DNA from: Halomonas sp. | GTDB lineage: Bacteria; Pseudomonadota; Gammaproteobacteria; Pseudomonadales; Halomonadaceae | DNA length: 64,000 nucleotides | Assembly: GCF_017983445.1 (NCBI RefSeq) | Contig: NZ_JAGOBJ010000010.1 | Coordinates: forward strand, 148,908 to 212,907 | Reading direction: 5' to 3' | Part shown: piece after piece, positions 1 to 64,000 of the stretch | How the letters are laid out: each line of letters starts with the position of its first letter | How positions within the stretch are numbered: position 1 is the stretch's first letter | Position numbers and translations under genes: made by a program | The notes under the pieces: model-generated | The model's database searches: none | What the model saw: only the letters and a program-made list of their open reading frames with translations | Told to the model about the DNA's origin: nothing

Positions 1-103
1 CCCAGCGCAGGTATTCGCTGTTATTCACGTGCTGATAGGCGTCTATCGCCTCTTCGCTCACGTGAATATCGATCACAAAAGGATCGGGTAGCGCCCACTC
101 CAT
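1..103 (-). CDS. Acyl-CoA thioesterase, hotdog (4HBT) family, 3' part missing
   Basis: Only the first 34 codons are inside the window; the gene runs off the left edge. After the ATG at 103-101 the protein opens with an acidic strand (FVIDIHVSEEAID) and then AYQHVNNSEYLRW, the typical hotdog thioesterase helix start in which a DxxGHVNN-like motif holds the active-site region. A GGAG ribosome site lies just upstream of the ATG. It follows the rlmI-type gene on the same strand with a 63-nt gap, so it is probably the last gene of that run. Substrate cannot be read from this fragment; acyl-CoA or 4-hydroxybenzoyl-CoA-like thioesters are the family norm. Confidence 0.75.
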   Translation of the reverse strand, partial: MEWALPDPFVIDIHVSEEAIDAYQHVNNSEYLRW

Positions 104-166
104 CACGTTGCTCCTTATGCTTGCTGCGTTTAGCGCTTTACTCGCCCCGAAACTCTACGGTCACCA

Positions 167-1357
167 TTAATCGCGAAATACCCGTACGCCTAACGCTTTC
201 AGGTAAGACGTTTCCGGGATCGCCGGGTGTACCGGGTGGTCGGGGCCCTGATGGCCCTGGAAGATCACCTGACCATGACGATCCTGATGGCGTACCGCGC
301 CTCTAACCACATCCACCAGGCGATCTGTCGCCAGATGCATGGAGCACGACGCCGAGAGCAGCAGGCCATCACGACCCAGCAAACGCATCGCTTCACGGTT
401 CAAGCGAGCGTAGGCCCGCTCGCCGTTGGGAATGTCTTTACGCTTCTTGATGAACGCGGGCGGATCCAGAATCACCACGTCAAACTGTTCGCCGTCGGCT
501 TTAAGCGCCGCCAGGGCTTCAAAGGCATCGCCTTCGCCAATCGCTACCTGTTCCTGAACGCCATTGAGCTCGGCATTACGCGCTACTTGCTCAAGCGCCG
601 GGCCAGAAGCGTCGATACACAGCACTTCAGAGGCGCCACTTGCCGCTGCTTGAACGCCCCAACCACCTATATAGCTGAACACGTCGAGTACACGCTTCCC
701 AGCCACTTGGCTGTTGAGCCAAGCGCGGTTTTCACGGTGATCAAAGAACCAGCCGGTTTTCTGACCATTAAGCACCGGCACGACAAAACGTGTGCCGTTC
801 TCTTCGATCAACACTTCGTCGGGCAGCGTTCCTTTCACGACATCGACGCGGGCCTCCAGGCCTTCCTGACGACGCCCGCCGGTATCGTTACGGAACACGA
901 TCACTTCAGGCTTGACCACTTTTTCAAGCGCGTCGACGATTTCATCGGCCAGTGCCTGCATGCCCGCAGTATTCAGCTGCACAACCAGCACATCGCCAAA
1001 TCGGTCTATGACCAGACCAGGCAACAGGTCGCCTTCGCCATGAATCAGGCGGTAAAACGGTTTGGCATATAAACCCTGACGCAGTGACAGTGCCTGATTA
1101 AAGCGGTGTACAAACAGCGAGCGATCCAGGCGCATATCCGGGTCACGGGACATCACGCGGCCCGCAATCAGCGAGTGCGGATTGACATATGCCACGCCCA
1201 GAACTTTACCGTTGGAGGCCTCGACCAGCGCGGTTTCGCCAGCAGTGAAATTTTTAAGCGGCGTTTCTTTAATATCCACTTCGTTGGAGTAGATCCACAG
1301 ATGGCCTGCTTTCAAGCGGCGATCGGCGTTTTTATTCAAGCGCAGGCGTTGGGTCAC
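167..1357 (-). CDS. rlmI: 23S rRNA (cytosine-C5)-methyltransferase, RlmI type
   Basis: SAM-dependent enzyme expected to methylate a cytosine of 23S rRNA (C1962 in E. coli). An N-terminal PUA-like domain (about residues 1-80, with LKAGHLWIYSNEV) is followed by a central strand domain and a Rossmann methyltransferase domain with VLDVFSYIGGWG as the SAM loop, an acidic CIDAS and the catalytic DPPAFIKKRK motif; SCSMH carries the second catalytic-loop cysteine. I chose the GTG at 1357, which has GGAG six bases before it and gives 396 residues, matching the usual family length; an ATG at 1429 would add 24 unrelated residues and run into mutM. It sits 50 nt after mutM on the same strand. Confidence 0.9.
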   Translation of the reverse strand: MTQRLRLNKNADRRLKAGHLWIYSNEVDIKETPLKNFTAGETALVEASNGKVLGVAYVNPHSLIAGRVMSRDPDMRLDRSLFVHRFNQALSLRQGLYAKPFYRLIHGEGDLLPGLVIDRFGDVLVVQLNTAGMQALADEIVDALEKVVKPEVIVFRNDTGGRRQEGLEARVDVVKGTLPDEVLIEENGTRFVVPVLNGQKTGWFFDHRENRAWLNSQVAGKRVLDVFSYIGGWGVQAAASGASEVLCIDASGPALEQVARNAELNGVQEQVAIGEGDAFEALAALKADGEQFDVVILDPPAFIKKRKDIPNGERAYARLNREAMRLLGRDGLLLSASCSMHLATDRLVDVVRGAVRHQDRHGQVIFQGHQGPDHPVHPAIPETSYLKALGVRVFRD

Positions 1358-1407
1358 AACAGTCTCCAAAAGCGTAGATAACAAAGTAGCAAAGGGTGGG
1401 CCAGGGT

Positions 1408-2235
1408 TTAACGCTGACAGCCAGGGCAAAAAACGCTGGCACGCTGGCCAAGCGTAATACGCTGAAGTTCAGCGCCGCAGCGTAAACAGGGCTGGCCCTG
1501 GCGCCCGTATACATTTAGCCGCTGAGCAAAATAGCCAGGCTCACCCTGACCGCTGACAAAATCGCGTAGCGTCGTCCCGCCCTGGGTAATCGCGGCTGCC
1601 AATACCTCTTTGACGGCGGCGGCCAGCAGCTTGTAGCGCTCAAGGGAAATACGTCCGGCCGCACGACGGGGGTCGATGCCGGCCATAAACAGCGCTTCAG
1701 TGGCGTAAATATTACCCGCGCCAACCACGATACGGTTATCCATTAAAAAGGGCTTCACCGCCACGCGTTTATTGCGTGACAGTTTATACAGCCATTCGCC
1801 GTTAAACGTTTCATCAAACGGTTCGGGGCCCAGGTGAACCAAGCGCCTATCCGCCGTGCCGTCGCCCAGCTGCCAATCGACAAAACCGAAGCGGCGCGGG
1901 TCATGATAACGCAGCACATGTCCACTGGCGGTGACGACATCGACATGGTCATGCTTTTTAGGGATGTCGCCCACCTGGGCAATACGCAAACTGCCCGACA
2001 TCCCCAGGTGCCATAGCAGCGTTGCCGCATTTGGCGACTGCTGTATGGGGATTTGCAGGTACTTGGCGCGCCGGGTCAGGGTACCAATGCGCGCACCGAT
2101 CAACCGCTCAGGCAGGTCGTCAGGCACAGGAACACGCAAGCGCGGCTGACGAACAAGCACCTCAGTAATTTCCTGACCTTCAAGATAGGGTGCAATGCCG
2201 CGTTTGGTGGTTTCAACTTCGGGCAGTTCGGGCAT
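1408..2235 (-). CDS. mutM: Formamidopyrimidine-DNA glycosylase
   Basis: Base-excision repair glycosylase/AP lyase that removes 8-oxoguanine and formamidopyrimidines from DNA. The protein begins [13 protein letters not shown]: Pro2 becomes the N-terminal nucleophile after Met removal and Glu3 is catalytic. The H2TH region includes [14 protein letters not shown], and the C-terminal zinc finger is complete (CLRCG followed by CPGC at the end). The length of 275 residues is normal. It lies between the ribosomal protein genes rpmBG upstream and the rlmI-type methyltransferase downstream, all on the minus strand, but the rpmG terminator at 2313-2339 should separate it from the former. Confidence 0.97.
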
Positions 2236-2312
2236 GAAGAGGACCTAGTTACGATATCGGCTCATACGCGAGAGATATTGTCGCAATAAGCACCGATAAA
2301 CGCCATGCATGC

Positions 2313-2339
2313 AAAAACCCGGCATTGGGCCGGGTTTTT
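2313..2339 (-). terminator. Rho-independent terminator after rpmBG
   Basis: Perfect 11-bp stem (AAAAACCCGGC with its complement) around a 4-nt ATTG loop, flanked by A-runs and T-runs so that it could act in both directions. It lies 49 nt past the rpmG stop and 78 nt before the mutM start on the same strand. The rest of the mutM-rpmG gap (2236-2387) shows nothing else that I recognise. Confidence 0.9.
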
Positions 2340-2387
2340 CAACAGGCGCTCGCCTGCAGTGGAAGCCGATCATCATCGCTTGCGCGA

Positions 2388-2543
2388 TTACTTGATCTTG
2401 GCTTCCTTGTAGATAACGTGCTTACGGACAACCGGGTCGTATTTCTTGAATTCGAACTTATCCGGTGTGTTCCGCTTGTTCTTATCAGTGGTGTAGAAGT
2501 GACCTGTACCGGCACTGGACACCAGCTTGATCTTATCGCGCAT
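2388..2543 (-). CDS. rpmG: 50S ribosomal protein L33
   Basis: 51-residue basic protein beginning [19 protein letters not shown] and ending YKEAKIK, the standard L33 sequence of the large ribosomal subunit. It is the cysteine-free form, so it has no zinc ribbon. The start follows a GGGAG ribosome site. It comes 26 nt after rpmB in the usual rpmB-rpmG pair and is followed by a strong terminator, so the two genes probably form one transcript. Confidence 0.97.
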
Positions 2544-2569
2544 GGTTTTACTCTCCCAAAAATGCTGTC

Positions 2570-2806
2570 TTAGTTGGCGTCGCCGCGCTTACGGATATCA
2601 GCCAGAACCGTCTCGATACCTTTCTTGTCGATGATGCGCATACCCTTGGAGGAAACGCGCAGCTTGACGAAGCGGTTTTCGGATTCAACCCAAAAACGAT
2701 GGGTGTGCAGGTTCGGCAAGAAACGACGACGTGTCTTACGCTGGGAGTGTGAAACGTTATTACCAGTTACCGGACGCTTGCCGGTAACCTGACATACTTT
2801 GGACAT
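2570..2806 (-). CDS. rpmB: 50S ribosomal protein L28
   Basis: 78-residue protein starting [21 protein letters not shown], the L28 signature, and rich in basic residues for rRNA binding. The start at 2806 has a strong GGAGG ribosome site; longer in-frame extensions upstream do not resemble L28 and were rejected. A good promoter lies at 2945-2973. It is cotranscribed with rpmG. Confidence 0.97.
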
Positions 2807-2944
2807 GAGAGCCTCCAACCGCTTGGCCAGGGTATAAGCCTGAGTGTTCAAAACTGTCGGGCAAACCGGAAGAGAGGGAGTCGACGCCGTTAACCGCCTA
2901 GCTGTACCCAAATCCGTTATTCAACCCAAGTTTAAAGGTGGCAC

Positions 2945-2973
2945 TTTATACCAGAGCACCCGACTACCGGCAA
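2945..2973 (-). promoter_or_regulatory. Predicted sigma-70 promoter of rpmBG
   Basis: On the minus strand TTGCCG (-35, 2973-2968) and TATAAA (-10, 2950-2945) are separated by exactly 17 bp, about 140 nt upstream of the rpmB start. The resulting leader (about 2807-2938) shows no recognisable ribosomal-protein leader motif. Confidence 0.65.
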
Positions 2974-2983
2974 GCAAAACCGT

Positions 2984-3013
2984 CTAAAAAGGCGCAAAAA
3001 AGCCGCTTTTTAG
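2984..3013 (-). terminator. Imperfect hairpin after radC
   Basis: CTAAAAAG and CTTTTTAG arms of 8 bp enclose a partly paired GC-rich interior, about 50 nt after the radC stop and just before the rpmB promoter. The arms carry A and T runs, so it may serve as a weak terminator, but the GC core is imperfect. Confidence 0.4.
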
Positions 3014-3061
3014 TTATTTTACCTAGACAGTCGACACAAACGCCTGCTATCTAACTACTGC

Positions 3062-3736
3062 CTATAGCCAGCCGCGCTCAGCAAAAGAGACCACGTCTCC
3101 ATCTCCCACCACGAAATGATCCAATACGCGTACGTCAAAGAGGCCAAGGGCCTCTTTCAAGCGTTCGGTGATACGACGATCAGCATCGCTTGGCTCAGCC
3201 ACACCGGAGGGGTGATTGTGGGCCAGGATAACGGCGCCAGCGCTAAGTTCTAATGCGCGCTTGGCAACTTCGCGGGGGTAAACGGATGCGCTGTCTAGGG
3301 TACCGCGAAACAGGGATTCATAGCGAATAATTCGGTGCTGAGTATCCAAAAAAATTACCGCGAACTCCTCATGGCCCAAATGACGCAGCTGAGAACTCAG
3401 ATAATGGCGCACCAGTTCAGGCGATGTCAGCGCGTTGCCACGTGCCAGCTGGCTAGCTAAATGGCGCTTTGAAATTTCAAGTGTGGCCTGTAGTTGGGCG
3501 AATTTCGCACTACCCAAACCGTGGGCGGCGCAAAAGCTTGCCTGATCGGCTTCCAATAGCGGGCGCAGACCGCCAAATGTTGTAAGCAAGTCACGCGCTA
3601 GATCGACCGCCGAGCGGCCCTGCACACCTACCCTCAAGAAAATCGCCAGCAGTTCCGCGTCTGAAAGCGTCTGTGCGCCCTTGGTTAACAGCTTTTCCCG
3701 TGGCCGCTCGCCCTCCGGCCAATGATTGATCCCCAT
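3062..3736 (-). CDS. radC: RadC family protein (JAB/MPN domain)
   Basis: 224-residue RadC. The N-terminal helix-hairpin-helix-like part ([20 protein letters not shown], then a [14 protein letters not shown] segment) is followed by the JAB1/MPN metal-binding domain with HNHPSG and the downstream D, the predicted zinc-binding JAMM motif. The name reflects an old DNA-repair assignment; the molecular activity of the family is not settled. The ATG at 3736 follows a GGGGGA ribosome site. It is transcribed away from coaBC, and the two genes share a 148-nt control region (3737-3884), in which I see no clear promoter pair. Confidence 0.95.
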
Positions 3737-3884
3737 TCATCCCCCATTACCCTGTCCGCCCAAATACACTTACCCAAAAAAGCTCAGTAAACCTAGCTTA
3801 CCTGTTATGAGCGCTAACATGCCAAATTAGTAAGACGAATGATATGGTAAGCCTCCCAAAGAACGCTCATGTGGACCCTTTGCC

Positions 3885-5147
3885 ATGGTTTCTGTTTCTG
3901 CTTCTGTTACCCCGACGACGGTATCGTCGCTTGCTGGGAAACGCATCCTCCTGGGCATTAGCGCGGGCATTGCAGCGTATAAAAGTGCATTGATCGTGCG
4001 GCTGCTTAAGCAGGCTGGCTGTGAAGTGCGTGTGGTAATGACCAGCGGCGCCCAGGCGTTTATTACCCCGCTGACACTACAGGCGTTATCCGGCGAGCCG
4101 GTACGTACATCGCTCCTTGACCCGGAAGCCGAAGCCGGGATGGGGCATATTGAGCTCGCCCGCTGGGCGGATATCGTGCTGATCGCTCCCGCAACGGCTG
4201 ACCTGATTGCCCGGCTGGTTCTCGGCATGGCGGATGATTTGCTTACCACGCTGTGTCTGGCCAGTGAAGCGCCCAAGCTGATCGCCCCCGCCATGAACCA
4301 GGCTATGTGGCGCCATCCGGCGACCCAGCGCAATGTAGAACAGTTGAGCGCTGATGGCTGGCAGCTCATCGGCCCTGCCGCTGGTGACCAGGCGTGTGGC
4401 GATGTCGGCCCAGGGCGCATGAGCGAACCCGATGCCATTTTTGAAGCGGTTACACGTCTCTTTTCTGCCCCTCTACTTGCAAGTAGCGGCCTTCACGTAG
4501 TGATTACTGCGGGTCCTACCCGCGAGGCGCTTGACCCGGTGCGTTATCTCTCCAACCACAGCTCGGGTAAAATGGGCTATGCCCTGGCGGCAGCGGCTAT
4601 TGCTCAAGGCGCCCGCGTTACACTGATTAGCGGGCCGGTCGAGCTATCCACGCCTGCTGGCGTTACGCGTATCGACGTTGAATCCGCCGAGCAGATGCAT
4701 CAAGAAGCCATGCGCCTGGCGCCTGATGCCGCGCTATTTATTGGCTGCGCCGCGGTTGCCGACTATCGCTCGGCCTCGCCTGCCGAGCACAAGCTTAAAA
4801 AGCAGGACGACAGCGACACGCTTACGCTCACGCTGATCAAAAACCCGGACATCATTGCCGATGTGGCCGCTCTGCCCGCAGGCAAGCGCCCCATGGTCGT
4901 AGGCTTTGCCGCAGAGACGCAGCAGCTGGAGCAGTACGCCCACGATAAGCTTAATCGCAAAGGGCTTGATATGATTGTCGCCAACGACGTCTCTCAAGCG
5001 GGCCTGGGCTTTGGCAGTAACGACAATGCGGCGCTTTTACTCTGGCGCACGGCGCAAGGCACCGAGCACCGCCTGGAAGCCCCACAGCCCAAAACCCAGC
5101 TTGCGCAGGGCATCATTCGTCAGGCGCTGGCGTTGCTGCCTGTTTAG
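3885..5147 (+). CDS. coaBC: Bifunctional phosphopantothenoylcysteine decarboxylase/phosphopantothenate-cysteine ligase
   Basis: Catalyses two steps of coenzyme A synthesis. The N-terminal flavoprotein domain (CoaC, about residues 15-195) shows [15 protein letters not shown] and the PAMNQAMW substrate motif, whose Asn is catalytic, plus a CGDVGPGRM loop. The C-terminal CoaB domain has [25 protein letters not shown] for CTP and substrate binding and a later K-rich strand. At 420 residues it is slightly long because of a Ser/Thr-rich N-terminal tail ([15 protein letters not shown]) before the conserved fold. It leads the coaBC-dut-algC-argB-slmA run, an order also known in Pseudomonas. Confidence 0.97.
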
Positions 5148-5198
5148 CACCTGTTTTCAACGTCACTTTTTAATATCGTTTTGATGCTGGAGCCACTT

Positions 5199-5657
5199 AT
5201 GACTACCCGCCCCCGTCTGCAGTGCAAAGTGCTTGATGAGCGCCTGCATGACTATATGCCGCACTATGCGACCGAAGGTTCCGCTGGCATGGACCTGCGG
5301 GCATTGCTCGATGAGCCGTTGACGCTACAGCCTGGTGAATGCCAGCTCGTACGAACGGGTCTTGCCATCTATATTGAAGACCCAAGCCTTGCCGGCATGA
5401 TTCTTCCCCGCTCCGGCCTTGGTCATAAACATGGCATTGTATTGGGCAATCTGGTGGGTCTGATCGATTCCGACTACCAGGGTGAGCTTATGGTATCGGT
5501 GTGGAACCGAGGTCAGAGCGCCTTTACGCTGTCGCCTTTTGAGCGACTCGCGCAATATGTGCTCGTCCCTGTGGTGCAAGCCGAACTTTCCATTGTGGAT
5601 GCTTTTACTGACTCCACCCGGGGCAGCGGCGGCTTTGGCAGCACAGGCCGCCAATAA
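5199..5657 (+). CDS. dut: Deoxyuridine 5'-triphosphate nucleotidohydrolase
   Basis: Hydrolyses dUTP to dUMP and pyrophosphate, keeping uracil out of DNA and supplying dTMP synthesis. The trimeric dUTPase motifs are present in order: [30 protein letters not shown] (uracil pocket with the catalytic Asp) and the C-terminal P-loop-like [11 protein letters not shown]. The ATG at 5199 has GGAG six bases before it and yields 152 residues, the normal length; TTG or ATG codons 15-18 bases earlier lack a ribosome site. It lies 51 nt after coaBC, an order conserved from E. coli to Pseudomonas. Confidence 0.97.
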
Positions 5658-5694
5658 CCGTACTGGCCATCAACACCGACAAGCGCAAGCCCGG

Positions 5695-5726
5695 CTAACG
5701 TTACGTAGTACTAACATTACGTAGTA
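5695..5726 (+). repeat. Two tandem 16-bp repeats upstream of algC
   Basis: Two head-to-tail 16-mers (CTAACGTTACGTAGTA and CTAACATTACGTAGTA) differ at one base and end 13 nt before the algC start. Each contains the palindromic core TACGTA. They lie in the 82-nt gap between dut and algC, directly upstream of the ribosome site AGGAAGAG. They could be an operator or simply a recent duplication. Confidence 0.8.
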
Positions 5727-5739
5727 ACAGGAAGAGCGA

Positions 5740-7125
5740 ATGGACGTACCTGCTTCGATTTTTCGTGCTTATGATATTCGCGGCATCGTCGATAAAACGC
5801 TGAGCGAATCAACCACAGAATGGATTGGCCGCGCCGTGGGTGCCGAGGCGGCGGCGCGCGGCGAGCAAACCGTTATTGTTGCCCGGGATGGGCGCCTGTC
5901 CGGCGAGCGCCTGCAAGCGGCGCTGATTCGTGGCCTGACAGCCGCTGGGCGCGACGTTATCGATATCGGCATGGTACCCACGCCCGCGCTCTACTTTGCC
6001 ACTCACACGCTGCCTGAGAGCCGCTCGGGGGTAATGGTCACCGGTAGCCACAACCCGCCGGACTATAATGGCTTCAAGATCGTCCTGGCAGGAGAAACGC
6101 TGTCAGGAGAAGCCATTGCCGCGCTTTTTGAGCGCATTCAAACTGGCGAGCTAACCACTGGCCAGGGCAGCGTTCGTCAGCACGATATCCGCAGCACCTA
6201 TCTTGCGCGCATTCTGGAAGACGTGCACGTTAAGCGGCCTTTAAAAGCGGTCGTGGATTGCGGCAACGGCGTTGCTGGCGAGCTTGGCCCGCAGTTGATC
6301 GAGCGGCTAGGCGTTAAGACCACAGCCTTGTTTGCTGATATTGACGGCCACTTTCCCAATCATCACCCTGACCCCGGCAAGCCTGAAAATCTGCAGGACC
6401 TGATCAAGAGCGTTCAGGCAACCGGTGCCGATATCGGGCTGGCCTTTGATGGCGATGGTGACCGGGTTGGCGTGGTCACCCCGCGTGGCAGAATCATTTA
6501 CGCCGACCATCTTTTGATGGCCTTTGCCACCGACATGCTTTCGCGCAACCCGGGCGCCAGGGTGATTTTTGATATCAAGTGCACCGGCAATCTTACCCGT
6601 GTGATTAGCGAGGCCGGTGGCGAGCCTGAAATGTGGCGCACCGGCCACTCGCTGATCAAAGCGCGCATGCGGGAAACCAATGCTCAGTTGGGTGGGGAAA
6701 TGAGCGGCCATATTTTCTTCAAAGAACGTTGGTATGGTTTTGATGACGGTCTTTACGCCGCCGCACGTCTGCTGGAAATTCTGGCGCTTTATAACGAAGA
6801 TGCAGACGCCTTTTTTGACCGCTTTCCTCAGGATCTAAGCACGCCGGAAATCAATATAATCGTAAGTGATGAAGAGAAATTTGGCCTGATTGAAGCGCTT
6901 GCCCGCACGGGCGACTTCGGCGAAGGTATCAAAACCACGCTGGATGGCATTCGTATCGACTACGCCGATGGCTGGGGGTTATGTCGTGCCTCCAACACCA
7001 CACCTGCGCTAGTGATGCGCTTTGAGGGGAAAAACGCAGAAGCACTGGCGCGAATAAGGGAACGCTTTGCCAACGCCTTAACACGCGTTGCCCCAACGCT
7101 CAAGATTCCCGAAACGCCGGTTTAA
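5740..7125 (+). CDS. algC: Phosphomannomutase/phosphoglucomutase (AlgC type)
   Basis: Interconverts hexose 1- and 6-phosphates for GDP-mannose and UDP-glucose, feeding LPS and exopolysaccharide synthesis. The four-domain alpha-D-phosphohexomutase features are visible: catalytic phosphoserine loop VTGSHNPPDYNGFK near residues 100-113, metal loop FDGDGDRVG near 240, sugar loop GEMSGHIFFK near 325 and the phosphate-binding RASNTTPALVMRFEG near the C-terminus. The length of 461 residues matches P. aeruginosa AlgC closely, and the dut-algC-argB order is the Pseudomonas one. A ribosome site AGGAAGAG precedes the ATG. Confidence 0.95.
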   Translation: MDVPASIFRAYDIRGIVDKTLSESTTEWIGRAVGAEAAARGEQTVIVARDGRLSGERLQAALIRGLTAAGRDVIDIGMVPTPALYFATHTLPESRSGVMVTGSHNPPDYNGFKIVLAGETLSGEAIAALFERIQTGELTTGQGSVRQHDIRSTYLARILEDVHVKRPLKAVVDCGNGVAGELGPQLIERLGVKTTALFADIDGHFPNHHPDPGKPENLQDLIKSVQATGADIGLAFDGDGDRVGVVTPRGRIIYADHLLMAFATDMLSRNPGARVIFDIKCTGNLTRVISEAGGEPEMWRTGHSLIKARMRETNAQLGGEMSGHIFFKERWYGFDDGLYAAARLLEILALYNEDADAFFDRFPQDLSTPEINIIVSDEEKFGLIEALARTGDFGEGIKTTLDGIRIDYADGWGLCRASNTTPALVMRFEGKNAEALARIRERFANALTRVAPTLKIPETPV

Positions 7126-7213
7126 GCGCACTTTGGTAAGCGCAACACGATAATAATAGCCGTGAACCACGTACTATCTAGGCAAAAGAACACTGGACAA
7201 AAGAAAACAGTAA

Positions 7214-8128
<915 letters not shown>

Positions 8129-8149
8129 CCGCGACGGAGGGCTAACGTC

Positions 8150-8758
8150 ATGAGCGACGATCAAAAACCTCGCCGCCGCGAGCAGATTCTTCAGGCGCTT
8201 GCGTTAATGCTTGAAGAAGACAGCGGAAAACGGATTACTACGGCCGCCCTGGCGCGTCAGGTAGGCGTTTCTGAGGCAGCACTTTATCGCCACTTTCCCA
8301 GTAAAGCGCGGATGTTTGAAGGCTTAATCGACTTTATTGAAGAGAGTATTTTTGCGCGCATTACGCGGATTCTGGAAGACGTACCTGAGGCCACCGCACG
8401 CTGCGGCACGATTCTGGCGCTGCTACTGGGCTTTGCCGAGAAAAATCCAGGGCTTGCCCGGGTGATGGGCGGAGACGTTTTGACCGGTGAAACCGCGCGC
8501 CTGCGCCAGCGTGTTCATCAGCTGTTTGAACGCCTTGAAATGCAGCTGAAACAGATCATCCGCGAAGCCGAGCTGCGCGAAGGCCGCCGCCCGAGCATTC
8601 CCGCATCAGCGGCCGCCAACCTGTTAATCACCCAGGCGGAAGGCCGTATCTCTCAATATGTACGCAGCGATTTCAAGCGGCTGCCCACAGAGTACTGGGA
8701 AGATCAGTGGGCACTTTTAGCCAGCCAGCTCCTGCGCGCGGCGCCCCAACCGGCTTAA
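8150..8758 (+). CDS. slmA: Nucleoid occlusion factor SlmA
   Basis: TetR-fold DNA-binding protein that binds chromosomal sites and blocks FtsZ polymerisation over the nucleoid. The helix-turn-helix spans about residues 28-52 (ITTAALARQVGVSEAALYRH, then FPSKARMFEGLIDFIEESIF), as in E. coli SlmA. Length 202 residues against 198 in E. coli. It begins with a GGAGGG ribosome site 21 nt after argB and is followed by a hairpin at 8791-8814. Together with minCDE at 45.8-47.8 kb the window carries both division-site placement systems. Confidence 0.93.
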   Translation: MSDDQKPRRREQILQALALMLEEDSGKRITTAALARQVGVSEAALYRHFPSKARMFEGLIDFIEESIFARITRILEDVPEATARCGTILALLLGFAEKNPGLARVMGGDVLTGETARLRQRVHQLFERLEMQLKQIIREAELREGRRPSIPASAAANLLITQAEGRISQYVRSDFKRLPTEYWEDQWALLASQLLRAAPQPA

Positions 8759-8790
8759 CTATTTGTATTACCACGCTTACAACTACGCAT

Positions 8791-8814
8791 GTGGCCAACA
8801 GGGCAGTTGGCCAC
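8791..8814 (+). terminator. Hairpin after slmA, probable terminator
   Basis: Perfect 9-bp stem GTGGCCAAC with its complement around a 6-nt loop, 33 nt after the slmA stop. It is followed by a pyrimidine-rich tail (CCTCTTCTTCT) rather than a clean T-run, so termination may be partial. Confidence 0.55.
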
Positions 8815-8861
8815 CCTCTTCTTCTGACGCATAACTCGCTGCTGCCAAAGGAAGGCTCCTT

Positions 8862-9161
8862 TTGAATATCACCCATCTTGAACACACGGTTATCGCGCTG
8901 ATCTTTCAAGCTTTGCTTTGGCCGTTTGTGGGCCGTTGGGTGGCGGGCTCGTTAATCGTGGCGGTCTTTTTAGGACGTGAGATTGCTCAGCACGAATATG
9001 CCGGCGGAGGCGCGAATGAGGTGTGGTATCTCTATGGGCTGTTCAACCACTGGTCACTAGATTCATTTTTGGATTTTACGGCCCCGGCTCTCGCCTGTGC
9101 CTGTGTCGCATCAATCATGCCAGGCAGCTGGCTGTGGAAATACATCAAAGCGCGACGCTAG
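8862..9161 (+). CDS. Small membrane protein of unknown function
   Basis: 99 residues, beginning at a TTG with an AAGGAAGG ribosome site about 8 nt upstream. Two hydrophobic segments are visible, about residues 10-38 (VIALIFQALLWPFVGRWVAG onward) and 73-90 (APALACACVASIMPGSWLWK), separated by a polar region with LGREIAQHEYAGGGANEVW. The HEY/GGG region might be periplasmic or cytoplasmic. The protein ends KYIKARR, a positively charged tail. I do not recognise a characterised family. It lies alone between the slmA hairpin and the shared terminator at 9191-9229. Confidence 0.65.
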   Translation: MNITHLEHTVIALIFQALLWPFVGRWVAGSLIVAVFLGREIAQHEYAGGGANEVWYLYGLFNHWSLDSFLDFTAPALACACVASIMPGSWLWKYIKARR

Positions 9162-9190
9162 AAAATAGCCCAGACCCATAAAACGACCAT

Positions 9191-9229
9191 AAAAAACCGG
9201 CGCTCCAATCAATAGAGGCCGGTTTTTTT
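9191..9229. terminator. Bidirectional terminator between small membrane gene and rpoH
   Basis: AAAAAACCGGC pairs with GCCGGTTTTTT (11 bp), with CTC/GAG able to extend the stem inside the loop. A-run on one side and T-run on the other allow action for the plus-strand gene ending at 9161 and for rpoH ending at 9272 on the minus strand. Confidence 0.9.
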
Positions 9230-9271
9230 AACGATGCAAAGCTCTGGCTAGGCAAAGCTGACTATGTAGGC

Positions 9272-10138
9272 TTACGCTGCGATAGCATCGCCCATTTTTT
9301 GGCGCAGCTTTTTCATCGCGTTCTTTTCGAGCTGACGGATACGCTCGGCGCTTACACCATACACATCTGCCAAGTCATGCAGGGTCGCTTTATTATCGGT
9401 AAGCCAGCGACGCTGCAAGATATCCCGCGAGCGTTCGTCCAGACCTTTCAAGGCAAGCTGCAAGCGGCGCGTTGAGTCTTCCTCAAAGTCGCTGTCTTCA
9501 AGCTTGGTGGCCGGGTCCGCCGAGGCATCATCCAGGAAATAGGCCGGTGCCTGGTAAGCGCTCTCTTCATCGTCGTTTGGCGCAGCATCAAAGCCTGCAT
9601 CGTAAGCAGACAAACGCCCTTCCATATCGCGTACTATCTCGGGCTTAACATCGAGATCTTTGGCAATGGCATTGACTTCGTCGTTATTCAACCAGGCAAG
9701 ACGCTTCTTGGCGCTGCGCAGGTTAAAGAACAATTTACGCTGGGCTTTGGTAGTAGCGATTTTAACGATCCGCCAGTTACGCAGCACAAACTCGTGAATT
9801 TCCGCCTTGATCCAATGAACCGCAAACGAAACCAGGCGCACCCCTTGATTGGGGTCAAAGCGCTTGACGGCTTTCATCAAGCCAACGTTACCTTCCTGAA
9901 TCAAATCAGCCTGGGGCAGCCCATAACCCGAATAACTGCGGGCGATATGCACCACAAAACGTAGATGCGACAGTACCAGGCGGCGTGCTGCCTCTAGATC
10001 GCCATCATCGTACAGACGAAAGGCAAGCTCCCGCTCTTCTTCAACACTCAGCACCGAAATGCCGTTAACCGCTCGAATATAGCCCCCCAGGTCGTGACCT
10101 GGAGAAAGCTGTCCCACCGGTAGAAGACTAGTGCTCAT
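9272..10138 (-). CDS. rpoH: RNA polymerase heat-shock sigma factor (sigma-32)
   Basis: Directs RNA polymerase to heat-shock promoters. Region 2 includes [39 protein letters not shown] and the -10-binding helix region with [18 protein letters not shown]; the RpoH box (QRKLFFNLR) unique to sigma-32 follows; region 4 ends with an HTH ([20 protein letters not shown]). 288 residues from the ATG at 10138, which fits the family better than an ATG seven codons earlier. It follows ftsX after 200 nt of structured DNA, the classic ftsYEX-rpoH order. On the minus strand GAACCT-16 nt-TCTTA upstream faintly resembles a sigma-E promoter, as at E. coli rpoH P3; this is speculative. Confidence 0.97.
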
Positions 10139-10279
10139 GTGCAGGTGGTCTCCCTTCAAACCTATCGTGGTTGACGTACGTGGTTGAAATCAAACCGTAC
10201 GCCTCAATTAACAACTAAGACCTTACTAAAAAGGCAAGGTTCACTTATTTCGTCTGGCGTTTATCGCCAAAGCCCTTGG

Positions 10280-10320
10280 GCTAGCGGTATCCAGGGTAAT
10301 TAACCCTTGTTACCGTTAGC
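10280..10320 (-). repeat. 41-nt imperfect inverted repeat in the ftsX-rpoH gap
   Basis: GCTAGCGGTA and TACCGTTAGC arms (one mismatch) continue inward through AGGGT/ACCCT to a TAATT loop. It lies 19 nt after the ftsX stop, inside the 200-nt rpoH leader. Two smaller hairpins (AGCCC/GGGCT and TGGCG/CGCCA) follow on the rpoH side. No T-run follows, so it may be an attenuating or stabilising structure rather than a plain terminator. Confidence 0.65.
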
Positions 10321-10338
10321 GGACACCGGGTAATCACT

Positions 10339-11379
10339 TCAGCGTGGGCGGATGCTGGAAAGATGACGGGTTACTGCAAGCCAAGCGCCCAGCCAGCCTA
10401 ATAGTGTACTGCAGGATAGCAAAATTATAGAGCCTGTGATATCCAACTGTGGTAATGAAAAGCTTGCGCCGTAACTTGCGGCAAGCGCCGCCACCGGAAG
10501 CGATAGCCAGTGGTTGCCCAACCCCAGCAAACCTAACGATAAAATCCCGCCTCCCAAGCCATACCATGCGCCACTGTATAAAAATGGTCGACGCACAAAA
10601 GCATGAGTAGCACCGATCAGCATTACCACTTCGATTTCCCTACGCCTGCTTTCTACCGCCAGACGAATCGTATTGCCTACCACCAGCAGTACGCCCAGCC
10701 CAAACAGCATGCCTAGGGCTAACGCTACCCGCCGCCCAAGCGCTGCCAAATGACGTAACCGCTCAACCCAGGCTAAATCAACCCTGACTTCATCCACGCC
10801 TGCCAGAGCTTCCAATGTTATGGCCAGCTGCTGCATGGCCGCTGGCTCGACATCTTGGGGCCGAACCACAATGCTTGCCGGGAGCGGATTGTCATCAAGC
10901 CCTGCCAGCACATCATCCAGCCCCAGAGACTGCTGGAACTCAGCCATACCCTGCTCGGCACTGATCATGCGCGTATCGAGGACCGCCTGCTCAGCGCTTA
11001 CCGCCTCTTCAATCCTTACCGCCTGATCCGCATCGACGGACGTTGCCAGATAGACAGTGAGCGTGGCGCTCTCATCAAGTTCTGCATCCAATAACCGAGC
11101 GCTGTCCAGGGTTAGCCATAGCGCGGCGGGAAGCACCAACGCGATCGCAATCGCGAGCATGGTGAGCAGGTTGCCTACCGGATGGCGCACCAGCCGATAA
11201 AAGCTGTCCCAGCTCATCGCCCTGTGGTGGCGCCCCCAGGCACGCATACGGCTTGAAAACCGGGTTTGCTGAGTGTTTGCTCCGCGACGCTTGGGCGCCT
11301 CCTGACGTGGCGCTGGCGCGTTACGCTTTGCCCGGGGTGCCGCGCCGGTTGGGCGCCGGGGTGTCGTGGCACGTTTCAT
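10339..11379 (-). CDS. ftsX: Cell division protein FtsX
   Basis: Membrane half of the FtsEX complex that controls septal peptidoglycan hydrolases through EnvC-type partners. The N-terminal 60 residues are basic and Pro/Ala-rich and cytoplasmic, then TM1 (LLTMLAIAIALVLPAALWLT), a periplasmic loop with the conserved EAVSAEQ and RPQDVEP regions, and three further membrane segments (VALALGMLFGLGVLLVVG, GGGILSLGLLGLG, IILLSCSTLLGWLGAWLAV). The ATG overlaps the ftsE stop by 4 nt (ATGA), implying coupled translation. 346 residues, typical for gammaproteobacteria with the extended N-tail. Confidence 0.95.
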   Translation of the reverse strand: MKRATTPRRPTGAAPRAKRNAPAPRQEAPKRRGANTQQTRFSSRMRAWGRHHRAMSWDSFYRLVRHPVGNLLTMLAIAIALVLPAALWLTLDSARLLDAELDESATLTVYLATSVDADQAVRIEEAVSAEQAVLDTRMISAEQGMAEFQQSLGLDDVLAGLDDNPLPASIVVRPQDVEPAAMQQLAITLEALAGVDEVRVDLAWVERLRHLAALGRRVALALGMLFGLGVLLVVGNTIRLAVESRRREIEVVMLIGATHAFVRRPFLYSGAWYGLGGGILSLGLLGLGNHWLSLPVAALAASYGASFSLPQLDITGSIILLSCSTLLGWLGAWLAVTRHLSSIRPR

Positions 11380-12044
11380 ACGGCTCCCTCATCGCCGACC
11401 AGGCGCCCATCACGCAAGCGTAAAATGCGGTGCCGCAAGCGTGCAATCAAGGCAAGATCGTGGCTTGCGATCATGACTGTCGTCCCGATACGATTGAAGT
11501 CCTCGAACAGCGCCATGATGTCTGCGGAAAGCTGCGGATCCAGGTTGCCCGTCGGCTCGTCGGCAAGCAGCAGGGCGGGCTTATTGACGACCGCCCGGGC
11601 GATGCCTACCCGCTGCTGTTCGCCGCCGGAAAGCTCGACTGGCAGGGCTTTTTCACGGTGTAGCAGGCCAACCTTATCCAGCGCGGCTCGGACGCGGCGC
11701 GCCGTTTCCCGTGGTTCAATACCCTGAATTTCCAAGGGCAGCGAAACGTTGTGAAACACGCTTCTATCGAACAGCAACTGATGGTCCTGAAAGACCACGC
11801 CTATTTGACGCCGATAGAAAGGCACCTGGCTTGAGTGAAGCTGCGCGATATCATGCCCTGCCACGACGATTCGGCCACGGCTGGGCTTTTCAAGGCGCAT
11901 AATCAAGCGTAACAAGGAGCTTTTACCCGCGCCGGAATGGCCGGTTAAAAACACCATTTCACCGCGTTTCACACGAAAATCCAGATGCGCCAGGGCTTCG
12001 AAGCGTCCTCCGTAGCGCTTGCCAACATGCTCAAAAGCGATCAT
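11376..12044 (-). CDS. ftsE: Cell division ATP-binding protein FtsE
   Basis: ABC-type ATPase of FtsEX. Walker A is GHSGAGKSS near residue 36, the signature [14 protein letters not shown] near 139, and Walker [12 protein letters not shown] near 160, with the switch His in ASHD. 222 residues, normal length. It overlaps both neighbours by 4 nt (ftsY stop at 12041 and ftsX start at 11379), so ftsY-ftsE-ftsX are translated from one message. Confidence 0.97.
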
Positions 12045-13543
12045 GCGCTGGCATCATCCCCTTGGCGATCAAACAGCGCATTAACGAAGTCATTGGCTTC
12101 AAAGGGGCGCAAATCATCCAGCCCTTCGCCCACACCGATAAAGCGGATAGGCGTTTTGAGCTGTTTCGCTAGCGCAAAGATGATTCCACCCTTCGCGGTG
12201 CCGTCCAGCTTTGTCAGCGTGATACCGGTCACGGGAACGGCTTCATTGAACGTACTCGCCTGGGCGATAGCGTTCTGCCCGGTGCCAGCGTCCAGTACCA
12301 GCATCACTTCGTGGGGAGCGGTGCCATCAAGTTTTTGCATGACGCGATGAACCTTTTTCAGCTCTTCCATCAAGTGGCTCTTGTTATGCAGACGCCCCGC
12401 CGTATCGGCAATCAACACATCCACGCCGCGCGCTTTGGCGGCGGCTACCGCATCGTATATGACCGAGGCACTATCGGCGCCAGTATGCTGGGCAATCACC
12501 GGCACGCTATTGCGCTCGCCCCATACTTTAAGCTGTTCAACCGCTGCCGCCCGAAAGGTATCGCCCGCCGCAAGCATGACGCTCTTGCCTTCCTGCTGAA
12601 AACGTTGGGTCAATTTGCCGATCGTGGTGGTCTTACCTACGCCGTTCACGCCAACGACCAAAATGACAAAGGGTCCATCCTGTGGTTTATCCAGATCAAG
12701 CGGCGTAGCAACCGGCCCAAGCATGGCTGCCAGCTCTTCCTGCAGGCCACGGTAGAGTGCCTCAGGATTATTAAGCTCTTTGCGCGACACCCGCTTCTCA
12801 AGGTGCTCGATAATCTCGCTGGTTGCCTCGATGCCCACATCGGCCATTAACAGCTGCGTTTCCAAATCTTCCAACAGCTCGTCATCAATCTGTTTTTTAC
12901 CCAAAAACAGATCGGAAATGCCGTCGGTTAAATTGGCGCGGGTCTTACCCAGGCCTGATTTAATCCGCGCAAACCAGCCCTGTTTTTCGCTTTTGGCAGC
13001 CACGGGCTTTTCTTGCAGCGCAGGCTTCTGCACAGGCTGTATTTCGGGCTCCGGCTGCACTGGATCGATTTCGGGCTCGGGAGCAGATTCTGGGCTAATT
13101 TCTGGCGCAGGCTCCGGTTTGATCTCAGGAGGCGCAGGTGTTGGCTCGACCTCGGGCTCAGGAGGCTCCGGCTTGATCTCGGGCTCAGGAAGCTCCGGCT
13201 TGATCTCAGGCTCAGACGGCTCTGGCTTGATCTCGGGCTCAGATGGCTCCGGCTTAATCTCGGGCTCAGACGGCTCCGGTTTGATCTCAGGAGATGCAGG
13301 TGCTGGCTCAATCTCGGATTTAGACGGTTCCGGCTTAATTTCAGGAGGCTCGGGCGCCGGCTTGATCTCGGGCTTAGGCGCAGGCTCGGCTACCGGCGCG
13401 GCATTTTCAGCATCGGCTAACGGCTTCTGCGGCGATTCATCAAGCAGCTCATCATCGTTGAGCTCCTGGGGGAGTTGCTTTTGCTGCTCCTGTTGGGAGT
13501 CGTGCTTTTTCTTACGCTTGAAAAAACCAAACATGGGAGTCAT
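12041..13543 (-). CDS. ftsY: Signal recognition particle receptor FtsY
   Basis: GTPase that docks SRP-ribosome complexes at the inner membrane. A short basic start (GFFKRKKKH) is followed by a highly acidic, Pro-rich A domain built of about ten 9-residue EIKPEPSEP-like repeats (residues 59-171), then the N domain from about 189 ([14 protein letters not shown]) and the G domain with [24 protein letters not shown] and [10 protein letters not shown]. 500 residues, long because of the repeats. The start is either ATG 13543 or ATG 13534; neither has a strong ribosome site. Divergent from rsmD, first gene of the ftsYEX operon; its partner ffh is at 35-37 kb. Confidence 0.95.
13031..13369 (-). repeat. 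Coding tandem repeats (27-nt unit) in the ftsY acidic domain
   Basis: The unit codes for EIKPEPSEP and close variants (PELPEP, PEPPEP, PAPASP), about ten or more copies, with nearly identical DNA in the central three (about 13190-13280). Such near-identical units can expand or contract by slippage. The acidic A domain of FtsY is known to be variable and helps membrane and translocon contact. Confidence 0.9.
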
Positions 13544-13624
13544 CCGACTTAAAAGGTGAACATTGTGACCATCCTACCACCGCCAACCAAGACTTTGGAT
13601 AAGCAGCCCGCTACAATCCTTGAT

Positions 13625-14269
13625 ATGACACGACAACGCTCCTCTCGCCCAAACACTCGTTCAAGTACTCATTCAGGTACTCGCTCAACCGCTTCCCGTG
13701 GTGCGCCCACCAAACCGCCCGGTAAGCTACGTATTATCGGTGGTGACTTTCGCCGTCGCCAGCTGCCCGTGCTCGATCGCCCTGGCTTGCGTCCCACCCC
13801 GGACAGAGTGCGCGAAACGCTATTCAACTGGCTAGGCCAGCAACTGTACGGCCAGCGCGTGCTGGACCTGTTTGCGGGTACCGGTGCATTGGGTATTGAA
13901 GCGCTTTCGCGCGGCGCGGCTCACGTTGATTTCATCGAACGCGACAGCAGCGTGGCGGCCTATATTACCCAAAATCTGACGACTCTTGGCGCCACTCGCG
14001 GCCATGTGACTACTCTTGACGCTGAGGCTTTCCTTAACCAGCCTGCGCAACCTTTTGACCTGGTGTTTCTTGACCCGCCCTTTAATCAAGGGCTTGCTGC
14101 CAACTGCTGTAGCGCTCTGGAAAGCCGCGGCTGGCTTGCGCAAGATGCCATGATTTATCTGGAAACCGAGCGCGCCCTTACGCCAATTGTCCCGGCGAAT
14201 TGGCAACTGCACCGCGAAACCCAGGCGGGGGAAAGCACCGCTCGACTCTACCTGCGACAAACTCCCTAA
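13625..14269 (+). CDS. rsmD: 16S rRNA (guanine966-N2)-methyltransferase
   Basis: Methylates G966 of 16S rRNA in the 30S subunit. The Rossmann fold is visible: RIIGGDFRRRQLPV at the start of the domain, RPTPDRVRETLFNWL, SAM loop VLDLFAGTGALGIEALSRGA, acidic FIERDS and the catalytic LVFLDPPFNQG. The ATG at 13625 gives 214 residues with a Ser/Thr/Arg-rich 38-residue tail before the conserved domain; a GTG at 13556 would add 23 more. Divergently placed from ftsY, an arrangement shared with E. coli (rsmD-ftsY). Confidence 0.93.
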   Translation: MTRQRSSRPNTRSSTHSGTRSTASRGAPTKPPGKLRIIGGDFRRRQLPVLDRPGLRPTPDRVRETLFNWLGQQLYGQRVLDLFAGTGALGIEALSRGAAHVDFIERDSSVAAYITQNLTTLGATRGHVTTLDAEAFLNQPAQPFDLVFLDPPFNQGLAANCCSALESRGWLAQDAMIYLETERALTPIVPANWQLHRETQAGESTARLYLRQTP

Positions 14270-14362
14270 ACAGCGCTTGCCGATAACGGCCACGAGCGTT
14301 ACGCTCGCCACATTCGCCCCTGTTGGCACGCCTGTCGTTCGTTTTATAACCTGGAGGTTTAC

Positions 14363-14560
14363 ATGAGTCTGGAACTGTTCAATCAGCTTGAGCAAAAAGT
14401 CACCGATACGGTGGATGCGCTGGAAATGATGAAGCTGGAAAATGAAGAACTGCGCGATGAAAATGCCAAGCTCAAGCAAGAGCGTGAAGAGTGGGAACGC
14501 CGTTTGAATAGCTTATTGAGCAAGTTTGAAACCAGCGATACGTCGAGCACCGCTAGCTAA
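14363..14560 (+). CDS. zapB: Cell division protein ZapB-like coiled coil
   Basis: 65 residues, almost entirely coiled coil: MSLELFNQLEQKVTDTVDALEMM is typical of the ZapB N-terminus, followed by heptads rich in Glu and Leu (LENEELRDENAKLKQE). ZapB stabilises the Z-ring through ZapA and links it to MatP. The start has a clean TGGAGG ribosome site. The end overlaps the convergent rimI end by 8 nt. The 93-nt gap from rsmD holds a short palindrome (CGAGCGTTACGCTCG, 14293-14307). The family is short and low-complexity, so I keep some doubt about the exact name. Confidence 0.8.
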   Translation: MSLELFNQLEQKVTDTVDALEMMKLENEELRDENAKLKQEREEWERRLNSLLSKFETSDTSSTAS

Positions 14561-15011
14561 GCGTGCGCGACAGCAGTACCGCGTCTTCCCGCCCGGCGGT
14601 TCCCTGCACTGCCGGGTAGTAGCCTTTACGTAATCCATCCACACCAAAGCCCCAGCGCTTATACAGGCTAATAGCGGCCACGTTGCCCGCACGCACCTCA
14701 AGCAGCAGTCGCTCGCTTTGCCACTCAGCCGCTTTTCGCAGCACCGCGTTCATCAGCTCACTCCCCAAGCCAAGGTGACGATGTTCGGGCAGTACGCCAA
14801 TCGCCTGCAGCTCAGCCTCAAAGGGTAAGCGCGCGACGATGGCATAGCCCACCAGCTCCCCGGCTTGAATACATCCCAACACGCAGCTTGTCGAATCGCT
14901 TAATGCCTCACGAAGCTGAGCGTCACTCGCCCCGCTCTGGGCCTGCGCTTCAAGTACCACCAGTTGGGCAAGCTCGCTCTCCCGAAGCTCGTTTATCGTG
15001 CGCTCAGTCAC
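14553..15011 (-). CDS. rimI: Ribosomal protein S18-alanine N-acetyltransferase
   Basis: GNAT-family enzyme that acetylates the N-terminal alanine of S18. 152 residues with the acetyl-CoA loop VLPEHRHLGLGSELM (RxxGxG/A type), the preceding ELQAIGV strand and the SLYKRWGF motif near the C-terminus that marks RimI. It starts at a GTG that overlaps the preceding gene by 4 nt (GTGA), so the two are coupled; in E. coli and Pseudomonas rimI likewise follows the gene for the DNA polymerase III psi subunit. Confidence 0.92.
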   Translation of the reverse strand: MTERTINELRESELAQLVVLEAQAQSGASDAQLREALSDSTSCVLGCIQAGELVGYAIVARLPFEAELQAIGVLPEHRHLGLGSELMNAVLRKAAEWQSERLLLEVRAGNVAAISLYKRWGFGVDGLRKGYYPAVQGTAGREDAVLLSRTLS

Positions 15012-15850
15012 GATTGCTCGGGGTCTTTTTCAAGTGCCTGTTCAAGTGCCTGCCACTCTTGGCCAAGCACATTCAAGGCGGGCCATAGTTCCCGCTTGGC
15101 CTGTGGACTCTGAATCAACCCGGCAAGCGAAGGCCCCTGCCATATAGGCAGCGCCAGCGTTTGGCTGTGCGCTTGCTGCACGTTAAGCACTTGCATGATT
15201 TCGTCGGCATGTAGCGCCTCATGCTCGCCCCACCACAGCACACGCTCAAGCTTCCAGCCCTTCCGGCTTGCGCTACCCGCGATAAATGCAGAAAGCCCCT
15301 CGCGGGCTTCCTCAAGTGGCTCTGCGACGTCAAAAGCGTTGGCCATGGGCGGCCATTCAAACAGCATGATGCTCGGCAGTTTGCCCTGCTGAATGCTGGC
15401 AGCCTGCAAGATATTGCTTAGCAGCTGCTGCTCTTTAGGCGTGATATCGCCGGGATGCAGAATCAACCAGCGCTGGTCGATACACATGCAGGAAAGCGTA
15501 AAGCGCAGGGGTTTGGCAGAGGCTGCGGGTGCTGGTTTGGGCGCAGGTGATACCGCCTCTTTAACGGGCGGCTCAGCAACCGGCGGAGCATGCCCAAGCA
15601 GCGCCCGCACTGACGAAGGCGAAGCCTCAGGCGTTGGCGCGCTTACCTCAGCAGGCTTGGCTTCTTTGCGCGGCGGCGGTGCATCATCAAGCACCGCCTG
15701 CAGGCGATCACGCGGGGGTGTTTTTTCCGGTGGCGTATCGTCCCACTCGCAGGCTTCGGTTGGCAGCGCATTCGGCAGCTGATAGCGCGACGCCCAGGCG
15801 GTAATGCCCATGGCGTCGAGGTAGTAACGGCGGGCAACTTCTGGTGTCAC
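15008..15850 (-). CDS. holD: Probable DNA polymerase III psi subunit (HolD-like, long form)
   Basis: 280 residues; three parts. Residues 1-30 (RYYLDAMGITAWASRY) resemble the HolD N-terminus LQQLGITQW that contacts the clamp loader. Residues about 36-113 are a Pro/Ala/Glu-rich linker. Residues 114-280 form an alpha/beta domain ending in LIQSPQAKRELWPAL, comparable to the end of E. coli HolD (LRANPTARAALWQQI). Position directly before rimI is as in E. coli and, as I recall, P. aeruginosa, whose psi is also about twice the E. coli size. It would link chi and SSB to the clamp loader. Starts at a GTG overlapping the bolA-family stop. Assignment rests on short similarities plus context. Confidence 0.65.
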   Translation of the reverse strand: MTPEVARRYYLDAMGITAWASRYQLPNALPTEACEWDDTPPEKTPPRDRLQAVLDDAPPPRKEAKPAEVSAPTPEASPSSVRALLGHAPPVAEPPVKEAVSPAPKPAPAASAKPLRFTLSCMCIDQRWLILHPGDITPKEQQLLSNILQAASIQQGKLPSIMLFEWPPMANAFDVAEPLEEAREGLSAFIAGSASRKGWKLERVLWWGEHEALHADEIMQVLNVQQAHSQTLALPIWQGPSLAGLIQSPQAKRELWPALNVLGQEWQALEQALEKDPEQS

Positions 15851-16155
15851 TGGCCGCCGCCACGACAGTTGGGTGAATCAGGACGCTCACCGCCCCGCGC
15901 CTGCCATTCAACCGGCGTATAAAGGTGTAGCGCCAGCGCATGCACCGGGCCTGATAGTTCGTCGGCCAGCAGCGCATAAATCTTCTGGTGGCGCTTCACC
16001 GGCATTAAGCCGTCGAAAATATCGCTTACCAGCGTCACCTTGAAGTGGGTTTCGGAGTTGGCGGGCACATTGTGCATGTGGCTTTCGTTTTCCACACGCA
16101 CTGCTTCAGGCGCTAGCGCCGCTAATTTTTGCTCGATCTGTGCTTGCACCGTCAT
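15847..16155 (-). CDS. BolA family protein
   Basis: 102-residue BolA-fold protein. It contains the conserved ESHMHNVPANSETHFKVTLVS segment with the metal- or cluster-binding His and the helix RHQKIYALLADEL followed by HALALHLYTPVEW. BolA proteins pair with monothiol glutaredoxins for iron-sulfur handling and affect cell shape under stress. It is the first gene of the bolA-holD-rimI run, each coupled by a 4-nt overlap. The C-terminal tail (RGGERPDSPNCRGGGQ) is longer than usual and poorly structured. Confidence 0.92.
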   Translation of the reverse strand: MTVQAQIEQKLAALAPEAVRVENESHMHNVPANSETHFKVTLVSDIFDGLMPVKRHQKIYALLADELSGPVHALALHLYTPVEWQARGGERPDSPNCRGGGQ

Positions 16156-16195
16156 GCATGCTCTCCTCGGTATTCAACGTTTTTATTGTACGCGC

Positions 16196-17599
16196 TTACT
16201 GGCTACCAGACGACGTCCGCCGCTCAACGAGTGCACGCCGGGCGACCGAGATTCTTGAAAGGCTTGCCAGTAGCGCCAGAAACGATGTAGCGGCTCCTAG
16301 CCACAGGGTTACCTGAACGGCCAGCCCGAGCGCTAGAGCAGCACCCACCATGGCGACCCCCAATGATTGGCCAACAGTGCGGATAGTGCTCATGACGCCG
16401 GACACATTAGCGCTACGCTCAGGCGGCAGACTACCCATCATTTCACGATTATTGGGCGGCTGGAACAGGCCAAAACCGATACCGCACAGTGCCGTGCGCC
16501 ACAGGCTTTCCGCCACACCCATGGTTTCATCCACCAGCGCCAAGGCTACCAATCCAGCAATCAACAACCCAAGCCCGGCACTTGAAAGCAGGCTTGGGTT
16601 AATGCGATCGGCAAGCCGTCCCGCCAGCGGGCCCACTACCATAATAGCGAGGGGCCATGGGGTAAACAGCCAGGCGGTTTCCAGCGGCGTAAAGCCCATC
16701 TGCTCCTGATAGAAAAACGATAGCGCTACAAACGTCAGGCCCTGACCAATAAACGCAAGCCCTGAGGCGGATACCGCCAGGGTGAAGCGCTTTTCAGCAA
16801 ACACGCTAAGCGGCAGCAGTGGATATGGCGCGCGACGCTGGCGGGCAATGAAGCCTGCAAAGCTTGCTATTGCCAGCAGTACCCAGGCACCCACCTGCCA
16901 ATAAGGCACTGCATGGCCCACGGCATCCATGGCTAAAAAGAAGCTTGCCAGCATCAGCATGGAAAGCAGCGCTCCCAAAAAATCGAAGCTGCCCTGGCGG
17001 GGGTTGTCCTTGGGCAAGGCCCGGTTAGCTAGCCAAAGCGAACACAACCCCAGGGGCAGGTTGAGTGCAAACAGCCACGGCCAATCGGCGAACGATAGAA
17101 TTACCCCGCTAAGCGTGGGTCCGGCGGCATAACCGCCCGCCACTACCAGCGCGCTTAACCCCAATGCACTGCCCAGCAGGCGCGAGGGAAAGATAGCCCG
17201 GTAAAGCGCAGGGCCAATCGAGAGCGTGGCGGCAGCGCCCAGGCCCTGCAAAGCGCGAAACACCAGCAGCGCTTCCAGGTTGCGGGAAAGTGCGGCACCC
17301 AGCGCGCCCAGCATGAAAGTGGTCAATCCAAACAGGTAAATACGCCTGCGGGTTACCAGCTCGCTGATCCCGGCGAATACCAGCAAGAACGCGGCGCACA
17401 CCACCTGAAACATATTGGTGATCCATACCGCACGCGACGCAGAGGCGTTTAGATCCGCGGCGATAGTGGGCAGGGCAAGGTTGATCATGGTGGTATCCAC
17501 CACTGCCATTAGCGTACCGGTAATCAGTGCCAGCACCGCTAAGGCACGTTCAGGCCCGGGCAGGCCATCGTCTCCAGGACGAGTTTCAAACAGTCGCAT
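16196..17599 (-). CDS. MFS drug-type efflux transporter (DHA2 family)
   Basis: 467 residues with about 13-14 hydrophobic segments. TM1 carries LMAVVDTTMINLALPTI, the DHA2 motif D1, and TM5 carries VVAGGYAAGPTLSGVIL, motif C of drug/proton antiporters; RRRIYLFGL matches the cytoplasmic motif A region. Family members export lipophilic or cationic drugs using the proton gradient; the substrate here is unknown. No regulator or membrane-fusion partner is adjacent. A perfect 15-bp inverted repeat sits 32 nt upstream of the start and may belong either to the previous gene or to this promoter. Confidence 0.88.
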   Translation of the reverse strand: MRLFETRPGDDGLPGPERALAVLALITGTLMAVVDTTMINLALPTIAADLNASASRAVWITNMFQVVCAAFLLVFAGISELVTRRRIYLFGLTTFMLGALGAALSRNLEALLVFRALQGLGAAATLSIGPALYRAIFPSRLLGSALGLSALVVAGGYAAGPTLSGVILSFADWPWLFALNLPLGLCSLWLANRALPKDNPRQGSFDFLGALLSMLMLASFFLAMDAVGHAVPYWQVGAWVLLAIASFAGFIARQRRAPYPLLPLSVFAEKRFTLAVSASGLAFIGQGLTFVALSFFYQEQMGFTPLETAWLFTPWPLAIMVVGPLAGRLADRINPSLLSSAGLGLLIAGLVALALVDETMGVAESLWRTALCGIGFGLFQPPNNREMMGSLPPERSANVSGVMSTIRTVGQSLGVAMVGAALALGLAVQVTLWLGAATSFLALLASLSRISVARRALVERRTSSGSQ

Positions 17600-17630
17600 G
17601 GGTGGGATGTCCCTAAAACGAAACGGCTGA

Positions 17631-17664
17631 CACGTTAAAACCGGCCTAAGCCGGTTTTAACGTG
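17631..17664 (-). terminator. Perfect 15-bp inverted repeat between the acidic gene and the MFS gene
   Basis: CACGTTAAAACCGGC, loop CTAA, then its exact complement. In the minus direction it lies 51 nt after the acidic unknown gene and the A/T runs are in the stem. Most likely a terminator, but its closeness to the MFS start also allows an operator role. Confidence 0.65.
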
Positions 17665-17714
17665 CATGGACGTCGCCGCCTGAAAGCGGTTACGACATCT
17701 GATAACGCCGCGCG

Positions 17715-18101
17715 TTAATCCTGGTCGTTGTCGAGCAGTAACGCATCGTCAACATCAGAGATTTCAAGCGCTGTCTCATCATCCAGGTCGATGGCGAGAT
17801 AGCTGTGCTCAATGCGCAGAAATTCCTGAAATAGCGCCCAGTTAAGCGTTTCCGGCCATTGACGTTCGTCCTCTTCCCAAGCGCGCAGCTCGGTCTCGAG
17901 AATTTCAGCAAAGCGGTCGCGGACAAAGGTTTCAAGCGCTTCCGGGGTATCCATCTCAGGGATAAGGTAAACAGTACTTTCACGTTCGACGTCGTCCAGT
18001 GTCAGGTCGTCGTCTCCCATGGTGGGTTCCAGCGCATTGATCCAGTCCACAAAGGGCTGGGTCGGCCTGACGCTCAGAGCGGAGCGGTTAAGCAGTTTCA
18101 T
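17715..18101 (-). CDS. Conserved acidic protein of unknown function
   Basis: 128 residues starting MKLLNRSALSVRPTQPFVDWINAL, with a GAGGAG ribosome site before the ATG at 18101. The protein is very acidic, especially the tail (IDLDDETALEISDVDDALLL), and Trp-rich in the middle (RAWEEDERQWPETLNWALFQEF). No membrane segment, signal or known motif. It lies 90 nt downstream of lysS on the same strand, so may be cotranscribed with prfB-lysS. I do not recognise a named family. Confidence 0.75.
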   Translation of the reverse strand: MKLLNRSALSVRPTQPFVDWINALEPTMGDDDLTLDDVERESTVYLIPEMDTPEALETFVRDRFAEILETELRAWEEDERQWPETLNWALFQEFLRIEHSYLAIDLDDETALEISDVDDALLLDNDQD

Positions 18102-18191
18102 GGGATTCTCCTCGCCGTCGAAACGTTGACCATTATGGGCGCTAAAACGCGCCCTTACCAACTTTTAGTCTACCTCTTTCAATCCTGCGCT

Positions 18192-19703
18192 TTACTCGGA
18201 CTCGGGGCGCATCGCCGGAAACAGCAGCACATCACGAATGGAGGCACTGTCGGTAAACAGCATCACTAAGCGGTCAATACCAATGCCTTCACCGGCGGTG
18301 GGCGGCATGCCATATTCCAGGGCACGCACGTAATCTGCATCGTAATACATCGCCTCCAGGTCGCCAGCCTCTTTCTCGGCAGCCTGCTCACGGAAGCGCT
18401 CGGCCTGATCTTCAGCGTCATTCAATTCCGAGAAGCCGTTGGCAATTTCACGCCCGCCCACAAAGAACTCGAAACGGTCGGTAACGAACGGATTGGCATC
18501 GTTACGTCGTGCCAGCGGGCTGACTTCGGCCGGGTATTCGGTAATGAACGTCGGCTGGTCGAGCTTGTGCTCGGCCACTTCTTCGAAAATTTCCGTCTGG
18601 ACCTTGCCCAGCCCCCAGCTGTCCTTGATCTTGATACCCAGTTTCTGGGCCGTTGCACGCGCCGCATCCAGGCTATCCAGATCCGCGTCGGTGATGCCAT
18701 CACCGTGATCTAGAATCGACTGCTTGAGCGTCAAGCGCTTGAACGGCTGGCCGAAGTCGTAGCTTGTGCCCTGGTACTCAAGGGTCGTGGTGCCCAGCAC
18801 TTCTTCGGCCGCAGTGCGCAGCATCGCCTCGGTCATGTCCATCAGGTCGTTGTAGTCGGCGTAAGCCCAGTAGAATTCAACCATGGTGAATTCAGGGTTA
18901 TGCCGCGTGGAAAGACCTTCATTACGGAAGTTGCGGTTGATTTCAAACACCTTCTCGAAACCACCCACGACCAGACGTTTCAGATAAAGCTCCGGCGCAA
19001 TACGCAGGTACATATCCATGCCCAGCGCATTGTGATGAGTAACAAACGGACGCGCTGTGGCACCGCCGGGGATCGCCTGGAGCATGGGCGTTTCCACTTC
19101 CATAAAGCCACGCGTTTCAAAGAAACGGCGCATGGAGCTGATCACCGCCGCTCGCGTCTCAAACGCCTTGCGCGACTGCGGGTTCATGATCAGATCCACA
19201 TAGCGCTGACGATAGCGCGCTTCCTGATCCGTCAGGCCGTGGAATTTATCCGGCAGCGGGCGCAGGCTCTTGGTCAGAAGCTGCGCGTCAACCATCATCA
19301 CGTACAGATCGCCCTTGCCGGATTTATGCACCGGGCCGCGGGCCGCCACGATGTCACCAATATCCCAGCCCTTGATATCTTCAAGCACCTCAGCTGGCAG
19401 GCCTTTTTTATCCACGTAAAGCTGGATCTGCCCCGCCACGTCCTGAATAACGATAAACGGGCCGCGCTGACGCATGATTCGACCGGCCACCGACGCCTGA
19501 TGATCCAGCGCTTCCAGCTCGGCCTTGTCTTTATCGCCCAGCTGGTCTTGCAGCTCGACCGTCAGGCTGTCGCGGCGAAAGTCATTCGGGAAAGCGCTCT
19601 TCCCTTGCTCTGCGGCCAGCTCACGACGCGCGGTGAGCTTGGCGCGACGCTCGGCAATAAGATGGTTTTCATTTTCAGGAGAAGACGCGTCTTGGTTAGC
19701 CAT
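18192..19703 (-). CDS. lysS: Lysyl-tRNA synthetase, class II
   Basis: Charges tRNA-Lys. The N-terminal OB-fold anticodon domain (about residues 60-175) shows [17 protein letters not shown]; the catalytic domain carries class II motif 1 ([25 protein letters not shown]), motif 2 ([20 protein letters not shown]) and motif 3 ([12 protein letters not shown]). 503 residues, matching E. coli LysS/LysU. It follows prfB after 34 nt in the prfB-lysS pair also found in E. coli. Confidence 0.98.
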
Positions 19704-19737
19704 GGGGCACCCTATTCATGTTCGAACGCTAAAAAGA

Positions 19738-20836
19738 TTACAAACCTTGCTTGAGGCTGGCGACGATAAACTGATCCAAATCACCGTCGAGCACCTTGTC
19801 GCAGTTGCTGGACTGTACGCCGGTGCGCAAATCCTTGATGCGCTGGTCGTCAAGCACGTACGAGCGAATCTGGCTGCCCCAGCCAATATCGGCCTTGGAG
19901 TCTTCTGCCTCTTGCTTTGCGGCATTACGCTTTTGCATCTCATGCTCCCAGAGCCTTGCCTTTAACTGCTTCATGGCAAAGTCACGGTTAGCATGCTGGC
20001 TGCGCTGGTTCTGACACGCCACCACGATACCGGTCGGTTCGTGGGTGATCCGCACCGCTGAATCGGTGGTGTTGACGTGCTGGCCGCCCGCGCCGCTGGA
20101 GCGGTAGGTATCAACGCGCAGATCCGAAGGATTGATCTCAACCTCGAAGCTGTCATCAACTTCCGGTGACAGGAAAACAGACGCAAACGACGTATGACGA
20201 CGACCGCCTGAGTCGAACGGGCTTTTACGTACCAGCCGGTGAACCCCGGTTTCAGTACGCAGCCAACCAAAGGCGTGGTCGCCCTGAATATGCAGAGAGG
20301 CGGATTTGATACCCGCGACTTCACCGGCGGAAATTTCGGTTATTTCAGCCTTGAACCCGTGGCTATCTGCCCAGCGCAGATACATGCGCAGCAGAATATT
20401 GGCCCAGTCCTGAGCTTCCGTACCGCCGGAACCCGACTGAATTTCCAGGTAGGCATTGTTTTCATCCATTTCACCGGAGAACATGCGCCGAAACTCAAGC
20501 TTCTCAAGCGAGGCCTGAAGGCCGTCAAGCTCTTTGCGTACTTCTTCAACCGTGCCTTCATCGTCTTCCATTTCGGCAAGTTCCAGAAGGTCACGGCTAT
20601 CGCCAAGGCCTTGGTCCAGCTCGTCGATGGTGGCAACGATCGCTTCGAGCGAGGAGCGCTCTTTACCCAGCTTTTGCGCATAGTCTGGATCGTTCCAGAC
20701 ATTCGGATCTTCAAGCTCGCGAGAGACTTCTTCTAGCCGATCTTTGCGCTCGGCATAGTCAAAGATACCCCCTAAGAACGTCTGTGCGCTCAGACAGGTC
20801 CTTGATCTGGTTATGTATCGGGTTGGTTTCCAACAT
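19738..20836 (-). CDS. prfB: Peptide chain release factor 2, with programmed +1 frameshift
   Basis: Recognises UGA and UAA stop codons. The first frame runs from ATG 20836 for 25 codons ([20 protein letters not shown]...) to an in-frame UGA at 20761-20759; a +1 shift on CUU-UGA continues in the frame read down to 19738, giving 365 residues, the same as E. coli RF2. The catalytic GGQ lies in [17 protein letters not shown], and the codon-reading region includes [17 protein letters not shown] -10-like hexamer (20955-20950) upstream may be its promoter. The gap 20837-21002 holds little else. Operon prfB-lysS. Confidence 0.98.
20758..20776 (-). promoter_or_regulatory. prfB programmed +1 frameshift site
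   Basis: On the minus strand CTTAGGGGGTATCTTTGAC: an internal Shine-Dalgarno-like AGGGGG is followed three bases later by the slippery CTT, the UGA stop and a C after it. This is identical in layout to E. coli prfB, where RF2 level controls its own synthesis because slow termination at the poorly read UGAC favours the shift. Confidence 0.97.
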
Positions 20837-21002
20837 GAATCGCCCTGGCCTTGGTCAATATGACATGGTTCGAAAGAAAGACGCGCCGCGGCGGCATCTT
20901 GGCTGGATGATTCCAAGCCAGCACCACAGCGGCGAAATTCTGAGAGCGTATTGTAACGAAACCTGGCGCTTCTCGCATCCATCGCCATATACCACCCATG
21001 AT

Positions 21003-21026
21003 TAAACCCGGCTTTCGCCGGGTTTA
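21003..21026 (-). terminator. Terminator after the FadL gene
   Basis: TAAACCCGGC, loop, GCCGGGTTTA: about 10-bp stem with a 4-nt loop, 49 nt past the stop at 21075. The T-run is short. It separates the porin gene from prfB. Confidence 0.8.
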
Positions 21027-21074
21027 AGAAGGGTCATCCTATCAACGTTAAAGCTCAGGTTTAAAAACGCTGTT

Positions 21075-22433
21075 TTAAAAACGATAGGTTAGCTGGGCAC
21101 CAAAACCGTGGGCTTCGTTTTTATAGTCGGCTGAATAGTTGGATGTGATCGGGGGCGTTTGTTGTCCCGCCACAGTAAAGCTATCTGTTTTGGTTTGATC
21201 TACCTGTGTTGAGCGTTCAGTGAGGTATGAGTAAGCGAAATCAAGTGTCAGGTCTGGCGTCGGGCTCCAGCCTGCACCAATAGAGAAAATGCGCCGGTCA
21301 TCTGAAGGAATACGTACGCTACGTGTTGCATCCTGCGTTGGCGTAAAGTCGAGAGCCACCCCAGCGCGCAAAGCCAGTTGAGGCGTTAGCTGATACTCGC
21401 CACCGGTTGCAAATGCCCAGGCATTGGAATAGTTCTGCTGCTCGTTGGTGATTTCGCCACGCTCAGCGCCGGTGACCAGTATCTGGTCAAATTCGCTCCA
21501 GCGCGCCCATGAAGCGCCAAACATTAGCTTAAGGTTGTCGCTCATTTGCTGAGTTAATGAGAAGTTAATCGTTTCAGGCGTGGTCAAATCCAGCGCGGCA
21601 GTATCGGTCACCGTGCCGATACCTAGCTGATCAAGCACGGGTGAGCTTGCGGAGAAGCTGCCTTCCAGATCGAAATCCACTTTAGAGCGGTACGTCAAGC
21701 CGAGTGTGGTTTCCGGTACGGGCTGATAGATCACCCCCAGGTTATACCCCCACGCCTCATCATCACCTTCAACACGTGAATCTACTTCCGAAAGCCCGAG
21801 CGGAGTCGCTACAGGCACCTGACGACGTAGCTCCCCTTCTACGCGGTTATACGTGACACCTACGCCCACGCCCCACTGCTCGTTAAAACGGTAAGAGACA
21901 GTTGGCTGGGCGGTCATCACTTTAACTTCGGTATAGTTACCCTGGTTACGTCCCTGGAAATTGCCTTCATACTCGGTTTTTGAGCCAAAAGGGGCATATA
22001 CACCGAAACCAAAAGCTAGCTGCTCATTAACCGGCTGCGCATAAAAGGCAAACGGCACCAGCGTACCTGGCACCATATCGCCATCATTAGATCCTGAAAC
22101 AGGCAATGTATCCGTTAAACCACCCGTTGCAGGTAGGAATGCCGGGCTGCTTTGTGAAGCGCTGGTGTTACTGATATCGGTATTAACGTTTAGATAGGTG
22201 CCACCCACGGTTATCTGTGCGCGATCAAGAAACGACATACCTGCGGGGTTACCGTAAACAATGGTGGCATCGTGTACGTTAGAGCTACGCCCGGCATGAG
22301 CATAGCCCTGGCCGCTCACGCTCTGTTCGTTGATTTGATAGCCACCGGCGTTGGCTGTACTGGCGCATACCGTTGCAAAGACAGCGGCTGACACCGCAGC
22401 TGCTAGCGTAAGCTTATTAAATTTATTATTCAT
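21075..22433 (-). CDS. FadL-family outer membrane porin
   Basis: Outer membrane channel for long-chain fatty acids or other hydrophobic molecules. The 452-residue protein has a signal peptide (about 29 residues ending STANA) and the mature GGYQINEQSVSGQGYAHAGRSS, the FadL plug region with the NPA motif (VYGNPAGMSFLDRAQ). The rest is beta-strand pattern and the last residue is Phe (LTYRF), the usual outer-membrane signature. The start at 22433 has an AGAGG ribosome site; an upstream in-frame extension is not signal-like. The 333-bp gap to the merR gene holds two spaced repeats near this promoter. Not necessarily fadL itself, as Halomonas-type genomes carry several paralogues. Confidence 0.88.
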   Translation of the reverse strand: MNNKFNKLTLAAAVSAAVFATVCASTANAGGYQINEQSVSGQGYAHAGRSSNVHDATIVYGNPAGMSFLDRAQITVGGTYLNVNTDISNTSASQSSPAFLPATGGLTDTLPVSGSNDGDMVPGTLVPFAFYAQPVNEQLAFGFGVYAPFGSKTEYEGNFQGRNQGNYTEVKVMTAQPTVSYRFNEQWGVGVGVTYNRVEGELRRQVPVATPLGLSEVDSRVEGDDEAWGYNLGVIYQPVPETTLGLTYRSKVDFDLEGSFSASSPVLDQLGIGTVTDTAALDLTTPETINFSLTQQMSDNLKLMFGASWARWSEFDQILVTGAERGEITNEQQNYSNAWAFATGGEYQLTPQLALRAGVALDFTPTQDATRSVRIPSDDRRIFSIGAGWSPTPDLTLDFAYSYLTERSTQVDQTKTDSFTVAGQQTPPITSNYSADYKNEAHGFGAQLTYRF

Positions 22434-22572
22434 GGTTAGCCTCTTGTCCCAATGATCCCGCAGATGGATGCACCCGCCTGCACTGTTTTTATAAATGGTT
22501 TTTGTATCTGGATGTTTTACCTCGGTCTTACCCCTCAGTTTTGGCCTAAAGCGAGCATGGTTCAAGGGCCAA

Positions 22573-22624
22573 ACGAGCGTTTTATTTTGTTTTTCGCTTA
22601 TACATTAGTCGCACGAGCGTTTTA
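22573..22624. repeat. Pair of 12-bp direct repeats upstream of the FadL gene
   Basis: ACGAGCGTTTTA occurs at 22573-22584 and again at 22613-22624, 40 bp apart, that is on the same face of the helix. They lie about 140-190 bp upstream of the porin start and flank a TATAAG hexamer on the minus strand (22602-22597) that might be its -10. The rest of the 22434-22766 gap is AT-rich and holds no gene. Confidence 0.55.
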
Positions 22625-22679
22625 AATCTTTGTTTTAGTCGTTTTAAGTCTTTTTAAGCAATTACTTCAGCACCTCCAC

Positions 22680-22711
22680 TTGACCTATGTGTTACCCACA
22701 GGTTTTACACT
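22680..22711 (+). promoter_or_regulatory. MerR-type promoter/operator of the copper module
   Basis: TTGACC (22680-22685) and TACACT (22706-22711) are set 19-20 bp apart, longer than the usual 17, and the spacer holds a dyad (ACCTATGTG and CCCACAGGT). Overlong spacers with a central dyad are the hallmark of promoters twisted open by MerR regulators. It lies 56 nt upstream of the regulator start, implying autoregulation of the whole three-gene unit. Confidence 0.7.
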
Positions 22712-22766
22712 TATGCTGTTCCAAACGTTTAACCGGGTCCGGGATCAATGCCAATAGGAGTGCGCC

Positions 22767-23195
22767 ATGAAAGTCAGCGAGCTTGCCAAACACGGCGGTG
22801 TTACCGCAGAGACGGTACGTCATTACACTCGCGAAGGTTTGCTTTCCCCCGAGCGCCATCCGGATAACGGCTATCAGCTTTTTTCCAGCACCGACCTTGA
22901 GCGGCTGCACTTTATTCAGCGGGCACGCAAGCTAGGATTTAGCGTTGCGGAGATACGCGACATTCTACTGCATGCCGACCATGGCGACTCGCCCTGTCCG
23001 CTGGTGCGCGATCTGCTCGCCAGCCGCTTGCCGCAGATCCGCGCGCGAATTGCCGAGCTTGAAGCCCTGGCCCAGCGCATGGAGCAGGCGCTGGAGAGTT
23101 GGCAGCACATGCCGGACGGTACGCCGGATGGGCATAGTCTGTGCCGCCTTATCGAAAGCTTCCCCGACGAGCCATCCACTCAGGAGGCGTTATGA
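22767..23195 (+). CDS. MerR-family metal-responsive regulator
   Basis: 142 residues: winged helix ([26 protein letters not shown] and a [11 protein letters not shown] wing), then the dimerisation helix and a metal-binding tail. Only Cys77 and Cys126 are present; the Cys77 position resembles ZntR Cys79, and Cys126 (HSLCRLIE) the last Cys of ZntR or CueR, whereas the CueR Cys112 or ZntR CC pair is missing and the loop reads [10 protein letters not shown], which offers His and Met instead. It overlaps copA by 4 nt (ATGA), and the operon carries a MerR-type promoter, so Cu(I) is the likely inducer by context. Confidence 0.88.
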
Positions 23196-25720
23196 ACGTT
23201 ACCCCCGATTCGCGCCATGTGGCGCTCCGCACCGTCACCAGCATGAGCTGTCAGGGCTGCGTTAAGCGGATGCGCGAGGCGATTCAGGCAGAAGACCCTA
23301 CGGCTGAGGTGGTGGGCACTCCGGCGGAAAAACGCCTTGAAGTAACTACAAGCCTGGACGATAGTCGCCTGAACGAGGCGCTTAAGAAAGCTGGCTACCC
23401 GGCCAGTAGCGACCCTGCCTCGCCGGCAGCGCCTGAAGCCTCTCAAGAGGCGGCTGATATACCGGCCACGACTGAACAGCGCCCCAAGCCAGGTCCCAAT
23501 CTACGCCTGGCGATTAGCGGCATGACCTGCGCCAGCTGCGTTAAAAGCGTTCAGAATGCCTTGGAAAATACTCAAGGTGTGGAAGCCGCCAGCGTCAACT
23601 TCGCGACCCACACTGCCCAGGTGGTGGGCTGTGCCGATGCGCAAACCCTTATCAACGCGGTCGCCTCAGCGGGCTACACGGCTGAGCCGATTGTGGATAT
23701 GCGCGAAGCCGAACGCGCTCGCGCCGAGCAGGACGCTACCACTTACCGAAAACGGCTGAGAGGCAGTGCCATCGCGCTGGCACTGGCCATTCCCCTGATG
23801 CTCAGCATGTTTATCTATCATCCACACGTCATGGGCCTGGGCCGCGTTTACTGGCTGGTGATTGGCATCTTGACTCTGGGTGTGCTCGCGTTTCCCGGGC
23901 GCCACTTCTTTGTTAACGCGTGGAAGAACCTTAAACGCCACCAGGCCAATATGGATACATTGGTGGCAATAGGCACGGGTACCGCCTGGCTTTACTCCAT
24001 GGCGGTGGTGCTGTTTGCACCTTGGCTGCCTGAAATAGCCCAAGGGATCTATTTTGAAGCCTCGGCGATGGTGATTGGGCTTATTTTGCTGGGTAACGCC
24101 ATGGAGCTCCGCGCCCGCGGACGTACCAGCAATGCATTGAAGCGCCTGCTTGATCTGCAAAGCCGCACGGCACGTATCATTCGCGACGGCCAGGAGCAAG
24201 AGGTAGACGTGGATGAGGTGCGTGAAGGCGACCAACTCCGCGTGCGCCCCGGTGAGCGCTTACCCGTTGATGGCGAAGTTACCGAAGGCCAGAGCCATAT
24301 TGACGAGTCCATGCTGACAGGCGAGCCGCTGGCGGTGAGTAAGCAAACCGGCGATGAGGTCAGCGCAGGCACGGTCAATGGCAAGGGCGGGCTGGTTTAC
24401 CGCGCGACCCGCGTAGGCCGCGATACCCGGCTTGGGCAAATCACCGAGCAGGTCGCCAGCGCCCAGAATTCGCGCCCGCCGATTGGTGAGCTGGCGGATA
24501 AGGTATCGAGCATCTTCGTGCCCTCAGTCATCATTATTGCCGTACTGGCGGCACTGGTATGGTTTAACGCAGGCCCCGAGCCACGCGTAATTCATATGCT
24601 GGTGGCGGCCACGACCGTAATGATTATTGCCTGCCCCTGCGCGCTGGGTCTGGCCACGCCTATTTCTACCATGATTGGCGTGGGCAAAGCCGCCGAACAG
24701 GGCGTGCTGGTAAGAAGCGGCGAAGCGCTGCAAACCGCAAGCAGGCTGACCACGCTGGTGGTGGATAAAACCGGCACGCTCACCGAGGGCAAACCCAGCG
24801 TTACCGATGTGCAGCTGTTTGGCGTGGATCAAGCCACTGCGTTGGGCCTGGCTCATGCCCTCGAGCGCGGCTCCGAACACCCGCTGGCAGCAGCGCTTAT
24901 CGCCTATGCAGATGAGCATGGCGCCGAGCTTGCCGAGATTCAGGGGTTTGAAAGCGTGACCGGCGGCGGTGTGAAAGCCGAGACGCGTGATGGCAAAGCG
25001 CTGCTGCTGGGTAATGCGCGCCTGCTTGAAGACGCCGGGGTTGATCTCTCATCTGCCCAGCAGGATGTCAGCTCACTGCAAAACAGGGCGCGTACGCTGG
25101 TGTATCTGGCGGTGGATGGCCAGCTAACGGCGCTCTTCGGGATTAGCGACCCGTTACGTCATGATGCCGTCACGGCCGTCAAACGCCTGCAAAAAGATGG
25201 CCTGAAGGTGGTCATGCTGACCGGTGATAATCCGCATAGCGCCGCGGCGATTGCTCGCGAAGTGGGTATCACGACGTTTAAAGCGGGCCTGACACCCGAG
25301 GATAAGCACGCCGAGATTGAGCGTTTACAGCAGGCGGGTGAAATCGTCGGCATGGTGGGCGACGGTATTAATGATGCCCCGGCGCTGGCGCGCGCCAACG
25401 TCGGCTTTGCCATCGGCCAGGGGACGGATATCGCCATGGAAAGTGCGGGGATTACGTTAATGCGTGGGTCACTTCACGGCGTGGCTTCAGCGATTGAAAT
25501 CAGCCGCGCCACGCTTGCCAACATCAAGCAGAACCTGGTGGGCGCCTTTGGCTATAACGTGTTATGCATCCCGATTGCAGCAGGCCTGCTATACCCGGTG
25601 ACCGGCATGCTGCTTTCACCGATTATCGCGGGAGTCGCCATGTCGCTTTCGTCCATCACCGTGGTGAGTAACGCCAACCGCTTGCGGTTCTGGAAGCCCA
25701 CTCAACAGGAGGTCTCATGA
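23192..25720 (+). CDS. copA: Copper-exporting P1B-type ATPase
   Basis: 842-residue Cu(I) efflux pump of the inner membrane. Two N-terminal heavy-metal domains carry CQGC (residues 20-23) and CASC (113-116), joined by an Ala/Pro linker. Eight membrane segments follow with the CPC site in [13 protein letters not shown], phosphorylation loop [20 protein letters not shown] nucleotide motif and [13 protein letters not shown] hinge. FGYNVLCIP and [13 protein letters not shown] give the YN and MxxSS residues typical of copper-specific pumps. The ATG at 23192 overlaps the regulator stop by 4 nt. The first domain is less conserved than the second. Confidence 0.96.
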
Positions 25721-25797
25721 GCTTACTGGTTAACGTGGCAGGTTTGGGGCTCATTGCTCTGGTCGTCTGGTGGTTCTGGCTTAGCAAGACGCGCTAA
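25717..25797 (+). CDS. 26-residue single-span membrane microprotein after copA
   Basis: ATGA overlap with copA, with AGGAGG just upstream, gives [20 protein letters not shown] then WLSKTR and a stop. One hydrophobic span with the WWFW end. This resembles the N-terminal anchor of the membrane-bound cupredoxin-domain proteins that often follow this type of copA; here the coding region ends right after the anchor and the next gene begins converging. It could be a remnant of that cupredoxin gene or a real small membrane protein; the strong ribosome site and coupling favour translation. Confidence 0.65.
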
Positions 25798-26411
25798 CTC
25801 ACGCCGATATACCGCCCGGGTTTATGGTTCAGGGCGATGATTAAATTCAACGTTAGCGCCCCCAGCACCGAGTAGCCAACGCGGTCTAACGGTAGCTGGG
25901 TGAGCGCCACCAGCAAAATAACCCCGTCGATGCCTAGCTGCACATAGCCCGCCCGCAGGCCATGGCGGTCCTGCAGGTAAAGCGCCAGAATGTTGATGCC
26001 GCCAAGGCTCGTGCGATGGCGAAACAGCATCAGCATGCCAATGCCCATCAATGCACCGCCCATGAGTGCCGCATAGAGCGAAGGCACGCTTTCAAACTTC
26101 ACCCAGCCCTGGGTTACTTCAGAAAACAGCGACACCAAGCCAATGGCAATAAACGTGCGCAGCGTAAAGCTCCACCCCATGCGCTTGATCGCCAGGTAGT
26201 AAAATGGCAGGTTGATGGCAAAAAACCAAACACCAAAGCCCCAGCCGGTCACGTAATTAAGCAGCAGCGCCAAACCAGCGGTGCTCCCCGTCAGCAGTAC
26301 GGCCTGGGTGTAAAAGGTTACGCCTAGCGCCACAAAAAACGTGCCCAGCAGCATCGCCATAATATCTTCGTAGGGGCGATGGGGATCTTTCGGCCAATCG
26401 TCCATGTGCAT
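25794..26411 (-). CDS. YitT-family membrane protein
   Basis: 205 residues, with five or six membrane segments: MLLGTFFVALGVTFYTQAVL, TAGLALLLNYVTGWGFGVWF, FTLRTFIAIGLVSLFSEV, LYAALMGGALMGIGMLMLF and VQLGIDGVILLVALTQL. The TGSTAGLALLL and RTSLGGINILALYLQDR segments are characteristic of the YitT (DUF161) family, whose transported substrate is unknown. An AAGGATG ribosome site precedes the ATG at 26411. Its stop overlaps the convergent microprotein stop by 4 nt. Confidence 0.88.
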   Translation of the reverse strand: MHMDDWPKDPHRPYEDIMAMLLGTFFVALGVTFYTQAVLLTGSTAGLALLLNYVTGWGFGVWFFAINLPFYYLAIKRMGWSFTLRTFIAIGLVSLFSEVTQGWVKFESVPSLYAALMGGALMGIGMLMLFRHRTSLGGINILALYLQDRHGLRAGYVQLGIDGVILLVALTQLPLDRVGYSVLGALTLNLIIALNHKPGRYIGVS

Positions 26412-26443
26412 TCAAGCATCCTTACTGGGCAGCTTAAAAAAGA

Positions 26444-28243
26444 TTAAACGGCGCTGGCGTGCTCAACCATCAACTGCAGCGACTCCCGCCCCCGCCAGCG
26501 GTTACGGTTAAGCTTGTAAGCGCAGTGCAGCGTATCGCCAATATTGAAGGCAGGCAGCTCCCCTGGTGTTAAGGCGCGAAACCAGATCGCCTTACAGGTG
26601 ATGGCGCCCATGGAGAGTTCGAGCATCAAGTGAGCGCCATCAGCACCCACCGGGCGCAGCGCTTCGACGATAAACCGCCCTTCAAAAAGCGGTGCGTCAA
26701 ATTCACGCCCATAGGGGCCCAGCGCGTCGATCTCTTCAAGTGTGGCTAGCGAGAGCTGCGCGGTGGAAAGCTCGCCGTCCGTCCATAGCCTGGGATAGAG
26801 CGAACGCCCTTCCAGCTGTTCCGCCACGGCTTTGAGAAACGCCTGTTTAAACACGTCCAGCTGTTCGCGGGGAACGCCCACCCCGGCGGCACCGCTGTGC
26901 CCACCAAAGCGCGGCAGCGCTTCTGGGGCCAGCTCAAAGGTACGCTGCAGCGCATCGCGCAGGTGCAAGCCATCGATTGAGCGGCCGGAGCCGGTGAGCA
27001 TATTGGGCGCTGCCGCCTGCGTCAGCACCAGCGCAGGGCGCCCGTAAGACTGCACCAGCCGGGAGGCCACAATGCCCTGAACGCCAGGATGGCCGTCTTC
27101 CAGAAACACCACCACGGCAGGCTCATCGGCGATCAGCGCACTGGCGGCCAGCGCCCGCGCTTCTTCGGCCATATCAGCCTCAATCGCCTTGCGTGACTGG
27201 TTATCCTGATCCAACACTTCCAACTGCCGGTTAGCGACGGAGTCACTCTCGGCCAACATGAAATGCAGTGCGGCATAAGGGTCATCCAGCCGCGAACGGG
27301 CGTTGATGCGCGGGCCCATCTGAAACGCTAGGGTTTCGGCATTGAACGGCACGCTATCGGCGCCCAGACGTGCGGCCATGGCGCGCCAACAGGCAGCATC
27401 CATGCGGTTGATCAGGGTTAATCCGTAGCTCACCACGGCGCGATTAGCGGGGCTTCCGCCCAGCGACACACAGTCCGCCACGGTGCCCAGCGCCACATAA
27501 GAGAGCCACGGCGAAAGCTTGGGCGTGGCCTCGGGCAAGCCCCCCCACTCCACCAAGACGCCACGCGCCAACGACATCAAAAGCCACGCCACCATGCATC
27601 CAGCGATGGTTTTATCCGGGTAGGCGCAGTCATCACGCGTGGGGTTCACGCAGGCGTAGGCCGACGCGGGCGGGCCTTCCAACGGCAATGCATGGTGATC
27701 GCTGACCACGACGTCAATGCCCGCCGCTTTAAGGCGCGCGATACGCGGCTCGTCACTGCTTCCGCAGTCGGCGGTAATTACCAGGGTCGGGAATGGCTTG
27801 AGCGCCAGCGTGCGCTCGACCAATGGCAAGCTGATCCCGTAGCCATCGTGAATACGGTGACCAATCAGGCTGTGCAGCTTGTGCTCGGGCACACCAAACA
27901 GCTCAACGAGCGTGCGGCGAATGACGACGTGGGAGGTAATCCCATCCACATCGTAATCGGTCAGAATCCCGATGGATTCACCCTCGGAGACGGCCCGAGC
28001 AATACGCTCGGCGGCGCGGCGTCCGTCGGCAAGCTTTTCCGGATGAGCAAGGTAGCGCAGGCTGGGCGTTACCAGCGGGGCAAGCTCGCCCTGATAGCCG
28101 GGCAGCCGTGAGGCGAGAAGGCGCGCCTGAAGCTCGCTCAAGCCTTCAGCTTGGGCACGGACATAGATAGCCTCGTCCAGCGGACGAGGCTCCAGTTTCA
28201 GCTGTGTGGTGTGCTGATTGGCATCGGATAGAGCAGTCATCAT
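26444..28243 (-). CDS. recJ: Single-stranded-DNA-specific exonuclease RecJ
   Basis: 5'-3' exonuclease of recombination (RecF pathway) and mismatch repair. 599 residues. DHH-type motifs: ILTDYDVDGITSH, ITADCGSSDE and VVSDHHALP, then the DHHA1 region with SGRSIDGLHLRDAL and PRFGGHSGAAGVGV, and a C-terminal OB fold. Longer than E. coli RecJ (577) by a modest N-terminal stretch. Start is ATG 28243 or 28240. It follows thrC after only 3 nt; the gene order xerD-dsbC-(hom-thrC)-recJ recalls E. coli xerD-dsbC-recJ with two threonine genes between. Confidence 0.95.
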   Translation of the reverse strand: MMTALSDANQHTTQLKLEPRPLDEAIYVRAQAEGLSELQARLLASRLPGYQGELAPLVTPSLRYLAHPEKLADGRRAAERIARAVSEGESIGILTDYDVDGITSHVVIRRTLVELFGVPEHKLHSLIGHRIHDGYGISLPLVERTLALKPFPTLVITADCGSSDEPRIARLKAAGIDVVVSDHHALPLEGPPASAYACVNPTRDDCAYPDKTIAGCMVAWLLMSLARGVLVEWGGLPEATPKLSPWLSYVALGTVADCVSLGGSPANRAVVSYGLTLINRMDAACWRAMAARLGADSVPFNAETLAFQMGPRINARSRLDDPYAALHFMLAESDSVANRQLEVLDQDNQSRKAIEADMAEEARALAASALIADEPAVVVFLEDGHPGVQGIVASRLVQSYGRPALVLTQAAAPNMLTGSGRSIDGLHLRDALQRTFELAPEALPRFGGHSGAAGVGVPREQLDVFKQAFLKAVAEQLEGRSLYPRLWTDGELSTAQLSLATLEEIDALGPYGREFDAPLFEGRFIVEALRPVGADGAHLMLELSMGAITCKAIWFRALTPGELPAFNIGDTLHCAYKLNRNRWRGRESLQLMVEHASAV

Positions 28244-28246
28244 GCG

Positions 28247-29635
28247 TTAACGACGGTTATCCGCCACAAACTGCTGCACGGCACTCAGTTCGGCTGGCAA
28301 TACCGTGTAGCGCTCTTCGCGCTCCAGCAGATCATCCATGTGCGTGGGCAGTGGTACGCCCTGGAAGCCAGCCTTCACCACGGCTTCGGCAAACTTGGCC
28401 GGGTGTGCGGTGGCAAGCGTTATCATCGGCGTTGATTGATCAGCGCGGACACGCTCAGCAGCGCGGTAGCCCGTGGCAGTGTGCGGGTCGAGCATTTCGC
28501 CGGTACGGTGATGCGCTTCACGAATGACTTCCAGAATGGTCGCATCGTCCACACTGTAGCTTGAGAATTTCTCACGCAGCTTTTCAAGCGGCGCATCGGC
28601 AAGCGCGGTAGGCTCTTGCTGAAAGCGTTCAAGGAGTGCGGCCACGGCGGCGCCATCACGCTCATAGGCATCAAACAGAAGGCGCTCGAAGTTCGACGAC
28701 ACCACGATATCCATGGAAGGCGCGAGCGTTGCCTCAAGCTCCTTCTTGGAGAAGTCGTTGGCGGCCAGCGTGCGGTGCAGAATGTCGTTTGAGTTGGTGG
28801 CGATAATGAACTGCTTGACCGGCAGCCCCATCTTGTACGCCATGTAGCCTGCAAACACGTTGCCAAAGTTAGCCGAGGGCACGCAGAAGCTGACCTCGCG
28901 ATGCGGTGCGCCCAGCGCCACGCCGGATGCGACGTAGTAGACGATCTGAGCCATGATGCGCGCCCAGTTGATCGAGTTGACTGCCACCAGGCGCGTGCCG
29001 TTCAGAAAGTCTTGATTGGCAAAGCTTGCCTTGACCATAGCCTGGGCATCATCGAAATTGCCTTCGATGGCCACATTGAACACGTTATTGGCCAGCACTG
29101 ACGTCATCTGGCGGCGCTGCACTTCGGACACCCGCTTGTGCGGATGCAGAATGAAGATATCCAGGTTGTCGCAATGGCGACAGCCTTCAATAGCGGCTGA
29201 ACCCGTATCGCCCGAGGTTGCGCCCATGATCACCGCACGCTCGCCGCGCTTTTTCAAAAAGTGATCAAGCAGGCGGCCTAGAAGCTGCAGCGCAACATCC
29301 TTGAACGCAAGCGTCGGGCCATGAAACTGCTCAAGCAGGAAGTGGTTGGCGTCGAGCTGCTTGAGCGGTACCACCGCGTCGTGGGTGAAGGTGGCATACG
29401 CTTCGGTCACGATCGTGCGGAAAGTGTCGTCGTCGATCTCGCCGTTCACAAACGGCTTCATGACGCGAAAGGCAATCTCAGCGTAAGAAAGCCCGGCCAT
29501 ATTGGCCAGCGCTTCTTTCGAGAGGGTGGGCAGCTCTTCCGGGACGTAAAGGCCGCCGTCGCTTGCCATACCGGTTAATACGACTTCTTCAAAGGAGAGC
29601 GCGGGCGCCTGCCCACGCGTACTGATATAGCGCAT
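28247..29635 (-). CDS. thrC: Threonine synthase
   Basis: Converts O-phosphohomoserine to threonine with pyridoxal phosphate. 462 residues, the long (class II) form: N-terminal MRYISTRGQAPALSFEEVVLTG, PLP lysine in FHGPTLAFKDVALQLLG, phosphate-binding region ATSGDTGSAAIEG and VPSANFGNVFAGYMA. It lies 6 nt after hom on the same strand, so two of the threonine-branch enzymes are made together. Confidence 0.97.
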   Translation of the reverse strand: MRYISTRGQAPALSFEEVVLTGMASDGGLYVPEELPTLSKEALANMAGLSYAEIAFRVMKPFVNGEIDDDTFRTIVTEAYATFTHDAVVPLKQLDANHFLLEQFHGPTLAFKDVALQLLGRLLDHFLKKRGERAVIMGATSGDTGSAAIEGCRHCDNLDIFILHPHKRVSEVQRRQMTSVLANNVFNVAIEGNFDDAQAMVKASFANQDFLNGTRLVAVNSINWARIMAQIVYYVASGVALGAPHREVSFCVPSANFGNVFAGYMAYKMGLPVKQFIIATNSNDILHRTLAANDFSKKELEATLAPSMDIVVSSNFERLLFDAYERDGAAVAALLERFQQEPTALADAPLEKLREKFSSYSVDDATILEVIREAHHRTGEMLDPHTATGYRAAERVRADQSTPMITLATAHPAKFAEAVVKAGFQGVPLPTHMDDLLEREERYTVLPAELSAVQQFVADNRR

Positions 29636-29641
29636 AGTGGG

Positions 29642-30958
29642 TTACTCTCCTTCGCTCAGGCTTTCCACGCGGATGCGTGTCACTGGCCCGGCGATATCGG
29701 CCATCGCTTCGATTTCGCGGATCGCTTCGTTCATCTGCTTCTCTTTGGTGCGATGTGTCAGCAGAATAATCGGCACCAGCTCACCTTCGGTCGCCTCTTT
29801 CTGGATCAGCGCCTCAATAGAGATGCTCTGTTCAGCAAGGATAGTGGCTACGCGCGCCAATACGCCGGGACGATCCACCGCCAGCAGGCGCAGATAATAC
29901 GCCGTGATGATGTCTTCCATGGGCATAATCGGCAGCTGGCTGACGTCTTCGTCGATACCGCTGAACGCCAGATACGGCACGCGATAATGATGATCAGTGG
30001 AGATATCGCGAGCCACGTCCAGCAGGTCAGCAACCACGGCGGAAGCCGTCGGTTCAGCACCCGCACCAGCACCGTAGTAAAGCGTAGGGCCAACCGCATC
30101 ACCCATGATAGCGATGGCGTTTTTGACGCCGTGCACATTGGCAAGCAAGCGCTCTTTGGGGATCAAGGTGGGGTGAACGCGCAGCTCAAGCCCCTGATCG
30201 GTGCGCTTGGAAATACCCAGGTGCTTGATGACGTAGCCCAGGTTATCGGCCTGCTCGACATCTTCAGCAGTAATCCGTGAAATGCCTTCGGTGAAGGCTT
30301 TCTCGAACTGAAGCGGCACGCCATAGGCAATCGAGGCCAGAATGGTCAGCTTGTGCGCCGCATCGATCCCTTCCACGTCAAACGTGGGGTCGGCTTCGGC
30401 ATAGCCTAGTGCCTGCGCTTCGGCAAGCACGTCTTCAAAGGCCCGGCCTTCGTCGCGCATATGCGTCAGAATAAAGTTGCCGGTACCGTTAATGATACCT
30501 GCCACCCACTCGATACGGTTGGCACCCAGGCCTTCACGTAGTGATTTGATGACCGGGATGCCGCCCGCAACAGCGGCTTCAAAGGCAACGATAACGCCCT
30601 TTTCATGGGCGGCCTTGAAGATTTCGTTACCGTGAACAGCAATCAATGCCTTGTTGGCCGTGACAACGTGTTTGCCATTAGCAATCGCGGTGAGCACCAA
30701 TTCACGCGCCATATCATAGCCGCCAATCAGCTCGACCAAGACATCAACGTCAGGGTTATTAGCCACCTCAAAAACATCGGTGGTTGTGTTAATACCGGTA
30801 ATATCGCAGTCAGGATGGATACTGCGATGAGCCACCTGCTCAATAACAATAGGGCGGCCTGCACGGCGTGCAATATCATCAGCGTTGCGCGTCAATACAT
30901 TGAACGTGCCGCCGCCAACCGTGCCTAGCCCACAAATGCCTACTCTTACCGGTTTCAA
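29642..30958 (-). CDS. hom: Homoserine dehydrogenase
   Basis: Reduces aspartate semialdehyde to homoserine at the branch to threonine and methionine. 438 residues starting at a TTG (KPVRVGICGLGTVGGGTFNV is the NAD(P)-binding Rossmann loop) with GGGGAT upstream. The catalytic region includes IINGTGNFILTHM and YAEADPTFDVEGIDAAHK; a C-terminal ACT domain (about residues 350-430, RLLAVDRPGVLARVATILAE) suggests threonine feedback. The 100-nt gap after dsbC holds a 7-bp inverted repeat (31021-31042) and could carry its own promoter. Confidence 0.96.
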   Translation of the reverse strand: MKPVRVGICGLGTVGGGTFNVLTRNADDIARRAGRPIVIEQVAHRSIHPDCDITGINTTTDVFEVANNPDVDVLVELIGGYDMARELVLTAIANGKHVVTANKALIAVHGNEIFKAAHEKGVIVAFEAAVAGGIPVIKSLREGLGANRIEWVAGIINGTGNFILTHMRDEGRAFEDVLAEAQALGYAEADPTFDVEGIDAAHKLTILASIAYGVPLQFEKAFTEGISRITAEDVEQADNLGYVIKHLGISKRTDQGLELRVHPTLIPKERLLANVHGVKNAIAIMGDAVGPTLYYGAGAGAEPTASAVVADLLDVARDISTDHHYRVPYLAFSGIDEDVSQLPIMPMEDIITAYYLRLLAVDRPGVLARVATILAEQSISIEALIQKEATEGELVPIILLTHRTKEKQMNEAIREIEAMADIAGPVTRIRVESLSEGE

Positions 30959-31058
30959 AATACATCCCCTTTCGTATTGGGCGCATAACGCGCCCGGGTC
31001 TTTAATCAGTGTCTCAGCGTCATCGTTATATAAACAACGATGTCTATTTAGATAAGGC

Positions 31059-31817
31059 TTACGCGTCGCCCAAGCCTAACATGGCAGCAAGCCGTTCTGG
31101 CGGTACAAAACCGGGTACCAGTTGACCATTAGGCAAAATGATCGCAGGCGTGCCCTGTATTCCAAGCGACATGCCTAACTCATACTGCTCGGCAACCGGG
31201 TTGTCACAGTCAGATGGGCCGGTTAGCGCCTGGCGCTGCTGGGCACGGGTCATGGCTTCGCTTGAATTATTTGAACACCAGGCTTGCTGTAGCGAGGTAG
31301 CCGCCGCGCTACCCATTCCCGCACGCGGGAAGGCCATATAGTGTACCGCAATACCGCGCTCGTTAAGCTCGGGTACGGTTTCATGCAGGCGCTCGCAATA
31401 CGGGCAGGTCGGGTCGGTAAACACCACGACCGTTGCTTTGGGTTCATCTACACCGCGATACACGATGCGCTCGGACTCAGGCACGGATGCCAGTGCGGCT
31501 ACGCGATCCTGGTTTTTGGCCTGCTCGGTTAAATTGACCAGACCCGTTTCTGCATTTTCGAAAAGATCTCCGACTAAAAAGTGGCTGCCCTCGGCATTGG
31601 AGTAAAACGACTCGCCACTTTCCAGAAGCACGTGATAAATGCCGTCCAGCGGTGTTGCGGTTACCTGCTCAACCGGCATCTGCTGGCCATTAACGCTGAG
31701 CGATTCGCGCAAATGATCGGCGGCGGCATCGGCGTGGGCTGCGATAGGCAAAACACTTGCCATGGCGAGCGTGAATAATGCAGTGCGTAATGAGGGAGTA
31801 ACCGTACGTTGGCGCAT
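31059..31817 (-). CDS. dsbC: Thiol:disulfide interchange protein DsbC
   Basis: Periplasmic disulfide isomerase. Signal peptide of about 28 residues (LFTLAMASVLPIAAHA), a dimerisation domain to about residue 95 and a thioredoxin domain with the active site TCPYCERLH (Cys138, Cys141), cis-Pro region IQGTPAIILPNG. An additional Cys pair in the fold (AWCSNN and SDCDNP) matches the structural disulfide of E. coli DsbC. 252 residues from the ATG at 31817. It begins 8 nt after xerD, as in E. coli. Confidence 0.95.
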   Translation of the reverse strand: MRQRTVTPSLRTALFTLAMASVLPIAAHADAAADHLRESLSVNGQQMPVEQVTATPLDGIYHVLLESGESFYSNAEGSHFLVGDLFENAETGLVNLTEQAKNQDRVAALASVPESERIVYRGVDEPKATVVVFTDPTCPYCERLHETVPELNERGIAVHYMAFPRAGMGSAAATSLQQAWCSNNSSEAMTRAQQRQALTGPSDCDNPVAEQYELGMSLGIQGTPAIILPNGQLVPGFVPPERLAAMLGLGDA

Positions 31818-31824
31818 TCTTTCT

Positions 31825-32706
31825 TCAACCTCGCGGATGATGTTCGGCATGCAGGTTTTCCAAGCGGGCTTGGGCGACATGCGTATAAATTTGAGTCGTG
31901 GACAAATCGCTGTGGCCTAACAGCAGCTGTACGACCCGTAAATTAGCCCCATGATTCAATAAATGTGTCGCAAAAGCATGACGCAATGTGTGTGGCGACA
32001 GCGGACGGGTAATTCCAGCCGTAATCGAATGGGCTTTTATGCGATGCCAAAAGGTCTGCCGGGTCATGGGTTTATCGCTTCGTCCTGGAAACAGCGCAGG
32101 CTTTGTCGGATCGTTCATAAGCGCTGGTCTGGCCGTTTTCATATAGTGCGCAAGCCAGTCGGCGGCTTCTTCGCCCATAGGCACCAGACGGTCCTTGTCC
32201 CCTTTACCCCGTACGCGTACCACGCCCTGCCGCAGATTCACCGCATCGCTGGTTAACGAGACAAGTTCCGAAACACGCAGCCCGCAGGCATACAGCAGTT
32301 CCAGCATGGTGCGATCACGCACACCTAGCGGGGTTTCAACATCCGGCGCCATCAGCAGCCGCTCAACCTCCGCCTCTTCCAGCGTATTGGGCAACCCGGG
32401 AAGAACGCGTGGTAACTTCACCTCAGCCAGCGGGTCGCTCGCTACATGGCCGTGCAGGCGCGCCCAGCGATAAAAACTTCTGAGGCTCGATAACAGTCGG
32501 GCGTTACTGCGCAGCTGGTAGCCCTGCTCTTGTCGGGCTTCAAACCACACAGGCAGCTGCTGGAGGCCGGGGGATAATATATCGTCGCCTTGCGCCACCA
32601 GATACTTCTGCCACGCAGTTAAGTCGCGCCGGTAAGCGGCTAACGTATGATCGCTGGCACCCTGTTCCAACCAGAGGGCATCCAGAAAGGCATCAATGAC
32701 GCTCAT
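31825..32706 (-). CDS. xerD: Site-specific tyrosine recombinase XerD
   Basis: With XerC resolves chromosome dimers at dif. N-terminal SAM-like core-binding domain (about 1-95, LDALWLEQGASDHTLAAYRRDL), then the catalytic domain with Arg in LLYACGLRVSELVSL, Lys in RGKGDKDRLVPMG, HTLRHAFATHLLNHGA (H-R), GHSDLSTTQIYTHV (H and the nucleophilic Tyr). 293 residues. The presence of dsbC directly after it identifies XerD rather than XerC or an integrase; there is no neighbouring element sign. Confidence 0.95.
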   Translation of the reverse strand: MSVIDAFLDALWLEQGASDHTLAAYRRDLTAWQKYLVAQGDDILSPGLQQLPVWFEARQEQGYQLRSNARLLSSLRSFYRWARLHGHVASDPLAEVKLPRVLPGLPNTLEEAEVERLLMAPDVETPLGVRDRTMLELLYACGLRVSELVSLTSDAVNLRQGVVRVRGKGDKDRLVPMGEEAADWLAHYMKTARPALMNDPTKPALFPGRSDKPMTRQTFWHRIKAHSITAGITRPLSPHTLRHAFATHLLNHGANLRVVQLLLGHSDLSTTQIYTHVAQARLENLHAEHHPRG

Positions 32707-32741
32707 ACATTAACGGCCCTTAAGTGATACGAGTACATAAA

Positions 32742-32773
32742 CAAAACCCCGCCCCGCAAAGCGGTGACGGGGT
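32742..32773 (-). terminator. Terminator after rplS
   Basis: On the minus strand ACCCCGTCACCGC, short loop, GGGGCGGGG then TTTTG: a GC-rich hairpin with a short T-run, about 67 nt past the rplS stop and 36 nt before the xerD start. Confidence 0.85.
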
Positions 32774-32839
32774 CCTGGTATCTGGGCGCAACGGATGTTC
32801 AAGACATACGTCAACAAGGCGCGCCCAAGAAAGTGCCGT

Positions 32840-33196
32840 TTACGACAGCTTTTCTTTGATACGTGCTGACTTACCGCTACGCTCACGCAGGTAGTACAGC
32901 TTGGCTTGACGCACGTCACCACGACGCTTGACTTCAAGAGAGTCAACCAGCGGGCTGTAGGTCTGGAAGGTACGCTCAACGCCAACACCGTGAGAAATTT
33001 TACGTACGGTGAAAGCGGAGTTCAGGCCACGGTTACGCTTAGCGATAACCACACCTTCAAACGCCTGCAGACGCTCGCGGGTGCCTTCCTTTACTTTTAC
33101 CTGAACGACAATGGTGTCGCCCGGTGCAAAAGAAGGCAGCTCTTTGCCCATCTGCTCGTTTTCGATCGCCTGGATCACCTTGTTCTTGCTGCTCAT
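32840..33196 (-). CDS. rplS: 50S ribosomal protein L19
   Basis: 118 residues starting [20 protein letters not shown] and containing [30 protein letters not shown] and the [20 protein letters not shown] tail, the L19 sequence located at the subunit interface. I preferred the ATG at 33196, seven bases after AGGAG, over the ATG at 33202, which is too close to it. Last gene of the ffh-rpsP-rimM-trmD-rplS cluster, set off from trmD by 191 nt containing an inverted repeat. Confidence 0.97.
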
Positions 33197-33220
33197 CTTC
33201 ATGCTCCTAAATAACGGAAT

Positions 33221-33252
33221 GGTTTGCCACGCAGTTGTGGAAGGGGCAAACC
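33221..33252 (-). repeat. 8-bp inverted repeat in the rplS leader
   Basis: GGTTTGCC and GGCAAACC arms separated by 16 nt lie 25 nt upstream of the L19 start within the 191-nt trmD-rplS gap. It may form a leader stem in the mRNA. No promoter is obvious in the gap (33197-33387). Confidence 0.5.
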
Positions 33253-33387
33253 GTGATCCCGGCGCTCGAAACGAGCTTCGCGGGAGTCGTTATGGGTGAC
33301 GCAGGTACGTAGGCTTGCAGTCAATAGATAAACAACGTGCCCTTGCCGTCCTGCACCGCCGCTCTGCACCATGGAGTTGAAAGCAAC

Positions 33388-34203
33388 CTACCTGGCGTAC
33401 AGAGCGTGTTCCTCGATAAACTCATTCAGCAACTTCTGTTGCTCGGCATTAAGCTCACGCCCCTTTAATAAATCGGGACGACGCTGCCATGTGCGGCCTA
33501 AAGACTGCTTTAAGCGCCAGCGCTTGATGGCTGCATGATTACCACTGAGCAGCACATCCGGCACGGTCTTCCCGTCAATGATTTCTGGACGGGTATAGTG
33601 CGGGCAGTCTAACAGACCGTCATTAAACGAGTCTTCGATAGCGGAATCCTGATGCCCCAAAACACCGGGAATCAGCCTTGCCGCTGCGTCAATCAGTACC
33701 ATGGCGGGCAGCTCACCGCCGCTCAACACATAGTCGCCAATCGACCATTCTTCATCAATGTCACTTTCTACCACACGCTCATCAATGCCTTCATAGCGCC
33801 CTGCTACCACCACAAGAGGGCCTGCAGCGGCTAACGCCTGAGCACCTTTTTGATCCAGCTTGCGCCCCTGGGGCGAAAGATAAATCACGGTAGGCACTAA
33901 GCCTGTGGCTTGATGTGCCCGCTCGCGGGCATCGCGGATAGCGCCACGGAGTGTATCGACTTTCATCAACATACCCGGGCCACCGCCATAAGGACGGTCA
34001 TCCACACTGCGATGGCGATCGGTGGCGTAATCCCGCGGGTTCCAGAACTCCAGAGCAATACGCTGTTTCTCAATCGCTCGACCTACTACGCCCTGCTGGG
34101 TAAGTGCATCGAACATTTCAGGAAACAACGACACCACACCGATCCACATCGCGGGCTTATCCAGGTTACTGCCAGACGCTGGTGCTTGCGCATCACAGGC
34201 CAT
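33388..34203 (-). CDS. trmD: tRNA (guanine37-N1)-methyltransferase
   Basis: Adds m1G37 to tRNAs with a 36-G, preventing +1 frameshifts. Trefoil-knot SPOUT fold: [38 protein letters not shown], knot motifs [23 protein letters not shown] and [19 protein letters not shown]. 271 residues from the ATG at 34203; an in-frame TTG at 34215 overlaps the rimM stop (TTGA) and is a real alternative. The first 18 residues are an extension not seen in most TrmD. Confidence 0.96.
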
Positions 34204-34211
34204 GTCACTGC

Positions 34212-34757
34212 TCAAAAGTCAGCATCCCAGTTAACGACCATACGGTCATCTTCCAGGCTGATTTCGACAATCACATCATTAGGCAGAAACGGTATCAACC
34301 GCTCGCGTTTGTCGATCGCGTCTGCATCACCGCGAACCACCATGACATCGTTGGCGCCGGTTTCAAACAGATAGCTTATCCGTCCCAACCGCTCGCCGGC
34401 TTGAGTGAAAACAGCCAGGCCTTCAAGCTCATGCCAGTAATACTCATCGGCGGAAAGCTCAGGCAGTGCATCTTTAGGCAGTAAGATATCCGTCTGCGCC
34501 AGTGTTTCAGCTGCATTGCGGTCATCCACGCCCTTAAGCTGCACAACAAGGCCTTTACCTTGCCGACGTCCCTGAACAATGGCCATTCGCGTAAGGGTCT
34601 CCCCTTTGCGCACCCACCATTCGGGGTAATCCAAAATGCTGTCCATGGGGCTGGTGTATGAATACACCTTGAGCCAGCCTTGCACCCCGTGAGGGCTAGT
34701 CAGCTTGCCTAACACCACATGCGTGTCGTCAGTATGGCTTGTTTCAAAACGCGTCAT
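34212..34757 (-). CDS. rimM: Ribosome maturation factor RimM
   Basis: Assists assembly of the 30S head, binding S19. N-terminal beta-barrel ([22 protein letters not shown]) and C-terminal PRC barrel ([34 protein letters not shown] as two linked segments). 181 residues from the ATG at 34757 with GAGG upstream; a TTG four codons earlier is a weaker choice. Between rpsP and trmD, as in E. coli. Confidence 0.96.
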
Positions 34758-34802
34758 CGACGACCTCAACGTACAGCAGTTCAGATTCTACCGTGAACAG
34801 AC

Positions 34803-35051
34803 TTACGCCTGTTTACGCGCTTCTTTAACCAGCTCAGCAACACGACCAGACAGCTGGGCGCCTTGGCTCTGCCAGTGAGTAACACGCTCTAGATCAACGC
34901 GCAGACGCTCTTCCTGACCACGGGCAACCGGGTTGAAGAAGCCGATACGCTCGATGAAACGGCCGTCACGGGCATTACGCGAGTCGGTAACGGTCAGGTG
35001 GTAAAAGGGACGCTTCTTGGCGCCACCACGTGCCAAACGAATGGTAACCAT
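34803..35051 (-). CDS. rpsP: 30S ribosomal protein S16
   Basis: 82-residue S16 beginning [21 protein letters not shown], with [19 protein letters not shown]. Ribosome site AAGGAT before the ATG. A promoter at 35151-35180 likely starts the rpsP-rimM-trmD-rplS transcript, in addition to any read-through from ffh. Confidence 0.98.
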
Positions 35052-35150
35052 ACGATAACTATCCTTCGGTTGAGGTTACGAGAGTGGAAAATAGCGCAAA
35101 CCGCCACCAGAACACTCATCATACTGTTTTCTTGATACGCCGCTCACTCA

Positions 35151-35180
35151 AAGATAAGTGCCTGCTTTGTATCATTTCAA
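35151..35180 (-). promoter_or_regulatory. Predicted sigma-70 promoter of rpsP operon
   Basis: Minus strand TTGAAA (35180-35175), 18-bp spacer, TATCTT (35156-35151), 100 nt upstream of the rpsP start. The 296-nt ffh-rpsP gap (35052-35347) is otherwise without a supportable gene; a plus-strand reading frame in it has no ribosome site and no family resemblance. Confidence 0.6.
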
Positions 35181-35347
35181 GGCCTTCAAAACCGGATGTG
35201 GCGGCAATGTTTGCACATATTTTGCCAACACCCACGCATGAAGAGGCCGCATTCTACGCAAATGCGCCCGGATTGGAAAGCCTGACAGCCAGAAAACTCA
35301 CAGGCCGTCAACCTTACCAACGTCGCCGCAGCGCCTAAGCTAATATA

Positions 35348-36772
35348 TTAGCGCCAGGGCAGGCCACCGGGGCCGCCCATACCACCACCGCCCATACCGC
35401 CCATACCGCCCGGGCCGCCGGGACCACCGCCGCCCATCATGCCGGACATGCCGCGCATCATCTTCTGCATGCCGCCTTTCTTGCCCGCCTTCTTCATCAT
35501 TTTCTGCATTTGCTTATGTTGCTTGAGCAGACGGTTCAGATCCGGCACCTGCAGACCGGCACCTGCAGCAATCCTGCGCTTGCGCGAACCGTTGATCAGA
35601 TCCGGCGTGCGGCGCTCTTTGGGGGTCATGGAGTTGATTAGCGCTTCAAGCTTACCCAGCTCCTTTTCAGGACCGGGGCCTTGAGCCATTTCGGCCATTT
35701 GCCCCATTCCAGGTAGTTTGCCCAGAAGGCCGCCCATACCGCCCATCTTTTTAAGCTGCTGTAGCTGGTCGCGGAAGTCTTCCAGATCAAAGCCATCGCC
35801 TTTTTTGACCTTGCTGGCAAGCTTGGCAGCTTTGTCTTTATCGACCGTGCGCTCGGCTTCCTCGATCAGCGACAGCATGTCGCCCATACCGAGGATACGA
35901 GACGCAACACGATCCGGATGGAAAGGCTCCAGGGCGTCGACTTTCTCGCCCACACCCATAAACTTGATAGGTTTGCCGGTAATATGGCGCACGGACAGCG
36001 CCGCACCGCCCCGGGCATCACCGTCGGCCTTGGTTAATATAACCCCGGTCAGCGGCAATGCATCGTGGAAGGCCTTGGCGGTGTTGACGGCATCCTGGCC
36101 GGTCATCGCATCAACGACAAACAGCGTTTCTTGCGGCGAGATCGCCTTATGCAGCGCCTGGATCTCCGCCATCATGGCTTCATCGATCGCCAAACGACCG
36201 GCGGTATCCACCAGCACCACATCGTGGAACTGGATTTTGGCGTGCTTGATCGCCGCTTCGGCAATATCAACAGGCTTTTGGTCAGAGCGCGACGGGAAGA
36301 AGTCGACCTCGACCTCTTTGGCCAGCGTCTCCAACTGATCAATAGCCGCCGGACGATAAACGTCAGCCGAGACCACGAGGACCTTTTTCTTTTCGCGCTC
36401 GCGTAGATAGCGGGCCAGCTTGGCAACGGAAGTGGTTTTACCCGCTCCCTGCAAACCGGCCATCAGCACGACCGCCGGAGAGCCTTTGAGGGTCAGGCCC
36501 TCATTGGCCTCGCCCATAATGGCTTCCAGCTCCTGCTGAACGATTTTGACGAACTGCTGGCCCGGTGACAGGCTTTTGGACACTTCCTGGCCAACTGCCC
36601 GCTCGCGCACACGCTCGATAAAGGCTTTGACGACCGGCAGCGCCACGTCGGCTTCGAGCAGCGCTTTACGTACTTCGCGCAGGGTATCTTTAATATTGTC
36701 GTCGGTCAGGCGTGCCTGACCTTTGATCGACTTCAACGTCTGGGAAAGACGCTCACTGAGATTCTGGAACAT
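35348..36772 (-). CDS. ffh: Signal recognition particle protein Ffh
   Basis: GTPase that with 4.5S RNA binds signal sequences and hands them to FtsY. N domain (about 1-95), G domain with GLQGAGKTTSVAKLA, VDTAGRLAID and TKADGDARGG, and the methionine-rich M domain from about residue 325, ending in a long Gly/Met tail (GGGGPGGPGGMGGMGGGG). 474 residues. The 4.5S RNA gene is not in the window. Divergent from ypjD, as in E. coli. Confidence 0.98.
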   Translation of the reverse strand: MFQNLSERLSQTLKSIKGQARLTDDNIKDTLREVRKALLEADVALPVVKAFIERVRERAVGQEVSKSLSPGQQFVKIVQQELEAIMGEANEGLTLKGSPAVVLMAGLQGAGKTTSVAKLARYLREREKKKVLVVSADVYRPAAIDQLETLAKEVEVDFFPSRSDQKPVDIAEAAIKHAKIQFHDVVLVDTAGRLAIDEAMMAEIQALHKAISPQETLFVVDAMTGQDAVNTAKAFHDALPLTGVILTKADGDARGGAALSVRHITGKPIKFMGVGEKVDALEPFHPDRVASRILGMGDMLSLIEEAERTVDKDKAAKLASKVKKGDGFDLEDFRDQLQQLKKMGGMGGLLGKLPGMGQMAEMAQGPGPEKELGKLEALINSMTPKERRTPDLINGSRKRRIAAGAGLQVPDLNRLLKQHKQMQKMMKKAGKKGGMQKMMRGMSGMMGGGGPGGPGGMGGMGGGGMGGPGGLPWR

Positions 36773-36833
36773 GGGGCCTCTCTGCCTCCGTCGCTGTCTC
36801 CGGGCGCCTACGGCCCTGGACTGATGTGCATGG

Positions 36834-36862
36834 ATTATACGCGCTCAGGCGTTGAGTCTCCA
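36834..36862 (-). promoter_or_regulatory. Predicted promoter of ffh
   Basis: A consensus TATAAT (minus strand, 36839-36834) with TGGAGA 17 bp upstream (36862-36857) lies 62 nt before the ffh start. The 209-nt divergent gap (36773-36981) also must carry the ypjD promoter; TATAGT at about 36911 is a candidate without a clear -35. Confidence 0.55.
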
Positions 36863-36981
36863 TGGCTGTGCGCTTGCTAACGATGGCTGTGCGATACTGT
36901 TTCGATTGGTTATAGTAGTCAGTACACTTTAGTTCGACTGTTTTTCACTGCAACGCGCGAAACGCGCGCACGGATAGCATC

Positions 36982-37779
36982 ATGCAGGCGCTGCCTCTCG
37001 CCACGATCGCTTTTGTATTTTATGTCGCCGCTGCCATCTGGCAGGGCATGACTCTTTTTCGCCGCGTACCGCCCCGCCAAGGTATGGTGCGCCTTCTTGG
37101 TGCCTTGGGGCTACTGCTGCATATTCCGGTGGTCGTGCAGTTAGTCAACCAGGCGCCCGGCTTACTGCCGGGGTTCACCACCAGCGCAACGCTGTTTATG
37201 GCCGTGGCGGTTAACGTGCTGCTGATAGCCAGCCTTTTCAAACCGGTCCTTAACGTCAGCATTGTTTTATTTCCGCTCGCCGGTGTCGCGCTGATCACCG
37301 CTACCTGGCTACCCAGCCACGGCAGCCATACGGGGCTCACACCGGGCATCCTGCTGCACGCCATTAGTTCGGCACTGGCCTTTGCCATGCTGGCCATTGC
37401 GGCAGTGCAGGCAATACTTGTCGGTCTGCAGAATCAGGCGCTGCGCCATCATCATATTCGCGGTATCGTTCAGTCGCTTCCGCCATTGACCACGATGGAG
37501 CGCGTACTGTTCGAGCTGGTGTGGGCAGGCATTTTGCTGCTTACTCTCTCGATTATCAGCGGCTTTATTTTCCTGGATAATATTTTTGCCCAACACTTAT
37601 TACATAAAACCGTATTATCGTTGGGGGCATGGATAATCTTTACCACACTACTTATTGGCCGCTATCGTTTTGGCTGGCGAGGTATGCGTGCGGTACGCTG
37701 GACGCTGGGCGGCTGCACGCTATTGATACTTGCCTACTTTGGCAGCAAGTTTGTACTTGAAATACTGCTTAATCGCTAA
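36982..37779 (+). CDS. ypjD: Inner membrane protein YpjD (CcsA/CytC-assembly type)
   Basis: 265 residues with about eight membrane segments, for example TIAFVFYVAAAIWQGMTLF, MVRLLGALGLLLHIPVVV and ILLHAISSALAFAMLAIAAV; the last motif together with a C-terminal WIIFTTLLIGRYRFGWRG follows the cytochrome c assembly (CcsA) fold. The CcsA tryptophan-rich heme loop is not seen, so a heme role is doubtful. The family member YpjD sits between ffh and corB in E. coli, exactly as here, and is thought to work with CorB-type magnesium transport. Confidence 0.9.
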   Translation: MQALPLATIAFVFYVAAAIWQGMTLFRRVPPRQGMVRLLGALGLLLHIPVVVQLVNQAPGLLPGFTTSATLFMAVAVNVLLIASLFKPVLNVSIVLFPLAGVALITATWLPSHGSHTGLTPGILLHAISSALAFAMLAIAAVQAILVGLQNQALRHHHIRGIVQSLPPLTTMERVLFELVWAGILLLTLSIISGFIFLDNIFAQHLLHKTVLSLGAWIIFTTLLIGRYRFGWRGMRAVRWTLGGCTLLILAYFGSKFVLEILLNR

Positions 37780-37804
37780 GCAGACCCAGGCGGCCATGGT
37801 TGTC

Positions 37805-37833
37805 TTGACACACCATCCCCTACCTTCTACAAA
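37805..37833 (+). promoter_or_regulatory. Predicted promoter of corB
   Basis: Consensus TTGACA (37805-37810), 17-bp spacer and TACAAA (37828-37833), 34 nt upstream of the TTG start of corB; allows corB expression independent of ypjD. Confidence 0.7.
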
Positions 37834-37866
37834 TCGAGCCTGATACGTCATAAAGGAACTTTCGAC

Positions 37867-39147
37867 TTGAGCGACGACTTCCCTTTGGGGTTACTGTTCA
37901 GCCTACTAGGCTTACTGATAGTACTGTCCGCCTTCTTCTCCAGCTCTGAAACCGGCATGATGTCGATCAACCGCTACCGCCTGAGCCATCAGGCCAACAG
38001 CGGGGACCGGCGTGCCAAACGGGTCATGCGTCTGCTTACCCGGCCCGACCGCCTTATCGGCGTTATTCTGATTGGCAACAACTTCGTCAATAACCTAGCG
38101 GCGTCCATTGCCACTATCATTGCCATCCATTTTTTTGGCGATGTATCAGGCCCGGCGATTTCTACCGCGATCTTAACCATTACTATTTTAATTTTTTCCG
38201 AAGTCACGCCCAAGACCTACGCGGCAATCAAACCCGAGCGCATTGCCTACCCAACCTCGATGGCTCTGGAGCCGCTCTTAAAGCTGCTTTATCCCCTGGT
38301 GTGGCTGGTCAATATTATCTCCAACGGTCTACTCCGGATACTCGGTGTGAAGAGCGTGGAAAATGGCGGGGATAACTTGACCCGCGATGAGCTGCGTACC
38401 GTGGTGCATGAGGCGGGCACGCTGATTCCTTATCGCCACCGCGCCATGCTGCTGTCGATTCTGGATCTTGAGAACGTGACGGTAAACGACATCATGGTGC
38501 CGCGCCACGAGGTGCTGGGAATCGATCTGGACGACTCGCTGGAAGATATTCTGACTCAGATTCGTACCAGCCAGCATACTCGCCTGCCGGTCTATAAAGG
38601 CGATATAAACAACATCATTGGCATGCTGCATTTACGCAATGCCGCGCGCTTTTTATCGCGCAGTGAAGTCACCAAAGCGGCGATTGTGCAAGAAGCCCGC
38701 GAACCCTACTTTATTCCCGAATCCACTCCGCTACATACCCAGCTGCTTAATTTCCAAAAGCAGAAACGCCGCATTGGCGTGGTAGTCGACGAGTATGGCG
38801 ATGTCGAAGGGCTAGTCACTCTTGAAGATATTCTGGAAGAGATTGTAGGAGAGTTCACAACGGACGTATCGGAAGACGAAGAAATTCATCAGCAAGATGA
38901 TGGTAGCCATGTGATTGAAGGCACGGCCAATATTCGTGAAATCAACAAGATGCTTGGCTGGCACTTGCCAACCGATGGACCCAAGACGCTGAACGGTTTG
39001 ATTCTGGAACACCTGGAGGCATTTCCAGAAGGCCCTGCCAGTCTACAGATTGGCAATACCCGCATGGAAATTCTGGAGATTCGCGACAACCTGATTACGT
39101 CTGCCCGCTGCTGGCAAAAAATTCGCCTGCCTCGGCGCGGCGTATAG
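37867..39147 (+). CDS. corB: CorB-like CNNM/HlyC-CorC family transporter with CBS domains
   Basis: 426 residues, start at TTG 37867 with AAAGGA upstream. DUF21/CNNM membrane domain with three or four spans (LLFSLLGLLIVLSAFFSSSE, then GVILIGNNFVNNLAASIATI and an IFSEVTPKTYAAIKPERIA signature), two CBS domains (about 195-325, VTVNDIMVPRHEVLGIDLD and RIGVVVDEYGDVEGLVTLED) and the CorC_HlyC C-terminal domain. Family proteins take part in Mg2+/Co2+ efflux. Adjacent to ypjD as in E. coli yfjD. Confidence 0.92.
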   Translation: MSDDFPLGLLFSLLGLLIVLSAFFSSSETGMMSINRYRLSHQANSGDRRAKRVMRLLTRPDRLIGVILIGNNFVNNLAASIATIIAIHFFGDVSGPAISTAILTITILIFSEVTPKTYAAIKPERIAYPTSMALEPLLKLLYPLVWLVNIISNGLLRILGVKSVENGGDNLTRDELRTVVHEAGTLIPYRHRAMLLSILDLENVTVNDIMVPRHEVLGIDLDDSLEDILTQIRTSQHTRLPVYKGDINNIIGMLHLRNAARFLSRSEVTKAAIVQEAREPYFIPESTPLHTQLLNFQKQKRRIGVVVDEYGDVEGLVTLEDILEEIVGEFTTDVSEDEEIHQQDDGSHVIEGTANIREINKMLGWHLPTDGPKTLNGLILEHLEAFPEGPASLQIGNTRMEILEIRDNLITSARCWQKIRLPRRGV

Positions 39148-39158
39148 CCATGAAAAGA

Positions 39159-39192
39159 GGTCGTTCTAAAAACGATAGCGTTTGAAACGACC
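39159..39192. terminator. Inverted repeat between convergent corB and plsC-like gene
   Basis: GGTCGTT and AACGACC arms with further AAAACG/CGTTT pairing inside, filling the 47-nt gap between the two stop codons. No T-run, but the position and symmetry suit a shared bidirectional terminator. Confidence 0.5.
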
Positions 39193-39194
39193 GG

Positions 39195-39857
39195 CTAGCG
39201 TTGGGCAATACCTTTATCGGCGGCCGCTTTAAGCGCCCTTACTCGCGCTTCCAGATAGCTACGTAGCGCTACCTCATTGACTTCCTGGGCATTAATCGGC
39301 GGCCCGAAATGCAGGCTGACCGGCGCCCGAAAGCGGCTTGGCCACTTCTTCAGCGCTTTACCATTGTAGTGAGATGTCCACGACCCCCAGAGCCCGGCAA
39401 GCCCTGCTGGAATGACCGGCACGTTATCGCGCGCCAGAATGGTTTCCAGACCGCGTCGAAAGGTATGAATGTCACCGTCGGGAGTTAATCGCCCTTCTGG
39501 AAACACCATGACCACTTCGCCACGATGCAGCGCCTGGCTGATTTCATCCAGCGTACGCCGCAAGGCGCCAGGGCTACGCCGTTCAGATTCAATGGGAATG
39601 GCGCCAACCAGCTGAAACCACCATTTGAGCCAAGGGGAATCGAAAATCGGCTGGTCCATGACGAACCGCAACGGCCTTGGGCTGCCGCCGCCCAAAACCA
39701 AAGCGTCCATAAAGCTTACGTGATTACACACGACGAGCGCGCCGCCCTGCTTGGGCAGGTGATAGCGCCCATGAACTTGCAAACGATAGCACAGCCGCAT
39801 CGCTATATAGATCAGGCTACGCAACATCTGGCGAACACCGTTGACCCACCATCTCAC
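39195..39857 (-). CDS. 1-acyl-sn-glycerol-3-phosphate acyltransferase (PlsC-like)
   Basis: Acylates lysophosphatidate-type lipids at the inner membrane. 220 residues with the HX4D motif in NHVSFMDALVLGG, the second motif around ESERRSPGALRR, FPEGRLTPDG and a late VPVIPAGLAGLWGSW. N-terminal amphipathic/hydrophobic helix. Starts at a GTG that overlaps the TetR stop by 4 nt (GTGA), so it is under control of the same transcript as the regulator. Several PlsC-type genes per genome are common; this is not necessarily the essential one. Confidence 0.88.
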   Translation of the reverse strand: MRWWVNGVRQMLRSLIYIAMRLCYRLQVHGRYHLPKQGGALVVCNHVSFMDALVLGGGSPRPLRFVMDQPIFDSPWLKWWFQLVGAIPIESERRSPGALRRTLDEISQALHRGEVVMVFPEGRLTPDGDIHTFRRGLETILARDNVPVIPAGLAGLWGSWTSHYNGKALKKWPSRFRAPVSLHFGPPINAQEVNEVALRSYLEARVRALKAAADKGIAQR

Positions 39858-40468
39858 GTTGCAGGCCCCCGATGCCGGAGCCCTGCCAGTACGGTGCTTA
39901 CCAACTGATCAAGCAATTCATCCACTTTAAGCTGCTGCCCTTGCCAATAGCCTAGCCGTTCATTCAAACCTAGCTGCACAAGCCCGTGTACACTACCCCA
40001 CAGCGTGCGTCCTAAACGACGCGCTTCTAAATCATCAAGCGTGGGCTGATACTTTTTAAGCGCAGACTCAACCTGGGTAAACAGTGCTTCAATCAAATCG
40101 CTTTGGCGTTGATCAAGCTCACCTTCCTGAGCAAGAGGGTAATCAAACAGCAGTTGCCAGCGATAACAGTCCTGCTCGGCAAAATGCCAGTACGCATGGG
40201 CAAGCGAACGCAGCCAAGGCTCTGGGGCGTCTTCGGCTAATGATGTAATGGCATGCTGCAGGCCTGCCAACGTTTCGACATTGACGTTCTGCAGTAAGTT
40301 GTTAAAGCTGCCATACAGTTTGAGCAGCGTGCTGGGTGCGCAGCCAACCTCTCTAGCCAGGGCACGCAGTGATAAACCATGGACTGGCTTTGCAGCCAGC
40401 CACTCATCACAAACGTTCATGACCTGCGCATGGAGGGCATCGGGCGCATGCTGTCTAGGACGGGCCAT
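39854..40468 (-). CDS. TetR-family regulator
   Basis: 204 residues. HTH near residues 30-52 (LSLRALAREVGCAPSTLLKLYGSFNNLL), then an all-helical ligand domain (LGRTLWGSVHGLVQLGLNER matches TetR_C domains with a WG-H-L motif). Coupled to the acyltransferase, suggesting control of a lipid-related step. Its divergent promoter region toward the SRAP gene holds two inverted repeats that could be its operator. Confidence 0.85.
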   Translation of the reverse strand: MARPRQHAPDALHAQVMNVCDEWLAAKPVHGLSLRALAREVGCAPSTLLKLYGSFNNLLQNVNVETLAGLQHAITSLAEDAPEPWLRSLAHAYWHFAEQDCYRWQLLFDYPLAQEGELDQRQSDLIEALFTQVESALKKYQPTLDDLEARRLGRTLWGSVHGLVQLGLNERLGYWQGQQLKVDELLDQLVSTVLAGLRHRGPAT

Positions 40469-40507
40469 GGCGATCTCTTCAGGTCAACGGCAAACAAACA
40501 AGAATGC

Positions 40508-40593
40508 CTCACCGCGCTTTAGCGTGAGCAAGGGGTAATATAGGATACCTTACATCGAACACTGTTTTCGACACTAAAACGTTACATTTAGTG
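40508..40593. promoter_or_regulatory. Two inverted repeats in the tetR/SRAP intergenic region
   Basis: CTCACCGCGCTTTAGCGTGAG (40508-40528, near-palindrome) and CACTAAA-N8-TTTAGTG (40572-40593). Both lie in the 189-bp divergent gap between the TetR start and the SRAP-gene start. They are plausible TetR operators but no binding data support this. Confidence 0.45.
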
Positions 40594-40657
40594 CATTCTT
40601 ATGCGTCTTTCGCTCTCCCATGACATGATTGCGCCGATTTTGCTTAAGGAGAAAGGC

Positions 40658-41344
40658 ATGACGGGACGCCTACACGTGCAAAACTTATCGCTCACGCGCC
40701 TTTTGCCTTCGCTTAAGGCGCCTTTTACGCTTGTAGAATCGCCCAATCTAGCGCCGCGCCAGCCGGTTTCGGCTATCCGTTTAGCGCAAGGTGAGTATCA
40801 GCTTGAGCCGCTTTTCTGGGGGCTTACACCACCGTGGCTGACCGTGTTGGACCATGCTCCCCACTGCGCCAGGGCCGAGACCCTTGGTTCAAAGGCCATG
40901 TTTCATGAGGCTTTTCAGGCCAGGCGCTGCGTTATTCCGGTAAGCGGTTTTTATATCTGGAAGACGCTGCCGCGAAGCAAGCAGCCCTACCTGGTCACTC
41001 ACGTAACTCGCGCGCCCTTGTTGCTGGGGGCTTTATGGTGTCGTTATCATACAACGCTTACTGCGTTTACCGACTCAACTGCACTGATTAGCGTGCCTGC
41101 CAATGCGTGTCTTGCGCCATTGAGTGACCGCCTGCCGGTGGTTATCCCGCCTCATGCTCTAGACACATGGCTTGATCCAGATAGCCCTCTCGACACCGTT
41201 AAAGAATTATTAATGCCCGCGCCTTTGGAACTGTTGGGCGCTTTTCCGGTATCAAAGCATGTTAATAATCCTGCCTATCAATCTACGGTCTGCGCCCATC
41301 CAATAGGGCCAATGCTGCAGTGGGCCACCGCACAGGAGCCATAA
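40658..41344 (+). CDS. Degenerate SRAP (YedK/HMCES-fold) protein
   Basis: 228 residues, start at ATG 40658 with AAGGAG eight bases upstream. The SRAP fold is recognisable from NLAPRQPVSAI, FWGLTPPW, ARAETLGSKAMF, RRCVIPVSGFYIW, SKQPYLVT and SDRLPVVI. In active family members Met1 is removed and Cys2 forms a thiazolidine cross-link with abasic DNA, helped by Asn75, Glu105 and His160 (E. coli YedK numbering). Here these positions appear to be Thr2, Cys70 (HCARAET), Ile100 (FYIW) and Ser156 (LSDR): all replaced. It is likely not a cross-linking enzyme. The stop TAA overlaps the next ATG by one base (TAATG). Confidence 0.85.
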   Translation: MTGRLHVQNLSLTRLLPSLKAPFTLVESPNLAPRQPVSAIRLAQGEYQLEPLFWGLTPPWLTVLDHAPHCARAETLGSKAMFHEAFQARRCVIPVSGFYIWKTLPRSKQPYLVTHVTRAPLLLGALWCRYHTTLTAFTDSTALISVPANACLAPLSDRLPVVIPPHALDTWLDPDSPLDTVKELLMPAPLELLGAFPVSKHVNNPAYQSTVCAHPIGPMLQWATAQEP

Positions 41345-44196
41345 TGTTACAGCCGACGAGTATAACCCCCGAACGCGTGCCCTATCCGCGTATTAGCCTG
41401 ATTGTGATGCTAGGCGCTTTATGGTTTTCCCCTCACCTGCTGGCGGCCAGTGACAACCCGGTCGATGAAGTGATAACACCGACCACCAGCCCTTTTGATA
41501 GCCGCGACTATCGTGTACTGACTCTCGAGAATGGCTTAAACGTTCTGCTGGTAAGCGACCCGGAAGCTGATAAGGCGGCGGCCTCGATGAATGTGCGGGT
41601 GGGCAGCGCTCAGGACCCGGACGACCTGCTGGGGCTTGCCCACTTTCTTGAACACATGCTGTTCTTGGGCACTGAGCCCTACCCTGCCTCGGATGCCTAT
41701 CAGCGCTTTATTTCAGATCACGCGGGCTCACACAACGCCTTTACCGCCCAGCAGGATACCAACTACTTTTTTGATATTGAGCCATCAGCCCTGCCGGAGG
41801 CGCTTGACCGGTTTAGCGAGTTCTTCTTATCGCCACTGTTTAATGCCGACCATCTGACGAGCGAGCGCAATATCGTCCATTCGGAATACATGGCGCGCAT
41901 TCGTGATGAGTCACGCCGTGAAAACGATGTGCTCAATCAGTTATTGAATCCTGACAACGCCACCACCAGCTTTGCCGTGGGCAGCCGTGAAACCCTTGCC
42001 AACCCGCCTGAAGGCGAAGCGACGCTACGCGAGCGGGTGATGGACTTTTACCATCAGCACTACGATGCCAACGTCATGAATTTAGCCGTGGTTGCCCCAC
42101 AGCCGCTGGATACCCTTGAGAATTGGGTGGCAGAACGCTTTGCCGACATTCCCGATAACGATCTCAGCGTTCCTACGATTGATGCTCCACTAATAGATGC
42201 CTCCACGCTGCCGCGCTACATCGAGCGCCAATCGCTGCAGGATCGCCGGCAGCTACGTTTTTACTTTCCGATCCCCGACCCTACCGATGAGTACCGCACC
42301 AAACCCACACAGGTGATTTCCCACCTGCTGGGTGATGAGGGTGACGGCAGTCTTTTAGCCGTGCTGCGTGATGCAGGCTTGGCCGACGGCCTGTCGGCAG
42401 GCGTTGGGCGGGGCGATGGCGAGGATGCTTTATTTACCGTATCCATCAGCTTAACGCCTGCAGGTGCTGAGCGGCTGGATGATATTCAGGCCACGCTGTT
42501 TGCCGCCATTGAGAAGATCCGTACCGAAGGGCTCGCCGACTGGCGCTACGCAGAGCAACGCGACCTTAGCGAGCAGGCCTTTCGTTTTCAGCAACACGGT
42601 GCGCCGCAACAGGAAGCGACTCGCCTTTCAATGAGCCTGTCCCGCTATCCAGTGGAAGATGTACAGTACGCCGCCTACCGGATGGATGCGCCGGACACTG
42701 AGCGCCAAGCGGTGTATCTAGACGCGTTAACGCCCGACAACATGCTGCGCTTTTATTCCGCGCCGGACATTGAAAGCGACACCGTGTCGCCCTGGTTCAA
42801 TACCCAGTGGCGGGAGCAGCAGCCTTCCCAGACAGGCCAGGTACTGAGTGAATTGACACTCCCTGAGCCGAATCCGTTTATTGCCAGCGACCTGACGCTT
42901 TTGGAAGGTCAGGATGAGCGCCCCAGCATACTCATCGATACGCCCTCGTTTCACGCTTGGCATATGCAGGATGCCCGGTTCAATACGCCAAGCGTCGAGT
43001 GGCGCCTGAGCCTGCAATACCCGGACGCCAGCTACTCGCCTGAAGAGGTAGTGCTGACTCAGCTGCTGGCCGGTTGGTTAAACGACAGCCTCAATGAGTC
43101 ACTGTACCCGGCGTGGCTGGCGGGCCAATCGTTTAGCGCCTACCCGCACGCGCGTGGAATGACGCTTTCGTTTTCAGGCTGGCGTGATGGCCAGACGCCG
43201 CTCATTGAGCAGGCTATTGATCAGCTTAAGACAGCTGACATCAGCGAGAGCACCTTTGAGCGCGTGCGCTATCAGCTAGAGCGGGAATGGCGCAATGCAC
43301 CGCAGTCATCACTTTCAGGCCAGGCCAGCCGTACATTGGGTGAGGCGCTGCTAGCCCCTCAATGGTCGACTCACGAGCTTCTCGCCGCCAGCCAGCACTT
43401 AGAGCGCAGCCACCTGGAAAACTTCCGCAAGCGCTTTTTGGGCGGGCTTTATGCTGACGCCATGGCGGTCGGCAACCTGGATGCAGATCTGGCCCGCGAG
43501 CAGGCCAACATAATGCGTAACAAGCTACGCCCGCGTTTAACCCGTGACGATATTCCTAAGCTAACGCCACAGGCTGTCAGCGAGACGCCCAGCGTGCTTC
43601 GCCCCCACAGCACGCGTGAAGAATCGTTGGTGTTGCGCTATTTACAGGCCCGTAATCAAACCGCCAAGGAGCAGGCAGTAACCAGCGTTATCGCACAATG
43701 GCTGGAAACGCCCTTTTACCAGAAGCTGCGTACCGAGGAGCAGCTAGGCTATATCGTCAATGCCGGTTATTCGCCGCTGCTTGAAGCGCCCGGTATTGCG
43801 TTGCTCGTTCAATCGCCCGATGTGGACAGCGAAACCGTGGCGGAACATATGGACACGTTTCTGGATGACGCCAGCCAACAGCTTGAGCAGCTAGACGATG
43901 AGACACTTGCACCTTATCGCCAAGCGGTTCATGACCGGCTCAACCAGCGCGACACCAGTCTGAGCGGCATGGCCAACCGATACTGGCAGGCAACCGCCCT
44001 GGATGATATTCGCTTTGATCGCCGCGAGGAGCTGGCCAATCTAGCGCTTGAGGTAAGCCCAGCCGATATACAGGCCGTATGGCCTGCCCTGCTTGCCCAT
44101 CAGCTGGATGTACGCTTCAACCCAGGCGATGCACCCAGTGACGTGACACCCTACCGTGAAGCGTTAACGCCGTTTAACGAACAGCACCAGCCGTAG
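41344..44196 (+). CDS. M16-family zinc protease (pitrilysin-like, exported)
   Basis: 950 residues. An N-terminal hydrophobic stretch (LIVMLGALWFSPHLLAAS, about 19-36) looks like a signal peptide, so the enzyme is probably periplasmic. The inverted zinc motif HFLEH lies at residues 100-104 (HFLEHMLFLGTEPYP) with a downstream Glu in ERNIVHSEYM; a second half-domain is catalytically silent, as in pitrilysin (ptrA). ELARILY-type C-terminal features: LRTEEQLGYIVNAGY. Translation is coupled to the SRAP gene by TAATG. Confidence 0.9.
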   Translation: MLQPTSITPERVPYPRISLIVMLGALWFSPHLLAASDNPVDEVITPTTSPFDSRDYRVLTLENGLNVLLVSDPEADKAAASMNVRVGSAQDPDDLLGLAHFLEHMLFLGTEPYPASDAYQRFISDHAGSHNAFTAQQDTNYFFDIEPSALPEALDRFSEFFLSPLFNADHLTSERNIVHSEYMARIRDESRRENDVLNQLLNPDNATTSFAVGSRETLANPPEGEATLRERVMDFYHQHYDANVMNLAVVAPQPLDTLENWVAERFADIPDNDLSVPTIDAPLIDASTLPRYIERQSLQDRRQLRFYFPIPDPTDEYRTKPTQVISHLLGDEGDGSLLAVLRDAGLADGLSAGVGRGDGEDALFTVSISLTPAGAERLDDIQATLFAAIEKIRTEGLADWRYAEQRDLSEQAFRFQQHGAPQQEATRLSMSLSRYPVEDVQYAAYRMDAPDTERQAVYLDALTPDNMLRFYSAPDIESDTVSPWFNTQWREQQPSQTGQVLSELTLPEPNPFIASDLTLLEGQDERPSILIDTPSFHAWHMQDARFNTPSVEWRLSLQYPDASYSPEEVVLTQLLAGWLNDSLNESLYPAWLAGQSFSAYPHARGMTLSFSGWRDGQTPLIEQAIDQLKTADISESTFERVRYQLEREWRNAPQSSLSGQASRTLGEALLAPQWSTHELLAASQHLERSHLENFRKRFLGGLYADAMAVGNLDADLAREQANIMRNKLRPRLTRDDIPKLTPQAVSETPSVLRPHSTREESLVLRYLQARNQTAKEQAVTSVIAQWLETPFYQKLRTEEQLGYIVNAGYSPLLEAPGIALLVQSPDVDSETVAEHMDTFLDDASQQLEQLDDETLAPYRQAVHDRLNQRDTSLSGMANRYWQATALDDIRFDRREELANLALEVSPADIQAVWPALLAHQLDVRFNPGDAPSDVTPYREALTPFNEQHQP

Positions 44197-44210
44197 GCCA
44201 AATGATCCGC

Positions 44211-45704
44211 TCAGGCATCAAAGGCCTGAGCGGGCATCATCGCCTCGACGAACATTACCAGCTCCTCCAGCACCTGCCGCTCACGATCGCTGAGCGTTTG
44301 CTGGTTATAGCGCTCGATTTCGCGGGCAAACGCTTTTAGCGTGAATCCTGACATTGCCGGGTCGTTGATACGCGTCCAGCGAAACGCTTCCCACTGCTCG
44401 CGCTCCTCACCTTCCAACGTCTCGGGGTAGCTACGCGCACGATAGCGAAACAGCATTTCTTCCAGACGCGGATCCTGAAAGGCAAACCGCTGCCCAACTA
44501 AATCCCAGGGATCCATTTCGCGCACCCGCTCCATCTGCTGGCGGTCAGCGGCGGAAAAGAAGCTGCCTGAATAAAGCATCAAGTCAGGGTCTTGAACCGG
44601 CTCATCAAAGCCTGCTTTAAATACATCGGCGACTTTCTGCGTCACGCCTTGAGCGCTGCGCAGCGTTTTCCAATGTTGACGGCAGGTAACAATATCCAGA
44701 CCCAGACGCTCAACAATCGCGCCATAAGCCCCTTTTTGTGGGCCATCAATATCTTTAAGCACGCTGGCCGGAAAGATAACCGGGCAACGATTGATATGGA
44801 TGACTTTCAAAGGAATACGCGTCTCGCCTTCCGACAGATCCTGCTGGCTGACAAAAACGCGCTCACGGATCTCTTCAGCGCTGAGCGTTAGAAGATCACC
44901 AGGGTCAACGCTTAAATCGTAAACGATCATCCCATTGGGGTTGGTGGGATGTTCAGCCAGCGGCATGACCAGGGCACTACACCCACGGCTGGCCGGGTAG
45001 CGGCGTGAGATATGCAGAAGCGGCTTGGCATTTGGCAGGTCTAGCTGCGTGGCAACCGCGCGCTTGCCACGCAGACCAAGCAGGTAATCAAACAGTTTGG
45101 GATTACGCTCCTTAAGGAGTCGCGCCAGGGCAATGGTGGCCCGCACGTCGGCTACCGCGTCGTGTGCGCCTTCGTGGTCAATGCCATTGGCTTTGGTCAA
45201 GTGCTCAAGCTTAAAGCTCGGGGCGCCGTCTTCGCGCAGGGGCCACTCGATGCCGTCAGGGCGCAGTGCGTAAAACGCGCGTACGACATCGATCAGGTCC
45301 CAGCGGGAATTGCCGTTTTGCCACTCGCGAGCGTAAGGATCGATCAGGTTACGATAGAACAGATGGCGGGAGACTTCGTCATCAAAGCGCAGGCTGTTAT
45401 AACCCGCTACACAGGTGCCCGGCTCGCTCATATGGCGCTGCACTTCGCTGGCGAACTGCGCCTCAGGCAGGCCGTGACGCTGGGCTTTTTGCGGGGTAAT
45501 GCCGGTAATCAGGCAGGCAACCGGATGCGGCAGATAATCGTCTGCCGGTTTACAGTAAAGCTCTACCGGCTCACCGATCTCATTTAAGTCCGCGTCGGTA
45601 CGCAGCGCAGCAAATTGGGCAGGCCGATCTCGGCGTGGATCGGCCCCGAACGTTTCATAGTCATGCCACAAGAAACTGGCAGGGGCGGCATTGGATGGCG
45701 CCAT
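44211..45704 (-). CDS. sbcB: Exodeoxyribonuclease I
   Basis: 3'-5' exonuclease for single-stranded DNA with roles in recombination and mismatch repair. DEDD exonuclease motifs: FLWHDYETFGADP (DxE), NSLRFDDEVSRHLFYRN, and HDAVADVRATIALARLL (DEDDh third motif). The C-terminal SH3-like and helical domains follow, with FPASVLKDIDG. 497 residues from the ATG at 45704, preceded by GGAG; an in-frame TTG two codons earlier is less likely. Convergent with the M16 gene, 14 nt apart. Confidence 0.95.
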   Translation of the reverse strand: MAPSNAAPASFLWHDYETFGADPRRDRPAQFAALRTDADLNEIGEPVELYCKPADDYLPHPVACLITGITPQKAQRHGLPEAQFASEVQRHMSEPGTCVAGYNSLRFDDEVSRHLFYRNLIDPYAREWQNGNSRWDLIDVVRAFYALRPDGIEWPLREDGAPSFKLEHLTKANGIDHEGAHDAVADVRATIALARLLKERNPKLFDYLLGLRGKRAVATQLDLPNAKPLLHISRRYPASRGCSALVMPLAEHPTNPNGMIVYDLSVDPGDLLTLSAEEIRERVFVSQQDLSEGETRIPLKVIHINRCPVIFPASVLKDIDGPQKGAYGAIVERLGLDIVTCRQHWKTLRSAQGVTQKVADVFKAGFDEPVQDPDLMLYSGSFFSAADRQQMERVREMDPWDLVGQRFAFQDPRLEEMLFRYRARSYPETLEGEEREQWEAFRWTRINDPAMSGFTLKAFAREIERYNQQTLSDRERQVLEELVMFVEAMMPAQAFDA

Positions 45705-45812
45705 GAACAAGCACTCCGCAGGGCAGCAAAAACACCAAGCCTAGCACACCCTTTGCCTATCTCGCCGCTAACGGCACTATCACGACCCTGTCATACCCAG
45801 CCCTGCCTGCTT

Positions 45813-46064
45813 TCAGCTTTTAGGCAGCGTTACGTTCAGCTCAAGCACCGAGCAGTTATCTTCGCTATCCAAGGAAATCTGGATAGCATTATCGTCTACA
45901 TGCACATAACGACGGATAACTTCCAGTAGTTCGCGTTCAAGCAACGGCATGTAGTCAGGCTGACCGCGCTGGCTCCGCTGATGCGCCACGATGATTTGTA
46001 ACCGTTCTTTGGCCACCGAGGCGGATTTCTTGCGCTCACGCTTCAAGAACTCCAGTAGTTTCAT
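45813..46064 (-). CDS. minE: Cell division topological specificity factor MinE
   Basis: 83 residues. The N-terminal anti-MinCD helix ([30 protein letters not shown]) and the C-terminal topological domain with [18 protein letters not shown]. It stimulates MinD ATPase to drive pole-to-pole oscillation. Overlaps minD stop by 4 nt (ATGA). Confidence 0.97.
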
Positions 46065-46879
46065 CGACGGCTACCTCCAAACATGCGGCTGAGCAGGCTT
46101 TTACGCTGCACTTCATGAAAACGTAGCGGAAGCTCCTCACCCAGCAGACGCGATACCGTATCGCTATACGCCTGGCCTGCATCGCTTGATGCATCATGGG
46201 TGACCGGCACCCCCTGGTTAGAAGCGCGAAGTACCGCTTCAGACTCAGGAATGAGACCCAGCAGATGAACCGCTAAAATTTCACGAATATCTTCAAGGGT
46301 AAGCATATCGCCCGTGGTCACACGCTCAGGATTGTAGCGGGTAACGAGCAGATGCTCTTTAATCGGATCGCCACCCTGCTCAGCACGCCGAGTTTTCGAT
46401 GCCAGAAGCCCCAGAATACGGTCAGAGTCACGCACCGAGGAGACTTCCGGGTTGGTTACTACGATCGCTTCGTCGGCAAAATACATGGCAAGCTGCGCAC
46501 CACGCTCGATACCGGCAGGCGAATCACAGATAATGAAATCAAACTCTTCTTTGAGTTTTTCCAGAATTTCCGCGACCCCTTCCTGGGTCAGCGCATCCTT
46601 GTCGCGAGTTTGCGAGGCGGGCAAAATATAAAGGTTTTCAACGCGCTTATCGCGGATCAGCGCCTGATTGAGGCCAGCTTCCCCCTGGATAACGTTTACC
46701 AGGTCATAAACCACCCGACGCTCGCAGCCCATGATCAGGTCAAGGTTACGAAGGCCCACATCAAAATCGATGACCACGGTTTTTTTACCGCGTAAGGCGA
46801 GTCCTGTGGAGATTGCCGCAGCGCTGGTAGTTTTGCCGACCCCTCCTTTACCTGAGGTCACAACAATAATTTTAGCCAA
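46061..46879 (-). CDS. minD: Septum site-determining ATPase MinD
   Basis: 272-residue membrane-associated ParA-type ATPase. Starts at a TTG with AAGGAAG upstream: [20 protein letters not shown] is the deviant Walker A motif. [17 protein letters not shown] is the Walker B region, and the C-terminal amphipathic helix [12 protein letters not shown] anchors the protein to the membrane. 151 nt separate it from minC (46880-47030), a gap in which I see no confident promoter. Confidence 0.97.
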
Positions 46880-47030
46880 GATTTACTTCCTTCTTGAAGT
46901 CGTTCATCGCGAGCGCATGACGCTGATCGAATAACGGAAACGTCAATGTTATGTAGGATGCCATACTGTAACGGATAGGCAAGGCAGCGTCGCTAAGCAT
47001 TAAGCATGGATATACCCCACACTCGTGCCG

Positions 47031-47786
47031 TTAACTGAGAGGCTTAATTTCAAGCTGTTCTTTTATAAAATGAACTTCTGCAGCGCAACCTAAAAGCTGT
47101 GAATCAATATCTTCAAGACGTTTGTAATTTCCTGCCACAGAAATCAGCTCGGCCTCAAGCTCTCGACAGTAAATGCCTGCGTGAGTATTACCGTGTATGC
47201 CTGCCAGCGCACGCCCGCGCAAAGCGCCGTAAACATGAATGCTGCCTGCCGCCAACACCTCAGCGCCCGCGTTGACCGCGCCAATAACGACCAGATCCCC
47301 GTCTGATGCGCTAACCTGCTGCCCTGAACGAACGGTACCTCGAAAAAGGCGTGTGGCCGCATCTTGCACTTCCAGATTTTCAGCGGCGGGGAGCGTATGC
47401 TCAGTCACAGGCACTACTTCGGGCGTGCGGCTGACGCTCTCAAGTGCTCTGGAGCGCCCCTCTTCTACCGGTGCAAACCAGCCAAGCCCCAGCGCCCAGG
47501 CCGATTGACGCACCGGCTCCGAGCCACCGCGTACGGCTACCGGCAAAAGCTTGTGATCCCGGCAAACGGCGCATATACGCTCCAGAGCCAAGTGTGGTTC
47601 ATCAAGCTTTTCCACGCTAAGCACAACCGGTGTATGCTGAAAGAATGCCGGAGATTGAGATAGTTTACCGGCCAGCTGCCGCCGGATATGCTCAGGATCG
47701 GCGCTACTTAACTCCATGACGGTCATTGGCAGCATGCCGCCTTTAAAGGTAAACGCCACGTTGGCACTATCGGCGTTGAGGCTCAT
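47031..47786 (-). CDS. minC: Septum site-determining protein MinC
   Basis: FtsZ-polymerisation inhibitor. 251 residues from ATG 47786 (GGAG seven bases upstream). N-terminal MinC_N domain (about 1-105), a linker, then the C-terminal beta-helix from about 145 with GDLVVIGAVNAGAEVLAAGSI, HVYGALRGRALAG. Order minC-minD-minE on the minus strand, divergent from the DUF349 gene by 182 nt (47787-47968). Confidence 0.95.
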   Translation of the reverse strand: MSLNADSANVAFTFKGGMLPMTVMELSSADPEHIRRQLAGKLSQSPAFFQHTPVVLSVEKLDEPHLALERICAVCRDHKLLPVAVRGGSEPVRQSAWALGLGWFAPVEEGRSRALESVSRTPEVVPVTEHTLPAAENLEVQDAATRLFRGTVRSGQQVSASDGDLVVIGAVNAGAEVLAAGSIHVYGALRGRALAGIHGNTHAGIYCRELEAELISVAGNYKRLEDIDSQLLGCAAEVHFIKEQLEIKPLS

Positions 47787-47968
47787 AGCCGAACTCCATG
47801 TCATGTTCAGGTAAGATAAAGGTAGCGCAATTTGGCGCCTTTCGGTGTGAAGAATCAATTTCTATTACACCCTGGTAAAGCAAAGCTAAGCGACAGCGCC
47901 GGTGACTGCAACCGCCTGTTCAATAATGGCTGTTTTTTTATGCCACGCACCTCTACGCAGGATGATCC

Positions 47969-50785
47969 ATGTACGGACTGTTAAGACGCCTGTTCGCTCC
48001 TCGGTGGCAACACCCCGACCCCGAGGTGCGTCGACAGGCCCTCACTCGCCTGGACCCGAACCAGACAGAGCAGCGTGAAGCGCTGCAAGCACTCGCTAAC
48101 GATAGCGAAAGCGATATTCGCCTGTCAGCCCTACTGGCACTGGATGATATAAAAGGGCTGGCCGAAGCTTACCCCAATTACAGCCAGCAAGAGGCGTGGT
48201 TCAATGCGATGTGCCAACGGCTCAGTGGCCTTGAAGGCAATACCGACCTTCACCAGCGCCAGACGCTTGTTGAGCAATTGGATGAACCGCGGCTGCTGAA
48301 TGCGATTGCCCTTCAAGGGGATAATCTCAATCTGCGTCTGACAGCGCTTGCCCTACTCACCGATGACAACGACCTCATTGCACAGGCGTGCCACAACGGT
48401 GTGGCCACAGTGCGACATCGCGCGGCCGAACGTATCGAGAACGAAGAGAGCTTAAAGCGCCTGCTCAAAGAGGCCCGCCGTGACCGCCATGTCGTGCGCC
48501 TTGCCCGTGAAAAGCTCGGCCAGAAGCGTACCGATGCCGAATGGCTTACCCAGCAACAACAGCAGCGAGAACAGCTTCTCCAACAGCTTGAGCAGCAGGC
48601 GCGTGCCCCATGGGAGCCGCTTTATAGCGGCCGTCTGCGCCATTTGGAGCGCGAATGGAAAGCCCTCGCGCACCCGCCCAGCGCCGATCAGGAGCAGCGT
48701 TTTCATCACGCCATGCTGGGCTGTCGTAGAACGCTGCATGACCATGAAACCCAAGAGCAGGCCCGCCAGCAAAGCCTTGCCCGCCGAGACGAAGCGGAAA
48801 GGACCCGCAACCAGCTTCTGGATGGGCTGGAGGAGACGCTTGAAGACTTACACCATGCAACGGAAATAACCGAGCAGGATATCGACAGCCTGCGTGCTCA
48901 GCGGCAGCTGTTTAGCCAGCGCTGGCAAGCACTTTCCGATCTGCATACTTCCAGCGAGTCGGCCCGGCAGCGCTATACCCAGGCAATCGTTCAGTACGAG
49001 CAGTCCCTGGACGCCTGGCAACGTTGGCAGGATATCAGCGTCACACTTGAACAGGCCCTGACAGATAACGACTACAGCGCCATGAAGCGCTTGTTAGAAG
49101 CGTGCGCCTGGCCAAAAACACTTACGCCTCCCGCACTCATACAGCGTGTGCAGGCAACGCTTGCCACCGAGAGTCAGGAGACTGATGACAACCATCAAGC
49201 TCCCGTTTCATTAAGCACCTATGAAGCGGAACTCGATAGTTTTGAGCACCTGCTTGAGCGGGGAGCCTTTAAAAGCGCCAGCCAGCTCCATCAGCGCTTA
49301 AAGCCGCAAATTGACGGTTTGAAAACAACCGATGCCAAGCCGCTGAAAGCACGCCTGAAACAGCTGGGTGCGCGCCTGGCCGAACTTCGCGATTGGCGCG
49401 GTTTTGTTGCCGGGCCAAAGCGTGAGCAGCTGTGCGCCAGCATCGAAGCACTGGCTGATGACCAGCATATGGCTGAGGCCGCGCTGGATCGCCACCACCG
49501 CCAGTTGGTAAAAGAGTGGAAGTCTCTGGGCGATGCAGCGGCAAACCGCGAACAGTCAACGCGCTTTCGCGCAGCGTCAGAGCGTATTCACGAGCGCCTG
49601 GGCCCGTGGCGTGAACAACTCAGCCAGGAGCGTGAAGCAAACCTGACTGCCCGCGAGCAGCTATGTGAGCAGCTTGAAACCCTGCTTGCTCAACCGGCCG
49701 AGAATGCCGACCCTGACGTGCTGCGTGAAATTCGTGATAAAGCGCGTCATCAATGGCGTCACTACTCGCCGGTTCCTCGCGAGCGCTCTGAAGCGGTAGG
49801 CCAACGGTTTGGCAAGATTCGTCACCAGCTTCAGACGCTGATTGATCAGCGGGCAGAGCAGATCGCCTCACAAAAACACGCTTTGATTGAAGAAGTGAAG
49901 GCCTTGCGCGGCGATGAGCAGCAGCCCGTGGCTCAGCGCATTTCCCAAACCAAACAGCTTCAGCAGCGTTGGCGCCAGCTGGGGCGGGCACCCAAAGGCG
50001 CGGAGCAGGCGCTTTGGAAAGCATTTCGCCATGAATGCGATCAGCTATTTGCGCAGCGCGAAGCGCATAAAAGCGAGCAGGCGGCCCGTCAGCAACAGCA
50101 GCTTGATGCGATGCAAACGCTGATTGACCAAATGGATAGCTGGCAACCTACTACCGCCCGAGAAGCTAGCGTGCTGGAAGATTTCTTAAACCAGGCCAAC
50201 GAGCTTGAACCACTGCCCAGAAGCCGTCGCAGTGAGGGCATGCAACGGCGTTTGAGCGGCATCGTTCGGGCCAAACGCGAGCGCTTGAGCCGTCTGGAAA
50301 TTGCCGACACGGTTGAACAGTGGCATCTGATCCTGCCACTCGTCAATGCTCACCTGGCAGCCGACCAGCGCTACCTGGCCGGGGAAGCCGCAGCGACTGT
50401 CAACGCAACTGAGGTCATCAGCACGCCGCTCCCCAAGAAGTTTCTCGAGGCGCATCACACCCGCAATCGCCAACGCCACTCAACATCTCTGCCATTAACA
50501 ACAGACGAAAAAACGGTGCTGGCGGACTCGATTTCACGCCTGCGGGTACATCTTGCCTTATTAACCAGCGGCAGTGTCCGCCAGACTGATGAACCTCTGC
50601 GTCTGGCCATTCAGGTAGAGCGTTTAAATGAAGGCATTCGGCAAGAGCGCAGCCGCCCGGAGGAAATCATCGACGTGCTTGCGGCACTACTCGCCCTTGG
50701 GCCGATATCCGCAGAGCAGTGGGAAAGCGAGGTGAAGGAGCTGGATAACCTACTCAATGACCTGGCGAGAGTTCCACTTCCCTAG
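47969..50785 (+). CDS. DUF349 domain-containing coiled-coil protein
   Basis: 938 residues, almost wholly helical. The first 150 residues show HEAT-like repeats (DPEVRRQALTRLDPNQTEQR, SESDIRLSALLALDDI), followed by multiple DUF349-type segments with W-rich helices (HLEREWKALAHP, RQLVKEWKSLGDA, LQQRWRQLGRAPKG, ARHQWRHYSPVPRE). Gln- and Arg-rich throughout, no membrane segment. Such proteins are common in Pseudomonas and Halomonas and are uncharacterised; a scaffold function is plausible. Ribosome site AGGATGATCC before the ATG. Followed by a hairpin at 50832-50850. Confidence 0.85.
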   Translation: MYGLLRRLFAPRWQHPDPEVRRQALTRLDPNQTEQREALQALANDSESDIRLSALLALDDIKGLAEAYPNYSQQEAWFNAMCQRLSGLEGNTDLHQRQTLVEQLDEPRLLNAIALQGDNLNLRLTALALLTDDNDLIAQACHNGVATVRHRAAERIENEESLKRLLKEARRDRHVVRLAREKLGQKRTDAEWLTQQQQQREQLLQQLEQQARAPWEPLYSGRLRHLEREWKALAHPPSADQEQRFHHAMLGCRRTLHDHETQEQARQQSLARRDEAERTRNQLLDGLEETLEDLHHATEITEQDIDSLRAQRQLFSQRWQALSDLHTSSESARQRYTQAIVQYEQSLDAWQRWQDISVTLEQALTDNDYSAMKRLLEACAWPKTLTPPALIQRVQATLATESQETDDNHQAPVSLSTYEAELDSFEHLLERGAFKSASQLHQRLKPQIDGLKTTDAKPLKARLKQLGARLAELRDWRGFVAGPKREQLCASIEALADDQHMAEAALDRHHRQLVKEWKSLGDAAANREQSTRFRAASERIHERLGPWREQLSQEREANLTAREQLCEQLETLLAQPAENADPDVLREIRDKARHQWRHYSPVPRERSEAVGQRFGKIRHQLQTLIDQRAEQIASQKHALIEEVKALRGDEQQPVAQRISQTKQLQQRWRQLGRAPKGAEQALWKAFRHECDQLFAQREAHKSEQAARQQQQLDAMQTLIDQMDSWQPTTAREASVLEDFLNQANELEPLPRSRRSEGMQRRLSGIVRAKRERLSRLEIADTVEQWHLILPLVNAHLAADQRYLAGEAAATVNATEVISTPLPKKFLEAHHTRNRQRHSTSLPLTTDEKTVLADSISRLRVHLALLTSGSVRQTDEPLRLAIQVERLNEGIRQERSRPEEIIDVLAALLALGPISAEQWESEVKELDNLLNDLARVPLP

Positions 50786-50831
50786 CGCTAAGGTTCAGCA
50801 ACAGGCATCAGCCAACAACCAACAACGCAAC

Positions 50832-50850
50832 GGGAGGCCATTGGCCTCCC
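50832..50850. terminator. Hairpin between the DUF349 gene and phaB
   Basis: Perfect 8-bp stem GGGAGGCC, loop ATT, GGCCTCCC, then ATTTC. It lies between two convergent genes and probably serves the DUF349 transcript; its T-tract is weak. Confidence 0.65.
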
Positions 50851-50878
50851 ATTTCATGCCCTTCTTGTGAGAAAGCAC

Positions 50879-51625
50879 TTACCCCATAAACTGGCCGCCG
50901 TTGATATCGATATTGGCGCCCGTAATAAACCCGGATTCTTTATCGGCCAGGAAGGATACTAACCGGCCAATTTCTTCTGGCTTACCGTAGCGTTTTACCG
51001 GAATCGTTTCACGAATGGCTTCACGCACCGTCTCTGGAATTTGCATGATCATATCGGTCGCAATATAGCCCGGCGATATGGTGTTTACCGTAATGCCCTT
51101 GGTCGCAGTTTCCTGCGCCAGCGACATGGTCAAACCGTGCATGCCCGCCTTAGCGGCTGCGTAGTTAACCTGACCAAACTGGCCTTTACGACCGTTAATA
51201 GACGAGATATTGATAATTCGACCATAGCCGTTTTCGAGCATCATCTCGATCACGCTGCGGCAGGTATTGAAGACGCTGTTAAGGTTGGTATCGATGACCT
51301 GGTACCACTGATCGTAGGCCATCTTCTTCATTGTGCCGTCGCGGGTAATACCGGCACAGTTTACCAGTACGCTGATGGGACCGTGTTTTTCGTGGATCTC
51401 ACGCGCAGCTTCCAGGCATGCGTTATGGTCAGACAGGTCAACCCCTAATGTTGTAATATTCTGATAACCGGCAGCTTGCTGGGTTTCCAGCCAGGTCTTG
51501 GCTTTTTCGGGATTGTTATACCCCGCTACTACCAGATAACCTGCATCCGCCAACGAATGGCAAATTGCCGTGCCGATTCCACCAGTTCCACCAGTTACCC
51601 AGGCGACGGGGGCTTGATTGGCCAT
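50879..51625 (-). CDS. phaB: Acetoacetyl-CoA reductase
   Basis: NADPH-dependent reduction of acetoacetyl-CoA to (R)-3-hydroxybutyryl-CoA for polyhydroxybutyrate. 248-residue short-chain dehydrogenase: VTGGTGGIGTAICHSLAD cofactor loop, NCAGITRDGTMKKM, catalytic Ser in INISSINGRKGQFGQVNYAAAKAG with Tyr-xxx-Lys (YAAAK), and TVSPGYI-like ending ISPGYIATDM. GGGAGGT ribosome site. No phaA or phaC is nearby, so it stands alone; 273 nt upstream to the tRNA carry no other gene. Confidence 0.92.
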   Translation of the reverse strand: MANQAPVAWVTGGTGGIGTAICHSLADAGYLVVAGYNNPEKAKTWLETQQAAGYQNITTLGVDLSDHNACLEAAREIHEKHGPISVLVNCAGITRDGTMKKMAYDQWYQVIDTNLNSVFNTCRSVIEMMLENGYGRIINISSINGRKGQFGQVNYAAAKAGMHGLTMSLAQETATKGITVNTISPGYIATDMIMQIPETVREAIRETIPVKRYGKPEEIGRLVSFLADKESGFITGANIDINGGQFMG

Positions 51626-51856
51626 TGACTACCTCCCTGATATGACAAATGGCTTGGACGGTAAGTACTGTTATGGTGTCGCAAACCATTTCGAATAAGC
51701 GCCAAGCGCTTGTATCACTAACAGCACGTCGCTTTTCCTATCAGACGACCCACTGACAGTAAGCTTTTTGTTATGACTTTTGGAAGCATAGCTTTACTCT
51801 TTGTATATTGCAGCACTATGAATATCAGCCTCATGTCAGTAGTTTTCTAGCTAGGG

Positions 51857-51884
51857 TTGACTTATCTACAAAAATCCGTAGAAT
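51857..51884 (+). promoter_or_regulatory. Promoter of tRNA-fMet
   Basis: TTGACT (51857-51862), 16-bp spacer, TAGAAT (51879-51884), then a GC-rich discriminator (ACGCCTC) 15 nt before the tRNA: fits a stable-RNA promoter under growth-rate/stringent control. Confidence 0.75.
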
Positions 51885-51898
51885 ACGCCTCACGTTGA

Positions 51899-51975
<77 letters not shown>

Positions 51976-51989
51976 ATATTTATCAGAGA

Positions 51990-52018
51990 AGCCGTTACCG
52001 AAAGGTAGCGGCTTTTTT
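51990..52018 (+). terminator. Terminator of tRNA-fMet
   Basis: AGCCGTTACC, loop GAAA, GGTAGCGGCT (one G-U), then six T: a typical intrinsic terminator 14 nt after the tRNA. A copy of it occurs at 52139-52167. Confidence 0.9.
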
Positions 52019-52066
52019 GTGTCTGTATGATTTGAGAAAATCACGTAGTGCGCGGACTCAGCCAAC

Positions 52067-52124
52067 CATAACCCGAAGGTCATCGGTTCGCTTTTTGTTT
52101 CAACGTCGACGGTCCCCGCTACCA
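52067..52124 (+). pseudogene. Decayed copy of tRNA-fMet
   Basis: 52067-52089 repeats exactly 23 nt of the intact gene from the anticodon through the T-stem start (51933-51955), and 52111-52124 repeats its last 14 nt including CCA. Six bases of the T-loop and stem are replaced by 21 unrelated bases, and the 5' half is gone, so the copy cannot fold. It is followed by the same terminator as the intact gene (52139-52167), meaning the duplicated unit covered the tRNA 3' half plus terminator or was originally the whole tandem gene. Confidence 0.85.
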
Positions 52125-52138
52125 TCTTCTACAAAAAA

Positions 52139-52167
52139 AGCCGTTACCGAAAGGTAGCGGCTTTTTT
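52139..52167 (+). terminator. Second copy of the tRNA-fMet terminator
   Basis: Identical for 31 nt (52140-52170) to 51991-52021, including stem, GAAA loop and T-run. It follows the tRNA remnant by 15 nt and may still terminate residual read-through. Confidence 0.9.
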
Positions 52168-52236
52168 GTGCCTGTCGTTTATTAGCAATACAAAGTGTTC
52201 TAATCTGTTGGCTCAATCATTCAACGGATATGAAAG

Positions 52237-52587
52237 ATGAAAAAAACAGCTATCGCTCTCACCCTGTTTGGCATTCTGGGCAGTCAGGCCGTTTGGGCTC
52301 AGCAACAAGAGTGCTCGACGCCCGCCCTGATGTCCGCAAGTCAAGATATTCAAAACCAGGTTGAAGCGTTTGCCCATGCTCAAGAGCAGCAAGGCGTTGC
52401 GGTCGATGAAGTAATGTACGAGATGCAGCAGGTCATGGTGAATGCTGACGTTGAAGCCACCCTTGCCAAGCATGTGGACGAGCTTGAGCAGATGGATCCC
52501 GGTTCGGAGCATCAGCCGTCCCAGGCGTTATGCGATGACATGTACGCCATGTATGAACGTATGGAAGCTGAGATTACTGAGCGTTAA
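52237..52587 (+). CDS. Small secreted protein of unknown function
   Basis: 116 residues with a clear signal peptide (MKKTAIALTLFGILGSQAVW, cleavage after WAQ or nearby, about residue 21). The mature part is acidic, Met/Gln-rich and helical (EQQGVAVDEVMYEMQQVMVN), with two cysteines (ECSTP and ALCDDM) that could form one disulfide. No recognised family. Followed by a hairpin at 52618-52642. The 66 nt upstream contains no clear promoter. Confidence 0.72.
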   Translation: MKKTAIALTLFGILGSQAVWAQQQECSTPALMSASQDIQNQVEAFAHAQEQQGVAVDEVMYEMQQVMVNADVEATLAKHVDELEQMDPGSEHQPSQALCDDMYAMYERMEAEITER

Positions 52588-52617
52588 TAAGCGTCAATCC
52601 TTCAAGCGCTGCGCGCT

Positions 52618-52642
52618 AAACGCTGTATAGCGTGCAGCGTTT
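52618..52642 (+). terminator. Hairpin after the secreted-protein gene
   Basis: AAACGCTG and CAGCGTTT (8-bp stem, 9-nt loop) 30 nt after the stop, followed by a pyrimidine-rich run (ACCCTCTTTGCC...). Probable but weak terminator. The remainder of 52588-52763 shows nothing else recognisable. Confidence 0.55.
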
Positions 52643-52763
52643 ACCCTCTTTGCCTTCCTCTCTTCTTGGATATCAACGATTAGCTGTATTGCGGCTTGAA
52701 TATGCACGCCTCTGCCTGCATATCATCAGGTAACCTTCTTTTTACGCGATATAGAGCTTACCC

Positions 52764-53708
52764 ATGTCGATAATTGATCCCCGTACCGGCAATCCGCTTA
52801 CTGCGGAGCCCGCGAGCACCGGCGATACCCAGGCAAGTGCTGAGCGTCCAGCGGTTACCGCTGAAGAAGTCATCATTGAGCTAAACGCTGGCAATATTCA
52901 GCAGGTACTCGAAGCCTCCATGCAGGTGCCGGTACTTATGTGCTGCTATTCTCCTGCCGATGATAGCAGCAGCAAGCTTGCAACAATTCTGGAAAAGCTG
53001 GCGATTGAATACGCAGGGGCTTTTTTGCTGGGTAAGCTGGATGCTCAGGCCAATCCCGAGATTTCAGCCCAGCTAGGCGTACGCTCGGTACCTGATATTA
53101 AACTGATCAGCCAAGGTGGGCTGGTCGATAGCTTGCAGGGAGCACTGCCCGAGAAAGAAGTCCGTGCATGGCTTAACCGCTACTTCCCGGCATCTGCTGA
53201 AGCCCCGCTTAGCCCTGAAGAAGAAGCCGAAGCGGCACTTCTGAAGGGCGATGTAACCACCGCTCGCGATATCTACCAGAACCTGGTAACCCAATACCCT
53301 AAGCACTATGCCTATCAGGTAGCTTTTGCTCGCGTATTGGTGGCTGAAAAGCGTGGCGATGAAGCGCGCAGCGTGCTGGATAATCTGCCGCCTGAAGAGC
53401 GTGATGCACCTGCTGCCCGCGGCGTCCGAGCGAGCATTGAGTTTAGCGAACAAGCGCTTTCAGCAGAAGATATCGCCGCCTTGGGCGAGCGCGACGACAG
53501 CGAAGCACAGTTCCAGCGTGCCCTGCGCCAGGTGGCCGATGGTCAGTACGATGCCGGGCTTGAAGCACTGCTGACGCTCATGAAGCGGGACCGTGCTTAT
53601 AATGACGACGCAGCGCGTAAAACGCTGCTGCAGGTGTTTGATGCGCTAGGCGCCGATCATCCTTTGACCGTCGCCTACCGCCGCAAACTGTTTGCCCTGC
53701 TGTATTAA
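52764..53708 (+). CDS. CnoX/YbbN-like thioredoxin-TPR co-chaperone
   Basis: 314 residues. N-terminal tail (1-30), thioredoxin-like domain (about 35-150) with cis-Pro in VRSVPDIKLI, and a C-terminal TPR region (AEAALLKGDVTTARDIYQNL, LLTLMKRDRAYNDDAARKTL). The E. coli protein (SXXC) works as a holdase cooperating with DnaK and GroEL. Here the active-site region is CCYSPADDSSSKL, without any Cys in the CxxC position (Cys60/61 lie one strand earlier), so no redox activity is expected. Converges with the C-S lyase gene; stops are 3 nt apart. Confidence 0.88.
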   Translation: MSIIDPRTGNPLTAEPASTGDTQASAERPAVTAEEVIIELNAGNIQQVLEASMQVPVLMCCYSPADDSSSKLATILEKLAIEYAGAFLLGKLDAQANPEISAQLGVRSVPDIKLISQGGLVDSLQGALPEKEVRAWLNRYFPASAEAPLSPEEEAEAALLKGDVTTARDIYQNLVTQYPKHYAYQVAFARVLVAEKRGDEARSVLDNLPPEERDAPAARGVRASIEFSEQALSAEDIAALGERDDSEAQFQRALRQVADGQYDAGLEALLTLMKRDRAYNDDAARKTLLQVFDALGADHPLTVAYRRKLFALLY

Positions 53709-53711
53709 TCG

Positions 53712-54875
53712 CTAAGCCTTTAACAGCTTATCCATACGCACTAACGCGGCGTCCAACTGGGACGCCGTAGTGCCAAAGTTAAGTCGCAAAAAACCGGGAT
53801 AGCCAAACGCTGCCCCATCGGAAAGTGCCACTCCCGTCTGCTCCTTGAGCGTTTGATAGGGCATATCGCCCAACCCCGCCTCGCGCATATCCAACCAGGC
53901 TAAATAAGTGGCTTCTGGCTTACTTAACGTAACGCCCGGCCAGCCTGCCACGTGTGCTTCAAGCGTCGCTCGATGCTGACGCAGCACTTCCAGCAGCGCT
54001 TGGCGCCAAGGCTCTCCTTCCCGATAAGCGGCTTCAGCTGCCACCAGCCCCAAAACGTTCACATCAGGCAGTAGCCCTTTGCAGGCAGCGGCAAACCGCT
54101 GGCGCACCTCAGGGTCAGGGATCACCGCACACGCGCTGGTCAAACCCGCCAGATTAAAGGTTTTAGACGGTGCCCACAGAGTAATCGTACGCTTGGCGAG
54201 CTCAGGGAACATTGCCGCCAGCGGGCGATGCTGGGCATTTTTGTCCAGCAGCAGATCACAGTGAAGTTCGTCCGAAACCACCCACAAATCGTGCTGTTCA
54301 ACCAGTTTTGCCAGCGGCGCCAGCTCTTCATGACGCCAGACACGCCCTGTCGGATTATGCGGATGACACCAGAGCAACAGGCGCGTCTTGGGCGTAATGG
54401 CGGCTTCAATAGCGGCCATATCCAGCTGCCACGGCTCATCGGGGCCGTTAGGTTCGGCCAGCATTGCTTGCTGGGGTAGCCGGCCAGTGCGCTCGGCCAC
54501 CGCCAGGAAAGGCGGGTAAATAGGCGTCATCGTCAATACGCCATCACCTGGCTGGGTTAACGCGAGCGTCGCGAAATGCAGCGCCGGTACCACACCGGGC
54601 AGCCAGTGCTGCCACTCAGGTTGGATAGTCCAGTCGTAGTGCGAAGCACTCCACTGGCACAGCGTTTCTGTTAACGTAGCAGGCACTTCACCATAGCCAT
54701 AAACACCATGGGCAACCCGGGCCTGGAGTGCTTCAATAACCGCTGGCGGCGAGCGAAAATCCATATCGGCGACCCAAAGCGGCAGCACCTCGCCACTGTA
54801 ACGGTGCCATTTTTGTGACGAGAAGCCGCCTTCGGGGTGGCGTCGCTCGATTGGCGTGGCAAAATCAAAGGCCAT
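53712..54875 (-). CDS. PatB/MalY-type cystathionine beta-lyase/aminotransferase
   Basis: 387 residues from ATG 54875 (an ATG at 54890 is a less similar choice). PLP-dependent fold type I: LPLWVADMDFRSPPAVIEAL near the N-terminus, LLLWCHPHNPTGRVW, DELHCDLLL and the PLP lysine in TLWAPSKTFNLAGLTS; C-terminal FGYPGFLRLNFGT. This family mostly cleaves C-S bonds (cystathionine, cysteine) and some members are regulators such as MalY. The neighbouring gene starts divergently 38 nt away. Confidence 0.9.
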   Translation of the reverse strand: MAFDFATPIERRHPEGGFSSQKWHRYSGEVLPLWVADMDFRSPPAVIEALQARVAHGVYGYGEVPATLTETLCQWSASHYDWTIQPEWQHWLPGVVPALHFATLALTQPGDGVLTMTPIYPPFLAVAERTGRLPQQAMLAEPNGPDEPWQLDMAAIEAAITPKTRLLLWCHPHNPTGRVWRHEELAPLAKLVEQHDLWVVSDELHCDLLLDKNAQHRPLAAMFPELAKRTITLWAPSKTFNLAGLTSACAVIPDPEVRQRFAAACKGLLPDVNVLGLVAAEAAYREGEPWRQALLEVLRQHRATLEAHVAGWPGVTLSKPEATYLAWLDMREAGLGDMPYQTLKEQTGVALSDGAAFGYPGFLRLNFGTTASQLDAALVRMDKLLKA

Positions 54876-54913
54876 AGAGGTCTCACTCATTGATAAAAGG
54901 GTTGGTAACGAGC

Positions 54914-55345
54914 ATGCCGCAAGATGACTTTTATACCAAGGTGCGCGCAGGATTATCGGCACTATTGCGGCAGTGGCAAGCGCTTGGTCAAGCCGATGCT
55001 GATCAGTTAGCGCTCATCCTGGCGGAGACCGCCCGGGTTGCCAAATTGGGTACGCCGGACACGACGCCCGATGGGGCAATGCTTAAATACTGGAGCCAGA
55101 CTCTAGAAGGCGATATTCCGCTTTGGGCACCGCGTACTGCGGTATTTTTACTCAATCAAATGCCCGCCAAACCTATGCCACAAAGTGATGCGGAAGCCTG
55201 TGCCTGGGCTTACTGCTGGCTGCGCAACCGTACGTTCAGCACTTTAGAGGACGCTCATACTGCGCTTCCCACCCACCTGCAAGAGCCGTTAAAAAGCGCC
55301 CTGGAAGCTGCCTGGCACGACCAGCAGGGGCTGCGTTTGGTGTAG
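54914..55345 (+). CDS. Hypothetical cytosolic protein
   Basis: 143 residues from ATG 54914 (starts at 54890, a TTG, would also be in frame). All-alpha look, Ala/Leu-rich, with Trp-containing motifs (LLRQWQALGQADADQLALIL, PLWAPRTAVFLLNQMP, CAWAYCWLRNRTFSTLEDA). No signal or membrane segment. Divergent from the C-S lyase gene and convergent with the HNH gene, 1 nt between the stops. No family recognised. Confidence 0.65.
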   Translation: MPQDDFYTKVRAGLSALLRQWQALGQADADQLALILAETARVAKLGTPDTTPDGAMLKYWSQTLEGDIPLWAPRTAVFLLNQMPAKPMPQSDAEACAWAYCWLRNRTFSTLEDAHTALPTHLQEPLKSALEAAWHDQQGLRLV

Positions 55346-55346
55346 T

Positions 55347-55700
55347 TTAACGTTTTTTACGCTGGGATTTAGGCTTGAAACCGGCGGGCTTTCGCGCCAG
55401 CCACTCGACGAAAGTTCTAACCTCTTCGCTCGCCAGCAACGCCTTGCGGCTGGCAAACTGATCAGCGAGCTCGCGCTCGCTATAAAGGCGATGAATGTGC
55501 CGGTGGCAGGCATGGCAAAGCCAGAGAATGGCGGTTAACCGCTCTTCTCGCGAGTAACGTTTTCGATAGCGTGGCTTGTTATGCAAGGCTCGCGGAATCA
55601 AGTGATGTTTGGTGAGTAGCGCCTGGCGCTGACAAAGCTCACACCGTTCAGGTTTGGGCGGAGGTGATAACACATGGTTGGTTGGGGCATCGGGATCCAC
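55347..55700 (-). CDS. HNH-type nuclease-like protein
   Basis: 117 residues. CELCQR and LCHACH form a zinc-binding pair around the HNH core (LTKHHLIPRALHNK ... ACHRHIHRLYSE); the C-terminus is strongly basic (KPAGFKPKSQRKKR). Resembles small YisB-like HNH proteins found in many Gammaproteobacteria, whose in vivo role is unknown. Starts at GTG 55700; AAGGAG lies 14 nt upstream, rather far. No restriction partner or phage gene nearby. Confidence 0.75.
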   Translation of the reverse strand: MDPDAPTNHVLSPPPKPERCELCQRQALLTKHHLIPRALHNKPRYRKRYSREERLTAILWLCHACHRHIHRLYSERELADQFASRKALLASEEVRTFVEWLARKPAGFKPKSQRKKR

Positions 55701-55807
55701 GGGTTCGGTGTTCTCCTTGGCGTTTTCATGCCTTTATTACAACAACGCTCTTAAATCTCTCATAAAAACTCCATTAGAAACTCTTACCCTCTTAAGGATA
55801 GCCATTG

Positions 55808-56632
55808 ATGCTGGAAGTTCCGATTAGCTGGCAACTTGCCAAAGTAGCGGTGTCCGTCGGTATGGTGCTGGGCTTGGGGGCGATTGCCGTACGCGTAAGC
55901 CCGAAAATAGCCGGGCTGTTGTCGGGCTACCCTTTAGGCACGGCGCTGGCTCTATTCTTTATTGGCCTGGAAATTTCGCCCACGTTTGCGGCTGAAAGCG
56001 CCATTCACACGCTTGCTGGCTTTACCGCCACCATGGCACTGGGAGCAGGTTACTGGCTTTGCGGGCGCAAGCCAGGGCTTAAAGGCGTATTAATCGGGAT
56101 TACAGGCGCTATCACGGCGTGGTTTATAGTCAGCCTGGTGCTTGCCCAGTTCGAATTTACCCGCCTGACGGGCACGCTGGTGACGCTTTGCGCCATCGTG
56201 TTTTTTACGTGGATTTTCCAGCGTATTCCAGACAGCTTGGCCACCTCACGCCAGTCTTTTTCCTGGGGTACTTTATGTATCCGCGCGCTGCTGGCCACCG
56301 TTATCATTTTTGCTATCACAAGCCTTGCCCACTGGGTGCCGCCTGCCTGGGCGGGCACGTTGGCGGCTTTTCCCGTCACTATGCTGCCGTTTTTGCTGAT
56401 TTTGCATATCAGCCAAGGCCCCGCGCCAACCGCTACCGTCATCAAGCATTACCCCATGGGGCTGGGCTCGCTTTTAAGCTACGCCCTGTGTGTCTCCTAC
56501 ACCTATGAAACACTGGGAATCGCGCTTGGCACCCTGGCGGGTTTTGGGGTGGCGACACTGTGGTTACTCGGCTGGCTGCAGGCACAACGCTGGCTTGTTG
56601 CGCGGCGGGCACCACGCCGACAAGCGACTTGA
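55808..56632 (+). CDS. Polytopic membrane protein of unknown function
   Basis: 274 residues with about eight to nine membrane segments. Two halves look related: GLLSGYPLGTALALFFIGLEISPT (about 36-58) and AGTLAAFPVTMLPFLLILHISQGP (about 184-207) occupy matching positions, suggesting an internal duplication of four-helix units. No channel, transporter or enzyme motif I recognise. Ribosome site AAGGATAG before ATG 55808. Divergent from the HNH gene. Confidence 0.68.
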   Translation: MLEVPISWQLAKVAVSVGMVLGLGAIAVRVSPKIAGLLSGYPLGTALALFFIGLEISPTFAAESAIHTLAGFTATMALGAGYWLCGRKPGLKGVLIGITGAITAWFIVSLVLAQFEFTRLTGTLVTLCAIVFFTWIFQRIPDSLATSRQSFSWGTLCIRALLATVIIFAITSLAHWVPPAWAGTLAAFPVTMLPFLLILHISQGPAPTATVIKHYPMGLGSLLSYALCVSYTYETLGIALGTLAGFGVATLWLLGWLQAQRWLVARRAPRRQAT

Positions 56633-56686
56633 CCAAGCGCTTGCTTGGGGCAATCCTGAAGGCTTACCAATAACAAGGCGACTGCC

Positions 56687-57088
56687 ATGTTCACCCGTAC
56701 GATTGAGCCCGCTTTTTATGATACCGATGCACTAGGCCATATTAATAATACGCGCCTGCCGGCCTGGTTTGAGCTGGCCCGCAATGACCTGTTCAAGCTT
56801 TTTACGCCCAACCTGGATCCTAAACAGTGGCGCTTGATTATGGCGCGCATGGAAATCGACTATCGTGCTGAACTGTTTTACGGCCATAACATCGAATTAC
56901 GCACCTACTTGACGCGCTTGGGCAATAGCTCATTTACGGTGACTCAGGAAGCTCGCCAGCACGGCACCTTGACCAATCTCGGCCATACCGTAATGGTACA
57001 GTATGATCATCAGGCTAAATGCGCCGTGCCTATTGAAGGCAAGTTACGCGACGCCTTGTCAGCCCATTTACAAGATGCGCCCGCCTGA
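56687..57088 (+). CDS. Acyl-CoA thioesterase (4HBT/YbgC-like)
   Basis: 133-residue single hotdog domain. FYDTDALGHINNTRLPAWFELARNDL holds the conserved Asp and HxNN motif. Substrate unknown; short- to medium-chain acyl-CoA is typical for this type. A second hotdog thioesterase is cut by the window's left edge. 38 nt before the next gene. Confidence 0.88.
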   Translation: MFTRTIEPAFYDTDALGHINNTRLPAWFELARNDLFKLFTPNLDPKQWRLIMARMEIDYRAELFYGHNIELRTYLTRLGNSSFTVTQEARQHGTLTNLGHTVMVQYDHQAKCAVPIEGKLRDALSAHLQDAPA

Positions 57089-57125
57089 CGCACTGCCCCG
57101 CCGATGGGGCAACCAGGAGTACAGC

Positions 57126-57428
57126 ATGGCCATTCGCTATAATCTCTGGCTAGACCCTGAAAATACCGCGCAGCATCGCGCTGTCGAAGCGGATCTTGAA
57201 CACTATTTCATGGAACGCTTTGCGGACTATCCGCATATCCGCTTGTTCGGGGCTGACCCTTACGATTATGATGCCCCGTTTAATCGCCTTTATGACGTGC
57301 TGATGGCACGAGCCGCCGAGTATTGCGAGCGGACATGGTGCTATGTAGCGTCCCCTGAGCAGTTGAATCGCTGCTTTTTCCGTGCTGTTGGCCGCTCCAA
57401 TAAATTTGTTCAAGACGACCGTTCCTGA
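57126..57428 (+). CDS. Small conserved-looking hypothetical protein
   Basis: 100 residues from ATG 57126 with an AGGAG ribosome site. Soluble, rich in aromatic and charged residues (IRLFGADPYDYDAPFNRLYDVL, EYCERTWCYVASPEQL). No known motif. Lies between the thioesterase and the DUF501 gene (12-nt gap), probably cotranscribed with both. Confidence 0.7.
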   Translation: MAIRYNLWLDPENTAQHRAVEADLEHYFMERFADYPHIRLFGADPYDYDAPFNRLYDVLMARAAEYCERTWCYVASPEQLNRCFFRAVGRSNKFVQDDRS

Positions 57429-57440
57429 GAGACCAACCTG

Positions 57441-57962
57441 ATGGTGAGTCGCACCAACCAAGCGCCCGATGAGCGCCAGCTGGCTATTATTACCCAGCAG
57501 CTAGGCCGCGCGCCGCGCGGCATCGAAGCCGTCGCCGCGACCGATAGTCAAGGAACACCGCTGGTATTACGCATGGCGCCTATCGTGGATGATAAGCCCT
57601 TTCCTACGCTGTACTGGCTGTGCTCTGACGTGCTGAAAGTGGAGATTTCCCGTATTGAAGCCGTAGGGGTCATCAAATCACTCGAACAGCGCCTGCAGGA
57701 TGAGCCTGCCTTTCTGGAAAGCTACCAGCAGAGCCACCGCGACTACGTCAAAGCCCGCTGGGACTATATGAGTGATGCCCAGCGTGCCGAGGTTACCCGG
57801 CTGGGTTACACGGACGTGCTTACCGAGCGTGGCATTGGCGGTATAAGCAACTGGCAGCAGGTGCGCTGCCTGCACACCCAGTACGCCCATCATCTATGTG
57901 GCGACAACGTTATTGGTCAGTGGATGGACGAGCACCATCAGATCGATCGTTTTATCCCGTAA
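57441..57962 (+). CDS. DUF501 domain-containing protein
   Basis: 173 residues. PFPTLYWLCSDVLKVEISRI, GIGGISNWQQVRCLHTQYAHHL and CGDNVIGQW are the typical blocks of DUF501, with conserved Cys and His that could bind a metal. Function unknown. Ribosome site is weak (GAGAGACCAACCTG). Followed 35 nt later by the LOG gene. Confidence 0.85.
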   Translation: MVSRTNQAPDERQLAIITQQLGRAPRGIEAVAATDSQGTPLVLRMAPIVDDKPFPTLYWLCSDVLKVEISRIEAVGVIKSLEQRLQDEPAFLESYQQSHRDYVKARWDYMSDAQRAEVTRLGYTDVLTERGIGGISNWQQVRCLHTQYAHHLCGDNVIGQWMDEHHQIDRFIP

Positions 57963-57997
57963 AGCGCCATTCAATATTCGTTTAAGGAACCCGATTA

Positions 57998-58540
57998 ATG
58001 TCCCGTATTTGCGTTTATCTTGGTTCGCGTGAAGGCAGCCGTCCGGTTTATCGTCAAGCCGCCCAGGCATTGGGTACAGCACTGGCCGAGCGAGGCCATA
58101 CGCTGGTCTACGGCGGTGCGCGGATTGGCCTGATGGGTGAGCTTGCCAATGCGGCACTAGCCGCCGGAGGAAGCGTTATTGGCGTGATGCCGGATCATCT
58201 GGTGGAGCGTGAGCAAGCCCACTTTGGGCTTACCGAGCTTATCCGCGTGGCCAATATGCATGAGCGCAAAGCCACCATGGCGGCCAACGCCGATGCGTTT
58301 ATCGCCATGCCGGGCGGCATTGGGACGTTTGAAGAGCTATTTGAAATCTGGACATGGGGCTATCTGGGCCTGCATGACAAACCCATGGGCCTGCTAAATA
58401 TCGATGATTTTTATGGGCCGCTTTTAACATTTTTGGACAGCACCGTAGCCAACGGCTTTCTAGCCCAGGCAACGCGTGACATGCTGCAGGATGCGCAAAC
58501 CCCACAGGCGCTACTCAATGCACTTGATATACGCTTATAG
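57998..58540 (+). CDS. LOG-family nucleotide hydrolase-like protein
   Basis: 180 residues of the LOG (Lonely Guy, TIGR00730) Rossmann fold. [17 protein letters not shown] binds phosphate and [20 protein letters not shown] is the catalytic PGGxGTxxE motif. Bacterial members hydrolyse nucleotide 5'-monophosphates to base and ribose 5-phosphate, acting on AMP. Ribosome site AAGGAA. Convergent with the exonuclease gene. Confidence 0.9.
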
Positions 58541-58567
58541 GCTTTTATAAACCTGCCTGAAACGGCG

Positions 58568-59083
58568 TTAGCTTTCCGTCAGCAGGCGGGTACGCTGGTA
58601 GGTAAGCTGCAACAAGCGGGCGTCTTCACCGGCGCGATGGCGATTAATATCACGCTCGGCAATCATGCTCTCTTTAGTATGGCTCCAAAGGGCCTGCTGC
58701 TCTTCGCTGAGCAAGATACGCAACGCTTCAAGTCGAAAGCGTGGCAGCATGCCGGCATGATGGAAAAGCAGCGACAGCCAGGTGTTATCGTACCCCCAGC
58801 TGTCGCTATAGGCCTTCCCCAAACGACTTAGCTCATCGTTCAGCCATTGGGCGACCTGCTGAACAGGATATCCCTCTGCGAGCAGGCGATCACGCGAGAT
58901 ACCGTGCAAAAGCTCAGCTTTAGGGTCCCAGTGGGTCCACTCTTCCAGAGGCTGAATAAGAAACGCGCAGCAGCTACCGTCAGCACGCGCGATGCCGACT
59001 TCTATCGGATAACTGCCACGCCCGAATCCGGACGCTTCAATATCTAGTACGGTAGGTAGCGTCTCGGACACTGATTTCCTCAT
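58568..59083 (-). CDS. DEDDh-type 3'-5' exonuclease-like protein
   Basis: 171 residues. LDIEASGFGRGSYPIEVGIA supplies the DxE motif, WGYDNTWL the second Asp, and HRAGEDARLL the His and last Asp of the DEDDh site, so the active site looks intact. Similar to RNase T/DNA polymerase epsilon-type nucleases but with a short C-terminus. Substrate unknown. 35 nt upstream of the Sel1 gene end. Confidence 0.8.
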   Translation of the reverse strand: MRKSVSETLPTVLDIEASGFGRGSYPIEVGIARADGSCCAFLIQPLEEWTHWDPKAELLHGISRDRLLAEGYPVQQVAQWLNDELSRLGKAYSDSWGYDNTWLSLLFHHAGMLPRFRLEALRILLSEEQQALWSHTKESMIAERDINRHRAGEDARLLQLTYQRTRLLTES

Positions 59084-59118
59084 TCAATCATTGCGCATAG
59101 TGATCGTTCAGCGGCCCC

Positions 59119-59613
59119 TTACGCGGCGGCGGCATCGTTAAGCGGCTGGCGATCCGCCAAGCGTTGCCAATAAGCGGCCTGCCCGGCGTCTACGGCTAAG
59201 CCTAGCTCACCCAATCGGTAGGCGCAGGCTAACCGCTCAGCGGCCAGATAATGTCCCGCCTGGGCGGCACGGGCATACCAGGTTACCGCATAGTCTTCAC
59301 GACGCGGATACTGTGCACAGCCATGCTCGTAGATTTGCGCTACCTGAAACTGCGACTTTACGTCGCCAGACTGAGCGGCTTCTACGACATAACGCGCGCC
59401 TCGTGCCTTATCCTGCGGCGAAAGACTGCGATGAAACAGCATATGCCCGTAAACGGACAGCGCATCCGGATGCCCTGCATCAGCGCAGCGCTTGAACAGT
59501 CGCATGGTCAGGCGCTGTGTACGCTTGGAACGCGGAAGCAACCAACGGTTTTGAAAAAGCCGTTCGGCTAAGCGAAATTCTAATCGAGTAAACAAAGATG
59601 ATGCCTGCGGCAT
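59119..59613 (-). CDS. Sel1/TPR-repeat protein
   Basis: 164 residues with about three Sel1-like helical repeats (AGHPDALSVYGHMLF, SGDVKSQFQVAQIYEHG, AGHYLAAERLACAYRLG). Start at ATG 59613 (weak AGGGTGG ribosome site); a GTG at 59658 would add 15 residues. Positively charged first third (RNRWLLPRSKRTQR type). Sel1 repeats mediate protein contacts. Upstream region 59614-59863 holds a small hairpin (59689-59705) and the tas promoter, otherwise nothing. Confidence 0.75.
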   Translation of the reverse strand: MPQASSLFTRLEFRLAERLFQNRWLLPRSKRTQRLTMRLFKRCADAGHPDALSVYGHMLFHRSLSPQDKARGARYVVEAAQSGDVKSQFQVAQIYEHGCAQYPRREDYAVTWYARAAQAGHYLAAERLACAYRLGELGLAVDAGQAAYWQRLADRQPLNDAAAA

Positions 59614-59863
59614 GGCAAACCACCCTGCCAATTTGTTGAGACCTTGATTAGCGATCACTACATCATTTGATTGCCAACCAAACGAGAAACCGGCCTTTAG
59701 CCGGTCGATGGGCTGGCAAGCATACGCCTGCCTTTGCGACGACTCAACCCCATTGATTTGCTGCTTTTAAATTGCCTCGCTAACATGCCTGTCACACATC
59801 ACCATTAATCATGATAATAAACGCCTATTCGGCGGCAATTTTCGCCTTAGCGAGGAGATAAAA

Positions 59864-60895
59864 ATGCAAACGCGCCCACTTGGCAGAACGGGAATTGAAG
59901 TCAGTCGACTCTGCCTAGGTACGATGACGTTTGGCGAGCAAAACAGCGAAGCAGAAGCTCACGAACAGCTGGATCGCGCTGTTGCTTTCGGTATCAACTT
60001 CATCGATACCGCTGAAATGTACCCTGTGCCACCTATGGCGGAGACCCAGGGCTTAACCGAAACGTATATCGGCAGCTGGCTGAAACAGCGTGGCGCGCGC
60101 GATGACGTCATCATTGCGACCAAGGCGGTGGGCCCGGGCCCTGAGCATATTCGGGGCGGCCCACGCATGACGCGCGAGCACATTCATCAGGCAATCGACG
60201 ATAGCCTTAAGCGTTTACAGACAGACTATGTCGACCTGTATCAACTGCACTGGCCGGATCGCAACACTAACTTTTTTGGCAAGTTGGGCTACACCCACCA
60301 GGATCAGGAAGACGCCACGCCGCTTGAAGAAACACTTTCTGCGCTTAAAGAGCTGGTCGACGCTGGCAAGGTACGATCGATTGGCCTATCCAACGATACG
60401 CCGTGGGGCGTGATGCGCTCGCTTTATCTGGCTGAGAAAATGAATTTGCCGCGCGTGGCATCAGTACAAAACCCCTACAACCTGCTTAACCGTTCGTTTG
60501 AAGTCGGCTTGGCGGAAATCGCCCACCGCGAAGATGTTGGCTTACTGGCCTACTCGCCGCTGGGCTTTGGCGTGCTTTCCGGCAAATATCTGAACGGCGC
60601 CTGGCCTGAAAAAGGTCGTCTGACGCTTTATGAGCGCTTTAAGCGCTATACATCGCCCGAAGCAGAGGCAGCCACACAAGCGTACGTTGATCTAGCCCGC
60701 GAGCATAATCTTGACCCGGCGCAGATGGCACTGGCGTTCATCAATTCACGCAGCTTCCTGACCAGTAATATTATTGGTGCCACTACCCTTGACCAGTTGG
60801 AAAGCAATCTGGCCAGTGAGAGCCTCAAGCTTGACGACGAGGTGCTGGATGCCATCGACAATATCCACCGCCGAATGCCTAATCCCTGCCCTTGA
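59864..60895 (+). CDS. tas: NADP(H)-dependent aldo-keto reductase, Tas type
   Basis: 343 residues of the AKR fold. TMTFGEQNSEAEAHEQLDRA, IDTAEMYPVPPMAETQGLTE (catalytic Tyr region), KAVGPGPEH, QLHWPDR (Lys/His sites) and QNPYNLLNRSFEVGLAE match E. coli Tas, a reductase that can replace tyrosine-auxotrophy functions. GCGAGGAG ribosome site. Ends within a 19-bp tandem repeat and a hairpin terminator. Confidence 0.92.
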   Translation: MQTRPLGRTGIEVSRLCLGTMTFGEQNSEAEAHEQLDRAVAFGINFIDTAEMYPVPPMAETQGLTETYIGSWLKQRGARDDVIIATKAVGPGPEHIRGGPRMTREHIHQAIDDSLKRLQTDYVDLYQLHWPDRNTNFFGKLGYTHQDQEDATPLEETLSALKELVDAGKVRSIGLSNDTPWGVMRSLYLAEKMNLPRVASVQNPYNLLNRSFEVGLAEIAHREDVGLLAYSPLGFGVLSGKYLNGAWPEKGRLTLYERFKRYTSPEAEAATQAYVDLAREHNLDPAQMALAFINSRSFLTSNIIGATTLDQLESNLASESLKLDDEVLDAIDNIHRRMPNPCP

Positions 60896-60929
60896 GTCTT
60901 GGATAAGTCCTTGAGCCTTGGATAAGTAT
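60892..60929 (+). repeat. 19-bp tandem repeat across the tas stop codon
   Basis: TTGAGTCTTGGATAAGTCC (60892-60910) is followed by TTGAGCCTTGGATAAGTAT (60911-60929); the first copy contains the tas stop. Probably a duplication event; no known binding site. Confidence 0.7.
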
Positions 60930-60949
60930 AGTGACGCTATGAAGGCGAT

Positions 60950-60972
60950 AGCCTCGGCCAACGCCGAGGCTT
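60950..60972 (+). terminator. Terminator after tas
   Basis: AGCCTCGG, loop CCAACG, CCGAGGCT followed by TGATAT: an 8-bp GC-rich stem 55 nt past the tas stop; T-run poor. Confidence 0.55.
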
Positions 60973-61030
60973 GATATACTAGCGGCCATACATTTGTTAT
61001 TAGGTTTTGCATCGGCTGAAGGAGCTCACC

Positions 61031-61810
61031 TTGCTAAGCGTTATTTCGCCAGCCAAGACGCTGGATTTTGAAACGCCCTCTACGACCAAGCATGTTACGC
61101 AGCCCGACTTTCTCAGTGAAAGCCAATCGTTGATTGATATTCTGCGTGATTACTCACCTCAGCAGATCAGTGATTTGATGGGTATTAGCGATAAGCTGGC
61201 TGGCCTTAATGCGGCCCGTTTCGCTGAGTGGGAACCGCCGTTTTCGCTTGAGAATGCGAAACCTGCCGCCCAGGCGTTTCAGGGCGATGTTTATACCGGG
61301 CTGGAGGCTGAAACGTTCAGCGATGCGGATAACCGTTTTGCTCAGCAGCACCTGCGTATTCTCTCAGGCCTGTATGGTTTGCTGCGGCCGCTGGATCTGA
61401 TCCAGGCCTATCGGCTGGAGATGGGTATCAAACTGTCTAACCAGGCCGGTAAGGATTTATACGCTTACTGGAAGCCTACGCTCACTAAAGCGCTTGATGA
61501 CGCTATTGCACAAAGCGGCTCTAAAATCTTGGTCAACCTTGCGTCCAACGAGTACTTTAAAGCGGTGGATGCTAAGAAGCTTGATGCGCGCATTATTACG
61601 CCGGTATTTAAAGATGAGAAAAACGGCACGTTTAAAATTATCAGCTTTTACGCCAAAAAAGCACGTGGGCTGATGAGCGCCTGGATCATTAACCAGAAAA
61701 TTAATGACCCTGACGAGCTTAAAACCTTTAACGTTGCGGGCTATCGCTTTGATGCCGCCTCTTCTGAAGGCGATACGCTCGTCTTTACCCGCACAGAAGC
61801 CGATCGCTAA
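61031..61810 (+). CDS. yaaA: Peroxide stress protein YaaA
   Basis: 259 residues from TTG 61031 (GGAG six bases before it; [13 protein letters not shown] matches the family N-terminus, and E. coli has 258). Conserved [52 protein letters not shown] and [17 protein letters not shown]. Lowers intracellular iron and DNA damage during peroxide stress. Convergent with the isochorismatase gene. Confidence 0.93.
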
Positions 61811-61828
61811 ATGGCAACTCACCTTTGG

Positions 61829-62404
61829 CTAGAAAAATGTGGCGGCGCGTGAGGAGCGTGGCTTTAGAAAGCGCTGATGCACGTCTTTAAACAGTGTGTT
61901 ATCACAACGGTGAAGCCATTCGTAGGCCACCATATCTGACGTCACAGCGATGGCACCGTGAGCACAGGCACGCTCACGGGCAAGGCGCGCTTCATCACGG
62001 CGGCGGCTGGCCGTCGCTTCACTTAGCCAATACACGCTGTAGCCTGCCTCAAGCAGGCCAAGCGCGCTCTGTAGCACGCAGATGTGGGCTTCTGTTCCAC
62101 AGATCACTATCTGCTGCACCGACTGAGCTTTTAACGCCTGGGCGAATTCTGGCTCTTCCATCGCGCTGAAATGGTGTTTTTGCCAAATCTGATACTCACC
62201 CAACTCGCTTAATAAGTCAGGTGCCGTATTTCCCAACTTTTCAGGATATTGCTCGGTAAGCCATACAGGCACGTCTAAAACTTCGGCTACTTGTGCAATC
62301 CAGGCAGCTTCTGCGATTACTTTTACACCACCCTCAATAACGGGGAGTAAACCTGCTTGAAAATCGACCAGCAGCAGCAGACTGCGATCTCGTTGAAGGC
62401 GCAC
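61829..62404 (-). CDS. Isochorismatase-family hydrolase
   Basis: 191 residues from a GTG with AAGGGGG upstream. Cysteine hydrolase triad: Asp in LLLLVDFQAGLLPV, Lys in WQKHHFSAM and Cys in IVICGTEAHICVLQSALGLL. YcaC-like; substrate unknown (could be a nicotinamidase-like amide or other). No partner genes. The 144-nt divergent gap to the Tim44-like gene (62405-62548) holds no confident regulator site. Confidence 0.88.
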   Translation of the reverse strand: MRLQRDRSLLLLVDFQAGLLPVIEGGVKVIAEAAWIAQVAEVLDVPVWLTEQYPEKLGNTAPDLLSELGEYQIWQKHHFSAMEEPEFAQALKAQSVQQIVICGTEAHICVLQSALGLLEAGYSVYWLSEATASRRRDEARLARERACAHGAIAVTSDMVAYEWLHRCDNTLFKDVHQRFLKPRSSRAATFF

Positions 62405-62548
62405 GCTTCCCCCTTATTCTTTGTGCTTATAGTGCGATTAAGATAGCCCATTCTTACGGCCCAGGCGCTAAACTAGCTGCTCAACTCTTTCTACACGCCC
62501 ATTAGCTGGGCTTACGTTCTTGATGGCTTTTAATCATTGGAGATTGCC

Positions 62549-63397
62549 ATGTTACGACAACTGTTTATCATGCTGCTGGTCAGCGTTATGGGGTTTAGCG
62601 TTGCGGTAGAGCACGCTGAAGCGCGCCGTATGGGCGGAGGCGGCAATGTGGGTAGTATGTCCCGCTCTGCGGATCGTCCGGCCAGCACTCCCAGCACACA
62701 ACAGGCTCAAGGTGGACAGAGCCAGGCGGGTGCTGCAGCAGCGCGTAGAGGCGGAATGGGCGGCATGATGGGTGGTCTGCTGGCCGGTGGGTTAATCGCC
62801 GCGCTGTTTTTTGGCGGCGCCTTTGATGAGCTAAGAATGATGGACCTGCTTATGATGGTCGGTATTGCGGTGCTGGCGATGATTGCCTTCCGCGCCTTTA
62901 TTCGCCAGCGCCGCCCCGCGCATGCTTCCGAATCCAACTACCAGCGCACGCAGCACGTGCCAGCCACGCCTGCCGCTGGCTCAGCAGGCGCGGCACCAGA
63001 TAGCCTGGCGAGCAGCCTGCAAAGTACGCCCGCCTGGTTTGATAAAGAGCAGTTTTTAAACGGCGCGAAAGAGCATTTCATGACGCTTCAGCGCGCCTGG
63101 GACAATAACGACTTTAGCCAGATTCAGGAGTATGTCACTCCTGAACTCTATAACCTGTTACGCACAGAGCGTGCTCAGCATCCGGCTAACAATCGTACCG
63201 ATATCGTGCGTCTGTTTGCTGAGCTTGGGGATATCAATGAGTACGATGGACATGCAGAGGCAAGCGTCATTTTCCACGGTATTATCGAAGAGAACGGGGA
63301 GCAGACCGAGTTTAATGAATCATGGCACTTAACCCGCGCAATGCGTGACCAGGCTCCTTGGTATGTACAGGGTATTGAACAAAACCCAGGCGCTTAA
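62549..63397 (+). CDS. Tim44-like domain membrane protein
   Basis: 282 residues. Signal-like N-terminus (MLRQLFIMLLVSVMGFSVAV), then a Gly/Ser/Gln-rich stretch (RRMGGGGNVGSMSRSADRPA), two membrane segments (about 75-110, GGMMGGLLAGGLIAALFFGGAF and LMMVGIAVLAMIAFRAF) and a C-terminal Tim44-like domain from about residue 160 (FLNGAKEHFMTLQRAWDNND, VTPELYNLLRTERAQ). GGAG ribosome site. Bacterial function unknown; a role at the inner membrane is likely. Confidence 0.86.
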   Translation: MLRQLFIMLLVSVMGFSVAVEHAEARRMGGGGNVGSMSRSADRPASTPSTQQAQGGQSQAGAAAARRGGMGGMMGGLLAGGLIAALFFGGAFDELRMMDLLMMVGIAVLAMIAFRAFIRQRRPAHASESNYQRTQHVPATPAAGSAGAAPDSLASSLQSTPAWFDKEQFLNGAKEHFMTLQRAWDNNDFSQIQEYVTPELYNLLRTERAQHPANNRTDIVRLFAELGDINEYDGHAEASVIFHGIIEENGEQTEFNESWHLTRAMRDQAPWYVQGIEQNPGA

Positions 63398-63420
63398 AAT
63401 CAGTATCTGATGATGCAAAA

Positions 63421-63463
63421 TAGCAAACAAAACGGCCGCTTTTAGCGGCCGTTTTGTTTGCTA
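63421..63463. terminator. Long perfect bidirectional terminator
   Basis: 20-bp perfect stem (TAGCAAACAAAACGGCCGCT with its complement) around a 3-nt TTT loop between the convergent Tim44-like gene and the lipoprotein gene. A-run and T-run on the two arms make it active both ways. Confidence 0.92.
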
Positions 63464-63503
63464 GGAAATACTCTAGTTAAATTTTTTACATCAACGCGTT
63501 AGA

Positions 63504-63692
63504 TTAATTTTCGGCAGCATCTTCGATATTCTCGCCTGCGTTCTCAATGCTTTCGCCAGCGCTTTCCATGCTGTTATCGATGCTTTCACCCGCTTCTTCA
63601 GCAGGCCCCTGGTTATCACAGGCAGCCAGGCCACTCACAAGCAGTGCCATCGCTACCGCAGCTGATAACTTCTTAATCAATTGGCCATTCAT
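63504..63692 (-). CDS. Small lipoprotein (entericidin-like)
   Basis: 62 residues from ATG 63692 with a GGAGGAG ribosome site. Signal MNGQLIKKLSAAVAMALLVS, lipobox GLAAC with the lipid-modified Cys, then an acidic mature part made of repeated E-S/N-I-E-N-A-G units (MESAGESIENAGENIEDAAE). Similar in build to entericidins and other small lipoproteins. Upstream 63693-63833 holds no other gene. Confidence 0.78.
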   Translation of the reverse strand: MNGQLIKKLSAAVAMALLVSGLAACDNQGPAEEAGESIDNSMESAGESIENAGENIEDAAEN

Positions 63693-63833
63693 CTTGTTTC
63701 TCCTCCCGAGATAACGCGTGAAGTGCTCTTCCATCAGTGTGCCGCATCATTTTAAAGATAACAGCACGGTATCACCACTTCTATCAAGGTAGCTGCTTGG
63801 AGACGAAAAGCGTAAGTAGTAAATTCCAGACAT

Positions 63834-63871
63834 AAAAAAATCCCCCCAGGCGCACGCCCGAGGGGATTTTT
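63834..63871 (-). terminator. Terminator of the rRNA operon
   Basis: Minus strand: AAAATCCCC-TC-GGGCG loop CGCC-GGGGGGATTTT and a T-run of seven, 10 nt after the 5S end. A strong rRNA-operon terminator. Confidence 0.9.
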
Positions 63872-63880
63872 AGTATAAGT

Positions 63881-63998
63881 GCCTGACGATGACCTACTCT
63901 CGCATGGGGAGACCCCACACTACCATCGGCGCTAAGCGGTTTCACTACTGAGTTCGGCAAGGGATCAGGTGGTTCACGCTCGCTATGGTCGTCAGGCG
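63881..63998 (-). rRNA. rrf: 5S ribosomal RNA
   Basis: On the minus strand the sequence reads GCCTGACGACCATAGCGAGC at the 5' end and ends GAGAGTAGGTCATCGTCAGGC, with CCACCTGATCCCTTGCCGAA and AGTAGTGAAACCGC in between, the standard bacterial 5S. About 118 nt; the 5' end is within a few bases of the window's edge. The rest of the rRNA operon (23S, 16S) must lie to the right. Confidence 0.95.
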
Positions 63999-64000
63999 TA

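Follow-up and report, generated by a model that had tools for sequence, protein, structure and literature searches.

SRAP-fold proteins lacking the abasic-site cross-linking residues recur beside an exported M16 protease in the bacterial family of Halomonas

SRAP proteins (PF02586) of the YedK/HMCES type are abasic-site (AP-site) cross-linking enzymes, and YedK provides the reference chemistry. In the accessible text of PMC9436759, Schiff-base formation is driven by Glu105 and closure of the thiazolidine by Cys2, with His160 assisting ring opening. The same text reports trappable Schiff bases for YedK C2A and C2S and cleavage of AP-DNA by C2A, with lyase activity 25-fold slower than C2A in C2A/E105Q and 2.5-fold slower in C2A/H160Q, and a modest effect of N75A alone on an internal AP site. 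The second-residue Cys of SRAPs is termed absolutely conserved in the accessible part of PMC3765255. No published account of an inactive SRAP or of a Halomonas SRAP was found in the literature searched, which is not proof of absence from print.

The window (the whole stretch of 64,000 nucleotides analysed) carries a SRAP gene in the setting given in Table 1. Its product of 228 aa starts with MTGR, and an AAGGAG-type ribosome site lies directly upstream; inspection by eye showed a comparable site ahead of this start in most orthologues of the main clade, and less clearly in basal genera. A start upstream at 40601 was rejected because the ribosome site and the MxGR start were conserved (by eye). 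The earlier note had described the gene as coupled through TAATG to an M16 protease and divergent from a TetR gene, and both points held: the TAA stop and the M16 ATG share one base at 41344, and the TetR gene lies on the opposite strand. Two canonical SRAPs and one shortened SRAP were also present in the window genome (L003, L107 and L108 of G000).

Table 1. Features around the SRAP gene, in window positions
Feature	Position	Strand	Evidence
SRAP-fold protein, T2/C70/I100/S156 replacing YedK Cys2/Asn75/Glu105/His160	40658..41344	+	ORF, Pfam, alignment, fold model
M16 (pitrilysin-like) protease, HFLEH motif, N-terminal hydrophobic segment (export signal by eye)	41344..44196	+	ORF, Pfam
TetR-type regulator (TetR_C_33), divergent from the SRAP gene	39854..40468	-	ORF, Pfam
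TCGAACACTGTTTTCGA, conserved near-palindrome between TetR and SRAP genes, probable TetR operator	40555..40571	.	motif comparison
Acyltransferase (PF01553) whose end runs into the TetR gene; often found in synteny	39195..39857	-	ORF, Pfam

By descent and fold, the window protein is a member of the SRAP superfamily: it matched the Pfam SRAP profile at 7.5e-41 and, among PDB sequences, YedK at 7e-13. An AlphaFold model built from 52 clade sequences reached a mean pLDDT of 91.3, and its best PDB fold matches in Foldseek were YedK-DNA complexes and the SRAP domain of HMCES (TM by query length 0.78-0.84 against YedK and HMCES chains). The NCBIfam search returned a single model far under its cut-off, and the PHROGs match was a single family with no assigned function. 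The structure prediction proposed earlier thus agreed with YedK for the whole fold, the four active-site side chains being placed by sequence alignment.

An alignment of 106 sequences with E. coli YedK gave T, C, I and S for the window protein in the four active-site columns. A HMMER local alignment, which stops short of the N-terminus, set C70, I100 and S156 opposite N75, E105 and H160, and T2 follows the start Met. The family-wide alignment displayed no canonical Cys, Asn, Glu or His at other positions; it confirmed the replacement of all four residues and supported the earlier description of a preserved fold without the known chemistry. Because all four side chains are missing, stable cross-linking by the window protein is very unlikely, and any lyase activity is expected to be at most weak.

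The same replacements recurred through the bacterial family, which by sequence makes the pattern more than chance. The window protein had a match at 1e-5 in 198/201 sampled genomes of the family (the four sites being typed in part of those genomes) and in 50/50 of its own genus; the three genomes with no match also had no Pfam SRAP match of any kind. Named relatives among the best 80 of 217 matches belonged to Halomonas, Vreelandella, Modicisalibacter and Litchfieldella, with Vreelandella zhanjiangensis closest (96%). Distinct orthologues typed amounted to 85, 84 from the family and one from outside, after exclusion of duplicates (L010, L012, L015, L017, L024, L154, L155, L183, L192), of one partial sequence (L153) and of L127 and L128, which gave no tblastn match though Pfam SRAP matched there; residue typing skipped L153, L150 and L148, where the start motif was missing.

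Cys2, Asn75, Glu105 and His160 were kept in 0, 2, 5 and 0% of these 85 clade sequences. The second residue was Thr in 46, Ala in 31, Ser in 6 and Pro in 2, with no Cys, and position 160 was Thr in 51, Ser in 27, Ala in 4 and three single residues, with no His. Position 105 was mostly hydrophobic (V48, I17, A7, L7; Glu in 4, Asp and Gln in one each), and position 75 was Cys in 70 and Asn in 2. Among the best 80 of 217 matches, which overlap with the 85, Cys2, Glu105 and His160 were absent from all 80 named loci and position 75 was Cys in 79. By alignment, nearly all members of the clade have lost the nucleophile (Cys2), the clamp (Asn75), the acid-base residue (Glu105) and the acid (His160), and carry a recurring set T/A, C, V/I and T/S instead. 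The fully stripped site of the earlier note therefore stands for the window protein and not clade-wide, since Glu105 was retained by four basal members (whose second residue is Thr or Pro) and Asn75 by two members of the genus. Judged by the defining residues, the window protein falls outside the YedK/HMCES class of abasic-site cross-linking enzymes.

Two further chemistries could be read from these residues. Thr, Ala, Ser and Pro in second place are all compatible with Met removal. The freed N-terminal amine might form a Schiff base and make the protein an AP lyase instead of a cross-linker, as the YedK C2A and C2S mutants and the Glu105 of the four basal members would allow; the window protein lacks both Glu105 and His160, and given the slow C2A/E105Q mutant we regard such residual activity as improbable. 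Less probable still is a relocated nucleophile, whereby the new Cys at position 75 (C70 of the window protein), which lies inside the old pocket, would perform a different thiol reaction: 15/85 clade sequences have Ile, Asn, Ser, Thr, Val, Leu, Ala or Met there instead. Two SRAPs of genus g26 (L077, L078) had Pro as second residue and Glu105 kept, and one located on a short draft-genome contig (L229, ORF from 1039, G358) had Pro with both Glu105 and His160 kept. These three recall the N-terminal Pro nucleophile of Fpg and are candidate natural AP lyases.

Outside the family, a single member read A, T, D and S at the four sites and directly preceded an M16 gene on the same strand. Matches at 1e-10 were obtained in 152/390 genomes of the order (part of them typed, mostly one per genus) and at 1e-38 in 54/369 genomes of the class; the class-wide typing covered 17 loci from beyond the order, all of them Cys2/Asn75/Glu105/His160.

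A general role as regulator of an active paralogue was ruled out, as 24/37 genus genomes had one SRAP match only. This form was found in 18/18 of the fully typed single-SRAP genomes, which therefore have no active SRAP partner to regulate; the other six were a draft genome with the gene split over two frames (G016, possibly an assembly error) and five untyped under those handles (G001, G010, G014, G022, G027).

A tree was built by maximum likelihood from 117 sequences: 43 drawn from the 85 of the clade, 52 canonical SRAPs and 22 others. All 43 clade rows fell on one side of a single branch (support 100/98). The clade joined a group of 20 SRAPs with partly eroded sites from families f21 and f8, which belong to the same order (support 99/89). 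In this sister group, position 160 had no His in 20/20 (the alignment being gapped there for f21), position 105 was Glu in 15/20, Asp in 3 and Gln in 2, and Cys2 was kept in 13/20, with Ser or Thr as residue 2 in part of the rest. These distributions suggest an order of loss in which His160 went first, then Cys2, then Glu105. Loss of Cys2 would have left amine-only, possibly AP-lyase, intermediates, for which the basal clade members with Glu105 beside an N-terminal Thr or Pro and the Ser/Thr part of the sister group are candidates. The complete scenario, a stepwise dismantling of a suicidal DNA cross-linker within one order whose end product is a fixed DNA reader that binds reversibly and is encoded, with no evident LexA site, beside an exported protease in a TetR-linked operon, is one we put forward as speculative and, taken whole, unlikely.

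Where 4 kb flanks of the partly eroded sister SRAPs were searched, no M16 match was found. At 12/15 distinct f21 loci (e.g., L203), a gene for an M48 lipoprotein-like protease lay on the same strand, 129-3139 nt away, and within 300 nt of the SRAP gene at five f21 loci. This would be a second case of a SRAP near an exported metalloprotease, and is possibly a coincidence.

Loss in the clade was selective. Among 52 canonical SRAPs, 24 columns were at least 85% conserved; the clade lost the four catalytic ones, while 18 of the other 20 stayed at 93% or more and two changed conservatively, the start Met, written M by construction, being counted among both the 24 and the 18. In this comparison the canonical set was picked by C2, E105 and H160 and the clade set by absence of Cys2, a filter that dropped no orthologue row of the four-site alignment. 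Residues R4, N37, P40, W61, P65, W67, W106, R162, P164 and W175 were kept in 100% of clade sequences, and a new Arg appeared beside P40 in 76/85. R77 and R162 of YedK, which we take to be pocket-edge arginines with a role in DNA binding, were kept in 84/85 and 85/85. Two arginines of this kind are named in another SRAP in the accessible part of PMC3765255. Nearly every other strongly conserved SRAP residue, R77 and R162 included, is thus kept in the alignment beside the replaced four.

Mean net charge was +4.2 in 74 main-clade and +3.3 in 11 basal sequences compared with -3.3 in 14 canonical paralogues from this bacterial family, these means and the column counts ignoring kinship among related sequences. 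The window protein itself, at only +2, was not extreme, its charge per length being above just 35/49 window ORFs.

Judging by codon substitutions, the SRAP gene is under purifying selection within the genus: pairwise dN/dS was 0.05-0.23 across the 28 listed pairs of 13 sequences, 22 of these pairs having dS above 1, saturated or nearly so, and 0.07-0.23 in the six pairs with dS below 1. These ratios and the matches in 198/201 genomes argue against a decaying relic retained only through its position beside M16. Such decay could account for the three genomes with no SRAP match, one of them still with TetR and M16 genes face to face, and for the split gene of G016, and is to us barely credible.

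The reading we prefer, and hold to be plausible without calling it probable, is that of a selected, non-cross-linking SRAP whose cleft holds single-stranded DNA reversibly and non-covalently. An old cross-linking enzyme would in this way have become a binder that does not react. Its cleft would still bind single-stranded DNA, probably at an abasic site or a frayed 3' end, and with no thiazolidine bond to form, the DNA would be shielded or marked reversibly and with no covalent adduct. The kept basic and aromatic positions, the new Arg beside Pro40 and the positive shift in charge relative to canonical paralogues favour retained nucleic-acid binding, although the retained residues may serve the fold rather than DNA binding.

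The SRAP gene was followed by M16 on one strand at 60/60 clade loci with longer flanks, and a divergent TetR gene lay upstream at 50/60; the ten loci with no TetR gene were from basal genera, several on contigs ending nearby. The context that the earlier note had called unusual is thus the normal setting of the clade. Among the best 80 of 217 matches, TetR and M16 matches were obtained at 80/80 named loci, with M16 on the same strand within 400 nt at 78/80 and a partial M16 match further on at the other two. The gene at window positions 44211-45710, which converges on M16 and which we take to be exonuclease I (sbcB), had a match at 54/60 clade loci. The M16 start finder failed on 1/85 (L064/L129, although tblastn detects M16 there) and picked an internal Met in a few cases; a TAATG or TGATG overlap was found at the SRAP stop in 44/85, an HxxEH motif in the M16 protein in 84/85 and, by eye, a hydrophobic or lipobox N-terminus in most.

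A 17-base near-palindrome had a best match of 12-17 of 17 bases in the 74 extractable intergenic regions, a range obtained with no shuffled control. Within the genus it was present at this locus in 13/13 genomes with at most one mismatch (11 with none), and among other families of the order a one-mismatch match was found in one of six genomes. A second, one-mismatch copy of the putative TetR site lay upstream of OmpW genes in 2/13 genus genomes (L328:3001, L329:3001). This copy may be due to chance, since a reversed control pattern matched about as often (one match each in 4/19 genomes, 3/13 of the genus genomes). Allowing at most one mismatch, no LexA box of the type CTGT-N8-ACAG was found from 32002 to 41658, and LexA control of the SRAP gene through this type of box was ruled out. 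The SRAP gene is probably co-expressed with the exported M16 protease and controlled by the neighbouring TetR regulator, not by LexA. Against the reversible DNA binder, the absence of a nearby LexA-type site and the constant presence of an exported protease do not point to DNA repair.

This setting would also suit a repurposed fold, in which the cleft binds another ligand or a protein partner and acts with M16 or TetR-linked envelope genes rather than on DNA. The constant SRAP-M16 pair, found also at the locus outside the family, the overlapping stop and start codons and the OmpW copy of the operator-like element point that way. Against it, the DNA-facing residues are kept, the OmpW copy is at chance level, and by eye the M16 protein carries an export signal that the SRAP lacks. 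In addition, one genome (L191, G073) keeps TetR and M16 face to face, 412 nt apart and with no SRAP gene, so M16 can do without SRAP. We regard a repurposed fold as rather unlikely, yet worth keeping in view beside the reversible DNA binder.

Compared with YedK and HMCES, the window clade has the same fold, the same Pfam profile and the N-terminal MxGR, and shares R4, N37, P40, W61, R77, W106, R162 and P164; it differs by the replacement of all four cross-linking residues in the window protein and by the M16/TetR neighbourhood, constant around the clade SRAP. The partly eroded SRAPs, its sisters in the tree, likewise lack His160, and differ from it in a position 105 that is mostly Glu and in a frequent Cys2. 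A clade with no Cys2 and with most of the other three residues gone, the SRAP consensus being kept, amounts to a natural test of what the fold can do beyond cross-linking, and the intermediates of its erosion resemble YedK mutants studied in the laboratory. The side-chain losses are comparable to those of C2A, C2A/E105Q and C2A/H160Q as described in the accessible text of PMC9436759; in the clade, however, they are natural, fixed in a bacterial family and accompanied by a mostly hydrophobic position 105.
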